Origin: a candidate division NC10 bacterium CSP1-5
GTDB lineage: Bacteria > Methylomirabilota > Methylomirabilia > Methylomirabilales > CSP1-5
Assembly (NCBI GenBank): GCA_001443495.1
Contig: LDXR01000009.1
Span: 58,022-122,021 of the forward strand
Direction of reading: 5' to 3'
Length of the DNA: 64,000 bases
A program made the position numbers and the translations under genes. This document shows positions 1-64,000 of the stretch, in pieces (positions within the stretch are counted from its first letter, which is position 1; the number at the start of each line of letters is the position of its first letter). The notes under the pieces are model-generated. The model was given only the letters and a program-made list of their open reading frames with translations, was not told the DNA's origin and did no database searches.

Positions 1-2
1 AG

Positions 3-347
3 CGGGAGCTGGGGGCTCGGGGAGGGGTAGTGATGGATGGCCGCGACATCGGAACGGTGGTCTTCCCCGATGCCGCCATGAAATTCTACCTCACCGCCGC
101 CCTGGACGAGCGAGGTCGCCGCCGCTTTCGGGAATCCCCCCAGGAGCTTGGGACCATCGAGACGACCCTGGAGGAGGTGGCCAAACGAGATCGGCGGGAC
201 ACGGAGCGGGTGGCCTCACCGCTCAAGCCGGCACCCAACGCCATCCTCATCGATACCACGCTGCTCGACCCGGAAGAGGTGGTGAGGCGGATGGAGGCCG
301 AGATCCATCGGAAATTCAAGAACTCACACGATATTTCGCTTGCGTGA
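3..347 (+). CDS. cmk: Cytidylate kinase, C-terminal part (cut by window start)
   Basis: This enzyme phosphorylates CMP and dCMP to the diphosphates with ATP in the cytoplasm. Only the C-terminal ~115 residues are present, and the reading frame is open back to the first base of the window. Seen: the family-typical stretch GGVVMDGRDIGTVVFPDA, followed by a segment rich in Arg and Glu (ERGRRRFRE) that matches the lid/NMP-binding part of Cmk, and the usual C-terminal IDTTLLDPEEVV. The gene is followed 50 bases later by plsC and then rpsA. A cmk-rpsA neighbourhood is very common in bacteria and supports the call. The true start lies outside the window, so the ATG inside the frame should not be taken as the start. 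Confidence 0.93.
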   Translation, partial: RELGARGGVVMDGRDIGTVVFPDAAMKFYLTAALDERGRRRFRESPQELGTIETTLEEVAKRDRRDTERVASPLKPAPNAILIDTTLLDPEEVVRRMEAEIHRKFKNSHDISLA

Positions 348-403
348 TCGGTACAAGATGGTTAAAATAAAGGGCTTTAAACCGTGTAAGGAGGTCTGTG
401 CGC

Positions 404-1030
404 GTGTGGTACCGGGCACTGCAAATTTTCCTCCCCCGGATCATGCCGCTCTTCCATTTCCGCGTGGTAGGGAAGGAGGAGGTCCCCATTACGGAAGGCG
501 TGATTCTGGCTGCCAATCACGTGAGCTACGTCGACCCTCTGTTCATTGGCGTGGCCTTCGTGGAGAGACAGCTCCACTTCCTCGCCAAGGAAGAACTCTT
601 CCGGTCCCCTTTGTTTGGGTCGCTCATCCGAGGCCTTCACGCCTTTCCCGTGCGCAGAGGCCAAGGGGACCGCGGGGCGATCAGGCAGTGTTTACGCCTC
701 CTCGCGGAGGGAGAGATGCTCCTCATGTTTCCCGAAGGGACCCGTGGGGATGGGATGGCTCTGCTGGAGGCGGAGGGGGGGATTGGATTTCTGGCGGCAC
801 GCTCCGGCTGTCCGGTGGTCCCCGTATACGTGCAGGGCACCGACCACGTCCTGCCGCGCGGGAAACGGATCCCCAGGTTGCGTCCCGTAACGGTCTACTT
901 CGGTCGGCCGCTCAGGCTGGCGGCGGAGACCAACCGCAAGGAGTCCCGGTGGAGCTACCGTCAGCTGAGTGAACAGGTGATGAAAGAGATTGGCGCATTG
1001 AGGGTGCGGGCCCATTCTTCGGCATCGTAA
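404..1030 (+). CDS. plsC: 1-acyl-sn-glycerol-3-phosphate acyltransferase (PlsC family)
   Basis: This enzyme transfers an acyl chain to lysophosphatidic acid to make phosphatidic acid at the inner membrane. The catalytic H-x4-D box is visible as NHVSYVD near residue 39, and the glycerol-phosphate binding box FPEGTRG lies near residue 110. The length (about 208 residues) is normal for a short PlsC. Two in-frame GTG codons compete as start, at 398 and 404. The Shine-Dalgarno sequence AAGGAGG (388-394) sits only 3 bases before the first but 9 before the second, so 404 is preferred. The gene lies between cmk and rpsA in the same direction, a position where plsC is often found. Confidence 0.9.
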   Translation: MWYRALQIFLPRIMPLFHFRVVGKEEVPITEGVILAANHVSYVDPLFIGVAFVERQLHFLAKEELFRSPLFGSLIRGLHAFPVRRGQGDRGAIRQCLRLLAEGEMLLMFPEGTRGDGMALLEAEGGIGFLAARSGCPVVPVYVQGTDHVLPRGKRIPRLRPVTVYFGRPLRLAAETNRKESRWSYRQLSEQVMKEIGALRVRAHSSAS

Positions 1031-1073
1031 GACTTTATCTCCATAAGATCTTCGCCAGGAGGAACAACCGGGG

Positions 1074-2750
1074 ATGAATATGAGGGAGAGACAACCCGAC
1101 GCTCGAGAGGGACGAGGAGATCGGACCGCGGCCAAAGACACGGAGGGGCGAAAACCGACCGTCACCATGCAGGAGATCTACGACCAGACCTTCAAAGACA
1201 TCCTCGAAGGAGAGATCGTGAGGGGGAAGGTCATCGAGATCGGGGCCGATTCGGTCATGATTGACATCGGCTACAAGTCCGAGGGCAGCGTCCCCGCCAA
1301 GGAGTTCCTGAACCCCCAGGGCCAACTGACGGTCCACGTCGGGGATGTTGTGGACGTGTACCTCGAATCCAAGGAGGACAGCGAGGGGCTCGTCGTCCTG
1401 AGCCGAGAAAAGGCAGAGAAGATCAAGGTGTGGGATGAGATCAGCAAGGTCCATGAAAAAGGTGGGGTCGTACAGGGGACCATTGTCGGGAAGACGAAAG
1501 GGGGACTCATCGTGGACATCGGGGTCCGGGCATTCCTCCCCGGCTCCCAGGTCGACCTGCGGCCCGTCCGGGACCTCGACCGCGTGATCGGCAAGACGTT
1601 CCCGATGAAGATCATCAAGCTGAACCAGCGACGGGGCAACATCGTGCTCTCCCGGAGAGAACTGCTGGAAGAGGAGCGCAAGGGGCTCAAGGAGAAGACC
1701 CTCGCCACGCTGGTAGAAGGGAAGGTCCTCAGGGGGAAGGTCAAGAACATCACCGAATACGGAGCCTTCATCGATCTCGGCGGGCTCGACGGTCTCTTAC
1801 ACATCACCGACATGTCGTGGGGACGGATCGGACATCCCTCGGAGCTTTTTGCGGTGGGGGGCGAGGTCGAGGTGGTGGTCCTCAAGTTCGACCGCCAGAC
1901 GGAACGGGTCTCGCTCGGGTATAAACAGCGTCTCCCGGACCCCTGGGAAAGCGTCACCCAGAAGTTTCCGCCGGCGACGAAGGTCAAGGGAAAGGTGGTC
2001 TCGATCACCGATTACGGGGCATTCGTCGAGCTCGAACCGGGGACAGAAGGCCTCGTCCACATCTCGGAGATGTCCTGGACCCAGCGGGTCAAGCACCCGT
2101 CGAAAGTGGTGACCGTGGGCGATGTGGTCGAGGTTGTCGTCCTCGATATCGATCAGTCGGCTCGGCGCATCTCGCTCGGGATGAAGCAGGCGGAACCCAA
2201 TCCGTGGGACGCCTTGGAACAACGGTATCCCGTAGGAACCCGCGTGGAGGGAAAGGTCCGAAACCTCGTTGACTTCGGCGCCTTCGTCGAACTGGAAGAT
2301 GGGATCGACGGGCTCATCCACGTCTCGGACATATCATGGACCAAGCGGGTCAAGCATCCTTCGGATATCCTGAAAAAAGGGGACCGCGTCGAGGCCATCG
2401 TGCTCCATGTAGACAAGGCAGCTCGTCGCATCTCTCTGGGGCTCAAGCAGACCCATCCCGATCCCTGGAAGACCATTGTCCCGGAGCGATACCGGGTCGG
2501 CATGGATGTCACGGGAAAGGTGGTTCGGATTACCGATTTCGGGGCCTTCGTTGAGCTTCCCGACGGTATCGAGGGGCTGCTCCACGTCTCCGAGCTGTCC
2601 GAGGGACGCGTGAACCGACCGGAGGACGTGATCAAGGTCGGCGAGGAATTGACATTGAAGATCATCAAGCTGGACACGGATGATCGCAAACTGGGACTGA
2701 GTCTCCGGGCTTACCAGGAGGCCGCTCGGGAACAGGGGGGAGGGGAGTAG
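1074..2750 (+). CDS. rpsA: 30S ribosomal protein S1
   Basis: S1 is the large ribosomal protein that binds and unfolds mRNA leaders on the 30S subunit. The 558-residue protein shows six consecutive S1 (OB-fold) repeats at about residues 43-113, 130-200, 216-285, 302-372, 388-458 and 477-546. Repeats 3-6 share the strong signature YGAF(I/V)(D/E)L followed by GL(L/V/I)H(I/V)S. Six repeats and this length match the Gram-negative form. AGGAGG at 1057-1062 precedes the ATG. A second ATG two codons later is possible. It is followed after 3 bases by sppA, so the two are probably co-translated. Confidence 0.97.
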   Translation: MNMRERQPDAREGRGDRTAAKDTEGRKPTVTMQEIYDQTFKDILEGEIVRGKVIEIGADSVMIDIGYKSEGSVPAKEFLNPQGQLTVHVGDVVDVYLESKEDSEGLVVLSREKAEKIKVWDEISKVHEKGGVVQGTIVGKTKGGLIVDIGVRAFLPGSQVDLRPVRDLDRVIGKTFPMKIIKLNQRRGNIVLSRRELLEEERKGLKEKTLATLVEGKVLRGKVKNITEYGAFIDLGGLDGLLHITDMSWGRIGHPSELFAVGGEVEVVVLKFDRQTERVSLGYKQRLPDPWESVTQKFPPATKVKGKVVSITDYGAFVELEPGTEGLVHISEMSWTQRVKHPSKVVTVGDVVEVVVLDIDQSARRISLGMKQAEPNPWDALEQRYPVGTRVEGKVRNLVDFGAFVELEDGIDGLIHVSDISWTKRVKHPSDILKKGDRVEAIVLHVDKAARRISLGLKQTHPDPWKTIVPERYRVGMDVTGKVVRITDFGAFVELPDGIEGLLHVSELSEGRVNRPEDVIKVGEELTLKIIKLDTDDRKLGLSLRAYQEAAREQGGGE

Positions 2751-2753
2751 CCC

Positions 2754-3656
2754 ATGCGTGCGGAGTGGAAGCGTCCCTTCATCCGCGCCATGATCGTTAC
2801 GGGTGGGATCGGACTCGCCTTCTTCCTCTTGATCTTCGGGGCAGCGTTCTTGCTGGGGAACTGGGAACAGTTCGGGGGCCCCAAGGTCGCTCTGCTGGAA
2901 GTCGATGGCATCATCTCCGAACCGGAGGGGATCGTCGAGCAGATTCGGCACCATTTGGAGAATCGGACGGTTCAGGCCTTCGTCATCCGCATCAATAGCC
3001 CGGGAGGAGGTGTCGCGGCTTCACAGGAGATCTATCAGGAGATCAAGAAGATCCGCCAGGTCCACTCCAAGCCGGTGGTCGCCTCTCTCTCGACTGTCGG
3101 GGCATCGGGAGGCTACTATATCGCTGCGGCGGCGGACAAGATCGTGGCCAATCCCGGAAGCATTACGGGGAGCATCGGGGTCATCATCCAGATCCCCAAC
3201 ATCTCGGACCTGCTGCAGAAGGTGGGGATTCGATCGGTCGTGATCAAGAGCGGGCCGTATAAGGATATGGCATCGGCGACGCGAGACCTGTCTCGCGAAG
3301 AGCAACAGTTGCTCCAGCGTCTGATCGACGACATCCACGATCAGTTCATCGAGGCGGTGGTCGAAGGGCGCCACCTCTCGCGGCAGCAGGTCGAGAAGGT
3401 CGCCGACGGTCGGATCCTGACCGGCCGCCAGGCCCTGGAGATGGGTCTGGTGGATCAGCTCGGGAACCTCGAGGACGCCATCGACACCGCAGCACGAATG
3501 GGCGGCATCCCGGGCAAGCCACGGATCGTGCAGGTGAAGCCGCGTGAATTCTCCCTCCTCCGGCTATTGTTTGGAAGCACTGCCACGGGGTGGCCGCAGA
3601 AGCTTCTGGGGGGTGAGGGAGGACAGTATTCGGTTGATTACCTGTGGCAGTGGTGA
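2754..3656 (+). CDS. sppA: Signal peptide peptidase SppA, short form
   Basis: This is a membrane-anchored serine protease that degrades cleaved signal peptides. There is one N-terminal membrane segment (about residues 12-35). The peptidase S49 fold shows the nucleophile Ser118 in GASGGYYIA and the presumed general-base Lys165 in IKSGPYKD. At 300 residues it is the short, single-domain form that assembles as an octamer in characterised relatives, not the long 67-kDa tandem form. It begins 3 bases after rpsA and ends inside the leader of the downstream HU/IHF gene, an arrangement typical of an rpsA-sppA-ihfB block. Confidence 0.93.
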   Translation: MRAEWKRPFIRAMIVTGGIGLAFFLLIFGAAFLLGNWEQFGGPKVALLEVDGIISEPEGIVEQIRHHLENRTVQAFVIRINSPGGGVAASQEIYQEIKKIRQVHSKPVVASLSTVGASGGYYIAAAADKIVANPGSITGSIGVIIQIPNISDLLQKVGIRSVVIKSGPYKDMASATRDLSREEQQLLQRLIDDIHDQFIEAVVEGRHLSRQQVEKVADGRILTGRQALEMGLVDQLGNLEDAIDTAARMGGIPGKPRIVQVKPREFSLLRLLFGSTATGWPQKLLGGEGGQYSVDYLWQW

Positions 3657-3682
3657 AACCCGGTGGAGAGCGGAGGGGAGCG

Positions 3683-3964
3683 ATGACCAAAGCAGACCTG
3701 GTGGAGAAAATCGCTGCGACGGTCAATTTGACGAAAAAGGAGACCGAGGTTGTCATTGATACCATCTTCGAAGGCATCGCTAAGGCGCTGGCATCGAACC
3801 AGGACGGCAAGGTTGAGCTTCGGGGCTTCGGGAGCTTTCGGGTTCGCCGCCGCGGGGGCCGCCAGGGTCGGAATCCCCAGAGTGGTGCGACAGTCAATGT
3901 CCCCCCCAAGAAGGTTCCCTACTTCAAGCCCGGAAAGGAGCTGAAGGCCCTCATCGACAGGTAA
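3683..3964 (+). CDS. HU/IHF-family DNA-bending protein (IHF-beta-like)
   Basis: This is a small nucleoid protein that bends DNA as a dimer. The 93-residue protein begins MTKADLVEKIA and has the conserved RGFGSFRVR turn and the GRNPQ(S/T)G motif at the tip of the DNA-intercalating arm, where the Pro inserts between base pairs. An upstream in-frame start at 3644 would overlap sppA and add a non-conserved stretch. The ATG at 3683, 5 bases after GGAGGGG, is preferred. Position after rpsA-sppA matches ihfB in many proteobacteria. HU and IHF-beta cannot be separated safely from sequence alone. A second family member lies at 12645-12923. Confidence 0.92.
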   Translation: MTKADLVEKIAATVNLTKKETEVVIDTIFEGIAKALASNQDGKVELRGFGSFRVRRRGGRQGRNPQSGATVNVPPKKVPYFKPGKELKALIDR

Positions 3965-4021
3965 TCCCTCTTCACGTAGGAAGGCCCTTCCGTTCAGACC
4001 TGTCTGGCAGGCCGTCAGTTC

Positions 4022-5821
4022 ATGGGCAACGTGAGGCGCCCCGGGAAAAAGGATGCTCAACTGCCTCGCTTTATCGAGGGAAGGGCTGAAGAGGTCCAGG
4101 AACTCTTCGGAGCCCCGGTGCCTATACTGCCGGAAGGCCCCGAGGCTACCGAAGACCAACCCGCTTTTCTCGTCCAGCTGCACCCCGGTCTTCAACCCGC
4201 CTTCCTGAACTTCCTGGGAACGATCTCCCGTTCCCTGGCCGAGAGCGTCGGAGAGCCCCGGGAGTCTCAACAGACCGAGTGGGCCTATTTCCAACTCCTG
4301 CTCCAGATCACCAAAAATATCATCGAGAACGAGCGGCGCTCTGGGCTCCTGAACCTCTTCTGGCTGGCCCATTCCAAGGAGGTCGCGGGCACTGTCCACG
4401 AGTACTTCAACCGTGAAGGGGTTCCGGCGTATCTCAAGTACCAGATGCACCCGCTGGTACGCGGTTTCTACCGTCTCCTTCATCGATCAACCTTGCACCA
4501 TTTCTCCAGCAGCGCCGCTCAAACCCTGGAGTATAACCTCGGGAACCCGTTCAACCATCGCCTGATGGAGAGCCTTTTCGACGATCAACTTCCCCTCACC
4601 GAGCTAGACATGCCCCGCGTGAATCTCGAGGGGGTGCTGATCCCCCAAAACCGGCGGTTCCGTCTCAGCGGGGAGGAGTTCAGAGAGCTGGCGAATGTCC
4701 TGCGTGACCGGATTCGCCAGGGGGTCATCAGGCAAGAGTACCCGCTGCTTGATCTGGTGAAGGCCCATCTGCCGACCCTGGACGCGTCCATATATGATCA
4801 GGAGGCAGCCCGAGTCAAGATGATGTTTCACCCGACCATCGTGACGTATCTCCTCACGGACTACGACGAGACCCACGGGCGGCTCACCAGTTCATCCGTC
4901 CTCAAGGCGGCTCGGGACCGCCGCGGCGGATGGCAACATCTCTTCCGGGATTACCTCGACCTTGTCCAGGCGGTGCGACGCTCTGAAGTTATCCACTGGC
5001 AACGGAGCAACATTGCCCTGATTCCTGCAGGGTTCGTCGAAATCGACCTCAAGAAATACTTCGCCGAGGGGCGGCTCTTCCAGTTTTCCGAAGCCACCGA
5101 GATCGTCCAGAGTGCGCGCAAGGTGACGATTCTCTTTGCGGACCTCCGGGGTTTTACGGCGGCCTCGGAGGGTGGAATCTCTGAAGTTGAGCTCTCGCGT
5201 TCCCTGTACCCTGTGTTCGACCCCGTGGCCGGCATCGTCAGACGGTTCCAGGGGCAAATCGACAAATTCACTGGTGACGGAGTGATGATCACTTTTGGCA
5301 CCGCCCAGGCCACCCCTGAAGACGAAATGAACGCCCTCCGCACCGCGATTGCGATCCAAGGGGTGGTCAAGGAGCTCCAGGCGCAGGGCAGGATGTCTTA
5401 CCGCATGGGAATCAGTCTTCATACGGGTCGGGCCCAAATCAGCCGCTTCATCCGCGACGAAAAGTCGGTCGATACCACGGTGATCGGCCGCCATGTCAAT
5501 ATCGCCAGCCGTGTCACAGGCTCTGGGAGCCGCCCCTGGGAGTTGGAAGACGAGACGAGACCCCAGCTGGGAAATGTGGATCAAGACGTCTGGATCGATC
5601 AGGAAGGGATCCTGTACAACTGGGGAATTGCAGCGACCCAAGAGCATGTGGAGGTGCTTCGACGCAGTGTCCCCTGGCAGGTGGAGGAAGGGAAGCGGGG
5701 CACCCGATATACGTATTTCGACCCGAAACTCCAAAAAAAGATCTTGATCGAGTATGTGGGGGATGCTAAGTTGAAGGGTGTCGGGCGGGCGCAGCCTATC
5801 TACCGGGTGATCACCGCTTGA
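4022..5821 (+). CDS. Class III adenylate/guanylate cyclase domain protein
   Basis: The C-terminal 230 residues form a class III nucleotidyl cyclase domain that should make a cyclic nucleotide from a nucleoside triphosphate. Seen: metal-binding Asp374 in FADLRGFT and Asp419 in TGDGVM; base-contacting Lys415 in DKFTGD; transition-state Asn493 and Arg497 in VNIASR. The Asp that normally sits in the IGDxVN motif and recognises adenine is Arg490 here (IGRHVN), so substrate choice is uncertain. Residues 1-360 match no domain I recognise and contain no clear membrane segment, suggesting a cytosolic sensor or scaffold part. The Shine-Dalgarno sequence is weak. The gene follows the HU/IHF gene by 57 bases. 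Confidence 0.88.
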   Translation: MGNVRRPGKKDAQLPRFIEGRAEEVQELFGAPVPILPEGPEATEDQPAFLVQLHPGLQPAFLNFLGTISRSLAESVGEPRESQQTEWAYFQLLLQITKNIIENERRSGLLNLFWLAHSKEVAGTVHEYFNREGVPAYLKYQMHPLVRGFYRLLHRSTLHHFSSSAAQTLEYNLGNPFNHRLMESLFDDQLPLTELDMPRVNLEGVLIPQNRRFRLSGEEFRELANVLRDRIRQGVIRQEYPLLDLVKAHLPTLDASIYDQEAARVKMMFHPTIVTYLLTDYDETHGRLTSSSVLKAARDRRGGWQHLFRDYLDLVQAVRRSEVIHWQRSNIALIPAGFVEIDLKKYFAEGRLFQFSEATEIVQSARKVTILFADLRGFTAASEGGISEVELSRSLYPVFDPVAGIVRRFQGQIDKFTGDGVMITFGTAQATPEDEMNALRTAIAIQGVVKELQAQGRMSYRMGISLHTGRAQISRFIRDEKSVDTTVIGRHVNIASRVTGSGSRPWELEDETRPQLGNVDQDVWIDQEGILYNWGIAATQEHVEVLRRSVPWQVEEGKRGTRYTYFDPKLQKKILIEYVGDAKLKGVGRAQPIYRVITA

Positions 5822-5845
5822 CGATCCGGGAAGGCCGATGGTACG

Positions 5846-6331
5846 ATGAGAATTACCTTATGGGCGCCCTGGAGGATGCAGTACATCGTGGGACCGAGGT
5901 CCGACGGATGTATCCTCTGTGAGAAGGCGCACGACACGGAAGACACCAAGAATCTGATTCTGGCCAGGGGCTCCTGTACATACGTCCTCATGAACATCTA
6001 CCCGTACAACTGTGGTCACCTGATGATCGCTCCCTACCGCCACCTCGAGTCCCTGGAGAAGCTTTCGGTCGAGGAAAAGGGGGAGATGGTTGCTTGGGCA
6101 TCGAAGAGCGAGCGCATCCTCCGAGATGCCTTCCACGCCGAGGGATTCAACATCGGGATGAACCTGGGAAAAGTGGCGGGGGCGGGGATCGATGACCACC
6201 TGCACATGCATGTGGTTCCCCGCTGGAGTGGGGACACGAACTTCATGCCGGTCTTGGGCGAAACCAAGGTGATTCCGGAGTACCTGGAGGAGACGTACGC
6301 CAAGCTCCTGCCCTACTATGCGGATACCTGA
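5846..6331 (+). CDS. HIT-family nucleotide hydrolase/transferase
   Basis: This is a histidine-triad protein that acts on nucleotide phosphates, such as AP4A- or AMP-linked substrates. The active-site triad H-x-H-x-H is seen as DDHLHMHVVPRW near residue 110, with the second His of the triad as the nucleophile. The N-terminus LWAPWRMQYI and a four-residue CxxC-like segment (CILCEKA) are typical of the AP4A-phosphorylase-like bacterial branch. The length of 161 residues is normal. It starts 24 bases after the cyclase and is followed after 18 bases by the DUF151 gene, so the three are likely one transcript. The exact substrate cannot be told from the sequence. Confidence 0.93.
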   Translation: MRITLWAPWRMQYIVGPRSDGCILCEKAHDTEDTKNLILARGSCTYVLMNIYPYNCGHLMIAPYRHLESLEKLSVEEKGEMVAWASKSERILRDAFHAEGFNIGMNLGKVAGAGIDDHLHMHVVPRWSGDTNFMPVLGETKVIPEYLEETYAKLLPYYADT

Positions 6332-6349
6332 GGGAAGGGGAGAAGAGCA

Positions 6350-6835
6350 ATGCTGATCCGGATGTCCGTCCGGGGGATCGCCCTTGATCCGATCACCAAT
6401 ATGCCCATCATCATTCTCAAGGACGTGGAGGAGAAGCGGGCGCTCCCGATCTGGGTGGGAATCTTTGAGGCAAACGCTATTGCCCTCGAGCTCGAGAAGA
6501 TCGCGACGCCTCGGCCCATGACCCATGACCTGATCAAGAACATTCTCGACGGGCTGGGGGCCACCGTACAGCAGATCGTGGTCAATGACCTCAAGGACAA
6601 CACCTTCTTCGCCGTCATCGAGGTCAACTATAACGGGAATATGGTGAGTATCGACGCGCGACCCTCGGACGCGATCGCGTTAGCGCTGCGAGTGAACGCG
6701 CCGATTTTCGTCACGGAGAAGGTGGTGAGCAAGGCGAAGAGCATGGACATCGCCGAGGAAAAGGAAGAGACGGATCGCTGGAAAGAGTGGTTGGAGAATC
6801 TCAAGCCCGAGGATTTCGGCAAGTACAAGATGTAG
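6350..6835 (+). CDS. Bifunctional nuclease (DUF151) family protein
   Basis: The protein belongs to the DUF151/BFN family, whose plant members have RNase and DNase activity. The bacterial role is not settled. Seen: the N-terminal [19 protein letters not shown] strand pattern, the [14 protein letters not shown] block and the [12 protein letters not shown]-like block (here [12 protein letters not shown]), which are the conserved segments of the family. At 161 residues it is full length. The start ATG follows GGGAAGGGGAG. It is the last gene of the left-hand plus-strand cluster and is followed by a clear hairpin terminator. Confidence 0.93.
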
Positions 6836-6862
6836 TCCGCTCCCAAACTATATTGCTGTCAC

Positions 6863-6890
6863 GGCCGCCCAGCGCGCGGCCTTTATTTTT
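6863..6890 (+). terminator. Rho-independent terminator after the DUF151 gene
   Basis: The stem GGCCGC (6863-6868) pairs perfectly with GCGGCC (6876-6881) across a 7-base loop and is followed directly by TTTATTTTT (6882-6890). It lies 28 bases after the stop of the DUF151 gene and closes the plus-strand cluster that begins before the window. Confidence 0.85.
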
Positions 6891-6960
6891 CCCAGGGAAG
6901 CGATGGGGTTTCTAGGGGAGGGTGGGTTGTGGTTATTCGAAGTGTTAGGTCAGGGCAGTG

Positions 6961-6997
6961 TTATGTAAATTGCGTGAGGAGTTTACATAATACTCCT
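6961..6997. repeat. Two overlapping inverted repeats between convergent genes
   Basis: A perfect 9-bp inverted repeat, TTATGTAAA (6961-6969) and TTTACATAA (6982-6990), is separated by 12 bases. A second, mutually exclusive hairpin pairs AGGAGT (6977-6982) with ACTCCT (6992-6997). Neither has a T-run, so a simple intrinsic terminator for the minus-strand gene ending at 7016 is not supported. The first repeat looks like a dimeric-protein binding site, but which protein is unknown. Confidence 0.55.
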
Positions 6998-7015
6998 TAT
7001 CCGACGTAACATATC

Positions 7016-7711
7016 CTACCGTTCACCTACCGCCATCAACTCCTCCGCCCGACGGGCCCAGGAAGTCCCTGCGTATTCCTCGGCGATACGCCGATACACT
7101 TCCACCGCCTCGGCCCGGCGATCAAGGTGGCTCAGCGACCGGGCAAGCCCGAGGAGTGCTTCGATGCTGAGACTGGAATCCTTGTAGCGTTCCCCGAGGG
7201 TACGAAAGATGGCCGCGGCGTCCTCATAGCGTTGCTGGGCTTCCAACGTGTAGCCTTTCCCGATGCCGGCCAAGAGCACCCACGATCCTGCAGGATACTG
7301 CTCGAGATACCCCTGATACGCGCGGAGCGCCTTTTCGTAGTCCGCTCTTTGATAAGAGATGTTTCCCATGAGGAGCAACGCCTGCTCCGCTGCCTTCGAG
7401 GAAGGATACTCCTTCCGGATCTGGGGGAGTAGCACCTGCGCTTCTTCCAGCACCCCGCTGTTTCCCTCTGAAGGTTCCCCCCCCTCCGTTACCTTGAGCA
7501 ACGCCTCGAAACCGGTAAGCGCCCTCGTCATAAGGGCTTGCGCAGCTTCTTCCTGTCTCGTCCTCCAGGTGTGATACCCCCACCATCCCAGGGCTGCCGC
7601 CAAGACTGCGAACGCCCCAAGTCCAAGCGGCAGGCGTCGCTCATACAGCCAGAGCGCTACATCCCGGGGTGTCACCCCGCTCGATGGCCTCGCACCCCAT
7701 TTGGGTGGCAT
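7016..7711 (-). CDS. Membrane-anchored TPR protein (YfgM/BamD-like architecture)
   Basis: The protein has a single N-terminal membrane segment at about residues 27-48 (LGLGAFAVLAAALGWWGY), a short linker, and then four or so tetratricopeptide repeats, for example YEKALRAYQGYLEQYPAGS and YEDAAAIFRTLGERYKDSS. This is the architecture of YfgM- or YbgF-type periplasmic TPR proteins that hold or sort envelope proteins. A function beyond protein-protein contact cannot be assigned. The open frame extends to 7870, but the upstream 53 residues are Arg/Cys-rich and not TPR-like. The ATG at 7711 with GATGAGGG upstream is preferred. The gene stands alone, facing the DUF151 cluster. Confidence 0.75.
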   Translation of the reverse strand: MPPKWGARPSSGVTPRDVALWLYERRLPLGLGAFAVLAAALGWWGYHTWRTRQEEAAQALMTRALTGFEALLKVTEGGEPSEGNSGVLEEAQVLLPQIRKEYPSSKAAEQALLLMGNISYQRADYEKALRAYQGYLEQYPAGSWVLLAGIGKGYTLEAQQRYEDAAAIFRTLGERYKDSSLSIEALLGLARSLSHLDRRAEAVEVYRRIAEEYAGTSWARRAEELMAVGER

Positions 7712-8117
7712 ACAACCCTCATCCTTACGTCGATGTGAGGCCTGGCAGGCCCCCCCCCGAATCCGCCGCACGGATGACCTGCCCTGACGCTCCGGATCGA
7801 CTTTTCTCTTGTAGCACCTCAGGGTACTTGCGGGCAACTCCAAAGTCGCCTCGCATCGACGCCAGGACATTCTTTCCCATTCGTGGGTGTCATTTCAGGG
7901 GGATTTGTATAGCTGAACTGTAACTTTATATAGTATAGTGTTAATAGCTGTTATTATTGACATAAATAAACATGCAATAACGAGGGTTGACGAGACCTGT
8001 GTTCGATGGCAAGACCAGGCTTGCTGGCTTCGTTGGCCTGCTCCTGGGTTGGAACGGGCCTGGCCGGCTGGGTGACCATTTCGGAGGCAGGGAGGCTGGA
8101 GGGGATTGGCAAATAGC
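7712..8117. other. 406-base non-coding stretch between TPR gene and tRNA-Arg
   Basis: No convincing gene is seen. The stretch 7915-7985 is strikingly AT-rich against a roughly 60 percent GC background and contains TATA-like words on both strands (for example TATACTATATAAAG on the minus strand), so it may hold the promoter of the downstream TPR gene. I could not fit a clean -35/-10 pair. The bases next to the tRNA 3' end show no clear duplicate of the tRNA tail that would mark an integration site. Confidence 0.5.
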
Positions 8118-8194
8118 TGGTGGGCCTGGCAGGACTCGAACCTGCGGCACGAGGTTTAGGAAACCTCTGCTCTATCCGCCTGAGCTACAGGCCC
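8118..8194 (-). tRNA. tRNA-Arg (anticodon CCU)
   Basis: A 77-base cloverleaf with encoded CCA. The acceptor stem is GGGCCTG/CAGGCCC (8188-8194 with 8122-8128), the discriminator base is A, and the T-arm reads GGTTCGAGTCC. The anticodon stem GAGGT/ACCTC holds the loop TTCCTAA, giving anticodon CCU, which reads the Arg codon AGG. Confidence 0.96.
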
Positions 8195-8230
8195 GTTACG
8201 GCTGGAGCGAACAGTCTGTACTGCTCCCCC

Positions 8231-8259
8231 ATTCTAGGCAATTGCAGGCCCGTCGGCAA
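8231..8259 (-). promoter_or_regulatory. Sigma-70-type promoter for tRNA-Arg
   Basis: On the minus strand, a -35 box TTGCCG (8259-8254) and a -10 box TAGAAT (8236-8231) are separated by exactly 17 bases. The expected start is about 30 bases before the 5' end of the tRNA. The -35 box is imperfect. Confidence 0.6.
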
Positions 8260-8430
8260 GACAGAGTTCGGCGGTGGTTTGAAATCCCGCTTCCTTGGGA
8301 CTTGGACACGGGACCGCGAGTACCATGGTCCGTCAAGGCCTGTTCGCGCGAGAGAAGGCACACGTATAGGGTTGGGGTACCTCGGGACCCCATGGCCATG
8401 GAGGATGGGTGCCTCGCCAAGGGAGAAGGC

Positions 8431-8805
8431 TTACTGACTCACCTCGGGTTCCACGTTAGGCGCAGAGGGAAGGGTGTCACCAGGGACGTCACCAATGAAG
8501 GTGAGCGACTCCTCCCCCTTCAGGTGGTGAGGGCTCACGGCCCAGTTTCCCCGACAGGTCAAGCTGAGCACCTCGTGTGTCGTCTTGGGGCCGACGAAAA
8601 GACTCGTGTAGATGCTGCTCAGGCCCCCGAGGACACAGAAGCTGGCCTTCACCGGGAAGTACACCACTGACCCAACCACGCTTCCCGTCCCAATGCCGAT
8701 CTGCTCGAGCGTACTCTCGTCCGGGCCGGTATCCGCCCACACGGGCACCACCAGCGCCACGAGGGCCAAACCGATCAGGATTGCCGCGATCCGTTTCTTC
8801 TTCAT
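8431..8805 (-). CDS. Small exported protein of unknown function
   Basis: This is a 124-residue protein with a clear Sec signal peptide: MKKKR, a hydrophobic core to about residue 22, and a likely cut after VWA. The mature part has a Gly/Ser-rich hydrophobic segment (GIGTGSVVGSVVYFPVKASF), two Cys residues (near 57 and 84) and a C-terminal block RGNWAVSPHHLKGEESLTFIG. From memory, similar short exported proteins with an xRGxYxVTPxHLRGExxLxFxG ending occur in several environmental bacteria, but no function is established. It is transcribed away from the XRE regulator gene, and both share one operator-like palindrome. The two Cys could form a disulfide. Confidence 0.7.
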   Translation of the reverse strand: MKKKRIAAILIGLALVALVVPVWADTGPDESTLEQIGIGTGSVVGSVVYFPVKASFCVLGGLSSIYTSLFVGPKTTHEVLSLTCRGNWAVSPHHLKGEESLTFIGDVPGDTLPSAPNVEPEVSQ

Positions 8806-8885
8806 CGATATCCCCCCTTTTCTCTCTTCCTGTTCCGTGCTTCCTTCTCGACCGCGTTCTCTGAAAAAGCATAATTATTTATGTC

Positions 8886-8914
8886 TATATATATGGGTAT
8901 AATACTTCTGTCAA
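8886..8914 (-). promoter_or_regulatory. Strong sigma-70 promoter of the small exported protein gene
   Basis: On the minus strand, a perfect -35 box TTGACA (8914-8909) and a -10 box TATATA (8891-8886) are separated by 17 bases. The predicted start is near 8879, giving a leader of about 73 bases. Confidence 0.75.
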
Positions 8915-8928
8915 GAAAAATTTGACAG
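8908..8928. promoter_or_regulatory. Palindromic operator covering both divergent -35 boxes
   Basis: CTGTCAA (8908-8914) and TTGACAG (8922-8928) form a perfect 7-bp inverted repeat with a 7-base AT-rich spacer. Each arm contains the -35 box of one of the two divergent promoters. This is the expected layout for a site bound by the dimeric helix-turn-helix protein encoded next to it, with repression of both genes. The identity of the binder is inference. Confidence 0.65.
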
Positions 8929-8950
8929 TCCCCCTTTTTTGCTCTAGACT
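8922..8950 (+). promoter_or_regulatory. Promoter of the XRE regulator gene
   Basis: A perfect -35 box TTGACA (8922-8927) and a -10-like box TAGACT (8945-8950) are separated by 17 bases. The start would fall at about 8957, only a few bases before the ATG at 8960, so the message would be nearly leaderless. Confidence 0.55.
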
Positions 8951-8959
8951 CCCGGAGCG

Positions 8960-9478
8960 ATGGCCCAGGAAAGGAAAGCCAAAGAGATCGGTCGCAGAAT
9001 CACCGGTATCCTCGAGGCCAAGGGGTGGCGAAAGACCGATCTCATACGCCGGTCAGGCCTCAAGCAGGCATCCGTCTACGAATGGCTCCGGGGTGAGGCC
9101 GAACCCAGGGGTGAGGCACTCAGCAAGATTGCCCAGGCCCTCGAGGTCTCGACCGACTATCTCCTGGGATCGGATCCCGTGTATAGCCGGTTGACCTACA
9201 GGCAGGTTGCGGCGAAGGAAAGCCTGCGCTTGTCCCTTCGAGCGCTTGACATTCGACCCGGGCATGCCGACTACCTCATGTACGAGGAGCTGGGATCCCT
9301 TGACGGAGCTCCCAAGTCGGTCACGGGGTGGCGCGACTTCATCACCCAGTTCTTGCCAAAGATCAGCGAGCACCTTCGCGCGGATTCTCCCCGGCAAGGA
9401 GGCGATCGGCCCCGCAAGGTGTTTCCGCTACAGCGGCCAGACACGCCTGCGGGAGGCAGAAAGAGGAGAGGATTGTGA
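8960..9478 (+). CDS. XRE/Cro-CI family transcriptional regulator
   Basis: An N-terminal helix-turn-helix of the Cro/CI type occupies residues 8-70, with the recognition part LIRRSGLKQASVYEWLRGEAEP and the typical ending ALEVSTDYLLG. Residues 75-172 form no domain I recognise and end in a basic tail. It is divergent from the small exported protein gene. The intergenic palindrome CTGTCAA-N7-TTGACAG overlaps both -35 boxes, so autoregulation and control of the exported protein are likely. The ATG at 8960 follows GGAG closely. It converges on apt with 37 bases between. Confidence 0.85.
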   Translation: MAQERKAKEIGRRITGILEAKGWRKTDLIRRSGLKQASVYEWLRGEAEPRGEALSKIAQALEVSTDYLLGSDPVYSRLTYRQVAAKESLRLSLRALDIRPGHADYLMYEELGSLDGAPKSVTGWRDFITQFLPKISEHLRADSPRQGGDRPRKVFPLQRPDTPAGGRKRRGL

Positions 9479-9515
9479 GGCAGACATACGGGATCTGTAA
9501 GAAAGAAAGCGAAGC

Positions 9516-10046
9516 CTAGTACTGAATGAGGGAAAAGACGGGATAATCGGCGAGCTTCTCTCGCCCTTTGAGAAAGGTCAGTTCCACCAGGAAGGCAATC
9601 TCCACAATTTCCCCGCCGAGCTTGTTCACCAGATCGACAGCCGCCCCAACAGTCCCCCCTGTGGCGAGGACGTCGTCGGCAATAAGGACCCGCGTGCCTG
9701 GCTCAAGGGCATCCTCGTGGATCTCCAGCGTATCTGTCCCGTACTCCGACTGATAGACCGCCCGATAGGTTCGAAACGGGAGCTTCCCCGCCTTTCGGAT
9801 CAGCACATGTCCGGCGCCGAGCTTGTAAGCCAAGGCAGAGCCAATGATAAACCCCCGGGCTTCTACACCGACGACCACTTGAATCCCCCGGTCCCGGTAC
9901 CGATCACCTAACAAGTCAAGGGCCGCTCGAAAGGTCTGGCTGTCGGCCAGGAGAGGCGTGATGTCCTTGAAGACGACACCCGGTTTCGGAAAATCGGGAA
10001 TATCCCGAATTTTTCCTTTGAGAATGTCGATCATCGCCTCGGCCAT
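9516..10046 (-). CDS. apt: Adenine phosphoribosyltransferase
   Basis: This enzyme makes AMP from adenine and PRPP for purine salvage in the cytosol. The PRPP-binding signature [13 protein letters not shown] is intact, and the protein has the family start [19 protein letters not shown] and the VGVEARGF block. The chosen ATG at 10046 gives 176 residues, the usual length, and follows AAGGGGAGAGG. A longer frame to 10067 would overlap acyP. It is the last gene of the unit SPOR-ihf-merR-tRNA-surE-pcm-tRNA-acyP-apt. Confidence 0.95.
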
Positions 10047-10056
10047 CCTCTCCCCT

Positions 10057-10347
10057 TTACCGCCCAAAGCGAACGCTGAAACTCATGAACCGTCCCGTAT
10101 AGGGCCCCCAGGACTCCTCCACCCTCTCCACGCGGGCGCCGGACGGCCCCTGCTTCAGCTGCTCCAAGAGCTGTTCGAGGGTGCTTCGCTCGCCCTCGGC
10201 CATCACCTCGACGCTCCCGTCCGACCGATTCATGACATAGCCGGCAAGCCCGATCTCCTCAGCCACACGTTCGGTAAAGTACCGGAACCCCACCCCCTGG
10301 ACCCTTCCGATGACCCGAGCGGTCAGCGATGCCTTTTCCGGGACCAT
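10057..10347 (-). CDS. acyP: Acylphosphatase
   Basis: This small enzyme hydrolyses carboxyl-phosphate bonds. Catalytic Arg and Asn are seen in [11 protein letters not shown] and [12 protein letters not shown]. The chosen ATG at 10347 gives 96 residues, the normal size. The frame is open further upstream to 10437, but the extra 30 residues are not family-like. AAGGA lies a few bases before the ATG. The gene ends 10 bases before the apt start and lies 135 bases downstream of tRNA-Pro(CGG). Confidence 0.92.
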
Positions 10348-10482
10348 CGCGTCCTTGCCCCCCGCCCGATGAAACTGCTCACCGCATGGGACCGAACCCG
10401 ATTCTTCATCCAGAGTCCCATCATGGCGCGAGCACACGATGCGGTGAAGGGGAGAAACGGAAAGATAATCGAGACAGGTGAT

Positions 10483-10560
<78 letters not shown>

Positions 10561-10580
10561 CATGGAATACTACCCTTTCC

Positions 10581-11318
10581 TCACTCCCCCTGCCAGCCGT
10601 GTTCACCCACCAACCTGACGAAGACGCAACCGACCAGCTCCTCCTGGTCCACCCCATCCTCTTTTCTCAAGACCCTGCGCAGAGTCTGGGCATGGGGAGA
10701 TCCCACCGGAATCACCAATCGTCCGCCCACCTGAAGCTGCTCTACGAGGGGAGGCGGCACGCAAGGGGCGCCTGCCGTGACCACGATCGCCTCAAAGGGG
10801 GCCACCTCAGGCCACCCCATGCTTCCGTCGCCAACGCGTATGGTCACGTTATCGTATCCGAGGCGTCTCAGGGTCCCTTGTGCGCGATCAGCAAGGGCGG
10901 GAATGCGCTCGATCGAATAGACCTGACCAGCCAACTCCGCCAACACAGCGGCCTGGTATCCTGATCCAGTGCCGATCTCTAGGACCCGTTCGCCTCCCTG
11001 AAGGGAGAGGGCAGCGGTCATCACCGCGACCATGTATGGCTGCGAGATTGTCTGCCCCTCTCCGATCGGCAAGGGGGCGTCTTCGTACGCTCGCCCGGCG
11101 AGGACAGGATCAACGAACAGGTGTCGTGGAACCTTGCGCATCGCCTCGAGGACCCGAACATCAGCAATCCCTCGCCGCTCCACCTGCTCTTTGACCATCC
11201 GTGCCTGGGCGGTGGCATAATCACCGGCTGCTGCCCCCCACCCATTCCCTCCCCCATTGGAACAACACCGTTCAGTGTGCAAGTGTACCACGCTCCGCGG
11301 CATGAGGGGTCTCGTCAT
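10581..11318 (-). CDS. pcm: Protein-L-isoaspartate O-methyltransferase
   Basis: This enzyme methylates isoaspartyl residues with S-adenosylmethionine to start repair of aged proteins. Seen: the SAM motif VLEIGTGSGYQAAVLAEL, the pre-motif MVKEQVERRGI and the substrate block DAPLPIGEGQTISQPYMVA. The ATG at 11318 overlaps the surE stop as ATGA, which indicates translational coupling and decides this start. A frame to 11336 exists. About 30 N-terminal residues before the conserved core are extra, so a later start is possible. surE-pcm is a classic gene pair. Confidence 0.93.
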   Translation of the reverse strand: MTRPLMPRSVVHLHTERCCSNGGGNGWGAAAGDYATAQARMVKEQVERRGIADVRVLEAMRKVPRHLFVDPVLAGRAYEDAPLPIGEGQTISQPYMVAVMTAALSLQGGERVLEIGTGSGYQAAVLAELAGQVYSIERIPALADRAQGTLRRLGYDNVTIRVGDGSMGWPEVAPFEAIVVTAGAPCVPPPLVEQLQVGGRLVIPVGSPHAQTLRRVLRKEDGVDQEELVGCVFVRLVGEHGWQGE

Positions 11319-12067
11319 GCCAAGAGAGTCTCCCACCCCTTGAGAGCCTCCGCTGCCGCGTAGTTGGTCAGATCGAGATGGAGCGGGGTGATCGAGATCT
11401 TCCCCTCCATCACCGCCTCGTAATCGGTCCCGCCCAAAAGCTCCCAGGTAGGTTCCCCTCCTCCAATCCAGTAATACGTTTTTCCCCGAGGATCCATCTT
11501 CTCCACGATGAGCTCATTATAGCTCCGCTTGCCTTGGCGGGTGACCGCCACTCCCCTCACCTCCCCGGCCGGGACATTGACGTTGAGCAGGGTGTCCCGC
11601 GGCAGCCCCCGCTCCAGCACCGCCAGGGCCAGGCGCACCGCAAAGGCGGCCGCCGTCGCCAGGCCGTGCTGCGAAGGCTCGACCGCTGAAATGGCGATGG
11701 CAGGGATGCCCAAGAGGGTTCCCTCCACGGCGGCCGAGACGGTCCCGGAGTAGGTGATGTCATCGCCCAGATTTGCTCCCAGATTGATCCCCGAGACGAC
11801 CAGTCGTGGCCTTTCCTTGAGCACCCCCATGACCCCGAGCGTGACACAATCGGTCGGGGTGCCATCCACCACGTACCAGCGGGGAGCGATCTCCGTGGCC
11901 CGGAGGGGCTTGTGGAGAGTGAGTGAGTGTCCAGCGGCACTCCGCTCGCGGTCGGGAGCGATGATAGACAGCTCTCCAACCTCTTCCAAGGCCCCGGCTA
12001 ACGCCTTGAGCCCAGGGGAGTGGATGCCGTCATCATTGGTGACCAAGATCGTCGGTCGCTTTGACAT
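11315..12067 (-). CDS. surE: 5'/3'-nucleotidase SurE
   Basis: This is a divalent-metal-dependent nucleotidase and polyphosphatase linked to stress survival. The metal-binding motif TNDDGIHSPGL begins at residue 10, with Asp12 and Asp13, and the GINLGANLGDD(I)TYSGTVSAA block is intact. The 250-residue length is normal. The open frame runs to 12187, but that would read into tRNA-Pro(GGG), so the ATG at 12067 is used. It overlaps pcm by 4 bases. Confidence 0.95.
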   Translation of the reverse strand: MSKRPTILVTNDDGIHSPGLKALAGALEEVGELSIIAPDRERSAAGHSLTLHKPLRATEIAPRWYVVDGTPTDCVTLGVMGVLKERPRLVVSGINLGANLGDDITYSGTVSAAVEGTLLGIPAIAISAVEPSQHGLATAAAFAVRLALAVLERGLPRDTLLNVNVPAGEVRGVAVTRQGKRSYNELIVEKMDPRGKTYYWIGGGEPTWELLGGTDYEAVMEGKISITPLHLDLTNYAAAEALKGWETLLA

Positions 12068-12142
12068 GCCCCTGCTAGAGACCGGAGGCGGGAATGCCGC
12101 GGACGGCTCGGGGACCGCTCGGACGAGCATATGAATGAGTGC

Positions 12143-12219
12143 TGGTCGGGGCGCGGGGATTTGAACCCCGGACCACTGGCCCCCCATGCCAGTGCGCTAC
12201 CAGGCTGCGCTACGCCCCG
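12143..12219 (-). tRNA. tRNA-Pro (anticodon GGG)
   Basis: A 77-base cloverleaf with encoded CCA and acceptor stem CGGGGCG/CGCCCCG. The anticodon stem CTGGC/GCCAG holds the loop ATGGGGG, giving anticodon GGG. It lies between the MerR-type gene and surE, 15 bases after the former's stop, with no separate promoter visible, so it is probably processed from a longer transcript. Confidence 0.96.
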
Positions 12220-12233
12220 ATCCCGAGGCTGAG

Positions 12234-12626
12234 CTACGATCGATCGAGGAGTATGCCAATGGCCTCGAGCCCTTCCCGGATCCGCTGGACTTGCTGAAGG
12301 AGATCAGTCGGCTCTGTCTCGTCCTGGAGCTGCCGCCTCGCCCCAGCAATGGTGTATCGCTTGTCATACAAGAGCTCCTTGATCTTTAAGATGATTTCGA
12401 TATCCCGCTTCCGGTAGAGGCGTTGGCCGGTGCCACTCTTTTTTGGCTGGAGCGGGGGGAATTCCGATTCCCAATACCGCAGGATATACGGCTGGATTTT
12501 GGTGAGACGCGCCACCTCGCCGATGCGAAAATACAGCTTGTCCGGAATCGGCTCCCTCCGGCGCGAGTCACCCCGCCTCGTTTCCCGCCGGGACGTTGAC
12601 ACGTGCCTCCGCGACTGATTCGCCAC
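12234..12626 (-). CDS. MerR-family transcriptional regulator
   Basis: The winged-helix MerR domain spans residues ~30-100: YFRIGEVARLTKIQPYILRYWESEF followed by the wing segment PKKSGTGQRLYRKRDIEII. The C-terminus is short and has no Cys pattern for metal sensing. MerR-like genes of this kind sit directly after an ihfA-type gene in many deltaproteobacteria-like genomes, as here (9-18 bases downstream). GGAGG abuts the ATG at 12635 with no spacing but is 9 bases before a GTG at 12626, so 12626 is preferred. The N-terminal 27 residues are Arg-rich and poorly conserved. Its target is unknown. Confidence 0.85.
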   Translation of the reverse strand: MANQSRRHVSTSRRETRRGDSRRREPIPDKLYFRIGEVARLTKIQPYILRYWESEFPPLQPKKSGTGQRLYRKRDIEIILKIKELLYDKRYTIAGARRQLQDETEPTDLLQQVQRIREGLEAIGILLDRS

Positions 12627-12644
12627 GCCTGGCATCCTCCAGAA

Positions 12645-12923
12645 CTACGCCTGGGAGTTAACTGCCTGTTGAAGTGCCTTCCCGGGTTTGAATTTGAGGA
12701 CCTTGCGCGCCGCGATGATAATCTCCGACCCGGTCTGCGGATTTCTCCCTTTTCTGGCCCGCTTCGCCCGCACCTGAAAGGACCCAAATCCCACCAACTG
12801 AATCTTCTCACCCTTGGTCATGGCCTCTTTCAGGGCCTCAAATGTCGCTTCGACCGCCTCCATTGCCTGTTTTTTCGTCAACCCCTTTTCTGCTACCAGC
12901 GCTGCCAGGTCTGCCTTGGTCAT
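12645..12923 (-). CDS. HU/IHF-family DNA-bending protein (IHF-alpha/HU-like)
   Basis: This 92-residue nucleoid protein has the conserved core VGFGSFQVR, the arm-tip motif GRNPQTG and the ending KVLKFKPGKALQQAVN. It resembles HU or IHF-alpha, and the second subunit type may be the relative at 3683-3964. It is located after the SPOR gene and before the MerR gene on the same strand. The ATG follows AAGGGAGG at good distance. Confidence 0.93.
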   Translation of the reverse strand: MTKADLAALVAEKGLTKKQAMEAVEATFEALKEAMTKGEKIQLVGFGSFQVRAKRARKGRNPQTGSEIIIAARKVLKFKPGKALQQAVNSQA

Positions 12924-13001
12924 GCCGCCACCTCCCTTCTTCTTCCCCGGCCTGAGGAGACACCATGCACCTCCCCCGCCAGACGCTCACGGGAAGAAAA
13001 T

Positions 13002-13964
13002 TCAGCGTTTGATAATGACGGGTGTGAACCCCTGTTTCTTGAGGGCCTCGAGGGTCTTGAGCGCCTCCGCGCGATCTGCGTATTCGCCGACCCAAACCTG
13101 GTGCACCGGGGTGGAGGCAGGCTGGGAAACGATCCTAGCCGTGTGGTTTTTCTTCTCCAGATTGCGAGCGAGGTCGATGGCGTCGTCCAGGCGGACGGAT
13201 GATCCCACCTCGAGACGGAACTTCCCGTTCGCGCCCTGGACCACATTCGACGGAAACCCGTCCACGTTCAGTTGCCGTGCGGCCTGCTCCGCCTCCTCGC
13301 GGCTGTTGAATTCCCCGCTGTAGACTCGATGGCGGGTGACGCGGGCTGTGGTCTTTTGCACAACCGCACTGTACCCGAGCTTCTTGAGCCGCTCCAGAAG
13401 GGACCGGGCGTTCTGCTCGACGACCAGGGAAGCGACCTGGACACTGTAGCGCGCCTCTCCCTTTTCCTTCGGCTCCGTCGCCTTGGCCAACGACTTCGGG
13501 GCGGGTTTCTCTGCGACCGTCGGGGCGGGTGGCGGCTGGGGAGCCGCCTTGTCGACCCTCGTTGGCGCTGGGCGTTCGGATGGAGTCTCCGGCGGTTTCG
13601 TCACCCCCGGCACCGCTTCCCTCGGGGTTTCCGCCTTGGGTGACACCTCTGGCTCTCGCCTCTCGGTCTCGGGTGGTTTCAAGGGGATTGGCGGCTTCAC
13701 CGGCACCTGACTCACTTGTGGAGGTTTCGTTGGAGTCGGGGGCGGGGGCGGCGGTGCACTCTTGCCACCAGGGGAAAGGGAAATCGGCAGGGGCAGTGGG
13801 ATGTCGCCAAAGTACGTGGTGTACACATAGAGGCCCCCGGCGATAACAACGCCGACAAGACCTATGATGAGCAACCGCCTGGCCTGTGGACTCAAGCTCC
13901 CGGTGGATCCCCTCTCTGGGTCTAAGGGTTCAAATGACCTTTTCAGAAAATTATATCTTTTCAT
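13002..13964 (-). CDS. SPOR-domain membrane protein
   Basis: The protein has a cytoplasmic N-terminus, one membrane segment (about residues 30-50), a long Pro/Lys/Glu-rich linker (about 65-165) and two C-terminal SPOR repeats (about 170-243 and 245-318; YSVQVASLVVEQNARSLLERL and FRLEVGSSV). SPOR domains bind denuded septal peptidoglycan, so a role at the division site or in envelope maintenance is likely. Pro-rich linkers of this kind span the periplasm. The ATG at 13964, with AAGGAG 5 bases before it, is preferred over a GTG two codons upstream. A perfect-consensus promoter lies just upstream. Confidence 0.85.
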   Translation of the reverse strand: MKRYNFLKRSFEPLDPERGSTGSLSPQARRLLIIGLVGVVIAGGLYVYTTYFGDIPLPLPISLSPGGKSAPPPPPPTPTKPPQVSQVPVKPPIPLKPPETERREPEVSPKAETPREAVPGVTKPPETPSERPAPTRVDKAAPQPPPAPTVAEKPAPKSLAKATEPKEKGEARYSVQVASLVVEQNARSLLERLKKLGYSAVVQKTTARVTRHRVYSGEFNSREEAEQAARQLNVDGFPSNVVQGANGKFRLEVGSSVRLDDAIDLARNLEKKNHTARIVSQPASTPVHQVWVGEYADRAEALKTLEALKKQGFTPVIIKR

Positions 13965-14000
13965 AGACACTCCTTGAAGAAACCGTGCGCAACCTTGCGT

Positions 14001-14029
14001 ATTATAGTGATCAAAGGGTCATGTGTCAA
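14001..14029 (-). promoter_or_regulatory. Perfect-consensus sigma-70 promoter
   Basis: On the minus strand, TTGACA (14029-14024) and TATAAT (14006-14001) are separated by exactly 17 bases. Both hexamers and the spacer are ideal. It lies 37 bases before the SPOR gene and probably drives the whole downstream unit through apt. Confidence 0.88.
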
Positions 14030-14100
14030 ACCTTTTTTTTCGGCGTCTTTGCCTCGTATGAGCGGACGGCGCCCAGGAAAACGCCGGACCCATCGCAGGC

Positions 14101-15417
14101 TTACGGAATCTTTGCTTTAAGGTAATGGCTATAACCCTCAGTGATCACGGCAGAGACCGTATCTCCCGGGACAAGCGACTCTTGCGGGAAGTGGACCAGT
14201 TGGTTTCTCCGGGTGCGACCAGTCGCAACGCTGTGCATCTTCGGGTTCGGCCCCCCCTCGATCAAGACCTCCTCGATCTTGCCCACCCGCTCGCGATTCT
14301 TCTCCAGCGCGATCTCGTCCTGAAGCTGGAGGACGGTATGAATCCGTTCTGTCTTCGCTTCCCCTGAGACCTGATCGGGATACGTGGTGGCCGGCGTGAG
14401 CGGCCGGACGGAGTATTTGAAGGCGAAGATGCTATCGTACCGCACCTGACGCAGGAGGCTCAGGGTTTCCTGAAAATCCTCTTCACTCTCTCCGGGAAAG
14501 CCCACGATGAGATCGGTGCTCAACGCGATGTCGGGCACCGTCTGTCTGAGCATCGCGACCTTTTCGAGGTATTGCTGCCGGGTATAGAGGCGACGCATGC
14601 GCGCCAGGACCCGATCGGACCCGGCCTGCACGGGAAGATGCAGATGCTCGCAGACACTCCTCAGGCGGGCCATCACCTCGATGAGGTCCGGGGTCAGGTC
14701 TCTCGGATGCGAGCTCGTGAAGCGCACTCGCATGTTCCTCCCCACCAGGGCATCGATGGCCCGCAGGAGATCGGAGAAGCGCGTGCGGGGTTTGAGATTC
14801 TTGCCGTACGCATTGACAGTCTGCCCCAGCAAAGTGAGCTCCTTGTAGCCCTGCTTCAGCAACTCCTCGACCTCGGCCAAGATGTCTTCGGGAGGGCGGC
14901 TCCGCTCTGGTCCTCGGGTATAGGGCACGACGCAGAAGGTGCACAGGTAATTGCACCCCTCCATGATGCTGACCCAGGCCTTGAAGGGGCTCTCGCGGCG
15001 AGGTCGCGGTGAGCGGATATAGAGGGGGAGCGGCTCCTGGGGTCGGGGGAGGACCGGGGGAGCCGGGGCGCCTCTGAGCATCTCCGGGATGCGATAGATC
15101 ATTGCCCCGGGCCCGGCCAGCAGGTCGAGGTAGGGAAAGCGATCCTTGAGGCGAACCCCCTCCCGCTGGGCCAGGCATCCACACAGGCCGATCTTCATTC
15201 GAGGGTTCTGGATCTTGAGCTTTTGGAAGGTCCCGAGGAGACTATAGACCTTCTGTTCGGCTTTTTCGCGGATGCTACACGTATTGATGAGGATCAGGTC
15301 CGCTTCCTCTGCCGTCTCTGTCAGCTCGAAGCCTTCCTGGGCCAGGACGCCGGCGATCTTCTCTGAATCCGCTTCGTTAGCCTGACAGCCGAAGGTAATC
15401 AGCTTGAGCTTGGCCAT
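14101..15417 (-). CDS. miaB: tRNA-2-methylthio-N6-dimethylallyladenosine synthase
   Basis: This is a radical-SAM methylthiotransferase that modifies A37 of tRNAs reading UNN codons. Seen: the N-terminal UPF0004 domain with Cys in FGCQAN, NTCSIREKAE and LCGCLAQREG (auxiliary iron-sulfur cluster), the radical-SAM motif CNYLCTFC, and the C-terminal TRAM domain from about residue 370. At 438 residues it is of normal length. The ATG at 15417, after AAGGTGG, is preferred over the longer frame to 15465. It is the last gene downstream of the dpp transporter genes, 32 bases after dppF. Confidence 0.95.
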   Translation of the reverse strand: MAKLKLITFGCQANEADSEKIAGVLAQEGFELTETAEEADLILINTCSIREKAEQKVYSLLGTFQKLKIQNPRMKIGLCGCLAQREGVRLKDRFPYLDLLAGPGAMIYRIPEMLRGAPAPPVLPRPQEPLPLYIRSPRPRRESPFKAWVSIMEGCNYLCTFCVVPYTRGPERSRPPEDILAEVEELLKQGYKELTLLGQTVNAYGKNLKPRTRFSDLLRAIDALVGRNMRVRFTSSHPRDLTPDLIEVMARLRSVCEHLHLPVQAGSDRVLARMRRLYTRQQYLEKVAMLRQTVPDIALSTDLIVGFPGESEEDFQETLSLLRQVRYDSIFAFKYSVRPLTPATTYPDQVSGEAKTERIHTVLQLQDEIALEKNRERVGKIEEVLIEGGPNPKMHSVATGRTRRNQLVHFPQESLVPGDTVSAVITEGYSHYLKAKIP

Positions 15418-15449
15418 CCATCCACCTTCTGCGTCGCGGGCGCGTTCAG

Positions 15450-16412
15450 TCAGTACAGGTGGCAACTCACCCAGTGCCCGGGGGAGACCTCGCGAAGGAC
15501 CGGGGCCTCCGTGTCACACGGATCAAAGCGCTTGGGACAACGTGGGTGGAACCGGCAACCGGCCGGGACCTGGATGGGACTGGGCGGGTCTCCCTCGAGG
15601 ATGATCCGTTGCCGTTTGGTCTTGGGGTCGGTCACCGGGATCGCGGACAGGAGGGCCTGCGTATAGGGATGGAGAGGATTCCGGTACAGCTCATCGCTTT
15701 CCGCCAGCTCCACGATCTGCCCGAGGTACATGACCGCGACGCGATCGCTGATGTGCTTCACCACCCTGAGGTCGTGGGCAATGAACAGGTAGGTGAGCCC
15801 CAGCTGCCTTTGGAGATCCTCAAAGAGGTTGATCACCTGCGCTTGGATCGAGACATCCAGGGCGGAGACCGGTTCGTCTGCGATTAAGAGCTCCGGGCCC
15901 ACCGCGAGCGCCCGGGCAATGCCGATCCGCTGCCGCTGCCCGCCGCTGAACTCGTGGGGGTAGCGACCCATATGTTCGCGCCCCAGTCCCACCATCTCCA
16001 GGAGCTCTGCCACTCGATCGGTCTTCTCCTTTCCCCGCGCCAGCCGGTGGATGACCAACCCTTCGCCCACGATCTCCTTCACCGACATGCGGGGGTCCAG
16101 CGAGGAATAGGGATCCTGGAATACAATCTGCATCTTGCGCCGGAGCTGGTGCATCTCCTTCCTGTTCGCCTTGAAGACGGGAGTCTTGCCGAAATGGACC
16201 TCCCCGGCGGTCGGCTCCAAGAGCCTGAGGACGAGGCGCGCCGTGGTCGATTTGCCGCACCCCGACTCCCCCACCAGTCCCAGGGTCTCTCCCCGACCGA
16301 TGGCAAAGCTCACGCCATCCACCGCCCGAACGTCGGCCCGCTCCCCGAACCAGAGCCCCTTCTTGACGGGGAAGTATTTCTTGAGATCTTTCACCACAAG
16401 AAGGGGTTCCAT
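15450..16412 (-). CDS. dppF: Peptide ABC transporter ATP-binding protein (DppF/OppF type)
   Basis: This is one of two ATPases of an oligopeptide/dipeptide importer, on the cytoplasmic face of the inner membrane. Seen: Walker [11 protein letters not shown], signature [14 protein letters not shown], Walker [13 protein letters not shown], and the family-specific C-terminal extension with [15 protein letters not shown], whose Cys residues bind an iron-sulfur cluster in some relatives. It lies 9 bases downstream of dppD in a BCDF operon. Confidence 0.93.
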
Positions 16413-16421
16413 GGTTCGCTG

Positions 16422-17396
16422 CTACGCCAGGATGCACCGAGCCCAGTGGCCTGGTCGAATCTCCCTGAGTTCCGGCTCTGTGGGCCAACAGTCTCCGATC
16501 ACCTTCGGACACCGGGGGGCGAACTTGCATCCGGTGGGGAGGTCCAACAGGTTGGGGATGAGACCGGGGATTGCCGTCAGGCGCCTGTGCCGTTTTCCCG
16601 TCTCCAGTTTGGGGAGCGATTCCAATAGGCCCTGGGTGTAGGGATGCAGGGGGGTCTCAAAGAGCTGTTCCGCGGAGGCCTCTTCCACGACCCTGCCGGC
16701 ATACATCACCACGACCCGGTCGGCAGTCTCCGCAATGACCCCCAGGTCGTGGGTGATCAGGATCACCGCCATCTGCATCTCCTCCTGGAGACCCATGAGC
16801 AGGTCGACGATCTGTGCCTGGATGGTCACGTCCAGGGCGGTGGTGGGCTCATCGGCGATGAGGAGCCTCGGACCTAAGGCGAGGGCCATCGCAATCATGA
16901 CGCGCTGGCGCAATCCCCCCGAGAGCTGGTGGGGATACTCGTACGCCCTCCTGGCGGGGTCGGGAATCTTGACCCGCCGCAGAACCTCAACCGCCCGATC
17001 CCATGCTTCCCGCCTGGAGACCTTCTGATGGTGCCGGATCCCCTCCGCCACCTGCTCCCCCACCGTGAAGACCGGGTTGAGGGACGTCATGGGCTCTTGA
17101 AAGATCATGGAGATGGCGCACCCGCGGATGCTGCGCATCTCCTCCTCGGGCAGGCGTAAGAGATCTCGCCCCTCAAAGCAGATCGTGCCGCCGACAATCC
17201 TCCCCGGAGGGTTCGGGATCAATCGAAGGATCGACAGGGCGGTGACCGTCTTCCCGCACCCCGACTCCCCCACCAGGCCGAGCGTCTCGCCGGGCCGAAC
17301 ACTCAGAGTCACCCCGTCAACGGCCCGGACCACCCCTTCTCCCGTGAAGAAGTGGGTCTGCAGGTCTTGGATCGTCAAGAGGCTTCCGTTCCTCAC
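16422..17396 (-). CDS. dppD: Peptide ABC transporter ATP-binding protein (DppD/OppD type)
   Basis: This is the second ATPase of the peptide importer. Seen: Walker [13 protein letters not shown], signature [14 protein letters not shown], Walker [13 protein letters not shown] and the C-terminal [15 protein letters not shown] extension typical of the Opp/Dpp family. At 324 residues it is of normal length. It directly follows dppC: the stop of the permease and the start of this gene are adjacent. Confidence 0.93.
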
Positions 17397-18278
17397 CTAG
17401 GACCTCAGACGCGGATCCAGGACATCGCGCAGCCCGTCGCCCAGCACATGGAACCCAAGAACCGTACAGGTGATTGCCAGACCGGGAAAGACGCACAACC
17501 AGGGCTTGGCGGTGAGATAGACGACTCCTTCGGCGAGGAGGGACCCCCAACTCACCATGGGGGGCTGGATCCCGAGGCCGAGAAAGCCGAGGCCCGCCTC
17601 TGCGAGGATATTGGAGGCGACCCCGAAGGTCATGGCCACCAGGATCGGGGCCAAGCAGTTCGGGAGCAGATGCCGAAAGATGATCCTTCCCTTTCCCGCT
17701 CCCAAGGCAACGATCGCTGCGATATGTTCCGCCTCTCGCAGACTGAGGACTTGTCCCCGCACCAGCCGAGCCACCGACGTCCATCGGACGGCCGTCAGCA
17801 CGATAATGACACTCAGCAGCCCGGGTTGCTCAAGGACCGCCGTCAACGCAATGGCCAACACGAGCCCCGGAAAGGCCATCACGGCATCGGTAGTGCGCAT
17901 CAAAACGCCGTCCATGCTACCACCGAAATACCCAGCAAACAAGCCGATTGTCACGCCGATTGGGGTCACCACCAGCTCGACGACGATTCCGACGAGGAGG
18001 GAGATCCGCGCCCCATACAAAACCCGGCTCAGCAGGTCGCGGCCTAGCAGATCAGTCCCGAACCAATGGTCACCCCGAGGGGGAAGCAGGCTGAATCCCT
18101 GTAACCTTTCAGGGATTCGGGTGGGGTCGTACGGCGCCAGCAGGGTGGACAGCAGCGCCATCAGGCCAAAGAAAAGAAGGATCGCAGAGCCCAGGACGAT
18201 CCCGGGTGACCATCGCCCCTGCCCCGAAAAGAGCCCCCGCATCGATCGTCCTGTGCCCCTCTGTGCGCGTTCGGACAT
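17397..18278 (-). CDS. dppC: Peptide ABC transporter permease (DppC type)
   Basis: This inner-membrane permease subunit has an N-terminal membrane helix (about 20-42), then the family block [22 protein letters not shown] and five further helices, with the EAA-loop sequence [21 protein letters not shown] that contacts the ATPases. The open frame extends 150 codons further upstream through dppB, but that part is low-complexity and an artefact. The ATG at 18278, 8 bases after the dppB stop, gives 293 residues, the usual size. Confidence 0.92.
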
Positions 18279-18286
18279 GGACGGTG

Positions 18287-19216
18287 TCACTCCGCTAATC
18301 TCACCCGAGGATCCACGAGCGCGTACGCCAGGTCGACCACGAGGTTCGCCCCGAGGTAGATGAGGGCGAAGAGGAGCGTCGCCCCCAACACCACGGGGAG
18401 GTCGCGATTGCCCACCGCAGCCACCAGCAGGCGACCGAGCCCTGGCCAGGCAAAGACCGTTTCGGTCAGGGGTGCACCGACAAGGAGATCTCCGAGGCTG
18501 ATCCCGACAAGGGTCAGGATCGGCAAGACCCCGTTCCGAAGGCCATGTTTCAGGATAACCACCCGCTCTTTGAGACCCTTGGCCCGTGCCGTCCGGACGT
18601 ATTCCTGTCGGAGGACCTCGAGGAGAGCGCTCCGAGTCATCCGGGCGATGTAGCCCGCCTGGAGTGCCCCCAGCGTGAGGGCGGGAAGTACGAGGTGGCC
18701 GAAGGCTCCATCGCCGTATCCCGAGATGGGAAACCATCCAAGCGAGACGGCAAAAAGCAGGATCAGCATCATCCCAAGCCAGAAGACGGGCGTCGAAATA
18801 CCGAGGAGCGAGAGCGTCATCATGAGGAGGTCCACGCCAGTGTTGTGTCGTATTGCCGCCACGATCCCCGCAGCCATCCCCAGCACGACCGCCACGACCA
18901 TCGCCGCCACCGCCAGCCGCACCGTCGCCGGGAGCCGCTCGGCCAGGGTCTCACTCACCGGCCTTCCCTGCCGGTAGGAGTAACCCAAATCCCCGACCAG
19001 GAGCTTCCCCATATAGAGGGCATAGCGGTGCCACAACGGCTTATCGAGCCCGTATTCTGCCCGGATCCTGGCCACCACCTCTGGATCGGCGCGCTGCCCC
19101 ATCATCACCCGAACCGGATCCCCGAGGGCCACATGAGTCAACAGGAAGGTGATGAGCGTCACCCCAAACAGAACCGGGAACGCCTGCCCGCACCTGCTGA
19201 GGACATACCTCCTCAT
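18287..19216 (-). CDS. dppB: Peptide ABC transporter permease (DppB type)
   Basis: This inner-membrane permease has the standard N-terminus MRRYVLSRCGQAFPVLFGVTLI, a periplasmic loop with GDLGYSYRQGRPV, and the EAA loop YVRTARAKGLKERVVILKHGLRN. At 309 residues it is of normal length. The ATG at 19216 after GGGGGA is used in place of the longer frame to 19435, which would run into the hydrolase gene. No substrate-binding protein gene adjoins this operon. The nearest is at 33300-34916. Confidence 0.92.
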   Translation of the reverse strand: MRRYVLSRCGQAFPVLFGVTLITFLLTHVALGDPVRVMMGQRADPEVVARIRAEYGLDKPLWHRYALYMGKLLVGDLGYSYRQGRPVSETLAERLPATVRLAVAAMVVAVVLGMAAGIVAAIRHNTGVDLLMMTLSLLGISTPVFWLGMMLILLFAVSLGWFPISGYGDGAFGHLVLPALTLGALQAGYIARMTRSALLEVLRQEYVRTARAKGLKERVVILKHGLRNGVLPILTLVGISLGDLLVGAPLTETVFAWPGLGRLLVAAVGNRDLPVVLGATLLFALIYLGANLVVDLAYALVDPRVRLAE

Positions 19217-19253
19217 CGTTGTCCCCCAAGCGGCGGCCTTTCCGCGTCTCCCC

Positions 19254-20132
19254 TCATCGCTCCAGGACCTTGACGAAAAAGGCCAACACCTTCTCCTTAT
19301 ACTTCTTCGGGTCCCGCGCATAGGTTCCACCGTGATCGGCCCCCTCGATGATCCACAGTTCGGCTCGATCAGGGGGCGCGGCCTCATAGAGAAGACGGGC
19401 GTGCTCGACGGGAATCTGCCGGTCACCCGCTCCATGAATAATCAGGATCGGCACTTGAGCCTTGGCAATGGCCCGGCGGGGATCGATGGTCCCGATATCG
19501 ACCCCCAGCAGGGAGGCGTAGGATCGAATGAGCCACACGATCGGGGTCTTGGTAACGCCGGGGAGGTATCCGTAGACCGCCTCCACCATCCGCTCCATGT
19601 CGGCGAAGGAGGAATCCGCCACGATCCCCTTGAGATCGGCGTCCTCGACCAGAAGGAGCACTGCTGCTCCAAGGGAAAAGCCGAGCCCGCCGATGTTCGT
19701 CTCCCCGCGCCCCCTGAGATAGCGGATGGCAGCCCTCAGATCCTCCTGCTCCCGGTATCCGACCGTGGTTACGCTTCCCTCGCTCTGGCCGAAGGACCGA
19801 AAGTCAAACAGGAAGAGGTTGTAGCGTGGGTGGAGGAACTGGGCGAGAGGCAGCAAATCCCCCTTGTCGGCAGGATAGCCGTGGGTCACCAGGATGGTCC
19901 CCTTCGCTCTCCGGGAGGAAGGGATGTACCAGCCTCGAAGCGTCAAACCGTCTGTGGTGCGGAAGCGCACGTCGTCGTACGGGAGCTTGAGATGCAAGGG
20001 GGTGATGTTGGAGTGGAACTTGAGAGGAAAAATGGCCAGCACGAATTGGACCGTGGCGAAGAGGAAAATCCCGACGGCAAGGGAGACGACAGCCCTGACC
20101 AGTAGAGAAAGGGGCGAACGCTTCACGCCCAT
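19254..20132 (-). CDS. Membrane-anchored alpha/beta hydrolase
   Basis: An N-terminal membrane segment (about residues 10-33) is followed by an alpha/beta-hydrolase fold. The nucleophile Ser lies in GFSLGA, a His-Gly oxyanion segment is seen in VTHGYPADKGD, the acid is likely the Asp in IHGAGDRQIP, and the base is likely the His in EGADHGGTY. It resembles the family annotated as dienelactone-hydrolase or peptidase-like, but the substrate is unknown. It lies between cbbY and dppB on the same strand, 84 bases after cbbY, and may be the last gene of the carbon-fixation operon or an independent gene. Confidence 0.8.
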   Translation of the reverse strand: MGVKRSPLSLLVRAVVSLAVGIFLFATVQFVLAIFPLKFHSNITPLHLKLPYDDVRFRTTDGLTLRGWYIPSSRRAKGTILVTHGYPADKGDLLPLAQFLHPRYNLFLFDFRSFGQSEGSVTTVGYREQEDLRAAIRYLRGRGETNIGGLGFSLGAAVLLLVEDADLKGIVADSSFADMERMVEAVYGYLPGVTKTPIVWLIRSYASLLGVDIGTIDPRRAIAKAQVPILIIHGAGDRQIPVEHARLLYEAAPPDRAELWIIEGADHGGTYARDPKKYKEKVLAFFVKVLER

Positions 20133-20216
20133 TCCGCGGGTATGTGGGTCCGGATCCGGTCCGCCGTCTCCCCGCTCCGCTCCGGGTCCCCTGTGACGAC
20201 CTTCCGATCGAATCCC

Positions 20217-21062
20217 CTACCCTCCCCCGTCCAACGCGGAATCGCATCCGCCACCCTCATGGCCGCGGCGTGCAGACGCTGTGCTTCGATGGTGGAGCCG
20301 ATGGAGCGTCACGGTATCGATCACCTCCCCCACCTCGATGCCGTGAGGGTTATACAGGACTCGGCTCCGCAGACCAGGATCACCCAGCTCCTCAACCACA
20401 AAGTCAGCCTGGCTAAAGTCGTGGTTCCGGCAATAGCTACTGGGGATGATCACACAGGAGAGCGCGGCCCCCTTGGCGGCCTCTAGGCCGTTCTGGGAAT
20501 CCTCGATGGCAAGGGCCTGCTCAGGGCGGATGGCGAGCTTCGAGAGGGTAACCCGGTACGCCTCGGGGTCCGGCTTTTTCCGGGCGACGTCTTCACCCGT
20601 GATGACGAGGGTGATCCGCGAGAAGCGATCCCGCCCAAGGAGTTTCTCAAGCAAAGGCTCGACCCACGCCCGGCTTCCGGTCGTCGCGACCGCCGTGGTC
20701 ACACCCTCTCGATGCAGCTCATCGAAGAGGCGGAGGATACCGGGCCGCGGGAAGATGTCACACCCCTCGACGAGTTGACGGAAGGCTTCATTCTTGACCC
20801 GATGAAGCTCTGGCACCAGCCGATCCCGCTCGGCCGCGAGCAGCGGCCGGTACCGATCGAAGTAGAAGCGGAGGCGCTCCTTTCCGCCGGCCACCCAGAG
20901 GAGTTCCCCGTAGAGGCCCTCTCCCCATCGGTCAGGCAGGCCCAACCGCTCGAAGGCGTGATTGAAGGCCACCCGATGACCATCACGCTCCGTCTCGGCC
21001 AGCGTGCCGTCCACATCGAAGATAGCTACCTGAAGCCTGGACATCTTCACGGCGGAAGTCAC
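20217..21062 (-). CDS. cbbY: CbbY-type HAD sugar-bisphosphate phosphatase
   Basis: CbbY dephosphorylates xylulose-1,5-bisphosphate, a side product of RuBisCO that inhibits the enzyme. Seen: HAD motif I FDVDGTLAETE, motif II ATTGSRAWVEP, motif III Lys in ARKKPDPEAY and motif IV IEDSQNGLEAAKG. The start FDVDGTLAETERDGHRVAFN is characteristic of CbbY. It lies 33 bases after prk in the cbb operon. The GTG at 21062 or the ATG at 21044 could be the start. Both have weak ribosome sites. The last ~35 residues are Gly/Arg-rich and not conserved, so the 3' end may have drifted. Confidence 0.88.
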   Translation of the reverse strand: MTSAVKMSRLQVAIFDVDGTLAETERDGHRVAFNHAFERLGLPDRWGEGLYGELLWVAGGKERLRFYFDRYRPLLAAERDRLVPELHRVKNEAFRQLVEGCDIFPRPGILRLFDELHREGVTTAVATTGSRAWVEPLLEKLLGRDRFSRITLVITGEDVARKKPDPEAYRVTLSKLAIRPEQALAIEDSQNGLEAAKGAALSCVIIPSSYCRNHDFSQADFVVEELGDPGLRSRVLYNPHGIEVGEVIDTVTLHRLHHRSTASARRGHEGGGCDSALDGGG

Positions 21063-21095
21063 CAGGTGGCCACCATCGGCCCGAAGAGAATCCCG

Positions 21096-22013
21096 TCAGG
21101 CCCTTCCCCCGGGCCGGCGGCCGTGGCTCTCTGTCCCGAGGAGTGCCTGCCGCTCCTCCATCATCTTCTTGATGATCGGTTCGAGGATGATCTCCATGGC
21201 GAGGCCCATCTTGCCTCCCGGGACCACGATGCTATTCCGCCGCGACATGAACGAGTCACGGAGTATGGCCAGGATATAGGGGAAATTGATATGAAACTTG
21301 CCAGGGTCCCGGAACCGGATCACCGCAAAGCTCTCATCGGGTGTCGGGATGTCACGAGCAATGAACGGATTCGACGTGTCCACGGTAGGCACGCGCTGGA
21401 AATTGATATCCGTTAGCGAAAACTGGGGTATGATATAGCGCACATAGTCGGGCATGCGCCGGAGGATGGTTTCGGTGACGTCCTCCGGGGTGTAGCCTCG
21501 CTGTGCGGTGTCGCGATGGATCTTCTGGATCCACTCGAGATTGACGATGGGGACCACGCCAACCAGCAGATCTACATACTGCGCCACATTGACCTTCTCG
21601 GTGACCACTGCCCCATGCAGCCCTTCATAAAACAGGAGATCCGTGTCCTTTGGGAGGTCCTCCCAGGGGGTGAAGGTCCCTGGTTCCTGGCCGAAGGGCT
21701 CTGCCTCCTCCCAGTTGTGCGGGTAGTAACGACGCTGCCCCGTCCCCGTTTGGCTATACTGCCGGAAAAGTTCCTCCAGTTCCTCGAAGAGGTTTGCCTC
21801 CGCACCGAAATGGCTCAGGGTCCGCCCCTCACCCTGCGCCTTTGCCACAACTTCCCGCATCTCGGCCCGGTTGTACCGGTGGAAGCTGTCCCCCTCGATG
21901 AATGCAGCGTTCACCTGGAGTCTGTAGAAGATATGTTCAAACGCGACCTTCACTGTTGTGGTGCCAGCACCGGACGAACCGGTAACGGCGATGATTGGAT
22001 ACCTCTTCGACAT
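21096..22013 (-). CDS. prk: Phosphoribulokinase
   Basis: This enzyme phosphorylates ribulose-5-phosphate to the RuBisCO substrate RuBP. It is the class I (proteobacterial, octameric) form: the P-loop AVTGSSGAGTTTVK at residue 9, the signature blocks EGDSFHRYNR and HFGAEANL, and YEGLHGA with the catalytic segment are present. At 305 residues it is of normal length. AAGGAG precedes the ATG. It lies between cbbX and cbbY. Confidence 0.96.
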   Translation of the reverse strand: MSKRYPIIAVTGSSGAGTTTVKVAFEHIFYRLQVNAAFIEGDSFHRYNRAEMREVVAKAQGEGRTLSHFGAEANLFEELEELFRQYSQTGTGQRRYYPHNWEEAEPFGQEPGTFTPWEDLPKDTDLLFYEGLHGAVVTEKVNVAQYVDLLVGVVPIVNLEWIQKIHRDTAQRGYTPEDVTETILRRMPDYVRYIIPQFSLTDINFQRVPTVDTSNPFIARDIPTPDESFAVIRFRDPGKFHINFPYILAILRDSFMSRRNSIVVPGGKMGLAMEIILEPIIKKMMEERQALLGTESHGRRPGGRA

Positions 22014-22086
22014 GTGTCACTCCTTCCCTTCGATTACTGGCGGAGACATTCTCGGCCTCGAAGCCTGAGGGGTCGCCTTCGAGGCG

Positions 22087-23028
22087 CTATCGGGCCAGGT
22101 CCTCCTCCCCTCCGGTCGACCCCTTGGGGGCGTCCAGATCAGGAACCTCGGCGAAGACCCTGCTCTTCAGGATGTCGGACGCGTCGATGTGCGCCAACTC
22201 CTCTCTGGTCAGCATTCCTCCATGGGTATAGAGGCGGTTGGCCTGCCGGAGCTTGATCCGGTCGATGGCGTTTCGGACACTTCTCGCGTTGGCGAATTCC
22301 GGCAACGCCATCCGCCGTTTGAGATAGTCACGGAACGTCTCCCGCGCCGCCTCGTCGAAATGGTACTTCTGCTGGGCCACCATCATCTCCCCGATTTGCA
22401 TCAGCTCTTCGATGGTAAAGTCCGGGAAGTCGAGATGGTGAGCCACACGGGAGCGCATGCCGGGGTTGAAGCTGAAGAATGTGTCCATTCGGTCCTTGTA
22501 CCCGGCCAGGACCACCACAAGATCTTCACGCTGATTCTCCATCACCTGGAGCAGGATCTCGATGGCTTCCTGCCCATAGTCCCGCTCGTTCTCCGGGCGA
22601 TAGAGGTAGTACGCCTCATCAATGAAGAGCACGCCTCCCATCGCCTTCTTGAGCACCTCCTTGGTCTTCGGGGCGGTGTGCCCCACGTACTGGCCGACCA
22701 AATCGTCCCGTGTCGCAGTGATCAGGTGATCCCTGCGAATGTAGCCCAGGCGATGGAGGATCTGGGCCATCCGCATCGCCACCGTGGTCTTTCCGGTGCC
22801 GGAGCGGCCCGTGAAGCACATGTGGAGAGCGGGACGTTCTGCCCCCAAGCCCACCTCCCGTCGGAGGCGGTCGACGAGGAGGAACGCGGCAATCTCGCGG
22901 ATCCGGGTCTTGACCGACTGGAGGCCCACCAGCTCGCGGTCCAGACCATCTAGCACCTCCTGGACGTGGGAGTCCTTGAAGGCCTGAGTGACGTCGAGCG
23001 CGTCTTTGTCGGTCTGCGCCTCACCCAT
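22087..23028 (-). CDS. cbbX: CbbX, red-type RuBisCO activase
   Basis: This AAA+ ATPase removes inhibitory sugar phosphates from red-type RuBisCO by pulling on the C-terminus of the large subunit. Seen: Walker [13 protein letters not shown], pore-loop segment [13 protein letters not shown], Walker [14 protein letters not shown], and sensor/arginine-finger region [11 protein letters not shown]. The length is 313 residues from the ATG at 23028. The frame extends to 23238, but that would overlap cbbS out of frame. CbbX occurs with form IC/ID enzymes, which supports the RuBisCO class assigned below. Confidence 0.95.
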
Positions 23029-23057
23029 GGTGAAACTCAATCCCGTCAAACTGATCC

Positions 23058-23507
23058 TTACCGACCGACATCTGGGCCACCGCCGTCTGTCGAGTAGCGG
23101 TCGCCTTCGGGCCTGTCCGTGGCATAACTGTGCACGGTGTACCGGATATTCCGGCCCCCTGCCTCCTGCCGCGCAAGACCGAAGCCGGGTTCGTGCTTCG
23201 GCCGGTGGACGATGAAGGAGAGCCTGATCGTCTCCCACCCTCTGGTACTGTCGAGGGCGTTCACCTTGATGTAGTGGTTCGGGTAGGCCTTACGGCAGGT
23301 GGTCACCTCTTGCATGACTGCCGCCGGGTCTTTCAGGTCGAACATCGGCGCCCCCCACATCTCCCAGTACGTGTTGCGGGGGTGTGGGTCATCCGTGAAC
23401 TCGACGCTCACGGCCCAGCCTTGATTCAAACAATACTCCACCTGCTTGCTGATCTGCTCGTCAGTTAGATCGGGCAGGAACGAGAAGGTCCCTTGGGTGA
23501 TTCTCAT
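23058..23507 (-). CDS. cbbS: RuBisCO small subunit (form IC type)
   Basis: This is the small subunit of the L8S8 RuBisCO. The beginning [19 protein letters not shown], the core [14 protein letters not shown] and the C-terminal extension [12 protein letters not shown] are typical of red-type form IC small subunits, whose C-terminal hairpin fills the central channel. The protein is 149 residues long. AGGAGG precedes the ATG. It is located 20 bases after cbbL. Confidence 0.96.
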
Positions 23508-23527
23508 GGCTTTTCCTCCTACACAAC

Positions 23528-25003
<1,476 letters not shown>

Positions 25004-25056
25004 TCACTCGGGGACGAATCGCCTGCCACGCTTTCCCGGTAAGATCGGCTCCGGCC

Positions 25057-25395
25057 TCAGGTGTCCCCTGCAGCCTCCTTCACGCCACTCTGGACAAGGC
25101 CTAGACAACTTCGGCGCAGTGCTGGGATGTTCTCGGCTACCGAGGCCTTTTTGTTGAACACTGCGGAGCCGGCCACAAGGACCTCGGCGCCCGCCGCGAC
25201 CACGGAGGGGGCCGTCTGGGCGTTGATCCCTCCGTCTACCTCGACCTCGCAGCCTGCTCCCTGTTCTCGCAGCATCTGGCCCAGCGCGTGCAGCTTGCGG
25301 ATGGTATTGGGGATAAGCCTCGCACAGTCCGCCGAAAGGATCGACGGGGCGATCTTCACCGGGAACCTCTCTGCCCCACCCCGCGCCTGCGTCAC
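25057..25395 (-). pseudogene. rpe: Ribulose-phosphate 3-epimerase remnant with large in-frame deletion
   Basis: Rpe interconverts ribulose- and xylulose-5-phosphate in RuBP regeneration. The frame keeps the start VKIAPSILSADCARL and then jumps straight to IPNTIRKLHALGQML, GCEVEVDGGINAQTAPSV and VLVAGSAVF, which belong to the last third of the enzyme. About 120-130 central residues are gone, including the HFDVMD and DVHLM metal-ligand and catalytic segments. The late Asp (DGG) remains. The junction is near 25316-25320 and keeps the frame. A GTG at 25359 with GAGAGG upstream is the likely ancestral start. It is either a decayed gene or an assembly deletion. The protein cannot be an active epimerase. 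Confidence 0.85.
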
Positions 25396-25398
25396 CGG

Positions 25399-26412
25399 TT
25401 ACACCACCCCCTCGTACCGCATCCCAGCGAGCTTGCGCAACCGGCCGAAATTGTGCCGTGCCTCGACCCAGCGCACAGTCCCCGAAACCGAACGCATGGC
25501 CAAGGAATGGGTCTGGGCTCCTCCCGGAAAATATCGGACGCCCCGCACAACCTCTCCATCGGTGATCCCGGTGACGGCCACAAAGACGTTTTCTCCCGAG
25601 CAGAGGTCATCGAGTGCGAGAACTTTGTCCAGGTCATGACCCTCGGCGTGAGCCTTCTCGCGGTCTTTCTCGTCCTTTGCCCAGAGCCGTCCCTGCATGT
25701 CGCCTCCCAGGCACTTGACAGTACAGGCAGTGATCACCCCCTCGGGCGTCCCCCCGATCCCCATGAGGACATCAACCCCTCTGTCCTGCACCAACGTAGC
25801 GAGGAGGCCCGCCGTGACATCCCCGTCGGTGATGAGCCTGAGTTTTGCTCCAATCTTTTCGACATCCTCGACCATCGCCGCGTTGCGCGGACGGTCAAGG
25901 GCAATCACGGTGAGCTCCCGGACCTCACGCCCTTTGGCCTTCGCGATGGCATGAAGGTTTTCACGCACGGGGGCGTTGAGGTCGATCACGCCCCGCGCCT
26001 GGGGACCGACTACGATCTTGTCCATGTAGGCGAGGTGGCTGGTAAAGAGGCTCCCTCGATCGGCCAGCGCCACGACCGAGACTGAGCCTGGCCTCCCCAC
26101 CGACAGCATGGTGGTCCCATCAATGGGGTCCACGGCGATGTCCACGAGAGGCGGAGACCCGGTGCCGATCCGTTCGCCGATGTACAACATCGGCGCCTCG
26201 TCTTTCTCTCCTTCGCCGATGACCACCTCTCCATTCATGGGAACGGTGCTCAGGGCGAACCGCATCGCGTCCACCGCCGCCTGGTCCGCCGCTTCCTTCT
26301 TCCGGCGGCCGGCGAACGGGGCGGCCGCCATGGCCGCGGCCTCGGTTACCCGCACCAGATCCATGGCTAGGTTGCGGTCCATCGGCTTCGTTTCTTCCCC
26401 GCGCTTCACCAT
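25399..26412 (-). CDS. glpX: Fructose-1,6-bisphosphatase class II
   Basis: This Calvin-cycle and gluconeogenic phosphatase forms fructose-6-phosphate, and class II members in autotrophs may also act on sedoheptulose-1,7-bisphosphate. Seen: metal site VDPIDGTTM, the GEGEKDEAPMLYIGE block and LITDGDVTAG, all GlpX signatures. The ATG at 26412, preceded by AAAGGGAG at 11 bases, is preferred. A GTG at 26424 would overlap the tkt stop. Length is about 337 residues. It lies between tkt and the rpe remnant. Confidence 0.93.
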   Translation of the reverse strand: MVKRGEETKPMDRNLAMDLVRVTEAAAMAAAPFAGRRKKEAADQAAVDAMRFALSTVPMNGEVVIGEGEKDEAPMLYIGERIGTGSPPLVDIAVDPIDGTTMLSVGRPGSVSVVALADRGSLFTSHLAYMDKIVVGPQARGVIDLNAPVRENLHAIAKAKGREVRELTVIALDRPRNAAMVEDVEKIGAKLRLITDGDVTAGLLATLVQDRGVDVLMGIGGTPEGVITACTVKCLGGDMQGRLWAKDEKDREKAHAEGHDLDKVLALDDLCSGENVFVAVTGITDGEVVRGVRYFPGGAQTHSLAMRSVSGTVRWVEARHNFGRLRKLAGMRYEGVV

Positions 26413-26420
26413 CCTCGATC

Positions 26421-28502
26421 TCACTCCCTTTCGATCCTTCCCTTTCCGTGAGCTGGACGCCCCAGGACCCGAAGTGCAGCCGCCGCCACCGCCTCGGCGG
26501 TGAGCCCAAGATTCTCAAAGATGGCCTTATAGGGGGCCGAGGCGCCAAAGCGATCCAGCCCCACGACCGTTCCGTAAGCTCCGACGTAGCGTTCCCAACC
26601 GAAGGTAGCTGCCGCTTCGACCGCGACCCGGGCCCCCACCCCCGGAGGCAGCACCGCCTCCTGGTATTCAGCCGGTTGACGCTCGAACAGATCGGTGGAG
26701 GGCAGGCTCACCACGCGCGCCGCCACCCCTTGCTGGGCCAGGAGCTTCTGGGCAGCGAGAGCGAGGTGGACCTCGGAGCCAGTCCCGATAAGGATAACAT
26801 CAGGCCTCTCCACATCAGCCAAGACGTAACCCCCTTTGGCCACCCCTCTTGCCGGGGCAAGGACCGAGCGGTCCACCACCGGCACCGCCTGGCGGGTGAG
26901 CAGCAAAGCCGTCGGCCCGTCCCGGCGAGAGAGCGCGACGCGCCAGGCCTCGACGGTCTCCGTGGCATCGGCGGGGCGAATGGCGACCAGGTTGGGCATG
27001 GCCCGCAGGCTGGCCAGGTGCTCCACCGGCTGGTGTGTCGGTCCATCTTCCCCGAGACCTATGCTATCGTGGGTGAAGACAAAGATCACCGGCTGGTGCA
27101 TCAGCGCCGCCAGCCGAATGGAGGGGCGCATGTAGTCACTGAAGATCAGAAAGGTCCCCCCGTACGGGAAGAGACCTCCGTGCAGCGCCAGGCCATTGAG
27201 AATGCCGCCCATGGCGTGCTCCCGCACGCCGAAGTGGATGTAGCGCCCGGAGAAGTCCCCGCGCTTTACCGCCTCCTCCCCTTTGGGGAGGGTATTGTTG
27301 GAGCCGGTGAGATCACCCGAACCGCCGATCAGTGTCGGGATCCGCGGGGCCAGGGTGTCGAGCAGCTTCCCGGAGGCCGCACGAGTTGCCAGCGGCTTGT
27401 CCGTCGGAAAGTGTGGAAGATCCGTGTCCCACCCTTCGGGGAGCTCGCGGGCCAGGGCCGCTCGGAACTGGGCGGCCAGCTCGGGATGCTCCTGCGCGTA
27501 GCGGGCCAGGGTCTTTCTCCACTCGTCCTCTTGTACCGCCCCCTTGTTCGCGCATTCGCGAAACCGAGCCACGACCTCCTCAGGGATGTAAAACTTCGCC
27601 TCGGGGGACCAGCCATAACGCTCCTTGGTGAGGCGGACCTCCTCCTCTCCGAGGGGCTCCCCATGAGCTTTGGCCGTATCTTGGCGATTCGGGCTTCCGT
27701 AGCCGATGTGCGTGCGCGCCACGATCAGGGAGGGCCGCGTCGTCTCTGCCCTGGCGGCGTGCAGGGCTGCCTCCACAGCAACCATATCGTGGCCATCGAT
27801 CGCCTGCACGTGCCATCCGTAAGCCACAAACCGCGCAGCCACATCTTCGGTGAAGGCAAGCGAGGTCGGCCCGTCGATGGAAATGCCATTGGCATCATAT
27901 AGGTAAATTAGCTTTCCCAAACCGAGGTGGCCCGCCAATGACGCGGCCTCGTGGGAAATCCCCTCCATGTGGTCGCCGTCACTCACGATGGCGTAGGTGT
28001 AATGATCGACCACCGCGTAGCCGGGGCGATTGAACCGGGCGGCCAGGTGTGCCTCGGCCAGCGCCATCCCGACCCCATTCGCAAAGCCCTGGCCCAGGGG
28101 GCCGGTCGTCGTCTCTACGCCCGGCGTCAGGCCGTACTCGGAATGGCCAGGTGTCCGGCTCCCCCACTGGCGAAAGCGTTTGATCTCTTCGAGCGAGAGG
28201 TCGTAGCCCGACAAGTACAGCAGGCCGTACAGGAGCATACAGCCGTGCCCAGCCGACAGGACAAACCGGTCACGATCCGGCCAGGCCGGGTTGACCGGGT
28301 TGTGCTTGAGGAATCGCGTGCATAGGACATAAGCCATGTCGGCCGCACCCATAGGGAGACCCGGGTGACCGGAGTTGGCCTGCTGGACCGCGTCCATGGC
28401 CAGGGTGCGAAGGGTCGTCACGGAGAGGCGGTCCAGCTCGTCGTAGCGGCCCGCAGGGGGTAGCTCGAAACGGACGGCCCCGGCCTTGGTCGGAGTCTTC
28501 AT
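26421..28502 (-). CDS. tkt: Transketolase
   Basis: This is a thiamine-diphosphate enzyme that moves two-carbon units in RuBP regeneration. Seen: the N-terminal [13 protein letters not shown], the ThDP/Mg site [20 protein letters not shown] with DANGISIDG, and the C-terminal half with [15 protein letters not shown], which contains the substrate-phosphate and cofactor-activating residues. At 693 residues it is a full-length enzyme. It lies 42 bases after fba in the carbon-fixation operon. Confidence 0.97.
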
Positions 28503-28544
28503 CGATTCCTCCCCTTTGTGACGCGCCTGCAGATTTCATCCACG

Positions 28545-29570
28545 CTACGCCGCCTCTTTTTCCATTTCTTCACTGTAGCTACCCACTGACGCAGCCCCGT
28601 TGAGCTTGGCTCGATGGCACAGGAGCTTCTGTGCCGCGGCCACATTCTCGCTCTTGCCCAACCAGGTCTCCATGGCCGACTGCTGAAGGGCTCGGGCATA
28701 GGAGAAGGTCAACGGCCACGGCAAACCCCTGTGCATCGCGTTCATGGCGTTGAGATGCGCGGTAGCCAGTTCACTGCTCTGGCCACCGGACAGGAACGCC
28801 ACACCGGCGAGATTTTCGGGGAGGTTCTTGAGCAGGCATTCCACGGTCTTCTCTGCCACTTCCTTGACGCGAGCCTGCTTGGGACAGTCGAGTCCGGAGA
28901 TGACCATGCTTGACTTGAGGACCATCCCTTCCATGAGGACGCGCTGCTCCTTGAGTTCGGCGAACACCGCCCGGAGCGTCTCGGAAGTCACTTCGTGGCA
29001 GCGGTCGATCGTGTGATCGCCGTCGATCAATACCTCGGGCTCGACAATCGGTACGATGCCGGCCTCCTGGCATAACGCGGCGTAGCGCGCCAGGGCATGG
29101 GCGTTCGCGTGAATACAACCCCTGCTCGGGATCTGGTTTCCGATGGTAATGACAGCACGCCACTTGGCGAATCGTGCGCCCATGCCTTTGTACTCCGTCA
29201 GGCGTTCACGCAGGCCGTCCAAACCTTCGGTGACCTTTTCTCCGGGAAAGCCAGCCAAATCCTTGGCCCCCGTGTCCACCTTGATGCCCGGTATGATGCC
29301 GCACTGCCCCATGTATGGCGGGAAGGGAATGCCGTCTGAGGTCGATTGCCGGATTGTTTCGTCGTACAGGATCGCGCCGCTGATGTAATCGGCGAGCCGA
29401 GGTGTGGTGAGTAGCAATGCACGCCAGGCGCGACGATTGTCTACAGTATTTTCAATGCCCAGTTTCTTGAATCGTCTGCCGCAAGTAGGGTTGCTCTCGT
29501 CCATCGCCAGGATACCCTTTCCCTTGGCGACCATTGCTTTGGCTGTGGCTTGAAGTTCTTGGGAAGTCAT
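28545..29570 (-). CDS. fba: Fructose-bisphosphate aldolase class I
   Basis: This is a Schiff-base aldolase that joins triose phosphates to fructose-1,6-bisphosphate (and possibly sedoheptulose bisphosphate). The N-terminus GKGILAMDESNPTCGRRF and the lysine-containing active-site segment EGMVLKSSMVISG identify the eukaryote-like class I family, as do FLSGGQSSE and LTFSYARALQ near the end. At 341 residues it is slightly shorter than the 350-360 of animal and plant enzymes. It is part of the cbb operon, 124 bases downstream of mtdB. Confidence 0.95.
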   Translation of the reverse strand: MTSQELQATAKAMVAKGKGILAMDESNPTCGRRFKKLGIENTVDNRRAWRALLLTTPRLADYISGAILYDETIRQSTSDGIPFPPYMGQCGIIPGIKVDTGAKDLAGFPGEKVTEGLDGLRERLTEYKGMGARFAKWRAVITIGNQIPSRGCIHANAHALARYAALCQEAGIVPIVEPEVLIDGDHTIDRCHEVTSETLRAVFAELKEQRVLMEGMVLKSSMVISGLDCPKQARVKEVAEKTVECLLKNLPENLAGVAFLSGGQSSELATAHLNAMNAMHRGLPWPLTFSYARALQQSAMETWLGKSENVAAAQKLLCHRAKLNGAASVGSYSEEMEKEAA

Positions 29571-29667
29571 TTCCTTACCCTCCTTACGCTCCGGGATCTA
29601 TACCCGAGCCGTCTGTTTCACTTGATGACTCCATTGTTCTTCGCTCTTCGGTCATGGCCGTGGTGGA

Positions 29668-29698
29668 CTGTGACCGCTTTGTCCCCCATGACGGTCAC
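29668..29698. repeat. 8-bp inverted repeat at the mtdB-fba junction
   Basis: TGTGACCG (29668-29675) and CGGTCACA (29691-29698) form a perfect inverted repeat with a 15-base spacer, overlapping the stop codon of mtdB. It has no T-run. It may be an RNA-processing or stabilising hairpin, or chance. The 124-base gap between mtdB and fba shows nothing else. Confidence 0.4.
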
Positions 29699-30618
29699 AC
29701 CAATATGCGCGCGGCGCCGAAGGCATGTGCGAAATCGAGGTAGACGGGCTTCTCTGTGTCCAGCATCGAATGGAGTAGGGCCTGTTGTGTCTTGACCTTG
29801 ACATTGCCGATGGTCAATGCGCCGATCCCCACCGCCCTTTTCGCGGCTGTTGCGTATTTCAATGGAGCGCCATTGTCCTTTGGATCGATGCCCTCAATGC
29901 CGGCGGGCGGAACGGTGTTGACATCGGCAGCGACCTTCAGTTCCTGCGCGTCCTCGAGCACGGAGGCGTCAAGGACCAGTACTCCCGCCTTGGCGGTGGA
30001 GATAATGACGTCCGCTTTGGAAACCAGCCGCGCTTTATCCGCGTCGGAGCACGCATACGTCCCGCGTATCGACGTGCCGCAACGCCGGTTGTATTCCTTG
30101 GCCTTCGCCTCGGCCACCTCCACGGAGAGGTAATCGACAATGGCGGTCTTGGCTCCCGCCAGGGACGCGATCACGCCGGTGGCAATGCCGACGGGTCCGG
30201 TGCCGCCAAAGATAACCACCCGCGCCCCCGCCAACTCCATCTGGTGACGCTTTTTCAGTTGATGCTCCACGCAGGCGACGAGTCCGGCGGCGGTGGTAAA
30301 TGCGCCGCTGGGATCAGCGAAGATGGACACTTTAAAGGGTGGAACCATGGCCTTCTTGGCCGCCTCGATCGTGTCCATGGCGATACCAGCATCCCGTCCG
30401 CCAACGAAGATGGCGCTTCGTCTCACGTCCTTGGGATTGCGGCAGAAGATAATGTCCTGTACGAGGCTGGGCACTTGCTCCGGGGTCACGTTCGGGTACG
30501 GGACCACCGCCTGGAATCCCGCATCGTAGGCCATGGTAATGTCAAACGGGCTGACGTGAGCTAGGGGACTGAACATGTGCAGGATGCTCTGTACGTTTTT
30601 TGTGAATCGATCACTCAC
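29695..30618 (-). CDS. mtdB: NAD(P)-dependent methylene-tetrahydromethanopterin dehydrogenase
   Basis: This enzyme oxidises methylene-H4MPT to methenyl-H4MPT in the C1-oxidation pathway of methylotrophs. Seen: the N-terminal substrate-binding part with FDITMAYDAGFQAVVPYPNVTPE and SAIFVGGRDA, then a Rossmann fold with VVIFGGTGPVGIATGVIASLAGA, and the ending DVNTVPPAGIEGIDPKDNG, which are typical of the MtdA/MtdB family. MtdB is preferred, but MtdA-like specificity cannot be excluded. The GTG at 30618 overlaps the stop of the CBS gene as GTGA and follows GGGAGGGAAG. The longer frame to 30669 is rejected. It is the second gene of the carbon-fixation operon. Confidence 0.85.
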   Translation of the reverse strand: MSDRFTKNVQSILHMFSPLAHVSPFDITMAYDAGFQAVVPYPNVTPEQVPSLVQDIIFCRNPKDVRRSAIFVGGRDAGIAMDTIEAAKKAMVPPFKVSIFADPSGAFTTAAGLVACVEHQLKKRHQMELAGARVVIFGGTGPVGIATGVIASLAGAKTAIVDYLSVEVAEAKAKEYNRRCGTSIRGTYACSDADKARLVSKADVIISTAKAGVLVLDASVLEDAQELKVAADVNTVPPAGIEGIDPKDNGAPLKYATAAKRAVGIGALTIGNVKVKTQQALLHSMLDTEKPVYLDFAHAFGAARILV

Positions 30619-31109
30619 TTGGTCTTCCCTCCCCCACCGGCTTGCCGCCCTGCTCGCACCGGCGGCCACTGCTCGGTTTCGAAGATGGCCCGGTACACGT
30701 CCCCGTGACTCACAATCCCCACCAGCTTCTTGCCCACGATAATTGGGACGCGTCGGATCTTATGTAATGCCATGAGCGATGCGAGTCGCAGCGGTTCGGT
30801 CTCAGGCGTCGCGGTCACGATGTGCCGAGCCATGACGTCTCGGGCCCGGATCTTACTGATATCCCGTAACCCCTGCGAGGACGACCGACGAGGTTTCTTG
30901 CCTCGGAGGCCCGCGGCCCCGGGGTGCATCGCTTCGAGGATATCCCGTTCTGAGACAAGGCCCATCAGATGACCGCTCTTGTCGACCACTGGCACCCCGC
31001 TGATGCGATGGGTACAGAGCAGGGCGATGACGCGAGTCAGGGGATCGTCGGGTTTTACCGTGTAGACTGGGGTGGTCATGATGTCGCCCGCCGTAATGTC
31101 TCTCAGCAT
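30615..31109 (-). CDS. Tandem CBS-domain protein
   Basis: This 164-residue protein is made of two CBS motifs (about residues 8-65 and 90-148; TRVIALLCTHRISGVPVVDK and RLASLMALHKIRRVPIIVGK). Paired CBS domains bind adenine nucleotides and act as energy-state sensors, often by contact with a partner enzyme. It is the first gene of the carbon-fixation operon and is translationally coupled to mtdB through GTGA. It could therefore modulate MtdB, RuBisCO or PRK according to AMP/ATP levels, but the partner is inference. No other domain is attached. Confidence 0.88.
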   Translation of the reverse strand: MLRDITAGDIMTTPVYTVKPDDPLTRVIALLCTHRISGVPVVDKSGHLMGLVSERDILEAMHPGAAGLRGKKPRRSSSQGLRDISKIRARDVMARHIVTATPETEPLRLASLMALHKIRRVPIIVGKKLVGIVSHGDVYRAIFETEQWPPVRAGRQAGGGGKTK

Positions 31110-31218
31110 CAGGGTCCCGCACGCTGATGGGCCCTATATGGAGATCGTCGGGCCGGAATCTGCTGGCAGAGGCGACCGCCAGGCTCGACTTTGGGCCTGG
31201 ATCCACCGGTTGACATAG

Positions 31219-31247
31219 TAATTACATCCTGTTAATGTATTTGTCAA
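31219..31247 (-). promoter_or_regulatory. Promoter of the carbon-fixation operon
   Basis: On the minus strand, a perfect -35 TTGACA (31247-31242) is followed after 17 bases by a -10-like TAATTA (31224-31219). The predicted start near 31212 leaves a leader of about 100 bases before the CBS gene. Confidence 0.65.
31222..31239. promoter_or_regulatory. Candidate CbbR binding site
   Basis: TTA-N7-TTA (31222-31234) fits the TNA-N7-TNA half-site pattern described for CbbR, and TACAT-N7-ATGTA (31223-31239) is a perfect LysR-type interrupted palindrome. It sits between the -35 and -10 boxes of the operon promoter. Binding by the adjacent LysR protein is inferred. Confidence 0.55.
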
Positions 31248-31269
31248 ATTCATTATTTATATGGATACT
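31241..31269 (+). promoter_or_regulatory. Promoter of cbbR
   Basis: TTGTCA (31241-31246) and GATACT (31264-31269) are separated by 17 bases. The -35 box overlaps the -35 box of the operon promoter on the other strand, because TTGTCAA reads TTGACAA in reverse. A second candidate with TTGACA at 31210 and TAATGT at 31233 also has a 17-base spacer. Confidence 0.55.
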
Positions 31270-31322
31270 ATGCTTAAATGTAATCACACTTTCCGACTTC
31301 AGACCGCGCAAGATACCCCAAG

Positions 31323-32267
31323 ATGGCGGCAAATATGAATCTCGCGCACCTCAAGGCCTTTTTGGCTGTGGCGCAGCACCGGAGCTTCTCTCGGGCGGCA
31401 GAGAAGCTCTATCTTACGCAGCCTGCCGTTTCGAGGCAGATCCAGGCCCTCGAGGAGCTGCTCGGAGTGCGGCTGTTTGACCGTGTGGGCCGATCCATAC
31501 TCCTCACGGAGGTGGGGAATATTCTCCGTCACTATGCCCATATGGCCTTGCAAACCCTCGAGGAGGGGCGAGAGACCATTCATCAATTGCGCGGGCTCCA
31601 GAAAGGCCATCTGCGGATCAGCGCCGCGAGCACCATTGGGACGTACATGCTTCCCCAGCCCCTGGGCGAGTTTAAAGCCAGCTCTCCCAATATAGAAATC
31701 AGCCTCGCGATCACAAATAAGGCCCGCGTCGTCCAACAGGTCTTGAATCATGAAGTAGAACTCGGGTTTGTAGGACCGCCGGTAGAACCGGCCGAACTCG
31801 AAAGGGAAGAATATCTTTTGGATGAGCTTGTCCTCATTGTCGCCCCGACTCACCGGCTGGCGCACGAAGAGTCGGTCAAAGTCGCGGAGCTAGGGGAGGA
31901 GGTCTTCATCCTCCGCGAGCAGGGTTCGGGAACGCGAGAAATCATGGAGGAGGAGCTGGCCCGGGTTCGTGTCAGCCTGAAGAAGGCGATGGAGCTGGGG
32001 AGCACGGAGGCGATCAAACAGGCGGTGGCGGCGAACTTAGGTGTTTCAATTGTCTCGAAATTCGCCATCACCCTCGAGATCCTTCAGGGCCGTCTGGCGG
32101 TGGTCAAGCTCCCGGAACTCAATCTCCTCCGCCAGCTCTTCATGGTTTACCACCGGGGGCGAACGTTAAGCCCCGCTGCTCAGGAATTTTGTTCGCTGCT
32201 CAGGCGATCCAAGGCCGGGAAACCCAAGACCACCTCGCCTCAGGATATACGGGCTAAGCCGTCATAA
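31323..32267 (+). CDS. cbbR: LysR-type regulator CbbR
   Basis: This protein is the likely activator of the divergent carbon-fixation operon. The N-terminal winged helix-turn-helix occupies residues 7-66 (AFLAVAQHRSFSRAAEKLYLTQPAVSRQI), followed by the linker helix and a periplasmic-binding-like effector domain from about residue 95. CbbR proteins respond to metabolites such as RuBP, PEP or NADPH. The effector here is unknown. Position, divergent to the operon with a shared -35 region, is diagnostic. The ATG at 31323 or 31335 may be used. The 3' end overlaps ltaE tail to tail by 14 bases. Confidence 0.88.
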   Translation: MAANMNLAHLKAFLAVAQHRSFSRAAEKLYLTQPAVSRQIQALEELLGVRLFDRVGRSILLTEVGNILRHYAHMALQTLEEGRETIHQLRGLQKGHLRISAASTIGTYMLPQPLGEFKASSPNIEISLAITNKARVVQQVLNHEVELGFVGPPVEPAELEREEYLLDELVLIVAPTHRLAHEESVKVAELGEEVFILREQGSGTREIMEEELARVRVSLKKAMELGSTEAIKQAVAANLGVSIVSKFAITLEILQGRLAVVKLPELNLLRQLFMVYHRGRTLSPAAQEFCSLLRRSKAGKPKTTSPQDIRAKPS

Positions 32268-33300
32268 TCTGCCGCATGATCGTCAGGGCCTGCTCCACAT
32301 CCCTCCGCGATACATCCTTGTGGGTGAGACACCGAATCGACTCGGCGGAAATCTGATGGACGAGGACTCGCTCCTCCCGGAGTCTTCGGCTGAGCGTCGA
32401 GGCGGTGATCCTGGGGTGCCGGACAGCGAAAATCACGATGTTCGTCTGCACACGCTTCAGGTCGATCTCGATCCCCTCGATGCCACTGAGACCTTCGGCC
32501 AGGAGCCTGGCGTTGTCGTGATCTTCCCCTAATCGATTTACCATCGTCTCGAGGGCGACGATCCCGGCGGCGGCAATCACCCCTGCCTGGCGCATCCCAC
32601 CTCCAAGGAGCTTCCGAAGTCGCCTGGCGCGGTCTATGAAGGCATCGCGTCCAACCAGTAGGGAGCCAACGGGGGCGGCGAGGCTCTTGGACAGGCAGAA
32701 CATCACCGAATCGGTCCATCGGGCGAATGCCGGCGCCGGAACCCCCATCGCGACGGACGCGTTAAAGATCCGGGCCCCATCGAGATGGACGGCTACGCCG
32801 GCGTCATGAGCCAGCTCACAGATCTCCTGCAGGAGCGGCGGCGGATAGATCGTTCCCCCTCCCCGATTGGTCGGACTCTCGACGCAGATGAGAGCGGTGC
32901 GGGCGGTGTGGAGGCTTTCCGGCCGGATCGCCTTGCGGATTTCCTGGGGGTCGAGGATACCATGCGTTCCCCTCAGAGTCCGGGTCAGGATCCCGGCGAG
33001 AAAGGCCGGTCCCCCGACCTCAAAACTATAGATGTGGCAATTTTCTTCGAGGACAACCTCCTCTCCCCTGGCCGCATGAACCAACAGGGCAACCTGATTC
33101 CCCATGGTCCCGGAGGGCACGAAGAGAGCCGCCTCCTTGCCTAGGCGTTCTGCGGCCAGGGCCTCCAGGCGCCTGACGGTGGGATCCTCGCCATAGACAT
33201 CATCTCCCACCACCGCGCCTCGCATCGCGTCCCGCATCGCCTCGGTGGGAGTGGTCACGGTATCACTTCTGAGATCGATGAAACGCTCGCCCCGATCCAT
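32254..33300 (-). CDS. ltaE: Low-specificity L-threonine aldolase
   Basis: This PLP enzyme cleaves threonine or allo-threonine to glycine and acetaldehyde. Seen: N-terminal DLRSDTVTTPTEAMRDAM, the PLP-phosphate region FVPSGTMGNQVAL, the Asp-containing VHLDGARIFNA and the Schiff-base Lys in FCLSKSLAAPVGS. The ATG at 33300 overlaps the stop of the upstream gene as TGATG, which decides this start over the frame to 33324. Length is 348 residues. Confidence 0.93.
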   Translation of the reverse strand: MDRGERFIDLRSDTVTTPTEAMRDAMRGAVVGDDVYGEDPTVRRLEALAAERLGKEAALFVPSGTMGNQVALLVHAARGEEVVLEENCHIYSFEVGGPAFLAGILTRTLRGTHGILDPQEIRKAIRPESLHTARTALICVESPTNRGGGTIYPPPLLQEICELAHDAGVAVHLDGARIFNASVAMGVPAPAFARWTDSVMFCLSKSLAAPVGSLLVGRDAFIDRARRLRKLLGGGMRQAGVIAAAGIVALETMVNRLGEDHDNARLLAEGLSGIEGIEIDLKRVQTNIVIFAVRHPRITASTLSRRLREERVLVHQISAESIRCLTHKDVSRRDVEQALTIMRQIMTA

Positions 33301-34916
33301 CACCGTCCCTCCTTCTCCAGCCACACCATGCGCATCTGGACATTTCCGAGGGTCGGCGAGCTGTCCATCGCCGAGATCTGCTCCCGGAGGCCCTTGACCC
33401 GGGGCTGGATCAGGACATCGGTGCTGTAGTAATGCAAGAAGATCCAGGGGGCATCCTCAACGATGATCTTCTCCGCTTCTCGGTAGAGTCGCGTGCGTTC
33501 CGCGGGGTCCAGGCCACCGTCGGCCCGGTCCAGGAGCGCATCCACACGGGGATTGGCGTAGCGGGAGAGATTCCCCTTGGATCCCGTATTGCGGCTGTGA
33601 AAGAGAACGGTGAGGAAGTTCTCCGGATCGGGATAGTCTGCCAGCCATCCGAGCCGGAACAGCTGGACATCCCCCCTGTCCACCAGATTGAGATAGGCAG
33701 GCCAGTCCATTTCTCGCAGCTCGACCGTCACTTCGATCTCCCGAAGCATTCCCTGGACGAACTCGGCAATCTTTCGGTTGACCAGTCCGGTATTGTAATG
33801 AAGCGTCAGGGGCGGGAGGCCCTGGCCCTTCTCATGTCCTGCCTCGGCCAGGAGCCGCCGGGCGTGCGCCTTGTTGTAGGGGTACCCCTGCAGGTCCCGG
33901 TTATGCCCCACCATCCCCGGAGGAAGGATCGACCGAGCCGGCACGACTCGCTTCTCGAGAATAACGGCGGCGACGGCCTCCTTATCCACAATATAGTTGA
34001 AGGCCTGCCGCAGCTTTGGGTTTCCCCGGAAGGGCGGTCTCTCCAGATTGAACTGAATGGCATTGATCCCCAGGGAGGGGCCGGAGAAGAGCATCCTGCT
34101 GAGCACGGGGTCATTCCGTACTATCTGAAAGAGGCCCGTGGGGATGTCGGTGTGCTCGAGATTTCCTGCCTTGAACTCCTGAAAACGTGTCATCTCATCC
34201 GGGATCACGCGAAAGACGATCCGATCCAGATACGGGGCACCCTGGAAGTAGTCCGGGTTGGCGTCCAAGACTACCCGATCGTCGTGCCGCCACTCGCGGA
34301 AGCGAAACGGCCCAGTCCCCATCGGGTGCGTGGAAAACTGCCGTCCCCACCGCGCCGTCTCCTCCCTGGGGACGACGCTGGCAGCCGGATAGGCCAAGAG
34401 CGCTAGGAAGGGGGCGAAGGGACGTTCGAGGGTGAGCTGGAGCTTGTGCGGCCCGAGGATCTCGATCCCCGTAACCCTGCGGGCCTTTCCTGCCATGAAT
34501 TCCCGAGCCCCCTGCAGCTTCTCGAGGATCCAAGTTCGCTCCGACTGGGTTTCGGGATGGAGTAGACGCTCAAAGCTGTAGCGGAAGTCTTCGGCGGTCA
34601 CGGACCGGCCGTTATGGAATCGAACCTTGGGCCGGAGATCGAAGGTGTAGGTCCGTCCGTCGCCGGAGACGATCCATCGCCTGGCAATGGCAGGCTGGAC
34701 CTTCAGGTCTCGATCGAAGCTGACGAGCCCGTCATACAGTTCGGAAGCGACGGCGTGGGAGACGGTATCGGTAATATGGACAGGATCGAGCGACGGTGGG
34801 TCCGAGGGACCCAGGGTGTAGTGGTAGGTCCCTCCCCGGCGAGGGAGTATCCCCTCACCGAACAGCAGACTCGCCCAGAGGATCAGACCGGCCGTGAAAA
34901 GGATCCAACGCCCCAT
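33300..34916 (-). CDS. Peptide ABC transporter substrate-binding protein
   Basis: This is an extracytoplasmic binding protein of family 5 (DppA/OppA). An N-terminal signal segment (MGRWILFTAGLILWASLLFG) is followed by the conserved TLGPSDPPSLDPVHITD, LAIARRW-like and VTAEDFRYSFERLL blocks and the ending DPENFLTVLFHSRN...YYSTD. No lipobox Cys is seen, so it is probably soluble in the periplasm or signal-anchored. The ATG at 34916 is chosen because the upstream 109 residues in frame overlap the aminotransferase gene region and look non-coding. No permease adjoins it. It may serve the dppBCDF importer 14 kb away. Confidence 0.9.
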   Translation of the reverse strand: MGRWILFTAGLILWASLLFGEGILPRRGGTYHYTLGPSDPPSLDPVHITDTVSHAVASELYDGLVSFDRDLKVQPAIARRWIVSGDGRTYTFDLRPKVRFHNGRSVTAEDFRYSFERLLHPETQSERTWILEKLQGAREFMAGKARRVTGIEILGPHKLQLTLERPFAPFLALLAYPAASVVPREETARWGRQFSTHPMGTGPFRFREWRHDDRVVLDANPDYFQGAPYLDRIVFRVIPDEMTRFQEFKAGNLEHTDIPTGLFQIVRNDPVLSRMLFSGPSLGINAIQFNLERPPFRGNPKLRQAFNYIVDKEAVAAVILEKRVVPARSILPPGMVGHNRDLQGYPYNKAHARRLLAEAGHEKGQGLPPLTLHYNTGLVNRKIAEFVQGMLREIEVTVELREMDWPAYLNLVDRGDVQLFRLGWLADYPDPENFLTVLFHSRNTGSKGNLSRYANPRVDALLDRADGGLDPAERTRLYREAEKIIVEDAPWIFLHYYSTDVLIQPRVKGLREQISAMDSSPTLGNVQMRMVWLEKEGR

Positions 34917-34986
34917 CGTCGAGCACACACGTCCCGGCACCCCTTCGAGCACGAGTCGCGGTCCTCTGCCCCGGTCCGCGCATCTC

Positions 34987-36186
34987 TCATCGGAGCTGCT
35001 CCAGTGCCCTGCCCATCCGCTCGAGCCCCTCGCGGATCTGCTCCATGCTGAGGCAGTACGAGAGACGGAGGTGTTTGTCACTCCCGAAATCGGCGCCCGG
35101 GACGGCCGTGACGCGGGCCTCCCGAATGAGATAGCCCACGAGATCGGTGGAACTGTTGATCTTGCGACCCCGGGGCCCGGTCCTCTTTCCGTAAAAGGCG
35201 GACACATTCGGGAAGGCGTAAAAGGCCCCCTGGGGCGGGACACACGTCACCCCCGGAATCCGTCCCAGATGCTCCAGGAGATGGTGCCGGCGCCTCTCGA
35301 ACTCGGCGCGCATAGCCTCGACCGCCTCCTGCGATCCCAGCAGAGCGGCCACGGCGGCCTTCTGGCTGATCGAGGTCGGGGCCGAGGTGGAGTGGCTCTG
35401 GAGATCGATCATGGCCTTGATGACCTCCTTGGGTCCGGCGGCGTACCCCACACGCCACCCGGTCATCGCGTAGGTCTTGGAGACCGATCCCACCACAAAG
35501 GTCCGTGCCTTGACCTCCTCTCCCAGGGATGCGATGCTCACGTGTTTGATGTCATCAAACGTCAGCGTTTCGTAGGCCTCATCCGAGACGAGATAAAATT
35601 CCCTCTCCACCGCGAGTTCCGCGATGGCCTTGAGTTCCTCGGTCTCGATCACCGCGCCCGTGGGGTTGCAGGGGGAATTGAGGATCAACGCCTTCGTCCG
35701 AGGGGTCAGGACCCGCTCGACATCTCTCCGCTTCAGGCGGAAACCCTCCTCCTCGGCGGTTGACACAAAAACGGGGGTCGCAGCTGCCAGCCGGACCTGT
35801 TCGGGATACGTCACCCAGTACGGAACGGGGATGATGATCTCATCCCGCTTATCGAAGAGGACCATCGCCAGATTGTAGAGGACCTGTTTCGAACCGGCAG
35901 AGGCGATGACCTCGTCCCGGGCATATTCCAGTCCATTATCCCGCTTCAGTTTGGCGACCACCGCGTCCCGGAGCTGTTCAGTCCCCGCGACCGCCGTATA
36001 CCGGGTGAACCCCTCCCGGATGGCCTGCACCCCCGCCTCTCTGGCGTGTTTCGGGGTATCGAAGTCGGGCTCCCCCCCCGCAAAGCTGATGACGTCGATG
36101 CCCTCTGCCTGCATCTGCTTCGCCAGGGCGGTCAGGGCGAGGGTCGACGAGGGGCTGATGCTGCGCACGCGTCGTGACAGTGCCAT
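34987..36186 (-). CDS. aspC: Aspartate (class I) aminotransferase
   Basis: This PLP-dependent aminotransferase of the I-gamma/AspB type makes aspartate or related amino acids from oxaloacetate and glutamate. Seen: VISFAGGEPDFDTP near the N-terminus, NSPCNPTGAV, SDEAYETLTFD, Schiff-base Lys in VGSVSKTYAMTGWRVGY, and the substrate-carboxylate Arg in HLRLSYC. The ATG at 36186 lies 5 bases after AAGGAGG. Length is 399 residues. Prephenate aminotransferase activity is known for some close relatives and cannot be excluded, given the aro genes in the window. Confidence 0.9.
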   Translation of the reverse strand: MALSRRVRSISPSSTLALTALAKQMQAEGIDVISFAGGEPDFDTPKHAREAGVQAIREGFTRYTAVAGTEQLRDAVVAKLKRDNGLEYARDEVIASAGSKQVLYNLAMVLFDKRDEIIIPVPYWVTYPEQVRLAAATPVFVSTAEEEGFRLKRRDVERVLTPRTKALILNSPCNPTGAVIETEELKAIAELAVEREFYLVSDEAYETLTFDDIKHVSIASLGEEVKARTFVVGSVSKTYAMTGWRVGYAAGPKEVIKAMIDLQSHSTSAPTSISQKAAVAALLGSQEAVEAMRAEFERRRHHLLEHLGRIPGVTCVPPQGAFYAFPNVSAFYGKRTGPRGRKINSSTDLVGYLIREARVTAVPGADFGSDKHLRLSYCLSMEQIREGLERMGRALEQLR

Positions 36187-36196
36187 GTATGCCTCC

Positions 36197-36700
36197 TTAC
36201 CGTTTTCCCGACTTACGCTGGCGATACCTCTCCCTGAGCATCCGCTCCACAACTGGAGACACCAAGCCCTTCACGGTGCCGCCGAGCAGAGCAACCTCCT
36301 TGACCAACCGCGAGCTCAGGTAGGTATAAGCTTCGTGGGGCATCAGGAAGACCGTCTCGATGTCTTCAGCGATCCGGCGATTCATGAGAGCCATCTGGAA
36401 CTCGTACTCGAAATCGGAGATGGCCCTGAGGCCGCGGATCACGACGGTCGCCCCCTGCGTCTTCACGTAGTCTACGAGAAGGGTGTGAAAGGCATCGATC
36501 CGGACCCCCTGCATGTCCCTCACCGCATCCCGAATGATTTCCATCCGCTCCTCGAGCGTAAAGAGCGGGGCCTTTTCGGGATTACCAGAGACCGCCACGA
36601 TCATCCGGGGAAAGATCTTCGACGCGCGCTCCAGGATGTCTCGGTGCCCGTTCGTGAAGGGATCAAAGGTGCCGGGATAGACTGCCAGGATACTCCTCAC
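36197..36700 (-). CDS. coaD: Phosphopantetheine adenylyltransferase
   Basis: This enzyme carries out the penultimate step of coenzyme A synthesis, transferring AMP to 4'-phosphopantetheine. The nucleotidyl-transferase signature VYPGTFDPFTNGHRDI begins at residue 7, and the R-G-L-R block (VIRGLRAISDFEYE) and the ISSRLVKE-like segment (LSSRLVKEVA) are intact. Length 167 is normal. It overlaps rsmD by 4 bases, the usual coaD-rsmD pairing. Confidence 0.96.
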   Translation of the reverse strand: MRSILAVYPGTFDPFTNGHRDILERASKIFPRMIVAVSGNPEKAPLFTLEERMEIIRDAVRDMQGVRIDAFHTLLVDYVKTQGATVVIRGLRAISDFEYEFQMALMNRRIAEDIETVFLMPHEAYTYLSSRLVKEVALLGGTVKGLVSPVVERMLRERYRQRKSGKR

Positions 36701-37266
36701 TGTTCGACCTCCGGTGCCCGTGCGTAGAAACTTAACATGGTCTGGCCGTGTGTCCTTTCTCGGATCCGACGCAGATTTCCGATACGCTCCGGAAGCGGCT
36801 CCTTGGCAAAGTGCTCGACGATCACAACCCCATGGGGCCGGAGCAGACCGCCGGAGGCCACCACCTCCAACGTGCGAGGGGCGAGGCCGGTTCCATAGGG
36901 AGGATCGAGAAAGATGATGTCGAAGCTCTCCCGCTGACGAGCGAGGCGCGGTAGGACGCGCAGCACGTCACCGCCGAGCAGCCGGTTCTGCCCCAAGCCG
37001 GTCCTCTCGACGTTTTCCCGGAGAACGCGAAGGCAGGCCGGATCCTGCTCGAGAAACACGACCTCGGCACCGCCACGGCTCAGGGCCTCGATCCCGACTG
37101 CCCCCGATCCGGCGTAGAGGTCAAGAAATCGAACCCCCCGGACTGAGCTTCCGAGAATACCAAAAAGAGCCTCCCGAAGGTAGTCGGAAGTTGGACGGAC
37201 CCCCTTCCTCTTCGGAACCTTGAGTCGTCGTCCTTTCGCCTCCCCTGCGATCACCCGCATACGCAT
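36697..37266 (-). CDS. rsmD: 16S rRNA (guanine-966 N2) methyltransferase
   Basis: This enzyme methylates G966 of 16S rRNA with S-adenosylmethionine. Seen: the N-terminal VIAGEAKGRRLKVP and RPTSDYLREALFGIL, the SAM motif FLDLYAGSGAVGIEALSRG and the catalytic DPPYGTG. Length is 189 residues. The ATG two codons downstream is an alternative start. It is upstream of coaD with an ATGA overlap. Confidence 0.94.
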   Translation of the reverse strand: MRMRVIAGEAKGRRLKVPKRKGVRPTSDYLREALFGILGSSVRGVRFLDLYAGSGAVGIEALSRGGAEVVFLEQDPACLRVLRENVERTGLGQNRLLGGDVLRVLPRLARQRESFDIIFLDPPYGTGLAPRTLEVVASGGLLRPHGVVIVEHFAKEPLPERIGNLRRIRERTHGQTMLSFYARAPEVEQ

Positions 37267-37274
37267 CCCGGCAG

Positions 37275-37357
37275 TCAGCGGTCCGCAATCAGCTGCCAGC
37301 TAAATACCCCAGTCCTTCAGATGCTGACAGCAGACTGCCGATAGTCAACGGCTGCTC
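37275..37357. repeat. Heptad-phased imperfect inverted repeat after recG
   Basis: The left arm reads as consecutive 7-mers TCAGCGG, TCCGCAA, TCAGCTG, CCAGCTA (37275-37302). The right arm reads GCTGACA, GCAGACT, GCCGATA, GTCAACG, GCTGCTC (37323-37357) and ends exactly at the recG stop. In reverse complement the left arm follows the same NNGCTGA consensus, so the two arms can pair imperfectly. It probably acts as a hairpin at the end of recG. No T-run is present. Confidence 0.6.
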
Positions 37358-39448
37358 CTAGCCGACGGTGGCCAGCGCCAGTGCTCCTTCCCACCGCTGC
37401 TCCACGGCATCCCGGAGCAGCGCGTGGCCGATGAGGTCGGGATCTTCTTCCACCAGCCTGAAGGCCTCCCGCTGCGCAACCTCGAGGAGCCTCACGTCTC
37501 GAAGAAGATGGGCAACTTTAAGATCCGGTACTCCCGCTTGCCGCGTCCCGAAGAGCTCTCCTGGACCCCGGAGCTCCAGATCCCGTTCGGCGAGCTGAAA
37601 ACCATCCGCCCACTCCACCATGGCCTGAAGTCTGGCCGCGCCCTCCTCGGTGAGGTACCGGCCGTGAATCAGGAGGCAGAACGCCTGGGCCTGGGACCGC
37701 CCGACCCTTCCCCGAATCTGATGCAGTTGCGTGAGGCCAAAGCGATCGGCATGTTCCACCACCACCACCGTCGCCCGCGGAACATCCATTCCCACCTCCA
37801 CCACCGTGGTGGCCACCAAAACCTGAATCTCCCCATTGCGGAAGGCGTCCATGACCCTGCGTTTTTCCTCTGTCCGCATCCGGCCGTGGATACAACCGAC
37901 GCTGCTGTCACGAAGAATCCCTTTTTGGAGCTCGGCGGCCAAACTCGTCGCCGCCTTCAGATCGGCCTCCTCACTCTCTTCCACGAGGGGACAGATCACG
38001 TACGCAGCTCCTCCCCTTCGGACCTCCTCCCGCACGAACTCGTAGGCCTGAAGGCGCATCCCCTCGGGGACAAGCTCGGTCTTCACGGGTTGCCGTCCTG
38101 GTAGCAGCCCCTCGATGACCGAGACGTTCAGGTCACCGTAGAGCGCGAAAGCCAAGGTTCTGGGGATCGGGGTGGCGGTCATGACCAAGGTATGCGGACG
38201 AGAACCCTTGGCGGCCAACTCCGCCCGTTGTTTCACGCCAAAGCGGTGCTGCTCATCCACAACGATGAGGCCCAGACGGTGAAAGCTGACCGCCTCCTGC
38301 AGGAGGGCGTGGGTTCCGATGGCCACCTGCACCTCACCCGCAGCAATAGATTGCCGAAGCCTCTCCCGCTCCCGTACGCTTATCCCTCCGCTCAGGAGGC
38401 CGATCTGAATCCCCGCAGGCTCCAGGACAGCCTGGGCCTTCAGGTAGTGTTGCTCCGCCAGGATCTCTGTAGGCGCCATAATCGCCCCCTGGAAGCCGCT
38501 TCCCACGGCATGGACCATGGCCAGGAGGGCCACCGCCGTCTTCCCAGACCCCACATCCCCTTGCAGGAGGCGCATCATGGGTCGAGGCCGCGCCATGTCA
38601 GCCTTGATCTCCTCCAGCACCCGCTCCTGGGCGGGTGTAAGCTCAAACCCCAGACGTGCTCGCACTGCCGTTTCGATGTCCGGCGCCCCCGCCATGGCAC
38701 CCGCCACATCCCCTTCTGCCGCCCGACGCATGCGGGCCACGCCGAGGCTCAACAGCAGGAGGTCATCGAAGGCGAGGCGCCTCTTCCCCGCCTCCGCGTC
38801 CTCCATCTGCTCGGGAAAATGGATTGCCCGGAGAGCCTCGGGAAGGGCCATGAGGGCGTGACGATGGAGGATCCCGTGAGGAAGGAAGTCTTGAACCTGC
38901 GGGGCCCGCGCCAGGATGAGGTCTTTCATGAAGCTCCGAAGCCACCGTTGGAACAGTCCATCAGCCAAGGGATACACCGGGACGATACAGCCCGTGTGAG
39001 TCTGGCTTCCATCCTCCCATGCCTCGTAATCCGGGTTCACCATCTCGAACCCCGGACCCCAACTCACTTTCCCCGACACGATGACCCGGTGACCGGGGTG
39101 AAACCGCTGCTGGAGGTAAGGTTGATGAAACCACTTGGCGACGAGGGTCCCGGTTCCGTCTTCGAGGATGACCGACAGGATCTTAAAGCCACGGCGGGTT
39201 GAGGTGACTGCCGTCCCTTTGACCTCTCCCACCACCGTCTCCTGAAGGCCCGCACTCAGATCCCGGATCGGCCGAAGAACCCTTCGATCCTCGTGTCGGA
39301 GAGGCAAAAGGTAGAAGGTGTCTGCCACGGTCCGCACCCCCAGCCGGGCAAAGGCCTGAGCCCGCTTCGGCCCCACCCCCTTGAGGTACTGTACCGACAT
39401 ACTGAGATTCGGGGCATGCTGGACTGAAGAAATCCCTTGCCTTTTCAT
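37358..39448 (-). CDS. recG: ATP-dependent DNA helicase RecG
   Basis: This is a branch-migration helicase that remodels stalled forks and recombination intermediates. Seen: the N-terminal wedge/OB domain (LKGVGPKRAQAFARLGVRTV and later HPGHRVIVSGKVSWG), Walker A QGDVGSGKTAVA, DEQH box VVDEQHRFGVKQR, TATPIPRTLAFALYGDL, and the C-terminal helicase half with QIRGRVGR. At 696 residues it is full length. It is divergent from rpmB with 65 bases between. Confidence 0.97.
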   Translation of the reverse strand: MKRQGISSVQHAPNLSMSVQYLKGVGPKRAQAFARLGVRTVADTFYLLPLRHEDRRVLRPIRDLSAGLQETVVGEVKGTAVTSTRRGFKILSVILEDGTGTLVAKWFHQPYLQQRFHPGHRVIVSGKVSWGPGFEMVNPDYEAWEDGSQTHTGCIVPVYPLADGLFQRWLRSFMKDLILARAPQVQDFLPHGILHRHALMALPEALRAIHFPEQMEDAEAGKRRLAFDDLLLLSLGVARMRRAAEGDVAGAMAGAPDIETAVRARLGFELTPAQERVLEEIKADMARPRPMMRLLQGDVGSGKTAVALLAMVHAVGSGFQGAIMAPTEILAEQHYLKAQAVLEPAGIQIGLLSGGISVRERERLRQSIAAGEVQVAIGTHALLQEAVSFHRLGLIVVDEQHRFGVKQRAELAAKGSRPHTLVMTATPIPRTLAFALYGDLNVSVIEGLLPGRQPVKTELVPEGMRLQAYEFVREEVRRGGAAYVICPLVEESEEADLKAATSLAAELQKGILRDSSVGCIHGRMRTEEKRRVMDAFRNGEIQVLVATTVVEVGMDVPRATVVVVEHADRFGLTQLHQIRGRVGRSQAQAFCLLIHGRYLTEEGAARLQAMVEWADGFQLAERDLELRGPGELFGTRQAGVPDLKVAHLLRDVRLLEVAQREAFRLVEEDPDLIGHALLRDAVEQRWEGALALATVG

Positions 39449-39513
39449 GAGAGTTTCAGTAATGTCTGCCGCGTTCGGTGAGGGGCAACGTCAACGATCG
39501 GGGGGAGGCCAGG

Positions 39514-39714
39514 ATGGCCAAGATCAAACGTGCGTGCGCAATCTGCGGGAAGGGGCCAAAGGTAGTCCACCGGATCAGCCACGCCCATAACGTGAGCAAA
39601 CGGCGACAGCTCCCAAACACTCATCGGGTCCACGCGCTGATCAACCGCACCCCCCGTCATATCCACGTCTGTACCCGATGCCTCCGCTCCGGCAAGGTGC
39701 AAAAGGCCAGCTAA
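39514..39714 (+). CDS. rpmB: 50S ribosomal protein L28
   Basis: This large-subunit ribosomal protein carries a zinc ribbon formed by two Cys pairs, C-A-I-C near the N-terminus and C-T-R-C near the C-terminus. This is the zinc-containing form. The ATG at 39514 after GGGGGAGG gives 66 residues, the normal size. The ORF upstream to 39478 is not conserved. It is followed by the heptad inverted repeat that separates it from the convergent ppGpp synthetase gene. Confidence 0.96.
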   Translation: MAKIKRACAICGKGPKVVHRISHAHNVSKRRQLPNTHRVHALINRTPRHIHVCTRCLRSGKVQKAS

Positions 39715-39732
39715 GCAGCGCAGAGCGCTGCA

Positions 39733-39818
39733 GTTCAAGGTTCGGGGTTCATAGTTCATGGTAAGACCCGAACCCCCTCGCATTTTTTCCATGAACCATG
39801 AACTCTGAACTGTGAACC
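39733..39818. repeat. Heptad-phased inverted repeat between rpmB and the ppGpp gene
   Basis: Four adjacent 7-mers GTTCAAG, GTTCGGG, GTTCATA, GTTCATG (39733-39760) are mirrored by CATGAAC, CATGAAC, TCTGAAC, TGTGAAC (39790-39817). All eight share GTTCANN when read outward-in. An alternative perfect hairpin pairs GGTTCGGG (39739-39746) with CCCGAACC (39767-39774), and TTTTTT follows at 39783-39788. It probably serves as a bidirectional terminator between convergent genes. Confidence 0.75.
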
Positions 39819-39820
39819 AT

Positions 39821-41992
39821 TTAGTGGCTGCGGATCCGCTCGACCCCCATGACACCCTTGACCCGCCGGATCGCCTGCATCGCCCCCTGAAGCTGTTTCA
39901 GATCGAAGACCTCCAGAACAAAGGTATTGAGTCCCCGCCTCTCCTCGGTGACCCTGATCTCCGCCTGCGCAATGTTCGCGTTGGTTGAAGAGATGGCACT
40001 GCTGATCTCCGCCAAGAGCCCTGGGCGGTCCTCCCCGATGGTCACCTTGATCTTCACCTGATGTGGGACCTTCGTCCGTTCGTCCCAGTGGACCCGGATC
40101 TGTCGCTCGGAATCGTATCCGAAGGCCAGGACGTTGGGGCAATCAGCGGTGTGGATGGTGACCCCCCGTCCCCGGGTAATGAAGCCGATGATGTCGTCTC
40201 CGGGGAGGGGGTCACAACACTTGGCAAAGTGGAGCAGGATGTCGTCCACCCCGTCGATATGGATCCCCTCCTCCGCCGCCTTAACCGGTACCCTCCTCCC
40301 CTTGCTCTCCTCCTCCACGATCGCCTGCGCCTGCTCGGGCGGGAGCAGTTTCAGCACCACCTGACGGGGAGAGATCTTGCCGAAGCCGATGGCCGCGTAC
40401 AACTCCTCTTCGCTCCCCACCTTGTAGTGCTCCAAGGCCTGGCCCACGGCCTCGAGCTTCGACAGCGGCGCCGTTGCCTTTGCGATCTTTCGAAATTCGC
40501 GGTCCAAAAGTTCTTTCCCCAACGTGATGGATCGGACCCGCTCCTCGTTCTTGATCCAGGCCTTGATGCGGCTGCGCGCTCTGGAGGTCCTGACGATCTT
40601 GAGCCAGTCCCGACTCGGATGCTGTGTGGTCGCGGTCAGGATCTCCACGATGTCTCCGTTGCTGAGTTCGTACCGGAGCGGCACGATCCGCCCGTTGACC
40701 CGGGCCCCTGCACAACGGAGGCCGACGTCGGTGTGAATGCTGAAGGCAAAGTCGATGGGGGTGGCCCCGCGGGGCAGCGCCTTGACATCCCCCTTCGGGG
40801 TAAAGACGTAGACCTCGTCCGGAAAGAGGTCGATGCGCAGCGTATGCAGAAACTCTCGGCTATCTTTCAGGTCCCGGCCCCAATCGAGCAACTGGCGCAG
40901 CCAGAGGAAATTCCTGTCCGACTCATCGAGGGTGGCCCTCCCCTCTTTGTAGGCCCAGTGGGCGGCGATGCCCTCCTCCGCCGTCCGGTGCATCTCCTGG
41001 GTCCGGATCTGGATTTCGGTCGGGTCCCCCTTGGGGCCGATCACGGTCGTATGAAGGGACTGGTACATGTTGGATTTAGGGACCGCAATGAAGTCCTTGA
41101 ACCGGCCCGGGATAGGTTTCCAGAGGCTGTGGACCATCCCCAGGGCCCCATAACAATCCTTGACGGTATCCGTGATCACCCGGATCGCAGTGAGGTCGTA
41201 AATCTCATCGAAGGTCTTGCCCTGGTCACGCATCTTCCGGTAGATCGAGTAAAAGTGCTTGGGGCGACCGGTGATGTCACCGGGAATATCGACCTCGGTC
41301 AGTTTCTGCTTGAGGATGGCGATCGCCTCGTTGACCTGCGCCTCCCGCTCCTGTCGCTTCTTGGCGATCTGGATGGCCAAGTCTCGATAGGCCTCAGCAT
41401 CCAAGTGTCGTAGGCTCAGGTCTTCGAGCTCCTGCTTGATCTTGGCCATACCCAAGCGATGCGCCAGCGGGGCGTAGATTTCAAGGGTCTCCTTGGCGAT
41501 GAGCTGGCGCTTGGCCTCCGGCAGCGGGTCCAGGGTCTGCATATTATGGAGGCGGTCAGCCAGTTTAATCATGATGACTCGGATATCCTTCGCCATCGCC
41601 AGCAGCATCTTCCGAAAACTGTCCGCCTGGCGATCCTCACGGGTGGAGAAGGGAAGCTTGGACAGTTTGGTAACCCCATCGACCAGGTCGGCGATCTCGT
41701 CGCCAAAAAGGGTTCGAATCTCCTCGACGGTCGTCTGGGTATCTTCGATGGCATCGTGCAGAAGGCCTGCGGCAATGGCTCGCACATCCATCTTGAGATC
41801 TGCGAGGATCGCCGCCACCCTCATGGGGTGGGAGAGGTAGGGGTCGCCCGAGCGCCGCGCCTGTCCCCGGTGGACGGTGGCGGCGAATTCGTGGGCCCTG
41901 CGCAGGATCGCTACGTCCGCATCAGGGGTGTATGACTTGATGCTTTCAACGAGGTCCTCGATCCCCAACGTCGAAATCCTTCGGGCCTCCAA
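39821..41992 (-). CDS. spoT: Bifunctional (p)ppGpp synthetase/hydrolase (RelA/SpoT)
   Basis: This is the stringent-response enzyme that makes and degrades (p)ppGpp. Domains in order: HD hydrolase (residues ~25-190, with SHPMRVA and LLHDAIEDT intact, so hydrolase-active), synthetase (~230-345, with YDLTAIRVI and KSNMYQSLHTTV), TGS (~395-455, FTPKGDVKALPRGATPIDFAF), a Cys-containing zinc-finger region (FAKCCDPLPGD) and a C-terminal ACT domain (~650-723). At 723 residues it is the typical long Rel form. It lies downstream of the tsaC-type gene on the same strand, with a 51-base gap. Confidence 0.96.
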   Translation of the reverse strand: MEARRISTLGIEDLVESIKSYTPDADVAILRRAHEFAATVHRGQARRSGDPYLSHPMRVAAILADLKMDVRAIAAGLLHDAIEDTQTTVEEIRTLFGDEIADLVDGVTKLSKLPFSTREDRQADSFRKMLLAMAKDIRVIMIKLADRLHNMQTLDPLPEAKRQLIAKETLEIYAPLAHRLGMAKIKQELEDLSLRHLDAEAYRDLAIQIAKKRQEREAQVNEAIAILKQKLTEVDIPGDITGRPKHFYSIYRKMRDQGKTFDEIYDLTAIRVITDTVKDCYGALGMVHSLWKPIPGRFKDFIAVPKSNMYQSLHTTVIGPKGDPTEIQIRTQEMHRTAEEGIAAHWAYKEGRATLDESDRNFLWLRQLLDWGRDLKDSREFLHTLRIDLFPDEVYVFTPKGDVKALPRGATPIDFAFSIHTDVGLRCAGARVNGRIVPLRYELSNGDIVEILTATTQHPSRDWLKIVRTSRARSRIKAWIKNEERVRSITLGKELLDREFRKIAKATAPLSKLEAVGQALEHYKVGSEEELYAAIGFGKISPRQVVLKLLPPEQAQAIVEEESKGRRVPVKAAEEGIHIDGVDDILLHFAKCCDPLPGDDIIGFITRGRGVTIHTADCPNVLAFGYDSERQIRVHWDERTKVPHQVKIKVTIGEDRPGLLAEISSAISSTNANIAQAEIRVTEERRGLNTFVLEVFDLKQLQGAMQAIRRVKGVMGVERIRSH

Positions 41993-42043
41993 GCCCCTAA
42001 ATCAATAACTTATCATAATTCCCGCCCCCCTTCAAATGAGATC

Positions 42044-42706
42044 TCAGGATAAGTGCAAGATCTCCTTGCCCAGCACGGCGCCCAGCGCCTGTGCGGTGAT
42101 GGCCCCCTCTCTGATGATGCGGAAGGGGAGTTCGGTGCAATCGAGGACCGTCGAGGCAGTCCCTCCTGGTACCCGTCCGCCGTCCAAAACCAGGTCGCAT
42201 CGGTTGCCAAGGCCCCTGACGACATCTGCGACCGTCACTGGGTCGACCCCACCACTTCTGTTGGCACTGGTTCCGGTGATGGGGCGATCAAGTGCTGCCA
42301 GGATTTCCAGCGTCAGACGAGATTTCGGGATCCGAATCCCGACGGTGCCCGTTCCAGCCGTTACGGCCTCTGGAATTTCCGGGCCAGCAAGGAGCACCAG
42401 GGTGAGGGGACCTGGCCAGAATCGCTCAGCCAGTTGCCACGCAGCTCCCGGCAGTTCCCTCGCGACTTCGTTCACATCTTCCATTTTGCCGATAAAGACG
42501 GGAATCGGCTTATCCTGAGGGCGTTTCTTTACCTCAAGGACCCGGGCGACCGCCTCCGGCCTGAACAGGTCGGCACCCAGCGCGTACAGGGTATCAGTGG
42601 GAAAGGCGACAAGCCCTCCCCTCCGCAAGACCGCCGCGGCCTCTTCGACAACAGCCGGATCGGGATGCATGAAATTCACGGGAGTTATCTTGGGCTTCTT
42701 GCTCAT
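42044..42706 (-). CDS. tsaC: L-threonylcarbamoyladenylate synthase (Sua5/YrdC family)
   Basis: This enzyme makes threonylcarbamoyl-AMP from threonine, bicarbonate and ATP for t6A37 of tRNA. Seen: LRRGGLVAFPTDTLYALGAD, the KKRPQDKPIPVFIG block, WPGPLTLVL and TSANRSGG, the hallmark motifs of the family. At 220 residues it is the short YrdC-domain form without the Sua5 C-terminal domain. Positioned before the ppGpp gene in the same direction. Confidence 0.92.
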   Translation of the reverse strand: MSKKPKITPVNFMHPDPAVVEEAAAVLRRGGLVAFPTDTLYALGADLFRPEAVARVLEVKKRPQDKPIPVFIGKMEDVNEVARELPGAAWQLAERFWPGPLTLVLLAGPEIPEAVTAGTGTVGIRIPKSRLTLEILAALDRPITGTSANRSGGVDPVTVADVVRGLGNRCDLVLDGGRVPGGTASTVLDCTELPFRIIREGAITAQALGAVLGKEILHLS

Positions 42707-42729
42707 TGTCGTTCGATCCTCTCTATGAT

Positions 42730-43431
42730 CTACATCCCCAGATAGGCCTTTCGGACCTCCTCGTTGACGATGAGGTCCTGGGCTTTCCCCTCCAAGACAA
42801 TGCGCCCGGTCTCCAAGACGTAGCCCCGGTGGGCGATCGACAGGGCCATGTAGGCATTCTGCTCCACCAGGAGCACGGTGGTGCCTTGGCTATTAATGTC
42901 CCGAATCGTGTCGAAGATCTGGTCCACCAGGAGGGGGGCAAGACCCATCGAGGGCTCATCGAGGAGCAAGAGGCGCGGATGGGCCATCAGGGCCCTCCCG
43001 ATGGCCAGCATCTGTTGTTCACCCCCCGAGAGGGTTCCCGCGACCTGCCTCCTCCGCTCCTTCAACCGGGGGAAGAGGGTGAAGACCCGCTCCAAGTTCT
43101 CGGCAAAGGAGTCGTCGGTCCGGGCGTAGGCGCCCATCTCCAGGTTCTCGAGGACCGTGAGACGGTTGAATATCCGTCGTCCTTCCGGAGCGTGGGCGAC
43201 CCCCGCGGCAACAATCCGGTGGGGTGGAAGGCGATCGATCCGCATCCCCTCGAAGCGGATCTGACCCTCGTGAGGGCGCAGCAGTCCGGAGATGGACTTG
43301 AGGGTCGTGGTCTTCCCCGCCCCATTGTTCCCCAGGAGGGTGACGATCTCCCCCCTCCCGACCCGGAGCGAGATTCCGTGGAGCGCCGGGATCGCTCCGT
43401 AGTACACGTGGATCCCTTCGACCTCAAGCAT
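42730..43431 (-). CDS. livF: Branched-chain amino acid ABC transporter ATP-binding protein
   Basis: This is one of the two ATPases of a Liv-type (HAAT) importer. Seen: Walker A GNNGAGKTTTL, signature LSGGEQQMLAIGRAL, Walker B LLLDEPSMGLAP and the LivF-typical end LIVNEEVRKAYLGM. At 233 residues it is normal. It overlaps livG by 8 bases at the 3' end of the operon livK-H-M-G-F. Confidence 0.95.
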   Translation of the reverse strand: MLEVEGIHVYYGAIPALHGISLRVGRGEIVTLLGNNGAGKTTTLKSISGLLRPHEGQIRFEGMRIDRLPPHRIVAAGVAHAPEGRRIFNRLTVLENLEMGAYARTDDSFAENLERVFTLFPRLKERRRQVAGTLSGGEQQMLAIGRALMAHPRLLLLDEPSMGLAPLLVDQIFDTIRDINSQGTTVLLVEQNAYMALSIAHRGYVLETGRIVLEGKAQDLIVNEEVRKAYLGM

Positions 43432-44218
43432 GCCCTTCGCTGAGACCCCACCGCCGGCGTCCGAGGTAGGCTTCGATGACCTTCGGGTCCTCTTGGACCT
43501 CGCTCGGGCTCCCCTCGGCGATCTTGACCCCGTGATCCAGGACGATGACGTGATCCGACACCCCCATGACCACCCGCATGTTGTGCTCGATCAGGAGGAT
43601 GGTTACGTCGTGCTCTTCCATCACGCGGCGCAGTAACCCCATCAGCGCCTGGGCCTCCGCGGGGCTCATCCCGGCGGTTGGCTCATCGAGCAGAAGGAGC
43701 TTCGGGCGAGACGCCAGCGCCCGGGCGATCTCCGCGCGGCGGCGATCGCCGTAGGCAAGATTCTTGGCGAGATCATCCTCCTGCTCCTGCAGGCCAACGA
43801 AGGCCAGAAGGTCTGCCGCCTTCTCCCAGGCCGCTCGCTCCTCCTGACGAAACCGGGAGCCGCGGGTCAAGACGTCCCAGAGACCGAGGCCGAGACGGCA
43901 GTGCATGCCGACGAGGACGTTCTCCAGGACCGTCATCTCCGGAAAGAGACGGATGTTTTGGAAGGTCCGGCAGATGCCGAGTTGTGTAATCCGATCAGGG
44001 GTCAGGCCGATGAGGGGACGCCCGTCGAAAGCGATGGTGCCCCCATCGGGCTGATACATCCCGGTAAACATGTTGAAGAGTGTCGTCTTCCCCGCTCCAT
44101 TGGGACCAATGATGGAGACGATCTTCCCCTGTGGCACCGCACAGTCCACCTCATTGACGGCAATGAGACCGCCGAAGCGCTTGGTCACTTGGTGCGCCTC
44201 AAAGAAGAGCATCGTCAT
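43424..44218 (-). CDS. livG: Branched-chain amino acid ABC transporter ATP-binding protein
   Basis: This is the second ATPase of the Liv importer. Seen: Walker A GPNGAGKTTLFN, LivG-typical GICRTFQNIRLF, signature region NLAYGDRRRAEIARAL, Walker B LLLDEPTAGMSP and EGSPSEVQEDPKVIEAYLG. Length is 264 residues. It overlaps livM by 4 bases. Confidence 0.95.
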   Translation of the reverse strand: MTMLFFEAHQVTKRFGGLIAVNEVDCAVPQGKIVSIIGPNGAGKTTLFNMFTGMYQPDGGTIAFDGRPLIGLTPDRITQLGICRTFQNIRLFPEMTVLENVLVGMHCRLGLGLWDVLTRGSRFRQEERAAWEKAADLLAFVGLQEQEDDLAKNLAYGDRRRAEIARALASRPKLLLLDEPTAGMSPAEAQALMGLLRRVMEEHDVTILLIEHNMRVVMGVSDHVIVLDHGVKIAEGSPSEVQEDPKVIEAYLGRRRWGLSEGHA

Positions 44219-45501
44219 CCCCCTCGCGTCCGACGCAGCCGTCGGGGCGGGATCATGCCCTGGGGGCGAAAAATCATCATGAGGACCAGGATGATGCCGA
44301 AGACCATCCGCTCGTACTTGGCCGGCTCAAACTGGGGTGGAAGCTGGCTAATGTTGAAAGAGCCGATGAGGGGGATATAGATTGCGGCCTCCGTATGCCG
44401 TAACGTGTTGAGCCAGATGGAGAGCTCCTTCAGGACCTGGAGATTCAGCACGGTCACCACCGTTGCCCCCAGCACGACTCCCGGGATACTTCCCATCCCA
44501 CCCAAGATCACCATCGCCAGCACCCCGATGGACTCCATAAAGGTAAAGCTCTCCGGGTTGATGTACAGTTGTTTCGCGCTGAAGAGGACACCCATCGTCC
44601 CGGCAAAGGAGGCGCCGGCGGCGAAGGCGAGGAGTTTCATCCGGACGAGGGGAACCCCCATCGCCGCCGCCGCCATCTCATCCTCGCGGATCGCCTCCCA
44701 CGCCCTCCCGATGTGGGAGTGATGCAGGCGCTGGCTGACGAGCGTGACGACGATGACAATCAGGAGAACGAGGAAGTAGAAGTAGAGGGCGTAGAGGACG
44801 GCCGGACTTGCCCGGATCCCCAAGCCCTCCAGGACCGGCAGGAAAAAGAGGGGCGGACGCTGGATCGGGGTAATGCCGATCGGGCCGTTGGTGAAGTTGA
44901 TCGGTTTGTCCAGGTTATTGACTAACACCCGGACCACTTCCCCGAACCCCAATGTCACGATGGCGAGGTAGTCTCCGCGCAGTCGGAGGACCGGCAGGCC
45001 CAGAAGGATCCCGGTGACACCTGCCACAATGACCCCCAGGAGGAGGAAGACGAAGAACCACTCCGGGGCCAGCGGAAACTGGATGAGTGATGCGGGGACG
45101 AACTGATTGGCCTGCCGGGAGCCGAAAATAGCCCACAGATAGGCGCCAACGGCGAAAAAGGCGACGTAGCCCAGATCGAGGAGCCCGGCCAGCCCCACCA
45201 CGATGTTGAGACCGAGGGCCAACACAACGAAGATCCCCACCTGAATGCCGACCTCGAGATAGTAGCCATTGATGCTCCCCAGGATGGGCAACAGGAGACC
45301 CAACGCACCCGCGGCAAAGCCGATCTTCAACGCACGGGCGATCCGCGCATGGTAGAGGATCAGGAGGGACGCCTGAAAGAGGAGAAAGGCGGGGAGGGAA
45401 CGGGGAAAGGCATAGACAAGAAAGCTGCTCAGAAGGAGAGCGACGGTGACGACCGCGGCCTGGGTGGATGGCCGGAGGAACCAGGTTCTATAGCCATCCA
45501 T
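44215..45501 (-). CDS. livM: Branched-chain amino acid ABC transporter permease (LivM)
   Basis: This inner-membrane permease has an N-terminal set of membrane helices (from about residue 14), the LivM-type segment ALGLNIVVGLAGLLDLGYVAFFAVGAY in the middle, LRLRGDYLAIVTLGFGEVVRV and the helix-rich C-terminus. The length of 428 residues includes about 80 extra N-terminal residues that form two or three added helices compared with the shortest LivM proteins. It overlaps livH by one base and livG by four. Confidence 0.93.
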   Translation of the reverse strand: MDGYRTWFLRPSTQAAVVTVALLLSSFLVYAFPRSLPAFLLFQASLLILYHARIARALKIGFAAGALGLLLPILGSINGYYLEVGIQVGIFVVLALGLNIVVGLAGLLDLGYVAFFAVGAYLWAIFGSRQANQFVPASLIQFPLAPEWFFVFLLLGVIVAGVTGILLGLPVLRLRGDYLAIVTLGFGEVVRVLVNNLDKPINFTNGPIGITPIQRPPLFFLPVLEGLGIRASPAVLYALYFYFLVLLIVIVVTLVSQRLHHSHIGRAWEAIREDEMAAAAMGVPLVRMKLLAFAAGASFAGTMGVLFSAKQLYINPESFTFMESIGVLAMVILGGMGSIPGVVLGATVVTVLNLQVLKELSIWLNTLRHTEAAIYIPLIGSFNISQLPPQFEPAKYERMVFGIILVLMMIFRPQGMIPPRRLRRTRGG

Positions 45502-46466
45502 TAGGCACGCTCCCGTACGACCTCTCCAAGGAGCCCCTGGGGCCTGAAGACGAGGATGAGGATGAGGATGCTGAACGCGAAGATGTCCTTATACTCTGCC
45601 CCGAAGGCACCTCCCGTGAGGAGAGAGAGATAGGAGGCCGCAAAGGCCTCCAAGAGCCCCAGGACTACGCCCCCGACCATGGCCCCCGGGATGTTCCCGA
45701 TCCCTCCCAACACCGCGGCGGTGAAGGCCTTGATCCCCGGGATGAAGCCGGTGTACGGGGTAATGAGACTGTATTGAATCCCGAAGAGGACCCCGGCCGC
45801 GCCTCCCATGGCTCCGCCGATCAGAAAGGTCAGGGCGATCATCCGGTCGACGTCGATCCCCATCAGGGACGCGGTGGCCTGATCCTCGGCCACCGCCCGG
45901 ATGGCCGTGCCGATCTTGGTCCGATGGACCAGGAGGTTGAGGCCGACCAGCATGAGGATGGCCGCGACGATCACCACGAGGGATTTCAGGGGGACATCCA
46001 CGAAGGCCGTCAGCTGGATCCGCTGGTCGAAAAAGGGAATGGAGGGGTATGTCAGATAAAAGGCGTTCCGCCAGAGACTCTCTCCAAACCTGATCACGTC
46101 CTGGAGGAAGAATGACACACCGATGGCAGAGATCAGGGGGACCAGGCGGGGTGCCGCCCGGAGCGGACGATACGCGACGCGCTCCACCGCCAGGGCCAGC
46201 ACCCCGCTCATCGTCATGCCGGCCAGGAGAACAAGCAGGAGCAGGAGGACGGGGTGAAGATCCTGCAAGAGCCCCCAGGCCTGCAGGGTCAACAGGACCT
46301 CCACCCCCACGAAGGCACCGGCCACAAAGATCTCACTGTGGGCAAAATTGATGAACGTGAGGACCCCGTAGACCATGGTGTAGCCCAGGGCGATCAAGGC
46401 GTACATGAAACCCAGGGCGATCCCGTCCACGAGGACCTGGGGAAAAATCGCGATGAGAATATCCAT
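45501..46466 (-). CDS. livH: Branched-chain amino acid ABC transporter permease (LivH)
   Basis: This inner-membrane permease has eight or so hydrophobic segments. Family blocks include VDGIALGFMYALIALGYTMVYGVLTFINFAHSE at the N-terminus, AVAEDQATASLMGIDVDRMIALTF in the middle (the ATPase-contact loop) and AVLGGIGNIPGAMVGG. At 321 residues it is normal. It starts 3 bases after the livK stop. Confidence 0.94.
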   Translation of the reverse strand: MDILIAIFPQVLVDGIALGFMYALIALGYTMVYGVLTFINFAHSEIFVAGAFVGVEVLLTLQAWGLLQDLHPVLLLLLVLLAGMTMSGVLALAVERVAYRPLRAAPRLVPLISAIGVSFFLQDVIRFGESLWRNAFYLTYPSIPFFDQRIQLTAFVDVPLKSLVVIVAAILMLVGLNLLVHRTKIGTAIRAVAEDQATASLMGIDVDRMIALTFLIGGAMGGAAGVLFGIQYSLITPYTGFIPGIKAFTAAVLGGIGNIPGAMVGGVVLGLLEAFAASYLSLLTGGAFGAEYKDIFAFSILILILVFRPQGLLGEVVRERA

Positions 46467-46469
46467 GCC

Positions 46470-47672
46470 CTACGGCTTCTTCAGGGGCGGTGCCTCGATC
46501 TCCAGGACCTTCACGATCTTCCCCGGATACTCCTCCTTCTCGAACTTCAGGACGAAGTACTTGGCCTTGACGGGGTCCCCCTTGCTATCAAAACGGATAT
46601 CGCCCGTGATCCCCTTGTGCTCCACTTTGCGGACCGCCGCTGCGACCTGCTCCCGAGTCGGCTTTTTTCCCTTGGCGTCCTTGATCGCCGCCTCGATGGC
46701 CTTGATCCCCACGGCCGTGGCGTCGTACGCGTACATGCTGAACGATTCTGACTCCTTTCCGAACCTCTGCTTGAAGGTCTTGACGAAGGCGGCCGCCTCG
46801 CGATAGGCCGAAGGCGGCCCGGCCACCGTCGTATAGTAGCTCCCCACCACCGCTTTGCCCGCAATCTTCGCCATCTCCGATGAATCCAGACCGTCGGGCC
46901 CCATGTAGGCCGCCTTGATCCCCTTCTCGCGCATCTGCTTCAGGATGACCGCGGCCTGATGATAGATGCCACCGAAATAGACAAGGTCAGGGTTCTTGGC
47001 CTTGACCGGGATGAGGATCGGGTCGAAGTTGGACTTCTCCTCGGTCCCCTCGTATCCCAGGACCTGGAGGCCGAGCTTCTTGGCCTCGTCCCGAAAGGCC
47101 TCGGCGACCCCCTGACCATAGAGGGTCTTGTCGTGGAGGACGTAGACTGACTTCGCCTTCAGGTCCTGTGCAGCAAAGCGGGCACCCACGGGCCCCTGCA
47201 CGTCGTCTCGGCCGCAGACGCGGTTCACATTGGCGTAATTACGGTCAGTGATCATCGGATGCGTGTTGGCAGGAGAGATCATGGTGAGGCTAACGTCGCG
47301 ATACACCTCTGAGGAGGGGAGCGCCACCCCGGAATTCCAGTGGCCGATCACGAGGAGAACGTCCGGATCCGCCAAGAAGTTCTTGGCGTTGGCCACGCCG
47401 ACTTCTGGTTTTGCCTGGTCATCGAAGGGAATGTACTGAAGAGTATACCCGAGTTTCTCAATCCGTGCCTTGCCCTCGTCCACGGCCAGCTGGGTCCCCA
47501 GTTTGATCTGCTCTCCGAGGGCCGACTGTTCTCCAGATAGGGGGCTTTGGGTCACGATCTTGATGACGGGTTTGGCCGCGTCAACCCCCCCTCTCACGAT
47601 GACCGATCCCAGGATGATCGCCGCCAACGCCGTACCGGATTGGACCCTCCTCCATTTCCACCTTCTCGCCAT
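46470..47672 (-). CDS. livK: Branched-chain amino acid ABC transporter substrate-binding protein
   Basis: This periplasmic binding protein of the Liv family has a signal peptide ending near residue 33 (GGVDAA-KP) and no lipobox. Its core shows SPLSGEQSALGEQIKLGTQLAVDE, the hinge-region VIGHWNSGVALPSSEVY and the ligand-site block YVLHDKTLYGQGVA. Relatives bind Leu/Ile/Val, but some bind amides, urea or aromatic acids, so the ligand is uncertain. It is the first gene of the livKHMGF operon. Confidence 0.92.
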   Translation of the reverse strand: MARRWKWRRVQSGTALAAIILGSVIVRGGVDAAKPVIKIVTQSPLSGEQSALGEQIKLGTQLAVDEGKARIEKLGYTLQYIPFDDQAKPEVGVANAKNFLADPDVLLVIGHWNSGVALPSSEVYRDVSLTMISPANTHPMITDRNYANVNRVCGRDDVQGPVGARFAAQDLKAKSVYVLHDKTLYGQGVAEAFRDEAKKLGLQVLGYEGTEEKSNFDPILIPVKAKNPDLVYFGGIYHQAAVILKQMREKGIKAAYMGPDGLDSSEMAKIAGKAVVGSYYTTVAGPPSAYREAAAFVKTFKQRFGKESESFSMYAYDATAVGIKAIEAAIKDAKGKKPTREQVAAAVRKVEHKGITGDIRFDSKGDPVKAKYFVLKFEKEEYPGKIVKVLEIEAPPLKKP

Positions 47673-47750
47673 AGCTCATCTCCTTTCTGCTGTCCCCCTC
47701 GATTATTGGTCCTTTGGTGGCATGAATCTATCAGACCTGTCGCCCGAATT

Positions 47751-48491
47751 TCAAGGCGTCTGTAGCCTCCCCAGCAGGTGCAGGAAAGCCCGGGTGGCCT
47801 GCCGGATATCTCGCGCTCCGACGATCGCGGAGATCACCGCGACCCCGTCCGCCCCCGCGTGGACTACCTCAGACACTCGCTCGAGCGTGATCCCGCCGAT
47901 GGCCAAGACAGGCAGTTCAACCGCCGCCTTGACGACACGGATGCCGTCCAGTCCTACAGTCGGCCTGGTCCCGGTCTTCGTGCCCGTTGGGAACACGGGA
48001 CCGAATCCGATGTAATCGGCGCCTGCCGCCTCGGCCTCCCGCGCCTCCTCCACCGAATGGGTGGAAATGCCAAGAAGCATCCCCGGATGCAGGAGGGGGC
48101 GGGCCAACCGCGCGGGAAGGTCTTCCTGCCCGAGGTGGACCCCGTCGGCCTCCGCCGCCAGCGCCACGTCGAGACGGTCATTGACAATGAAGAGCCTGCG
48201 GTGCCGGCGGCACAGTTGCCGGATGGCCACCGCCTCCCCGTAGAGCGAGCGAAGGTCCCCCCCCTTGTCCCGGAGCTGGATCATCGTTGCCCCGCCTTCG
48301 AGAGCCTGGGCCGCGACCTCACGGTGGCGGAGGCGCGCGATCTGCTCGTCGGTGATGACGCAGAGGGAATAGGGGCCTGGTGGAGCAGCGGTCGAGGGGT
48401 CCACTAGTGCCGTTCCAATTCTTCTCACCAGGTCAGAAGTGTGCGGTGCCACGTGCAGGCGAGCTGGGTTCCTTATCCGTGTGCGATGCAA
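47751..48491 (-). CDS. thiE: Thiamine-phosphate synthase
   Basis: This enzyme joins the thiazole and pyrimidine phosphates to make thiamine monophosphate. Seen: MIQLRDKGGDL, the pyrophosphate-binding FIVNDRLDVALAAEADGVHLGQEDLP, GISTHSVEEAREAEAAGADYIGFGPVFPT and IGGI near the end. The core is intact from about residue 42. The N-terminal ~30 residues of this frame are not conserved, and a GTG near 48404 may be the real start. No TPP riboswitch was found upstream. It is the last gene of the aro-efp cluster. Confidence 0.9.
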   Translation of the reverse strand: MHRTRIRNPARLHVAPHTSDLVRRIGTALVDPSTAAPPGPYSLCVITDEQIARLRHREVAAQALEGGATMIQLRDKGGDLRSLYGEAVAIRQLCRRHRRLFIVNDRLDVALAAEADGVHLGQEDLPARLARPLLHPGMLLGISTHSVEEAREAEAAGADYIGFGPVFPTGTKTGTRPTVGLDGIRVVKAAVELPVLAIGGITLERVSEVVHAGADGVAVISAIVGARDIRQATRAFLHLLGRLQTP

Positions 48492-48552
48492 TAAGCCGAA
48501 ACGGCACGAGACGGCTTCCTGCCGGTGTTCGGGGCAATACGTTGGAACGACA

Positions 48553-49110
48553 CTAGGCGCGCCCGATGTAGGTCCCCGTCCGGGTGTCGACGCGGACCCG
48601 GGTCCCCATGTCGATGAAGAGCGGAACGTGAATGACCGCCCCTGTCTCTAGCTTGGCAGGCTTGGAGCCGCCCGAGACGGTATCCCCCCGGACACCGGGC
48701 TCGGTCTCGACCACCGTGAGTTCCACGGTGATGGGTAGATCCACCCCGATCACCTCTTGGTGGTAGAAGAGGATGGTGATCTCCATCTCCTCCTTAAGAA
48801 ACGCCCCGGCGTCTCCCAACTGTTTCTCCGAGACGCCAAACTGTTCGTAGGACTCGACGTCCATACAGACATAGTCGTCACCCTGTCGATAGAGGAATTG
48901 GGCTCTCCGCTCTTCAATGGGGGCGGGGGAGAGTTTCTCATCGGGGCGAAAAGTTCGATCGGTCAGCGCCCCCGTCCTCAGATTCCGGAGTTTGGTGCGG
49001 ACCATGGCCCCGCCCTTTCCTGGTTTGTGATGCTGATACTCGACGACCAGGTACGGTGTGCCGTCCAGCTCGATCTTGGTCCCGGGCCGGAGGTCGTTAG
49101 ACACGATCAT
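48553..49110 (-). CDS. efp: Elongation factor P
   Basis: EF-P rescues ribosomes stalled at polyproline. The 185-residue protein has three beta-barrel domains: the KOW-like N-domain with the loop HHKPGKGGA carrying the Lys that is modified in many species, a middle OB domain, and the C-terminal OB domain with PGVRGDTVSGGSKPAKLETG. The ATG at 49110, 8 bases after GAGGAG, is preferred over a GTG three codons earlier. Pairing with aroQ is common. Confidence 0.95.
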   Translation of the reverse strand: MIVSNDLRPGTKIELDGTPYLVVEYQHHKPGKGGAMVRTKLRNLRTGALTDRTFRPDEKLSPAPIEERRAQFLYRQGDDYVCMDVESYEQFGVSEKQLGDAGAFLKEEMEITILFYHQEVIGVDLPITVELTVVETEPGVRGDTVSGGSKPAKLETGAVIHVPLFIDMGTRVRVDTRTGTYIGRA

Positions 49111-49142
49111 CGAGTGCACTCCTCGAGGAGGACTGGTCGGGG

Positions 49143-49592
49143 TCAGGGCCTGCGGCCCTGTTGCTTGACCACATGAATGGCTGCCTCCAAGCCGAGGAGG
49201 TAACTGAATGGCCCGAAGCCAGTGATCTGCCCCACCGCCACTGGGGAAATCAGAGAGCGATGTCGGAACGTCTCCCGAGCGTGGATGTTCGAGAGATGGA
49301 TCTCGACGACGGGAATGCCCACCCCCACCACGGCGTCCCGCAAGCTCACGCTGGTGTGGGTGAAGCCGCCGGCGTTCAGCAACACCACATCGGCCGAGCC
49401 GCGTGCCTGCTGAAGGCGGTCGATCAGGGCCCCTTCATGGTTGGACTGGAAGAATTGCACTTCGATCCCCCGTGCCTCGGCCGCTCGGCGAATCTCCTCT
49501 TCGAGTTCACTGAGGGTCACGGTGCCGTAGATCTCCGGTTCTCTCCCTCCCAGGAGATTCAGATTCGGACCGTTCAGCACAAGGACCCGCAC
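49143..49592 (-). CDS. aroQ: 3-Dehydroquinate dehydratase, type II
   Basis: This enzyme carries out the third step of the shikimate pathway. Seen: VLVLNGPNLNLLGGREPEIYG with the catalytic Tyr, SNHEGALIDRLQ, LNAGGFTHTSVSLRDA and EIHLSNIHARE. The GTG at 49592, 6 bases after GGAG, gives 149 residues, the normal size. The longer frame to 49721 is not conserved. It lies between the TPR protein and efp. Confidence 0.94.
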   Translation of the reverse strand: MRVLVLNGPNLNLLGGREPEIYGTVTLSELEEEIRRAAEARGIEVQFFQSNHEGALIDRLQQARGSADVVLLNAGGFTHTSVSLRDAVVGVGIPVVEIHLSNIHARETFRHRSLISPVAVGQITGFGPFSYLLGLEAAIHVVKQQGRRP

Positions 49593-49653
49593 GATGATCT
49601 CCTCCCGTGCACGGAAGCATTCGCGTCGAGAAACCTGAGGCGGACTCGGGACT

Positions 49654-50514
49654 TCAGGTCGCTTCCCCTCCCGCCGCGGCCTTGATCCGGCGGAAGGCAT
49701 CACGCCAGGCCTCGAGGACACCGATTGCCCCCGTCGGTTTCGCCCGCAATCTCTGGAAAGCGGCCTGCCACGCCTCGAGCAATTCGGTCCTGCCTTGTCG
49801 CCCCTCTCTCAGCCGGCGGAAGGCATCGCGCCACGCCTCGAGCAGCCTGAGCGCATCACCGCTTGCTGCAGAAGTCGGGGCCTCGGTCTTCGGTGCTCTC
49901 CTGAGATGGGTCGCGACTTCTTGGTACTTCACCTGAAGATCGGCCCGCCCCGGGGCCTCGGCCATGAGGCGCTCATAGACCTCGGCGGCGCGTTCGTAGA
50001 GTCCTTGTGCCGTATAAAGTTCCGCCAGCGTTTCGCTGGCGACGGGCTCCTTGGGGACCGTCCGGGCTTCCACGGGGGGCGGTGCGGCCCACTGTGCGTC
50101 GCCCGCGGCCTGCGCCTGGAGTCGCGCAACCGCTCCCCGAATCTGCTTATCAAAGGGGTACAGGGCGAGAGCCATCCGATAGGCCTCAAGCGCCTCCGGG
50201 ATCTCGTTCCGGGCCTCTGCGATCTGCCCAAGGAACCCGTACGCAAGCACGTTGTCCGGCGCGAACTGGGCGACTCGTTGAAAGGCCTCCCGTGCTGCGA
50301 GCAAATCCCCACTCTCGTGATGGGCCCGACCGAGCACGATGTACGCGCCGGCATATTGGGGACGGTGCCTCAGCCCCTCCCGACAGACCCGGATCGCCTC
50401 TTCGAACTTCCCTCCCATTCGGTAGGCGTCCGCCAGTTGTGCGAAAAGCGGGGAGTGAGGATCACTCGCCAGCTTGGCCTGTAACTGTTCAACATGCAGT
50501 TTTCTGGGCACCAT
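49654..50514 (-). CDS. TPR protein with three 21-residue C-terminal repeats
   Basis: The N-terminal ~200 residues contain four or five tetratricopeptide repeats (for example FEEAIRVCREGLRHRPQYA and IPEALEAYRMALALYP). After an Ala/Thr-rich hinge, residues 224-240, 245-261 and 266-282 repeat the amphipathic motif (L/V)LEAW(R/Q)(D/A)AF(R/Q)R(L/I)(R/K) with an exact 21-residue period. There is no signal peptide or membrane segment. It sits between aroB and aroQ, 14 bases after aroB, so it is co-expressed with shikimate enzymes. The function is unknown. A scaffold or adaptor role is the simplest guess. Confidence 0.85.
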   Translation of the reverse strand: MVPRKLHVEQLQAKLASDPHSPLFAQLADAYRMGGKFEEAIRVCREGLRHRPQYAGAYIVLGRAHHESGDLLAAREAFQRVAQFAPDNVLAYGFLGQIAEARNEIPEALEAYRMALALYPFDKQIRGAVARLQAQAAGDAQWAAPPPVEARTVPKEPVASETLAELYTAQGLYERAAEVYERLMAEAPGRADLQVKYQEVATHLRRAPKTEAPTSAASGDALRLLEAWRDAFRRLREGRQGRTELLEAWQAAFQRLRAKPTGAIGVLEAWRDAFRRIKAAAGGEAT

Positions 50515-50528
50515 GCGCCTCTAACGGA

Positions 50529-51605
50529 TCAGGTGGCGGACAGGCCCTCGAGGGCCTCCAGCGGGTCAAAGACAGGCGCGACTGTAACGTTCCCAAGATC
50601 TTTTGTCAAGACAAAATAGCTCATGTTATTCTTTATCTTTTTATCATATCCGATTGTTTCTTTTAATTGTTCAGGCTTGAGATTGAGAGCGGTTGGCAGC
50701 CCAATCCGCTGCAGGAGCGCCTGAAGTCTCGCAGGAATCTCTTCGTTGCAGAGTCCCACCTGGTGCGAGATCCGGGCGGCCGCCACCATACCGATCGCCA
50801 CGGCCTCCCCGTGCCTGAACGCACCGTACCCGGTCGCCGCCTCGAGGGCATGCCCGACGGTATGGCCAAAGTTCAAAACACCTCGGACCCCTTCATCCTT
50901 TTCATCCTGCTCTACGATCGCCGCCTTGATGCGGCAGGAGGTCCTCACCATGTGGATGAGTGCCTCTTCTCGCAACTCCAGAATGGTCGCCACATTCCCT
51001 TCGAGCCACTCGAAAAAGGGCTTATCCGCAATCACTCCGTACTTCACCACCTCGGCCAATCCGGCCCGAAACTCCGGGGGCGGCAGCGTGCTGAGAAGAG
51101 AGACGTCACTGAGCACAAAGCATGGCTGGTGGAAAGCCCCTACCATGTTCTTGGCCTGAGGGAGGTTCAGCCCGACCTTTCCGCCGACGCTGCTATCCAC
51201 CTGGGCCAGGAGGCTCGTCGGGATCTGGATCAGGGGAAGACCCCGCATAAATGTCGCGGCCACGTACCCCGCGAGATCCCCGATCACCCCTCCGCCAAGG
51301 GCGACGATCGGAGATCGACGGTCGAGTCCGCAGGGGAGCAGCTTCTCGTACAACGCTGCAGCAATTGTGAGACTCTTGAACTCTTCCCCATCCGGAACCT
51401 CGAGAAGGGTGAGGGCGATACCCCTCTGTTCAAAGGAGGAGAGCACCTGCTGGCCGTAGAGCTGGCCGACCACAGGATTGGTGATCAGGGCACCCCGGCC
51501 GGAAAGGTCACAAGGCCGGACAAGGCTTCCAACCTCGGGGAGGACATGCGCCCCGATGTAAATCGGATAACTGCGATCTCCGAGATTTACCGTCACGCGC
51601 TCCAT
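50529..51605 (-). CDS. aroB: 3-Dehydroquinate synthase
   Basis: This is an NAD- and zinc-dependent enzyme of the shikimate pathway. Seen: VPDGEEFKSL, the NAD-binding LGGGVIGDLAGYVAATFMRG, IPTSLLAQVDSSVGGKVGLN, the zinc ligand regions LREEALIHMVRTSCRIKA and LNFGHTVGHALEA, and GYDKK near the end. At 358 residues it is normal. The stretch coding for the last ~40 residues (50600-50690) is unusually AT-rich, unlike the rest of the gene. It is 3 bases after aroK. Confidence 0.95.
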   Translation of the reverse strand: MERVTVNLGDRSYPIYIGAHVLPEVGSLVRPCDLSGRGALITNPVVGQLYGQQVLSSFEQRGIALTLLEVPDGEEFKSLTIAAALYEKLLPCGLDRRSPIVALGGGVIGDLAGYVAATFMRGLPLIQIPTSLLAQVDSSVGGKVGLNLPQAKNMVGAFHQPCFVLSDVSLLSTLPPPEFRAGLAEVVKYGVIADKPFFEWLEGNVATILELREEALIHMVRTSCRIKAAIVEQDEKDEGVRGVLNFGHTVGHALEAATGYGAFRHGEAVAIGMVAAARISHQVGLCNEEIPARLQALLQRIGLPTALNLKPEQLKETIGYDKKIKNNMSYFVLTKDLGNVTVAPVFDPLEALEGLSAT

Positions 51606-51608
51606 CGG

Positions 51609-52139
51609 CTATCCTTTGGGGACCTTGCGGAGCTGAACCCGCGCCAGGATCCGGGCAGCCACCTCTTCGACGCTCAGATCGGTCGTGTCAATCGGCTGAC
51701 CCACGAGGGCATAGACGGAGGCACGCACTTGCATGACCTCGCGAATCCGTTCCAATCGATCCGCGTGCCAGAGCAGGGGACGGTGTTCCATGCCCTTGGT
51801 GCGCTCCAGGATTCGCTCCGGCGCTGCGGTGAGACAGATGATCTCCCCATGCGTCCTGAGCTGACGCAGATTCTCCGCGTCGACGATCGTCCCACCGCCC
51901 GTGGCGATGATGCATCCCTGGAACTGGCCGAGGCGGGACACGACCGCGCGCTCCAGCGCGCGAAACACCGGCTCACCCTGCTCCCGAAAGATGGCAGGAA
52001 TACTCAACCCCGATTCCCGTTCGATCAGCTCATCGAGATCGTAAAACGGGATCTCCAGGTGCTCCGCCAGATAGCGGCCCACCGTCGTCTTCCCCGTCCC
52101 CATCATCCCGGTGAGCACGATATTCCGCACCGCGACCAC
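51609..52139 (-). CDS. aroK: Shikimate kinase
   Basis: This enzyme phosphorylates shikimate with ATP. Seen: Walker A GMMGTGKTTVGRYLA, the shikimate-binding DLDELIERESG and FREQGEPVFRALE, and ATGGGTIVDAENL. At 176 residues it is normal. It lies between aroC and aroB. Confidence 0.95.
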   Translation of the reverse strand: MVAVRNIVLTGMMGTGKTTVGRYLAEHLEIPFYDLDELIERESGLSIPAIFREQGEPVFRALERAVVSRLGQFQGCIIATGGGTIVDAENLRQLRTHGEIICLTAAPERILERTKGMEHRPLLWHADRLERIREVMQVRASVYALVGQPIDTTDLSVEEVAARILARVQLRKVPKG

Positions 52140-52154
52140 CTCGGCGGAACCCCC

Positions 52155-53339
52155 TCAGAAATCGCGCACAGCGTTCAGGTAGGCATCGAAGTTCCGCTTC
52201 ATCTCCTCGAGACTGTCCCCGCCGAATTTCTCGCGCAGCGTAGCCGTAATCTCGAACGCCACAACTGCTTCTCCGATGACTCCGGCGGCAGGGACGGCGC
52301 AGACGTCGGACCGTTCCACGGTAGCCTCGAAGGGCTCTTTCGTTTCGAGGTCGACGGACTGGAGGGGAGCGTACTGAGTGGACAGGGGCTTCATGGCGGC
52401 GCGGAGGACGATCGCCTCTCCGTTACTTGTCCCCCCCTCGAGCCCGCCGGCGTAGTTCGTCTTTCGGAAGAACCTCAGGCCATGAGGGGCTTGCCGCTCT
52501 GCATCATAGAAGATTTCATCGTGCGCCTCGAGCCCGAGGCGGCGGGCGACCTCGAAGCCCAGGCCCACCTCAACCCCCTTGATCGCCTGGATACTCATCA
52601 GGGCCCGTGCCAAGCGTCCATCGAGCTTCAGGTCCCACTGGATATAGCTCCCGAGACCTACCGGCACCCCCTCCACGATGACCTCAAAGATCCCCCCCAG
52701 GGTGGTCTTGCGCTTCCGGGCCTCGTCGATCCGAGCCACCATCGTCTCGCTCGCCTCTCGATCCGCGCATCGGACCGGAGAGGCCTCGGCCAGGGCCCCA
52801 ATCTGCCCAGGCGAGAGATCACCGATCCGCGCGCGAACGCCGCCGATCTCCACCACGTGGCTCAGGACCGAGATGCCGAATTCCCGGAGAAGGCGCTTAC
52901 AGACCGCCCCCACCGCCACGCGCGCCGTAGTCTCACGGGCGCTGGCCCGCTCGAGGACGTTTCGCGCATCGCGGTGGCCGTACTTGATCGCGCCCGGCAG
53001 ATCCGCGTGCCCGGGACGCGGTCGCGTGACCGGCGGTCGGGTGTCCCGGGCCCTGGCCTCGGCCTCGGGCGCCATCGTGTCCTGCCAATTCGCGAAATCC
53101 CGATTGGTGATGGCCAGGGCGATCGGCCCCCCCATGGTGAGGCCATGTCGGACTCCTGCGGTGATGACCACCCGATCTTGCTCGATCTTCATCCGCCCCC
53201 CCCGCCCGTACCCCATCTGGCGCCGGCTGAGCTCCGTGTCGATATCCTTCGTGCTGAGCGGCATGCGGGCGGGGATGCCCTCCAGGATCGCCGTCAGAGA
53301 CGGGCCGTGGGACTCGCCTGCCGTGAGATACCGCAACAT
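52155..53339 (-). CDS. aroC: Chorismate synthase
   Basis: This FMN-dependent enzyme completes the shikimate pathway by making chorismate. Seen: the start [68 protein letters not shown] and the C-terminal [21 protein letters not shown]. At 394 residues it is the usual bacterial length. It is the first aro gene, with aroK-aroB downstream. Confidence 0.96.
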
Positions 53340-53344
53340 GCTAT

Positions 53345-54085
53345 CTACTTTCTCCTCTCGTCCCCTCCCGACTCCTGCTCTCGGGGCTTGGGTTCCAGGG
53401 GGGAAAGCGCCACCAGATAGGCCACGAGGTTCCGCACGAAGCGGGCGCCGCCGGCCCAGCCACTGCGGACTTCTTGACCGAGGTCGAAGGCAATCCCCAC
53501 GACGGTCCCCTTCCCTTCTCGCCGTTCAGCGATCAGCGGGGACTCATACCGCGCCCCGGCCGCCGTCTTCCCTCCAGCGTACCGGGCGATCTCCACGGCG
53601 CCAGCCCGGGGATTGAGGTCATTGAAGGTCCCCATGGTGTGGAAGGTCACGCCCTCCATGATAGGATGCCCTGGCTGAAGAGGGGTAACCGCCTTGAAGG
53701 GGACGGCTCGCCAGTCCTGGGGGGCCCGGATCTCGAAGGGGAGGAGATCCGCCACCGCCTGGTAACCCCCGCTGCCGTACGCATTCGGTCCTCCGGTGAT
53801 CAGGAGGGAACCGCCGCGGCCGAGGTACTCCGAGAGGCCTCCCTGGACGGCCCCCGGCAGCCCACCATACGACACGTTCGAGAGGATCACGACCGCGAAC
53901 TCCACCAGCTCATACTCCCCGAGCTCCTTCTTGACCTCGGCCCCCTGGATGGCATTGCTGGGGATGTAGGAATCATCACCCAGGGCCAGGATGAGCTTGG
54001 CGGCCCCTGCCGCCGCCGGGTAAAGCGACAGGTAGAGACCCACGAGCACGCCCACCAGCGCTCGGATGGGACTGATGCGCGACAT
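53345..54085 (-). CDS. Secreted glutamine-amidotransferase-like protein
   Basis: An N-terminal signal or anchor (about residues 5-27, ending AAAGAAKL) is followed by a domain resembling the putative glutamine amidotransferase (GATase1-like) family: [16 protein letters not shown], a glycine-rich [19 protein letters not shown], and a late [18 protein letters not shown]. No obvious Cys-His-Glu catalytic triad is seen: no Cys occurs in the mature part, so it is probably a non-catalytic binding domain. The ATG at 54085 after AAGGAGG decides the start. It is located downstream of pilQ, beyond a strong hairpin. Confidence 0.72.
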
Positions 54086-54138
54086 TGGCCACACCTCCTT
54101 GATGATATGGTAACGGAAAACAAGCCGCCGGAAAAGCA

Positions 54139-54165
54139 GAAACGCACCCCGAAAGGGTGCGTTTC
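54139..54165 (-). terminator. Strong hairpin after pilQ
   Basis: GAAACGCACCC (54139-54149) and GGGTGCGTTTC (54155-54165) pair perfectly over 11 bp around the 5-base loop CGAAA. It begins 21 bases after the pilQ stop on the minus strand and is followed by a short CTTTTC, which suggests an intrinsic terminator of the pil operon, though the T-run is weak. Confidence 0.7.
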
Positions 54166-54186
54166 GTGACTCGGGGAACAGGCTGC

Positions 54187-56643
54187 CTAATAGCCCCGGG
54201 CCTGGCGGGGCTCTTCGAGGATCCGCGGGGTGATAAAGATCAACAGCTCGAGCGTCTGGGGCTCGACATTCTCTGTCCGCCGCTTGAAGAGCCATCCCAG
54301 AATCGGGATATCCCCCAGGAAGGGAACCTTGGTTTCGGCGACACTCTCGGTCCTCTTTCTGACCCCGCCGATCACCACGGTCGCCCCGTTGTCGACCAGG
54401 ATACTGCTCGTCGCCTCGTTCCGGTTAAAGGGGAAGGCGAAGCCTCCTGCGAAGTCGATCCGCTCTCCCCGGGTGTCATCGGTCGCTTTCACCTTCAACG
54501 AGACCCGCTGATCGGCCGTGACGTGTGGCGTCACTTTGAGGCTGAGGACCGCCTCTTTGAACGTAATCGTCGTCCGGCCCGAGGAGTCGACGGTAGTAAA
54601 GGGAACCTCCTCGCCCTGCTTGATCTCCGCCTCCTGGTTATCGAGCGCCACGACACGCGGGGTGGAGAGGGTGCGGGCGAGCGACTGGTCCTCCAGGGCG
54701 CTTATCTGCATGTTCAACCGTAACTGGTCACTCACGCTCCCCAGGATGAGGCCGAAGGCACCGGCCGGCCCCGCGACGGGCAGGTTGACCGCCACGGGGA
54801 TGGTCGCGGCCCCAAGCCCCGCCGGAGGAGCGGCGGAGACAAACCCCGTAGGAGCGGGGGGCGCAGCGAGGGTGGGCCCGGCTGCGCCGAAGACATCCGA
54901 GAGTCTGAACGCATTGCTTCCCGTCGTGTTCGCCGCCTGGAAGCCCCACGTGATCCCGAGCGCGCGGGTATGCCTGGCCACCACGCTCACGATCCGGCCC
55001 TCGATCATGACCTGCGGAGTCGCCTGATCCAGCTCCTTGAGAATGGTCCGCATCTTCGCAATATTGTTCTCGGTATCCGTGATGAGGAGCGATGCGGTTC
55101 TGTCGTCCACCGAGATGGATCCGTCCCTACTCTTGACCTTGTTCAGACTCTCCACAACCTTCTTGGGATCGGCGTAACTGACCCGGAGGATCTCGGTGAT
55201 CAGGGGCTCGAGCGCTGCGTCCTTCTCGAGCCTGATACGCTCCAATTGGTCTTTGCGACGCTGATCTTCGTCCCGGCGGATCGTGTCCGCCTTGGCGACC
55301 CGGATGATGTTCTCCTCATGGACGTAGCCGAACCCGTTGATGCGGAGGATATTATCGAGGGCCACGTCCCAGGGGACATCCACGAGCCGGACCGTGACCT
55401 TCCCCTTGACATCCTCGCCGGCCACAATATTCTGCCCGCTCACCTCCGCAATGATCCGCAAGAGGTTATTGATGTCCACATCCTTGAAGTCCATGGAAAG
55501 GCGGGCGGGCGTGGGAGCAGCGGGCGCCGCCGGAGCCGGGGTCGGTTTCTTCTCGGGTTTGGGCTCGTCTCGAGGAGTGGGCGGAGCAGGGGGAGCGGGC
55601 GGAGCAGCGGCAACGCTGGGCACGCCCTCCACCGCCAGCCGAATGCCCTCCGGAGTCTGGACCACATCGTGACGAACCTGCCCTTTCAAATCGGCCACAA
55701 TCCGGACCGCCTTCTCCGGCTCGAGGCGATGCTGGGCCGCCCGAATCCGTAGAACCGGGCCTGCCAGCTGCCTCACATCGAGCACCTTAGTCGCCTGCGG
55801 ATCGATCACCGCCCCAACCACCTCCAAAATAAGGCCGGGGGGGGTGCCTACCTCCGATACGTTGAAAATGACCGGCCCGGTCGTCCGCACGAGAATCTCG
55901 GCCTTGCCATCTCGGGGTAGGTAATCGACGCTTTGCACCCGCCCCTCCGCAGCCGGAGCCGGTGCCGGCATCGCAGGCTCGGGAGAGGGGGCCGGGGCCT
56001 GGGGCAGGGTCTCTGGCGGAGCCTCCTTGGCCGGGAGTTCTTCAGGCTTCGGGGCCTGGGCCATCAGCGGTGTCCCCGTCGCCTCACCGATCAGAACGCG
56101 GAGGGGAACGGCCGTGGCTTGAACCTGATATGGGAGTGCGGAGGCCAGATCCAGGACAATCCGAACCACCTTGACTGGTTGGTTCTTATACTGCGAGGTC
56201 CGGATCTCAGTGATCGGCCCCTGGGCCGGGACTGTCTTCGGCGCCGCATGCACCGCGTTGGGAATGTCGACCACCAGGCGCGGCGGATCCTGCAGGGCGA
56301 AGGATTCGTAACTTTCCACGGCGCGGTCTGTCTTGATCACAATGGTGGCCGATTTCGGGCCAGCCTCTGCCACCTCGACCCCCGTCACCTGAATGGGAGC
56401 GACCGATGGCTGCTCACCCGCGCCCCCTGCCTGCGCAGACGGTGTCGGAAGGCCGAACGGGATGCCAATCGAAAGAGCGGGCGGGATCGCAGGCGCGCTC
56501 CATTCCGGAACGAACTCAAGCTCTCCCGCTCTCGCGGCCGGAACCGATACGGTCCGCATCACAACCCACGAGACGGTGAGCACCCCCACCAAAAACCCGA
56601 TCGCCCACCGCGGGGGCTGGGAGGCTGTTACCGGCGCCATCAT
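54187..56643 (-). CDS. pilQ: Type IV pilus secretin PilQ
   Basis: This is the outer-membrane channel for type IV pili. At 818 residues it has an N-terminal membrane segment, two AMIN-type domains (about 60-165 and 230-340) that bind peptidoglycan, a Pro/Ala-rich linker, an STN/N0 domain (about 380-440, LSMDFKDVDINNLLRIIAEVSGQN), a secretin N1 domain and the secretin barrel (about 570-805) ending in VPFLGDIPILGWLFKRR and LLIFITPRIL. An Ala/Pro-rich insert lies at about 600-650. It overlaps pilP by 4 bases and is last in pilMNOPQ. Confidence 0.95.
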   Translation of the reverse strand: MMAPVTASQPPRWAIGFLVGVLTVSWVVMRTVSVPAARAGELEFVPEWSAPAIPPALSIGIPFGLPTPSAQAGGAGEQPSVAPIQVTGVEVAEAGPKSATIVIKTDRAVESYESFALQDPPRLVVDIPNAVHAAPKTVPAQGPITEIRTSQYKNQPVKVVRIVLDLASALPYQVQATAVPLRVLIGEATGTPLMAQAPKPEELPAKEAPPETLPQAPAPSPEPAMPAPAPAAEGRVQSVDYLPRDGKAEILVRTTGPVIFNVSEVGTPPGLILEVVGAVIDPQATKVLDVRQLAGPVLRIRAAQHRLEPEKAVRIVADLKGQVRHDVVQTPEGIRLAVEGVPSVAAAPPAPPAPPTPRDEPKPEKKPTPAPAAPAAPTPARLSMDFKDVDINNLLRIIAEVSGQNIVAGEDVKGKVTVRLVDVPWDVALDNILRINGFGYVHEENIIRVAKADTIRRDEDQRRKDQLERIRLEKDAALEPLITEILRVSYADPKKVVESLNKVKSRDGSISVDDRTASLLITDTENNIAKMRTILKELDQATPQVMIEGRIVSVVARHTRALGITWGFQAANTTGSNAFRLSDVFGAAGPTLAAPPAPTGFVSAAPPAGLGAATIPVAVNLPVAGPAGAFGLILGSVSDQLRLNMQISALEDQSLARTLSTPRVVALDNQEAEIKQGEEVPFTTVDSSGRTTITFKEAVLSLKVTPHVTADQRVSLKVKATDDTRGERIDFAGGFAFPFNRNEATSSILVDNGATVVIGGVRKRTESVAETKVPFLGDIPILGWLFKRRTENVEPQTLELLIFITPRILEEPRQARGY

Positions 56644-57140
56644 TGTCCCTCCTTCTTTTGCTGCTGCTGCAGCTCAAGTCTAATCGTCCGCACTTGGCCC
56701 TTCTTCGCGGGGTCTTCATCTTTCATCTCGATGAGGACGGCGTCTTTGGTGATCTCTTTCACCCGGGCGCTGGGGCCGAGCCGGTCGTTCACCTTCAAGA
56801 TATGCCCAAGGCCGTCGGGCGTCTCCAGCAGGGCAAAATACTGCTGCCGTTGCCAGACGATCCCCGACAGCTTATAGCCTCCGATATCCAGGGCCTTCTC
56901 CTCCCGAGGGGGCTCCACGAGGGGGTGGAAGGGGTCTCGTCGGTCTTTCGGAGTATAATTCGCCGGGCCCAGATTCACCGGAGCCGCTCCCGGAGTGGCA
57001 CCTGGCTGCCCTGGGGCCGTAGCCACCTTCTGTTGGGGTGGCCGGGAAGGGGGCGGCGACGCCGCAGGAGGGGGAGATTCCGATGAGCAGCTTCCCAGCG
57101 CCAGACTGAGGAGCAGGAGACCGACACTAACATGCCTCAT
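56640..57140 (-). CDS. pilP: Type IV pilus assembly lipoprotein PilP
   Basis: This inner-membrane lipoprotein links the PilNO complex to PilQ. The signal peptide ends in the lipobox LGSC with the lipidated Cys18, followed by a Pro-rich flexible region and a beta-sandwich (about 80-155, DRRDPFHPL, GIVWQRQQYFALLETPDGLGHILKVNDRLGP). Length 166 is normal. It overlaps pilO by 4 bases and pilQ by 4. Confidence 0.92.
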   Translation of the reverse strand: MRHVSVGLLLLSLALGSCSSESPPPAASPPPSRPPQQKVATAPGQPGATPGAAPVNLGPANYTPKDRRDPFHPLVEPPREEKALDIGGYKLSGIVWQRQQYFALLETPDGLGHILKVNDRLGPSARVKEITKDAVLIEMKDEDPAKKGQVRTIRLELQQQQKKEGQ

Positions 57141-57775
57141 CCCTTCGACCCTCCCTTCGCCCCTGCCGCCGGTTCACCGTCCAATCCGCCAAAGGTAAAG
57201 GTCGTGGCCGTAAATTCCCCGGTAATCGTGGGCCTTTCTGTCGTCACCACCGCCGCGCCCGGCCGCCGGCCGTCTGTCGCTGTCGGGTCGAGCTTGAGGT
57301 CGGTGATATTGACGATACGCTCCATGCGGCTCAGTTGCTCGAAAAAACGCCCCAGGGCGTGGTACGTCCCATCGGCCCTGATCCGAATGGGAATCCGGCT
57401 ATAGAATTCGTCTTTGATCGGCTTCCCCGGCTTGAAGAGGGTAAAGGCCAGGCCCGCCTCCTGTCCGAGTCGGTTAATCTGCGTGAGAAGGGTGGGAATC
57501 TCCTTCTCTTCCGGGAGGCGGCGCAGCGCCTTATCGAGTTCCTCTTGAAGTTCCTTCCGGGCCTTCTCGAGCTTGGGAAGCTCTTCTGCAATCCGTTGCT
57601 TCTGAAACAGGTCCTGCTGCAGCCGAGCCACCTGCCCGCGCAGCTGGTCCCGGTGCTCGCGCGCCGGCTGAAAGACGTAGAACCACCAACCGGCCACGAC
57701 GGCCGCACCGCCCAGCCCCAGTAACAGATACACTTGCTTTTTCGGGGTGTTGGCAAACAGTCCTTTGATATCCAT
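57137..57775 (-). CDS. pilO: Type IV pilus assembly protein PilO
   Basis: This inner-membrane protein is a partner of PilN. One membrane segment (about residues 16-34) is followed by a coiled coil (QLRGQVARLQQDLFQKQRIAEELPKL) and a ferredoxin-like periplasmic domain. Length 212 residues is normal. It is 18 bases after pilN. Confidence 0.92.
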   Translation of the reverse strand: MDIKGLFANTPKKQVYLLLGLGGAAVVAGWWFYVFQPAREHRDQLRGQVARLQQDLFQKQRIAEELPKLEKARKELQEELDKALRRLPEEKEIPTLLTQINRLGQEAGLAFTLFKPGKPIKDEFYSRIPIRIRADGTYHALGRFFEQLSRMERIVNITDLKLDPTATDGRRPGAAVVTTERPTITGEFTATTFTFGGLDGEPAAGAKGGSKG

Positions 57776-57793
57776 ACCATTCCCCTCGGTGGA

Positions 57794-58333
57794 TCAGCTT
57801 ACCACCGTACAGACCACCTCGAATTTTTTTAGGGGGACCTTTTGAACCTCGGCCTGTTCCGAGACCACCAGCTCCACCTCTCGGATCAAGGGGGCCTTCT
57901 TGCCCAGCTGAGTCATGAAGTTGGCGATGCCAATATCGGTGTAGGAGTACCCGCGTAGCACGAGCTTGTTTCCGGTCATGGAAATCGAGTTGAGCCAGAC
58001 TTCATCTGGCAGTTCGTCGTTCAGCGCCTGCATGAGATGCACAGGGATGCTCTGGGAGGCGAGGAGCGTCTGGATCACCCTGACCCGTTCCTCCAGCAGC
58101 TTCTTCTCAGCCTTGTACTCATCGACCTGCTTCGCCACGGTCTCGAGCCGCTTGATCTCGGCCTGCATCGAGGTGATCTGCCCCTCCAGGCCGCTCGCCT
58201 GGCTGGAGACCATCCACCACAGGACCCCCAAGACGGCCAGGAGACCCAGTCCACCAAACCCGGCGCCGACCGTTCGCCAGTCCCCGCCAGCGGCCGCCCG
58301 CCCAGCCTTCGGAAGAAGGTTTACCCTGATCAT
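57794..58333 (-). CDS. pilN: Type IV pilus assembly protein PilN
   Basis: This protein starts with the cytoplasmic motif MIRVNLLP that docks into the groove of PilM, followed by a membrane segment (about 25-45), a coiled coil and a periplasmic domain. Length 179 is normal. It overlaps pilM by 4 bases. Confidence 0.93.
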   Translation of the reverse strand: MIRVNLLPKAGRAAAGGDWRTVGAGFGGLGLLAVLGVLWWMVSSQASGLEGQITSMQAEIKRLETVAKQVDEYKAEKKLLEERVRVIQTLLASQSIPVHLMQALNDELPDEVWLNSISMTGNKLVLRGYSYTDIGIANFMTQLGKKAPLIREVELVVSEQAEVQKVPLKKFEVVCTVVS

Positions 58334-59391
58334 TTGTCTCCCGCCTCCCGCAAGGCAAGCCCGACGCCGACCGACAACTGGGGTGCGATGTGCTCGAGGT
58401 ACTCCGGATCAAACCGCTTGGGGTCCGCCTTGATACGGCGGAGCGGGTTGGTCATTTCCACGGGCAGGTCTAACGCCTCGCTCAGGTAGGGGATAAAGCG
58501 CGGCAGACGCGCGACGCCGCCGCTCACCAGCATCCGGTGGATGGTACCCGCCGGGGCAGCTGAGCGGAAGAAGTCGATCGAGCGCCGGATGTCGCCGGCC
58601 AACTCCGCGTTGACGAGATCGATGGCTGGCTGACTATCCGCCCCGCTGTACCCTTCCACGCGGCCCCCCAGCTTCAAGGTCTCCGCCTGCTCATAGCTCA
58701 CACCCAGCATCTTCTGGATCGACTCGTTGTACCGGTTTCCCCCGATGACGCTGTCCCGCGTGAAGAGGAGGATCCCCCCGCGAAGGATACTGACCGTCGT
58801 CACGGCTGCTCCGACATGCAGCAGGGCGACTACCTCGTCCGAACCGATGTCGTACGCCGCCTCGTACGCGTTCGCCACGGCGAAGGCATCTACATCCACA
58901 ACGACCACGTTGAGGCCCGCGGACGAGGCCACGGTGAGGTACTCGCTGATGATATCCTTTTTCACCGCCACGAGGAGGACGTCCATCTCCACCGCCCCGG
59001 GGGGGCTGCGGAGAATTTCGTAATCGAGGTTTACATCCTCAATCGCAAAGGGGATGTGCTGCTCGGCCTCCCACTGGACGGACTCGGCCAGCTCCTGCGG
59101 CTTCATCAAGGGCATCTTGATGGGCTTGATGATGACCGAGTGTCCGGAGACCGCCACCGCCACGTCCCTGACCGTCATCTTGTGCTCGTCGAAGATCTGC
59201 TGGAGCGCCGCGATCACGGCCCCCCCGTCCATGATCGCCCCATCCACAATCGCCTCTGGTGGCAAAGGGGCGATGCCCATGTGGGCCAGCTCGTACTTTC
59301 TTCCAGAATGCTTGAGCTGGACCGTCTTTACCGAGCTGGTGCCGATGTCCACGCCCAACAAAGCGCCGCCGCGTTTAAAAAGGTTTGCCAT
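58330..59391 (-). CDS. pilM: Type IV pilus assembly ATPase-like protein PilM
   Basis: This cytoplasmic, actin-like (FtsA-related) protein binds the PilN N-terminus. Seen: the phosphate-1 motif LLGVDIGTSSVKTVQL near residue 12 and the later SGGVARLPRFIPYLSEAL nucleotide-binding turn. At 353 residues it is full length. It is the first gene of the pilMNOPQ operon and has its own promoter. Confidence 0.94.
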   Translation of the reverse strand: MANLFKRGGALLGVDIGTSSVKTVQLKHSGRKYELAHMGIAPLPPEAIVDGAIMDGGAVIAALQQIFDEHKMTVRDVAVAVSGHSVIIKPIKMPLMKPQELAESVQWEAEQHIPFAIEDVNLDYEILRSPPGAVEMDVLLVAVKKDIISEYLTVASSAGLNVVVVDVDAFAVANAYEAAYDIGSDEVVALLHVGAAVTTVSILRGGILLFTRDSVIGGNRYNESIQKMLGVSYEQAETLKLGGRVEGYSGADSQPAIDLVNAELAGDIRRSIDFFRSAAPAGTIHRMLVSGGVARLPRFIPYLSEALDLPVEMTNPLRRIKADPKRFDPEYLEHIAPQLSVGVGLALREAGDK

Positions 59392-59457
59392 GGAAAACCC
59401 TTTCCTCGCCCACAGATGATCTGTCTCCCTTCAAACCGTTCATCAACATTGTTAGGC

Positions 59458-59486
59458 TAGTTAATCCTGGCTTCCAGATTTGTCAA
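59458..59486 (-). promoter_or_regulatory. Sigma-70 promoter of pilMNOPQ
   Basis: On the minus strand, a perfect -35 TTGACA (59486-59481) and a -10-like TAACTA (59463-59458) are separated by 17 bases. The predicted start near 59451 leaves a 60-base leader before pilM. Confidence 0.65.
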
Positions 59487-59779
59487 GCAAAAAATGGGCC
59501 AACTCGGCCTGAGCCCGCGCCCCGTAGGGACTGCGGCCTGTGCTGGCCCTGCCGGCCAACGCGAGGCACGATGGTCTGGCGAATTGCCCGAATGCCTCTA
59601 CGGTCACGGCGGGGCGCCTTATGGCGCCATACCTCGATGGGAGCCGATGCTCGACAAGGGCCCGGGTCGCCATACGATCTTAGGAGATGCGTCCTTTACA
59701 CAAGGGTGCGTCGGATGTTCGGATTCTCTGTCTCGCCACGCCGCCGAAGAATTCCAAGACACACTCACCGCGGTCGGTC
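59487..59779. other. Non-coding stretch between pilV and the pilM promoter
   Basis: The region from the pilV stop to pilM (388 bases in total) holds the pilM promoter and leader on its left. In the remaining ~290 bases I see no gene, tRNA, riboswitch or clear terminator. The short minus-strand open frame inside it has no recognisable protein features. Confidence 0.5.
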
Positions 59780-60175
59780 CTACTCTGCCCGCATCGACTC
59801 GACAACGACCGTCTGCGGCCGGCCCCCTCCCCACTGCACCGTCACCCTGACCCGGGCCAGGCGGTTTGGCGGATTCGTCCCCGGCTCCTGCGTGATGTTC
59901 CACGTCCGGTTGTACGCGACATCGTTCACACCCGCAGTGATTTGCGGGACGTCGGCCCCGTTGACGGGAAAAGCGGCCGGGAAAGCCTGGTTCTTCAACT
60001 GCTCCATCATCGCCTGGGCGTAGGCCGTGGCCCGTGACTGGCCGCCGCTCACGGTCACATCCACGTAGCCGATGGGGAAGGCGCTCACGAGGGCCAACAG
60101 CCCCACAGCCAGGATGGCCGCCGCGATCAGGACCTCGATGAGGGTGAGGCCCTGGTGATTATTGACGCGTCTCAT
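59780..60175 (-). CDS. pilV: Type IV pilus minor pilin, PilV type
   Basis: This is a prepilin with a short leader cut after Gly9 by prepilin peptidase (QG|LTLIEVL), with Glu at +5 and a hydrophobic N-terminal helix. Residues 40-131 form a small pilin head. The similarity to PilV-type proteins lies mainly in the helix and in AQAMMEQLKNQAF. Length 131 is short but acceptable. It is the last gene of the minor-pilin unit fimT-pilW-pilV. Confidence 0.85.
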   Translation of the reverse strand: MRRVNNHQGLTLIEVLIAAAILAVGLLALVSAFPIGYVDVTVSGGQSRATAYAQAMMEQLKNQAFPAAFPVNGADVPQITAGVNDVAYNRTWNITQEPGTNPPNRLARVRVTVQWGGGRPQTVVVESMRAE

Positions 60176-60238
60176 TGTCGCCCTCCTACCCTTCAGACCA
60201 CTGCCCCCGCGTGTAGATGATCCCCATCGGCGTTCTCA

Positions 60239-61126
60239 TCACAAATTCCTCGCTCGGATATCCGAGATCATGGTGAAGGCCTGCTGCCTCCACGCGCCCG
60301 GTGGCGATTGCATGCCCACGGTGATCGTAATCCGCCGGATGTTGGCCGGGGTCGCCGTCGCGTTATTGTTGGCATCGAAGTATTGCATCTGGGTCAAAAA
60401 GTTCGCCGCCCCCACCTGAAAGTTCTGGATATTGGCGACGGGCTGGAGCCCCCCTCCGTCGCCTTCGTCTTTGTAGATCGTGTTGGCAACCAGTGCGCCA
60501 CACGCCGCGGGTGGAGCAAATCCATCAAGATTCGGATTGTCGTGCCAGCAATACCTGACGAGTCTCGGCCGGCCCACCTGGGATCCCCAGGGATAGGCGT
60601 TGGTGGTCGCAGCGGTCAGCGTAATGGTGTGGGGATTGACACCGGTATTGACCGCTGCCACCGTCCGCTGCTCCGACACGGTCCCGTTGATAAGATGAAT
60701 GATATTCCCCGCCTGGATACCCGCGGCACTTTGCACGGAGAGGGTGATGTTCCCCGCGCCCACATCAGCCACGATGACGGTCGAGGCATTGTTGAGATCG
60801 GCCCAGAAGCTGATAGCGGTCGGGTTGGCAACCGTGATCGCGCCCGCCCCTGTGGGAAAGCCGTACCCGGCGAGGCGCAGGTCCGCGCTCATCATTTCCA
60901 TCGCTATCCGGGCGCTCTGTTGAATGTCGGCCCTCTGCTCCCCCGCCGCGTAGGTGGCCTGGCTCGACTCAAAGCTCGTATAGACCGCAAAAAGGACGAT
61001 GAGGAATGTGCTCAACGCGATCAGGATCTCGATCAGGGTGAAGCCCCGAAGATCCGCCGCGAATCGGCCAGGCGTGCTGTGCCCGTCCACCGCTTCCGTT
61101 CTGCGTTGTGGATGACGTCGCCTCAT
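60239..61126 (-). CDS. pilW: Type IV pilus minor pilin, PilW type
   Basis: This is a prepilin with a long leader of 28 residues, cut in RG|FTLIEIL, followed by the N-terminal helix with Glu at +5. The large head (about 295 residues in all) contains RADIQQSARIAMEMMSADLRLAGYG, typical of PilW. Two Cys near the middle could form a disulfide. The ATG at 61126 overlaps the fimT stop as ATGA. The longer frame to 61225 is rejected. Confidence 0.87.
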   Translation of the reverse strand: MRRRHPQRRTEAVDGHSTPGRFAADLRGFTLIEILIALSTFLIVLFAVYTSFESSQATYAAGEQRADIQQSARIAMEMMSADLRLAGYGFPTGAGAITVANPTAISFWADLNNASTVIVADVGAGNITLSVQSAAGIQAGNIIHLINGTVSEQRTVAAVNTGVNPHTITLTAATTNAYPWGSQVGRPRLVRYCWHDNPNLDGFAPPAACGALVANTIYKDEGDGGGLQPVANIQNFQVGAANFLTQMQYFDANNNATATPANIRRITITVGMQSPPGAWRQQAFTMISDIRARNL

Positions 61127-61680
61127 GGACTCGTCACCCTCCCGGCCCTCTGGATCGTGACGGTCCGCGTCACCCCTGAAGCATCCGCGACCGTCACCGT
61201 CACCGGGAAGGTGACGGCCGCGCACGTGTTCACCGACGCGCCCCTCGAGTTGAACATCACCCCGCCAAGGACCGTCCCGACGTTGTCTCTCACCGACTGG
61301 ACCACTATCCCGGGATACTCCCCGGCGAGGTCGAACCAGGTGCGGACCACGTCCGTGCCGTCCTGTGGTGCGCCAGGTGCCGGAAAGCCGCAGGCGCCGG
61401 TCGTATCCCTGATGATCCGATACTGCGATGGAGGAAACCCAACCAAGGGGTCACCCCCCCAGTGAAACCCAAACACGCCCCCACGGGTTACCGCCAGGCT
61501 TTGAACTGCCCTGATCTCGTACATGACCTGCCGGGTCCCTGCGTTCATGCTTGAGCGTTGGATAAGCCCCAAAAACGATGGCAGACCCATGGCGATGAGT
61601 ATGCCGGCAATAATAATAGCCACGAATAGTTCGACGAGGGAGAAGCCTTTCGCTCCGATGTGTCGGTTCCACGCTTTCAT
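61123..61680 (-). CDS. fimT: Type IV pilus minor pilin, FimT/GspH type
   Basis: This is a prepilin with the leader cut after Gly12 (KG|FSLVELF), Glu at +5 and a hydrophobic helix to about residue 38, followed by a GspH-like beta-rich head. Length is 185 residues from the ATG at 61680. The GGAGG site 6 bases before it decides the start and is itself inside a hairpin (see 61686-61700). FimT proteins of some species bind DNA during uptake. This cannot be judged here. A sigma-54-type promoter lies immediately upstream. Confidence 0.86.
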   Translation of the reverse strand: MKAWNRHIGAKGFSLVELFVAIIIAGILIAMGLPSFLGLIQRSSMNAGTRQVMYEIRAVQSLAVTRGGVFGFHWGGDPLVGFPPSQYRIIRDTTGACGFPAPGAPQDGTDVVRTWFDLAGEYPGIVVQSVRDNVGTVLGGVMFNSRGASVNTCAAVTFPVTVTVADASGVTRTVTIQRAGRVTSP

Positions 61681-61685
61681 TGGAC

Positions 61686-61700
61686 ACCTCCAGAGGAGGT
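61686..61700 (-). promoter_or_regulatory. Hairpin hiding the fimT Shine-Dalgarno sequence
   Basis: On the minus strand, ACCTCC (61700-61695) pairs perfectly with GGAGGT (61691-61686) across the 3-base loop TCT. GGAGG is the ribosome-binding site of fimT, so the RNA would occlude translation when the 5' arm is present. Confidence 0.6.
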
Positions 61701-61706
61701 TCTTGG

Positions 61707-61723
61707 TGCAATATGAATGCCAA
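61707..61723 (-). promoter_or_regulatory. Sigma-54 promoter upstream of fimT
   Basis: On the minus strand the sequence TTGGCATTCATATTGCA has the -24 GG and -12 GC elements with exactly the 12-base spacing of the sigma-54 consensus (TTGGCA, TTGCA). The predicted start is near 61697, about 17 bases before the ATG of fimT. Pilin genes are sigma-54-controlled in several bacteria. Confidence 0.7.
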
Positions 61724-61752
61724 GGATCAAGGGGAAAAGTAGCCAAAAATCC

Positions 61753-61786
61753 TCGCCTTTCCTGGACGTCTCCGTCCACCCGGCGA
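61753..61786 (-). ncRNA. Possible structured RNA element in the fimT upstream region
   Basis: On the minus strand a two-part stem is seen: TCGCC pairs with GGCGA around an inner stem TGGACG/CGTCCA closed by the GNRA-type loop GAGA, with an asymmetric internal loop (GGG/GGAAA). I do not recognise a known riboswitch class. The element lies upstream of the sigma-54 promoter, so it would be present only in read-through transcripts. Confidence 0.35.
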
Positions 61787-61800
61787 CCCCGAAAGGAAGC

Positions 61801-61827
61801 GGGACCATGACAAATCGTCATGGTCCC
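61801..61827 (-). terminator. Hairpin after the pilY1-TPR genes
   Basis: GGGACCATGAC (61801-61811) and GTCATGGTCCC (61817-61827) pair perfectly over 11 bp around a 5-base loop. It begins 69 bases after the stop of the TPR gene on the minus strand. The following bases are CGCTTCCTTTC, a weak T-run, so termination may be partial. Confidence 0.6.
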
Positions 61828-61896
61828 AATGATCCCCTGCCAGGGGTGAAGGAGGAACCAACCGGCCCGGTGGGTTTTCATCGGACTGGGCGGCGA

Positions 61897-62577
61897 TCAT
61901 CGCCCTTCCAAGAGCCCCGTAAACCGGGGGTCGTCCTTGAGGGGCGCCAGGGCCGGGTCGTCCTTCAAGAACTTGACATCATCAAAGCCGAGCTTCAAAG
62001 CTTTGGCGAGCCACTTGAGGGCCTGCTCCTTCTCGCTAAATGAGGCATGGAGGCGGCCCAGGTTGTAGGCGGCTCTGGGATCGTCGGGACGGGCCTCGAC
62101 CTCCTTCCGGGCCTGGGCGAATCGCTCTTCGCGCTCCTGGGCAATGCCTTTGCTGTTTTTAGCCCTCTCCAAGTTATCGCGCGCCGTGGCGTTTGAAGGA
62201 TCGACCTGCAGGACCCGCTCGAATTCCCTGATGGCCTCGGCGTAGAGACCTTTCTTATCGTAGAGGACCCCCAGGTTGTTGTGGGCCAAGAGGTTGTCCG
62301 GTTCGAGCGCGACCACTTTCTGATACTGGGCCGTCGCCTCCTCGATCCGACCTTGGCGATCATAGGCGTAGCCCAGGTTCAGATAGGCCGCTGTATATTT
62401 CGGATCCAGCGCGACCGCCTTCTGGAACTCGGCGATAGCCTCACCCACCTTTGCCTGCTGCAGCAGCGAGGCCCCGAGGTTGTTCCGCTGGACCGCCTCG
62501 TCCGACGCGGCTTCCAGTTCGGCTGCTGCCGGGACCAGAACGCTCAGGGTGCAGAGGACGCATAGCAGCTTCCGCAT
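61897..62577 (-). CDS. Secreted TPR-repeat protein downstream of pilY1
   Basis: An N-terminal signal sequence (MRKLLCVLCTLSVLVPAAA) is followed by about five tetratricopeptide repeats (for example VGEAIAEFQKAVALDPKYTAAYLNLGYAYDRQGR). No lipobox is seen in this reading, although a Cys lies in the hydrophobic core. It follows pilY1 by one base, so the two are co-expressed. PilF/PilW-type TPR pilotins for PilQ are a possible analogy, but the similarity is only in the repeats. Confidence 0.8.
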   Translation of the reverse strand: MRKLLCVLCTLSVLVPAAAELEAASDEAVQRNNLGASLLQQAKVGEAIAEFQKAVALDPKYTAAYLNLGYAYDRQGRIEEATAQYQKVVALEPDNLLAHNNLGVLYDKKGLYAEAIREFERVLQVDPSNATARDNLERAKNSKGIAQEREERFAQARKEVEARPDDPRAAYNLGRLHASFSEKEQALKWLAKALKLGFDDVKFLKDDPALAPLKDDPRFTGLLEGR

Positions 62578-62578
62578 C

Positions 62579-64000
62579 TTAAAACACCTCCCGCCAGTAG
62601 ATGAGCCGCTTCAAAGACGTTGGAGCCGGCGCGGGATTGCTGGGAAGCTGCTCGTTGGTTGTGGCCGTGACGACCGAGGCCGTCACCTTCGACCCCGTGT
62701 AGTTGATGACCACGATCGGCTTCGAGGCGATCCCCGATCCGATCGTCTTGCTGCGTACCTTCTTGCTGTCGCTCGAGGCCAGCGCGGTGCCGGTGGACCA
62801 ATCGATAGCCGCGTAGCCCGTCAGCGCCTGGACGGCGTACAGCTTGGCGTCCCCTCCCCCACTCCCGCACTGCACGACGTTGGTCGGAGTGAAGGACGAG
62901 AAGAAGACGATCTTGTTAAAGACGTCGCCCGCTGACAGGACCTTCTCGTCGGGCGTCAGCCTGAAGAACCACCCCTGCACGGCAGTCTTGTTGGCCGACG
63001 TGACGTCCTCCAGCGCCTTCTCCGTCAAGACCGAATCGTTCGCCATCGTGGTGTTATCCTTGATGCCATAGAAGTTGTTCTGGCTGTTATTGTTGGGGTG
63101 GTTGCGGTCCCCCGTCCCGAAATAGACCCAGAGGTCCCCATAGTCGTCGAAGGCCACGGTCGGTGCGGCGTAGATGGCCTGGGCCGGATAGTACTCCCCG
63201 ACGTCGGGAGGATTCTTCTGGGAAAAATCCGCCTCGAAGAGGCGCTTCCCCGTCCAGTTGGCGACGAGACCGCCCGAGAGTGTCGCCGGGGCGGACACGT
63301 CGAATTTCCAGAGCTGCCCGCCGACATCGCCGATGTAGACCCGGTCGATGTAGCCGTCTTGATTCGTGTCGACCACCGTGGGGTTGGCGGCAAGACTGAA
63401 GTTCATGTACTTCCGGTCGTCGAGGGAGCCGTTGTTGTAATACTCCCAGAGCTTCTGGCCGGTGGCCAGGTCGAGGACGAAGAAGGCCTTGCCGGCGCTG
63501 TTGTTTGCGGCGGTGTAGTAGCCGCCGCCGAAAAAGGCGACGAACTTCTCGGTCCCGTCGTCCATCTTAACCTTCCCGATAGTCGGTTCGGACCAGGTCT
63601 CCGCGATCTTTGCGTCGGTAAAGCCCCAGAGGTAGATCGGGTTCAAGGTGTCGGTAACGTCGAGCGCATGATAGTAATTGCCACCCCGTCGCTCGCCGAA
63701 GACCACGATCGTCTTCCAGGCGGCGCCGATCTTGATGTCGGCGGCAATCACGCTCGCATCGACGTAGAAGGGGTGCTGCGCCGCCCGGATGGTAAGATCT
63801 TTCAGATTCCCGAGGAGGTCCGGCGGGATGAACGCCCACCGCTCTGTGCCGTCGGCCTCCAGGAAGGCGTGGAGCATACCGTCGTTCGCACCGGCCAGCA
63901 AGATCGTCTGCCGGCTGACATTGGCCTGCTTGAAGGCGACGTAACTGGGGGCCGCCGAGGCGACCAAGGGCGGAGTGACCAAAACCGGGCTCGAATGAAA
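62579..64000 (-). CDS. pilY1: PilY1-type pilus tip/adhesin protein, C-terminal part (cut by window end)
   Basis: This is the C-terminal ~470 residues of PilY1, which sits at the pilus tip, supports pilus extension and surface sensing. The frame is open to the end of the window. The sequence FHSSPVLVTPP just beyond the first internal TTG is PilY1-typical, so that TTG is not a start. Seen: the beta-propeller repeats with LLAGANDGMLHAF and ERRGGNYYHALDVTD, and a calcium-binding loop DTNQDGYIDRVYIGD of the DxDxDGxxD type. The end RLIYWREVF is family-typical. Confidence 0.93.
   Translation of the reverse strand, partial: FHSSPVLVTPPLVASAAPSYVAFKQANVSRQTILLAGANDGMLHAFLEADGTERWAFIPPDLLGNLKDLTIRAAQHPFYVDASVIAADIKIGAAWKTIVVFGERRGGNYYHALDVTDTLNPIYLWGFTDAKIAETWSEPTIGKVKMDDGTEKFVAFFGGGYYTAANNSAGKAFFVLDLATGQKLWEYYNNGSLDDRKYMNFSLAANPTVVDTNQDGYIDRVYIGDVGGQLWKFDVSAPATLSGGLVANWTGKRLFEADFSQKNPPDVGEYYPAQAIYAAPTVAFDDYGDLWVYFGTGDRNHPNNNSQNNFYGIKDNTTMANDSVLTEKALEDVTSANKTAVQGWFFRLTPDEKVLSAGDVFNKIVFFSSFTPTNVVQCGSGGGDAKLYAVQALTGYAAIDWSTGTALASSDSKKVRSKTIGSGIASKPIVVINYTGSKVTASVVTATTNEQLPSNPAPAPTSLKRLIYWREVF

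Follow-up and report, generated by a model that had tools for sequence, protein, structure and literature searches.

The ribulose-phosphate 3-epimerase gene (rpe) in the Calvin operon of the NC10 bacterium CSP1-5 has very probably been inactivated by an internal deletion of 393 bp and is now a young pseudogene, its step in the cycle being taken over by a second Rpe encoded on another contig (C12). The evidence comes from a stretch of 64,000 nucleotides, hereafter the window, which corresponds to positions 58022-122021 of contig C9 (G000:C9:58022-122021) in a draft genome of the metagenome-assembled (MAG) type, with 2.77 Mb in 40 contigs, 99.7% completeness and 2.9% contamination. The surviving piece of the gene is most likely the young pseudogene of a redundant gene, which makes the case largely one of ordinary biology with a modest lead for enzymology.

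An rpe remnant between glpX and rbcL

The remnant lies at 25057..25395 on the minus strand, where an uninterrupted reading frame of 112 codons runs from 25395 to 25057 with GTG as its first codon, and it was recognised from this frame, from profile matches and from its alignment to intact orthologues. Directly upstream is an intact gene for a GlpX-type fructose-1,6-/sedoheptulose-1,7-bisphosphatase (25399..26424, minus strand), an open reading frame with 96% identity to its orthologue in a relative of the same genus (G005), and directly downstream is the intact gene for the RuBisCO large subunit (23528..24997, minus strand; 95% identical to that of G005). In the remnant, PVKIAPSILSADCARL is joined directly to IPNTIRKL...EVEVDGGINA...VLVAGSAVF, so that an Rpe-like N-terminus (VKIAPSILSADCARL) is followed by the C-terminal third of the enzyme (IPNTIRKLHAL...EVEVDGGIN...VAGSAVF). 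This unbroken passage from one end of Rpe to the other had been described in the sequence-only reading, and the reading frame, the Pfam and TIGR01163 profiles and the alignments all confirm it. The match to PF00834 is a single piece that covers profile positions 144-198 of 198 only, and the N-terminal 27 residues come from a separate alignment to the intact sister gene. Against TIGR01163, the NCBIfam equivalog profile for Rpe, the E-value of 3e-17 lies far outside what chance would give, and the score of 62.6 bits fails the cut-off of 212.6 bits. Since a GAGAGG Shine-Dalgarno-like motif is found a few bases 5′ of a GTG at 25359, and is kept in G005 and in a second relative of the genus (G003), the true start of the remnant is likely this GTG, in which case 25359-25057 would be translated and the product, if any, would have about 100 amino acids and not 112.

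Both relatives carry the gene whole. The Calvin operon of G005 (MAG nzgw238, Methylomirabilota) has the order tkt-glpX-rpe-rbcL-rbcS-cbbX-prk in common with the window and matches its DNA at 95% identity as far as the junction; it differs in its intact rpe of 239 amino acids between glpX and rbcL (L033:10722-11441) and in an additional GAPDH gene after prk. The intact rpe of G003 (L034:6982-7665) also follows glpX, without RuBisCO nearby. Aligned to these two genes, the window shows a gap of exactly 393 bp (131 codons), in frame, where the sequence-only reading had guessed about 390 missing bases and had proposed alignment to the rpe of related genomes; its claim of an in-frame loss of the catalytic middle is thus borne out. 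The junction, GCGAGGC/TTATCCC at approximately 25316..25317 on the minus strand, falls inside the stretch singled out there for checking (25300-25340). An orthologue that is whole at the same site in relatives, with a key part lost in the window, is the pattern expected of a pseudogene.

The microhomology at the junction amounts to about one base, and the G005 gene, when checked for direct repeats, has none at the deletion ends, its sole direct repeat being one of 11 nt away from the end points. These features suggest that the 393 bp were lost through illegitimate end joining at the microhomology level, and that the frame of the resulting pseudogene, presumably without activity, stayed open by chance. 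A close parallel is offered by duplicated housekeeping genes that became pseudogenes through an internal in-frame deletion, with a redundant paralogue, a junction of the microhomology level and a frame kept by chance (about one case in three), and we noted no difference from them. An in-frame junction would also avoid premature termination upstream of rbcL, so that the remaining operon genes could still be transcribed and translated normally.

An artefact of assembly, in which the rpe of the real genome is whole and the 393 bp vanished during assembly or through the joining of strain variants, is an unlikely explanation, although the draft and contaminated nature of the genome, the whole copies of the sister species and the normal constraint on the remnant would all agree with it. 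The dN/dS of the remnant, 0.08-0.16 over only 77 codons, is not raised with respect to the 0.15 of the intact pair, which means that the loss is very recent or that the join is absent from the real genome. However, the collapse during assembly that the sequence-only reading had contemplated is disfavoured, its repeat-mediated form being rejected because the ends contain no repeat that could collapse. Nor do other contigs contain the missing segment: a search of the rest of the assembly found no copy, the second rpe being the only match at 67%, which also rejects a relocation of the segment. Identity to G005 drops from 95% on the left of the junction to 82% on its right, yet among 78-bp windows along the operon 14% are at or below 83% identity, so a drop of this size belongs to the mosaic variation of the operon and a chimeric join cannot be deduced from it. 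Moreover, next to the junction the F of the SADF motif is replaced by C, a change private to the remnant that fits drift after the loss. The comparison of window positions 19950-32975 with the G005 locus (L033) reveals this mosaic divergence as dS values from 0.09 (HAD gene) to 0.55 (CBS gene), a pattern that suggests recombination among relatives.

The young pseudogene is the reading that we prefer, and the capabilities of the fragment are in keeping with it. Catalysis by Rpe requires two His/Asp pairs for metal binding and three Met residues around the intermediate (PMC9978339). The remnant resembles Rpe/CbbE (EC 5.1.3.1; PF00834, TIGR01163) in its N-terminal PSILSAD, its C-terminal EVDGGIN and VAGSAVF and its position in the Calvin operon, but it differs from this family in the absence of the 131 codons, of three of the four metal ligands (His, Asp and His, with only the last Asp, in VDGG, kept) and of all three active-site Met, as well as in its score below the equivalog cut-off. 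On the established mechanism, an epimerase function of the remnant is excluded. Of the (beta/alpha)8 barrel, nothing is left but strand 1, helix 6 and units 7-8, and the AlphaFold model of the 112 residues falls short of a barrel, with two strands, a mean pLDDT of 46 and a pTM of 0.37. A short protein that is made and has retained a role, for example as a partner of the full-length Rpe or in binding or regulating another Calvin enzyme, would be in line with the open frame, the in-frame junction, the conserved start codon and ribosome-site-like motif and the low dN/dS of the C-terminal part. We regard it as extremely improbable, given that so few elements of the barrel persist and are predicted to be unfolded, that recency explains the low dN/dS equally well, and that the same shortened form occurs in no other genome searched. 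Contigs from genomes of other species, in a search that may omit the window's own genome, gave no case of the same fusion, G005 being the closest. The stable, working short subunit envisaged in the sequence-only reading, though conceivable, finds no backing in a fragment with no predicted fold and one metal ligand out of four.

A second, divergent Rpe

A profile search for a second full-length rpe, as the earlier reading had recommended, located one on contig C12 (G000:C12:77271-77861; L036:7266-7925), the sole full-length rpe of the genome. It sits in a standard context, downstream of fmt and between rsmB/PASTA and M23-peptidase genes. The encoded protein reaches 242 bits against PF00834 and 261 bits against TIGR01163, above the equivalog cut-off; it keeps the four metal ligands (H, D, H, D) and the Met residues, and its model is a full TIM barrel with TM values of 0.87-0.88 to solved Rpe structures. 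Compared with its G005 orthologue, the gene has a dN/dS of 0.106, indicative of purifying selection. Compensation of the loss by another rpe, one of the possibilities raised from the sequence, is therefore supported by this copy, and the conversion of xylulose-5-P to ribulose-5-P for the Calvin cycle would most likely proceed through the Rpe of the fmt-rsmB region.

This enzyme is nevertheless peculiar. Where APSILSAD is usual it has APAVLLVD: the near-universal Ser of PSIL, which we take to be an active-site residue, is here an Ala. Among 108 distinct full-length members of the family from the fetched loci, the replacement appears in five, all of them from this genus (L036, L159, L042, L043 and L044 are the chromosomal loci compared). 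The chromosomal Rpe of the genus forms a clade of its own (support 1.0) whose branch is long, at 0.47 substitutions per site, and two of the orthologues, in G001 and G006, have Gln in place of the first metal-ligand His. Literature searches on the PSIL serine yielded unrelated proteins and a general review (PMC9978339), which gives the metal ligands and in which no test of this Ser was seen.

The absence of the serine and the long branch make the activity of the C12 Rpe, as judged from its residues, not certain. Taken further, they would agree with a lineage devoid of a working Rpe, whose second copy has changed its function and whose Ru5P arises only through ribose-5-P isomerase; the change of the metal-ligand His in G001 and G006 and the presence of RpiB (ribose-5-P isomerase B) in the CSP1-5 genome point in the same direction. 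Such a scenario is very improbable, however, because the CSP1-5 copy preserves every metal ligand and Met, exceeds the equivalog cut-off and evolves under strong purifying selection, and because transketolase yields xylulose-5-P, so that closure of the Calvin cycle needs an epimerase. Within the reading that we favour, in which the C12 Rpe takes over the step, a plausible history is that the chromosomal rpe drifted while the canonical Calvin copy covered the reaction, and that the canonical copy was then lost in this species. More tentatively, and with some doubt on our part, the Calvin cycle of this autotroph may now run on an Rpe that is divergent, specific to the genus and altered in its active site, which has no Ser.

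Calvin operons without rpe and a probable loss of paralogues

The sequence-only reading had considered a Calvin operon without its epimerase to be unusual, a view that wider comparisons do not sustain. Genomes positive for the Calvin-Benson-Bassham (CBB) cycle have on average 1.03 PF00834 genes, one Rpe per genome being the norm, and rpe is a direct neighbour of Rubisco or Prk only occasionally, the median distance being five genes (PMC7895386). The surroundings of RuBisCO in five Methylomirabilis regions (G026, G027, G029, G024 and G011; at most 20 kb each) gave no match to rpe, and in G026, which we infer to be M. oxyfera, the two genes are far apart on one contig, at 155 kb and 1,870 kb.

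One of these assemblies, G011 (same order, Methylomirabilis family, 99% complete, 40 contigs), contains RuBisCO and no rpe at all. The 6-kb neighbourhood of the M. oxyfera rpe is also absent from it, with only dispersed repeat matches, and the absent region may be an unbinned contig. A dispersed intergenic repeat of about 46 bp with the core CCCCCTTTGCTAAAGGGGGG lies downstream of the M. oxyfera rpe (L157, approximately 7836-7882) and has about 43 matches in G011.

A second gene of the operon tells a similar story. At 21062..21096 on the minus strand, between prk and the gene for a HAD phosphatase, the Calvin-type GAPDH gene of G005 is absent, as seen from the comparison with G005 and from a census of GAPDH genes, which counts one in CSP1-5, two in G005 and two in M. 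oxyfera. The stop region of prk is also altered with respect to G005, a 2-bp difference that removes the TAG and makes Prk 13 residues longer. It thus appears that two paralogues of the operon have been pruned, rpe and the gene for GAPDH, although GAPDH may instead have been gained in G005.

For the biology of this bacterium, these observations speak of a pruning of Calvin-operon paralogues, in which the dedicated rpe has been lost, and apparently the dedicated gap as well, and the chromosomal copies remain. They also hold a warning for annotation, where an rpe listed as present in a Calvin operon may be no more than a dead fragment. The more useful lead, and one for enzymology, is the divergent Rpe that survives.
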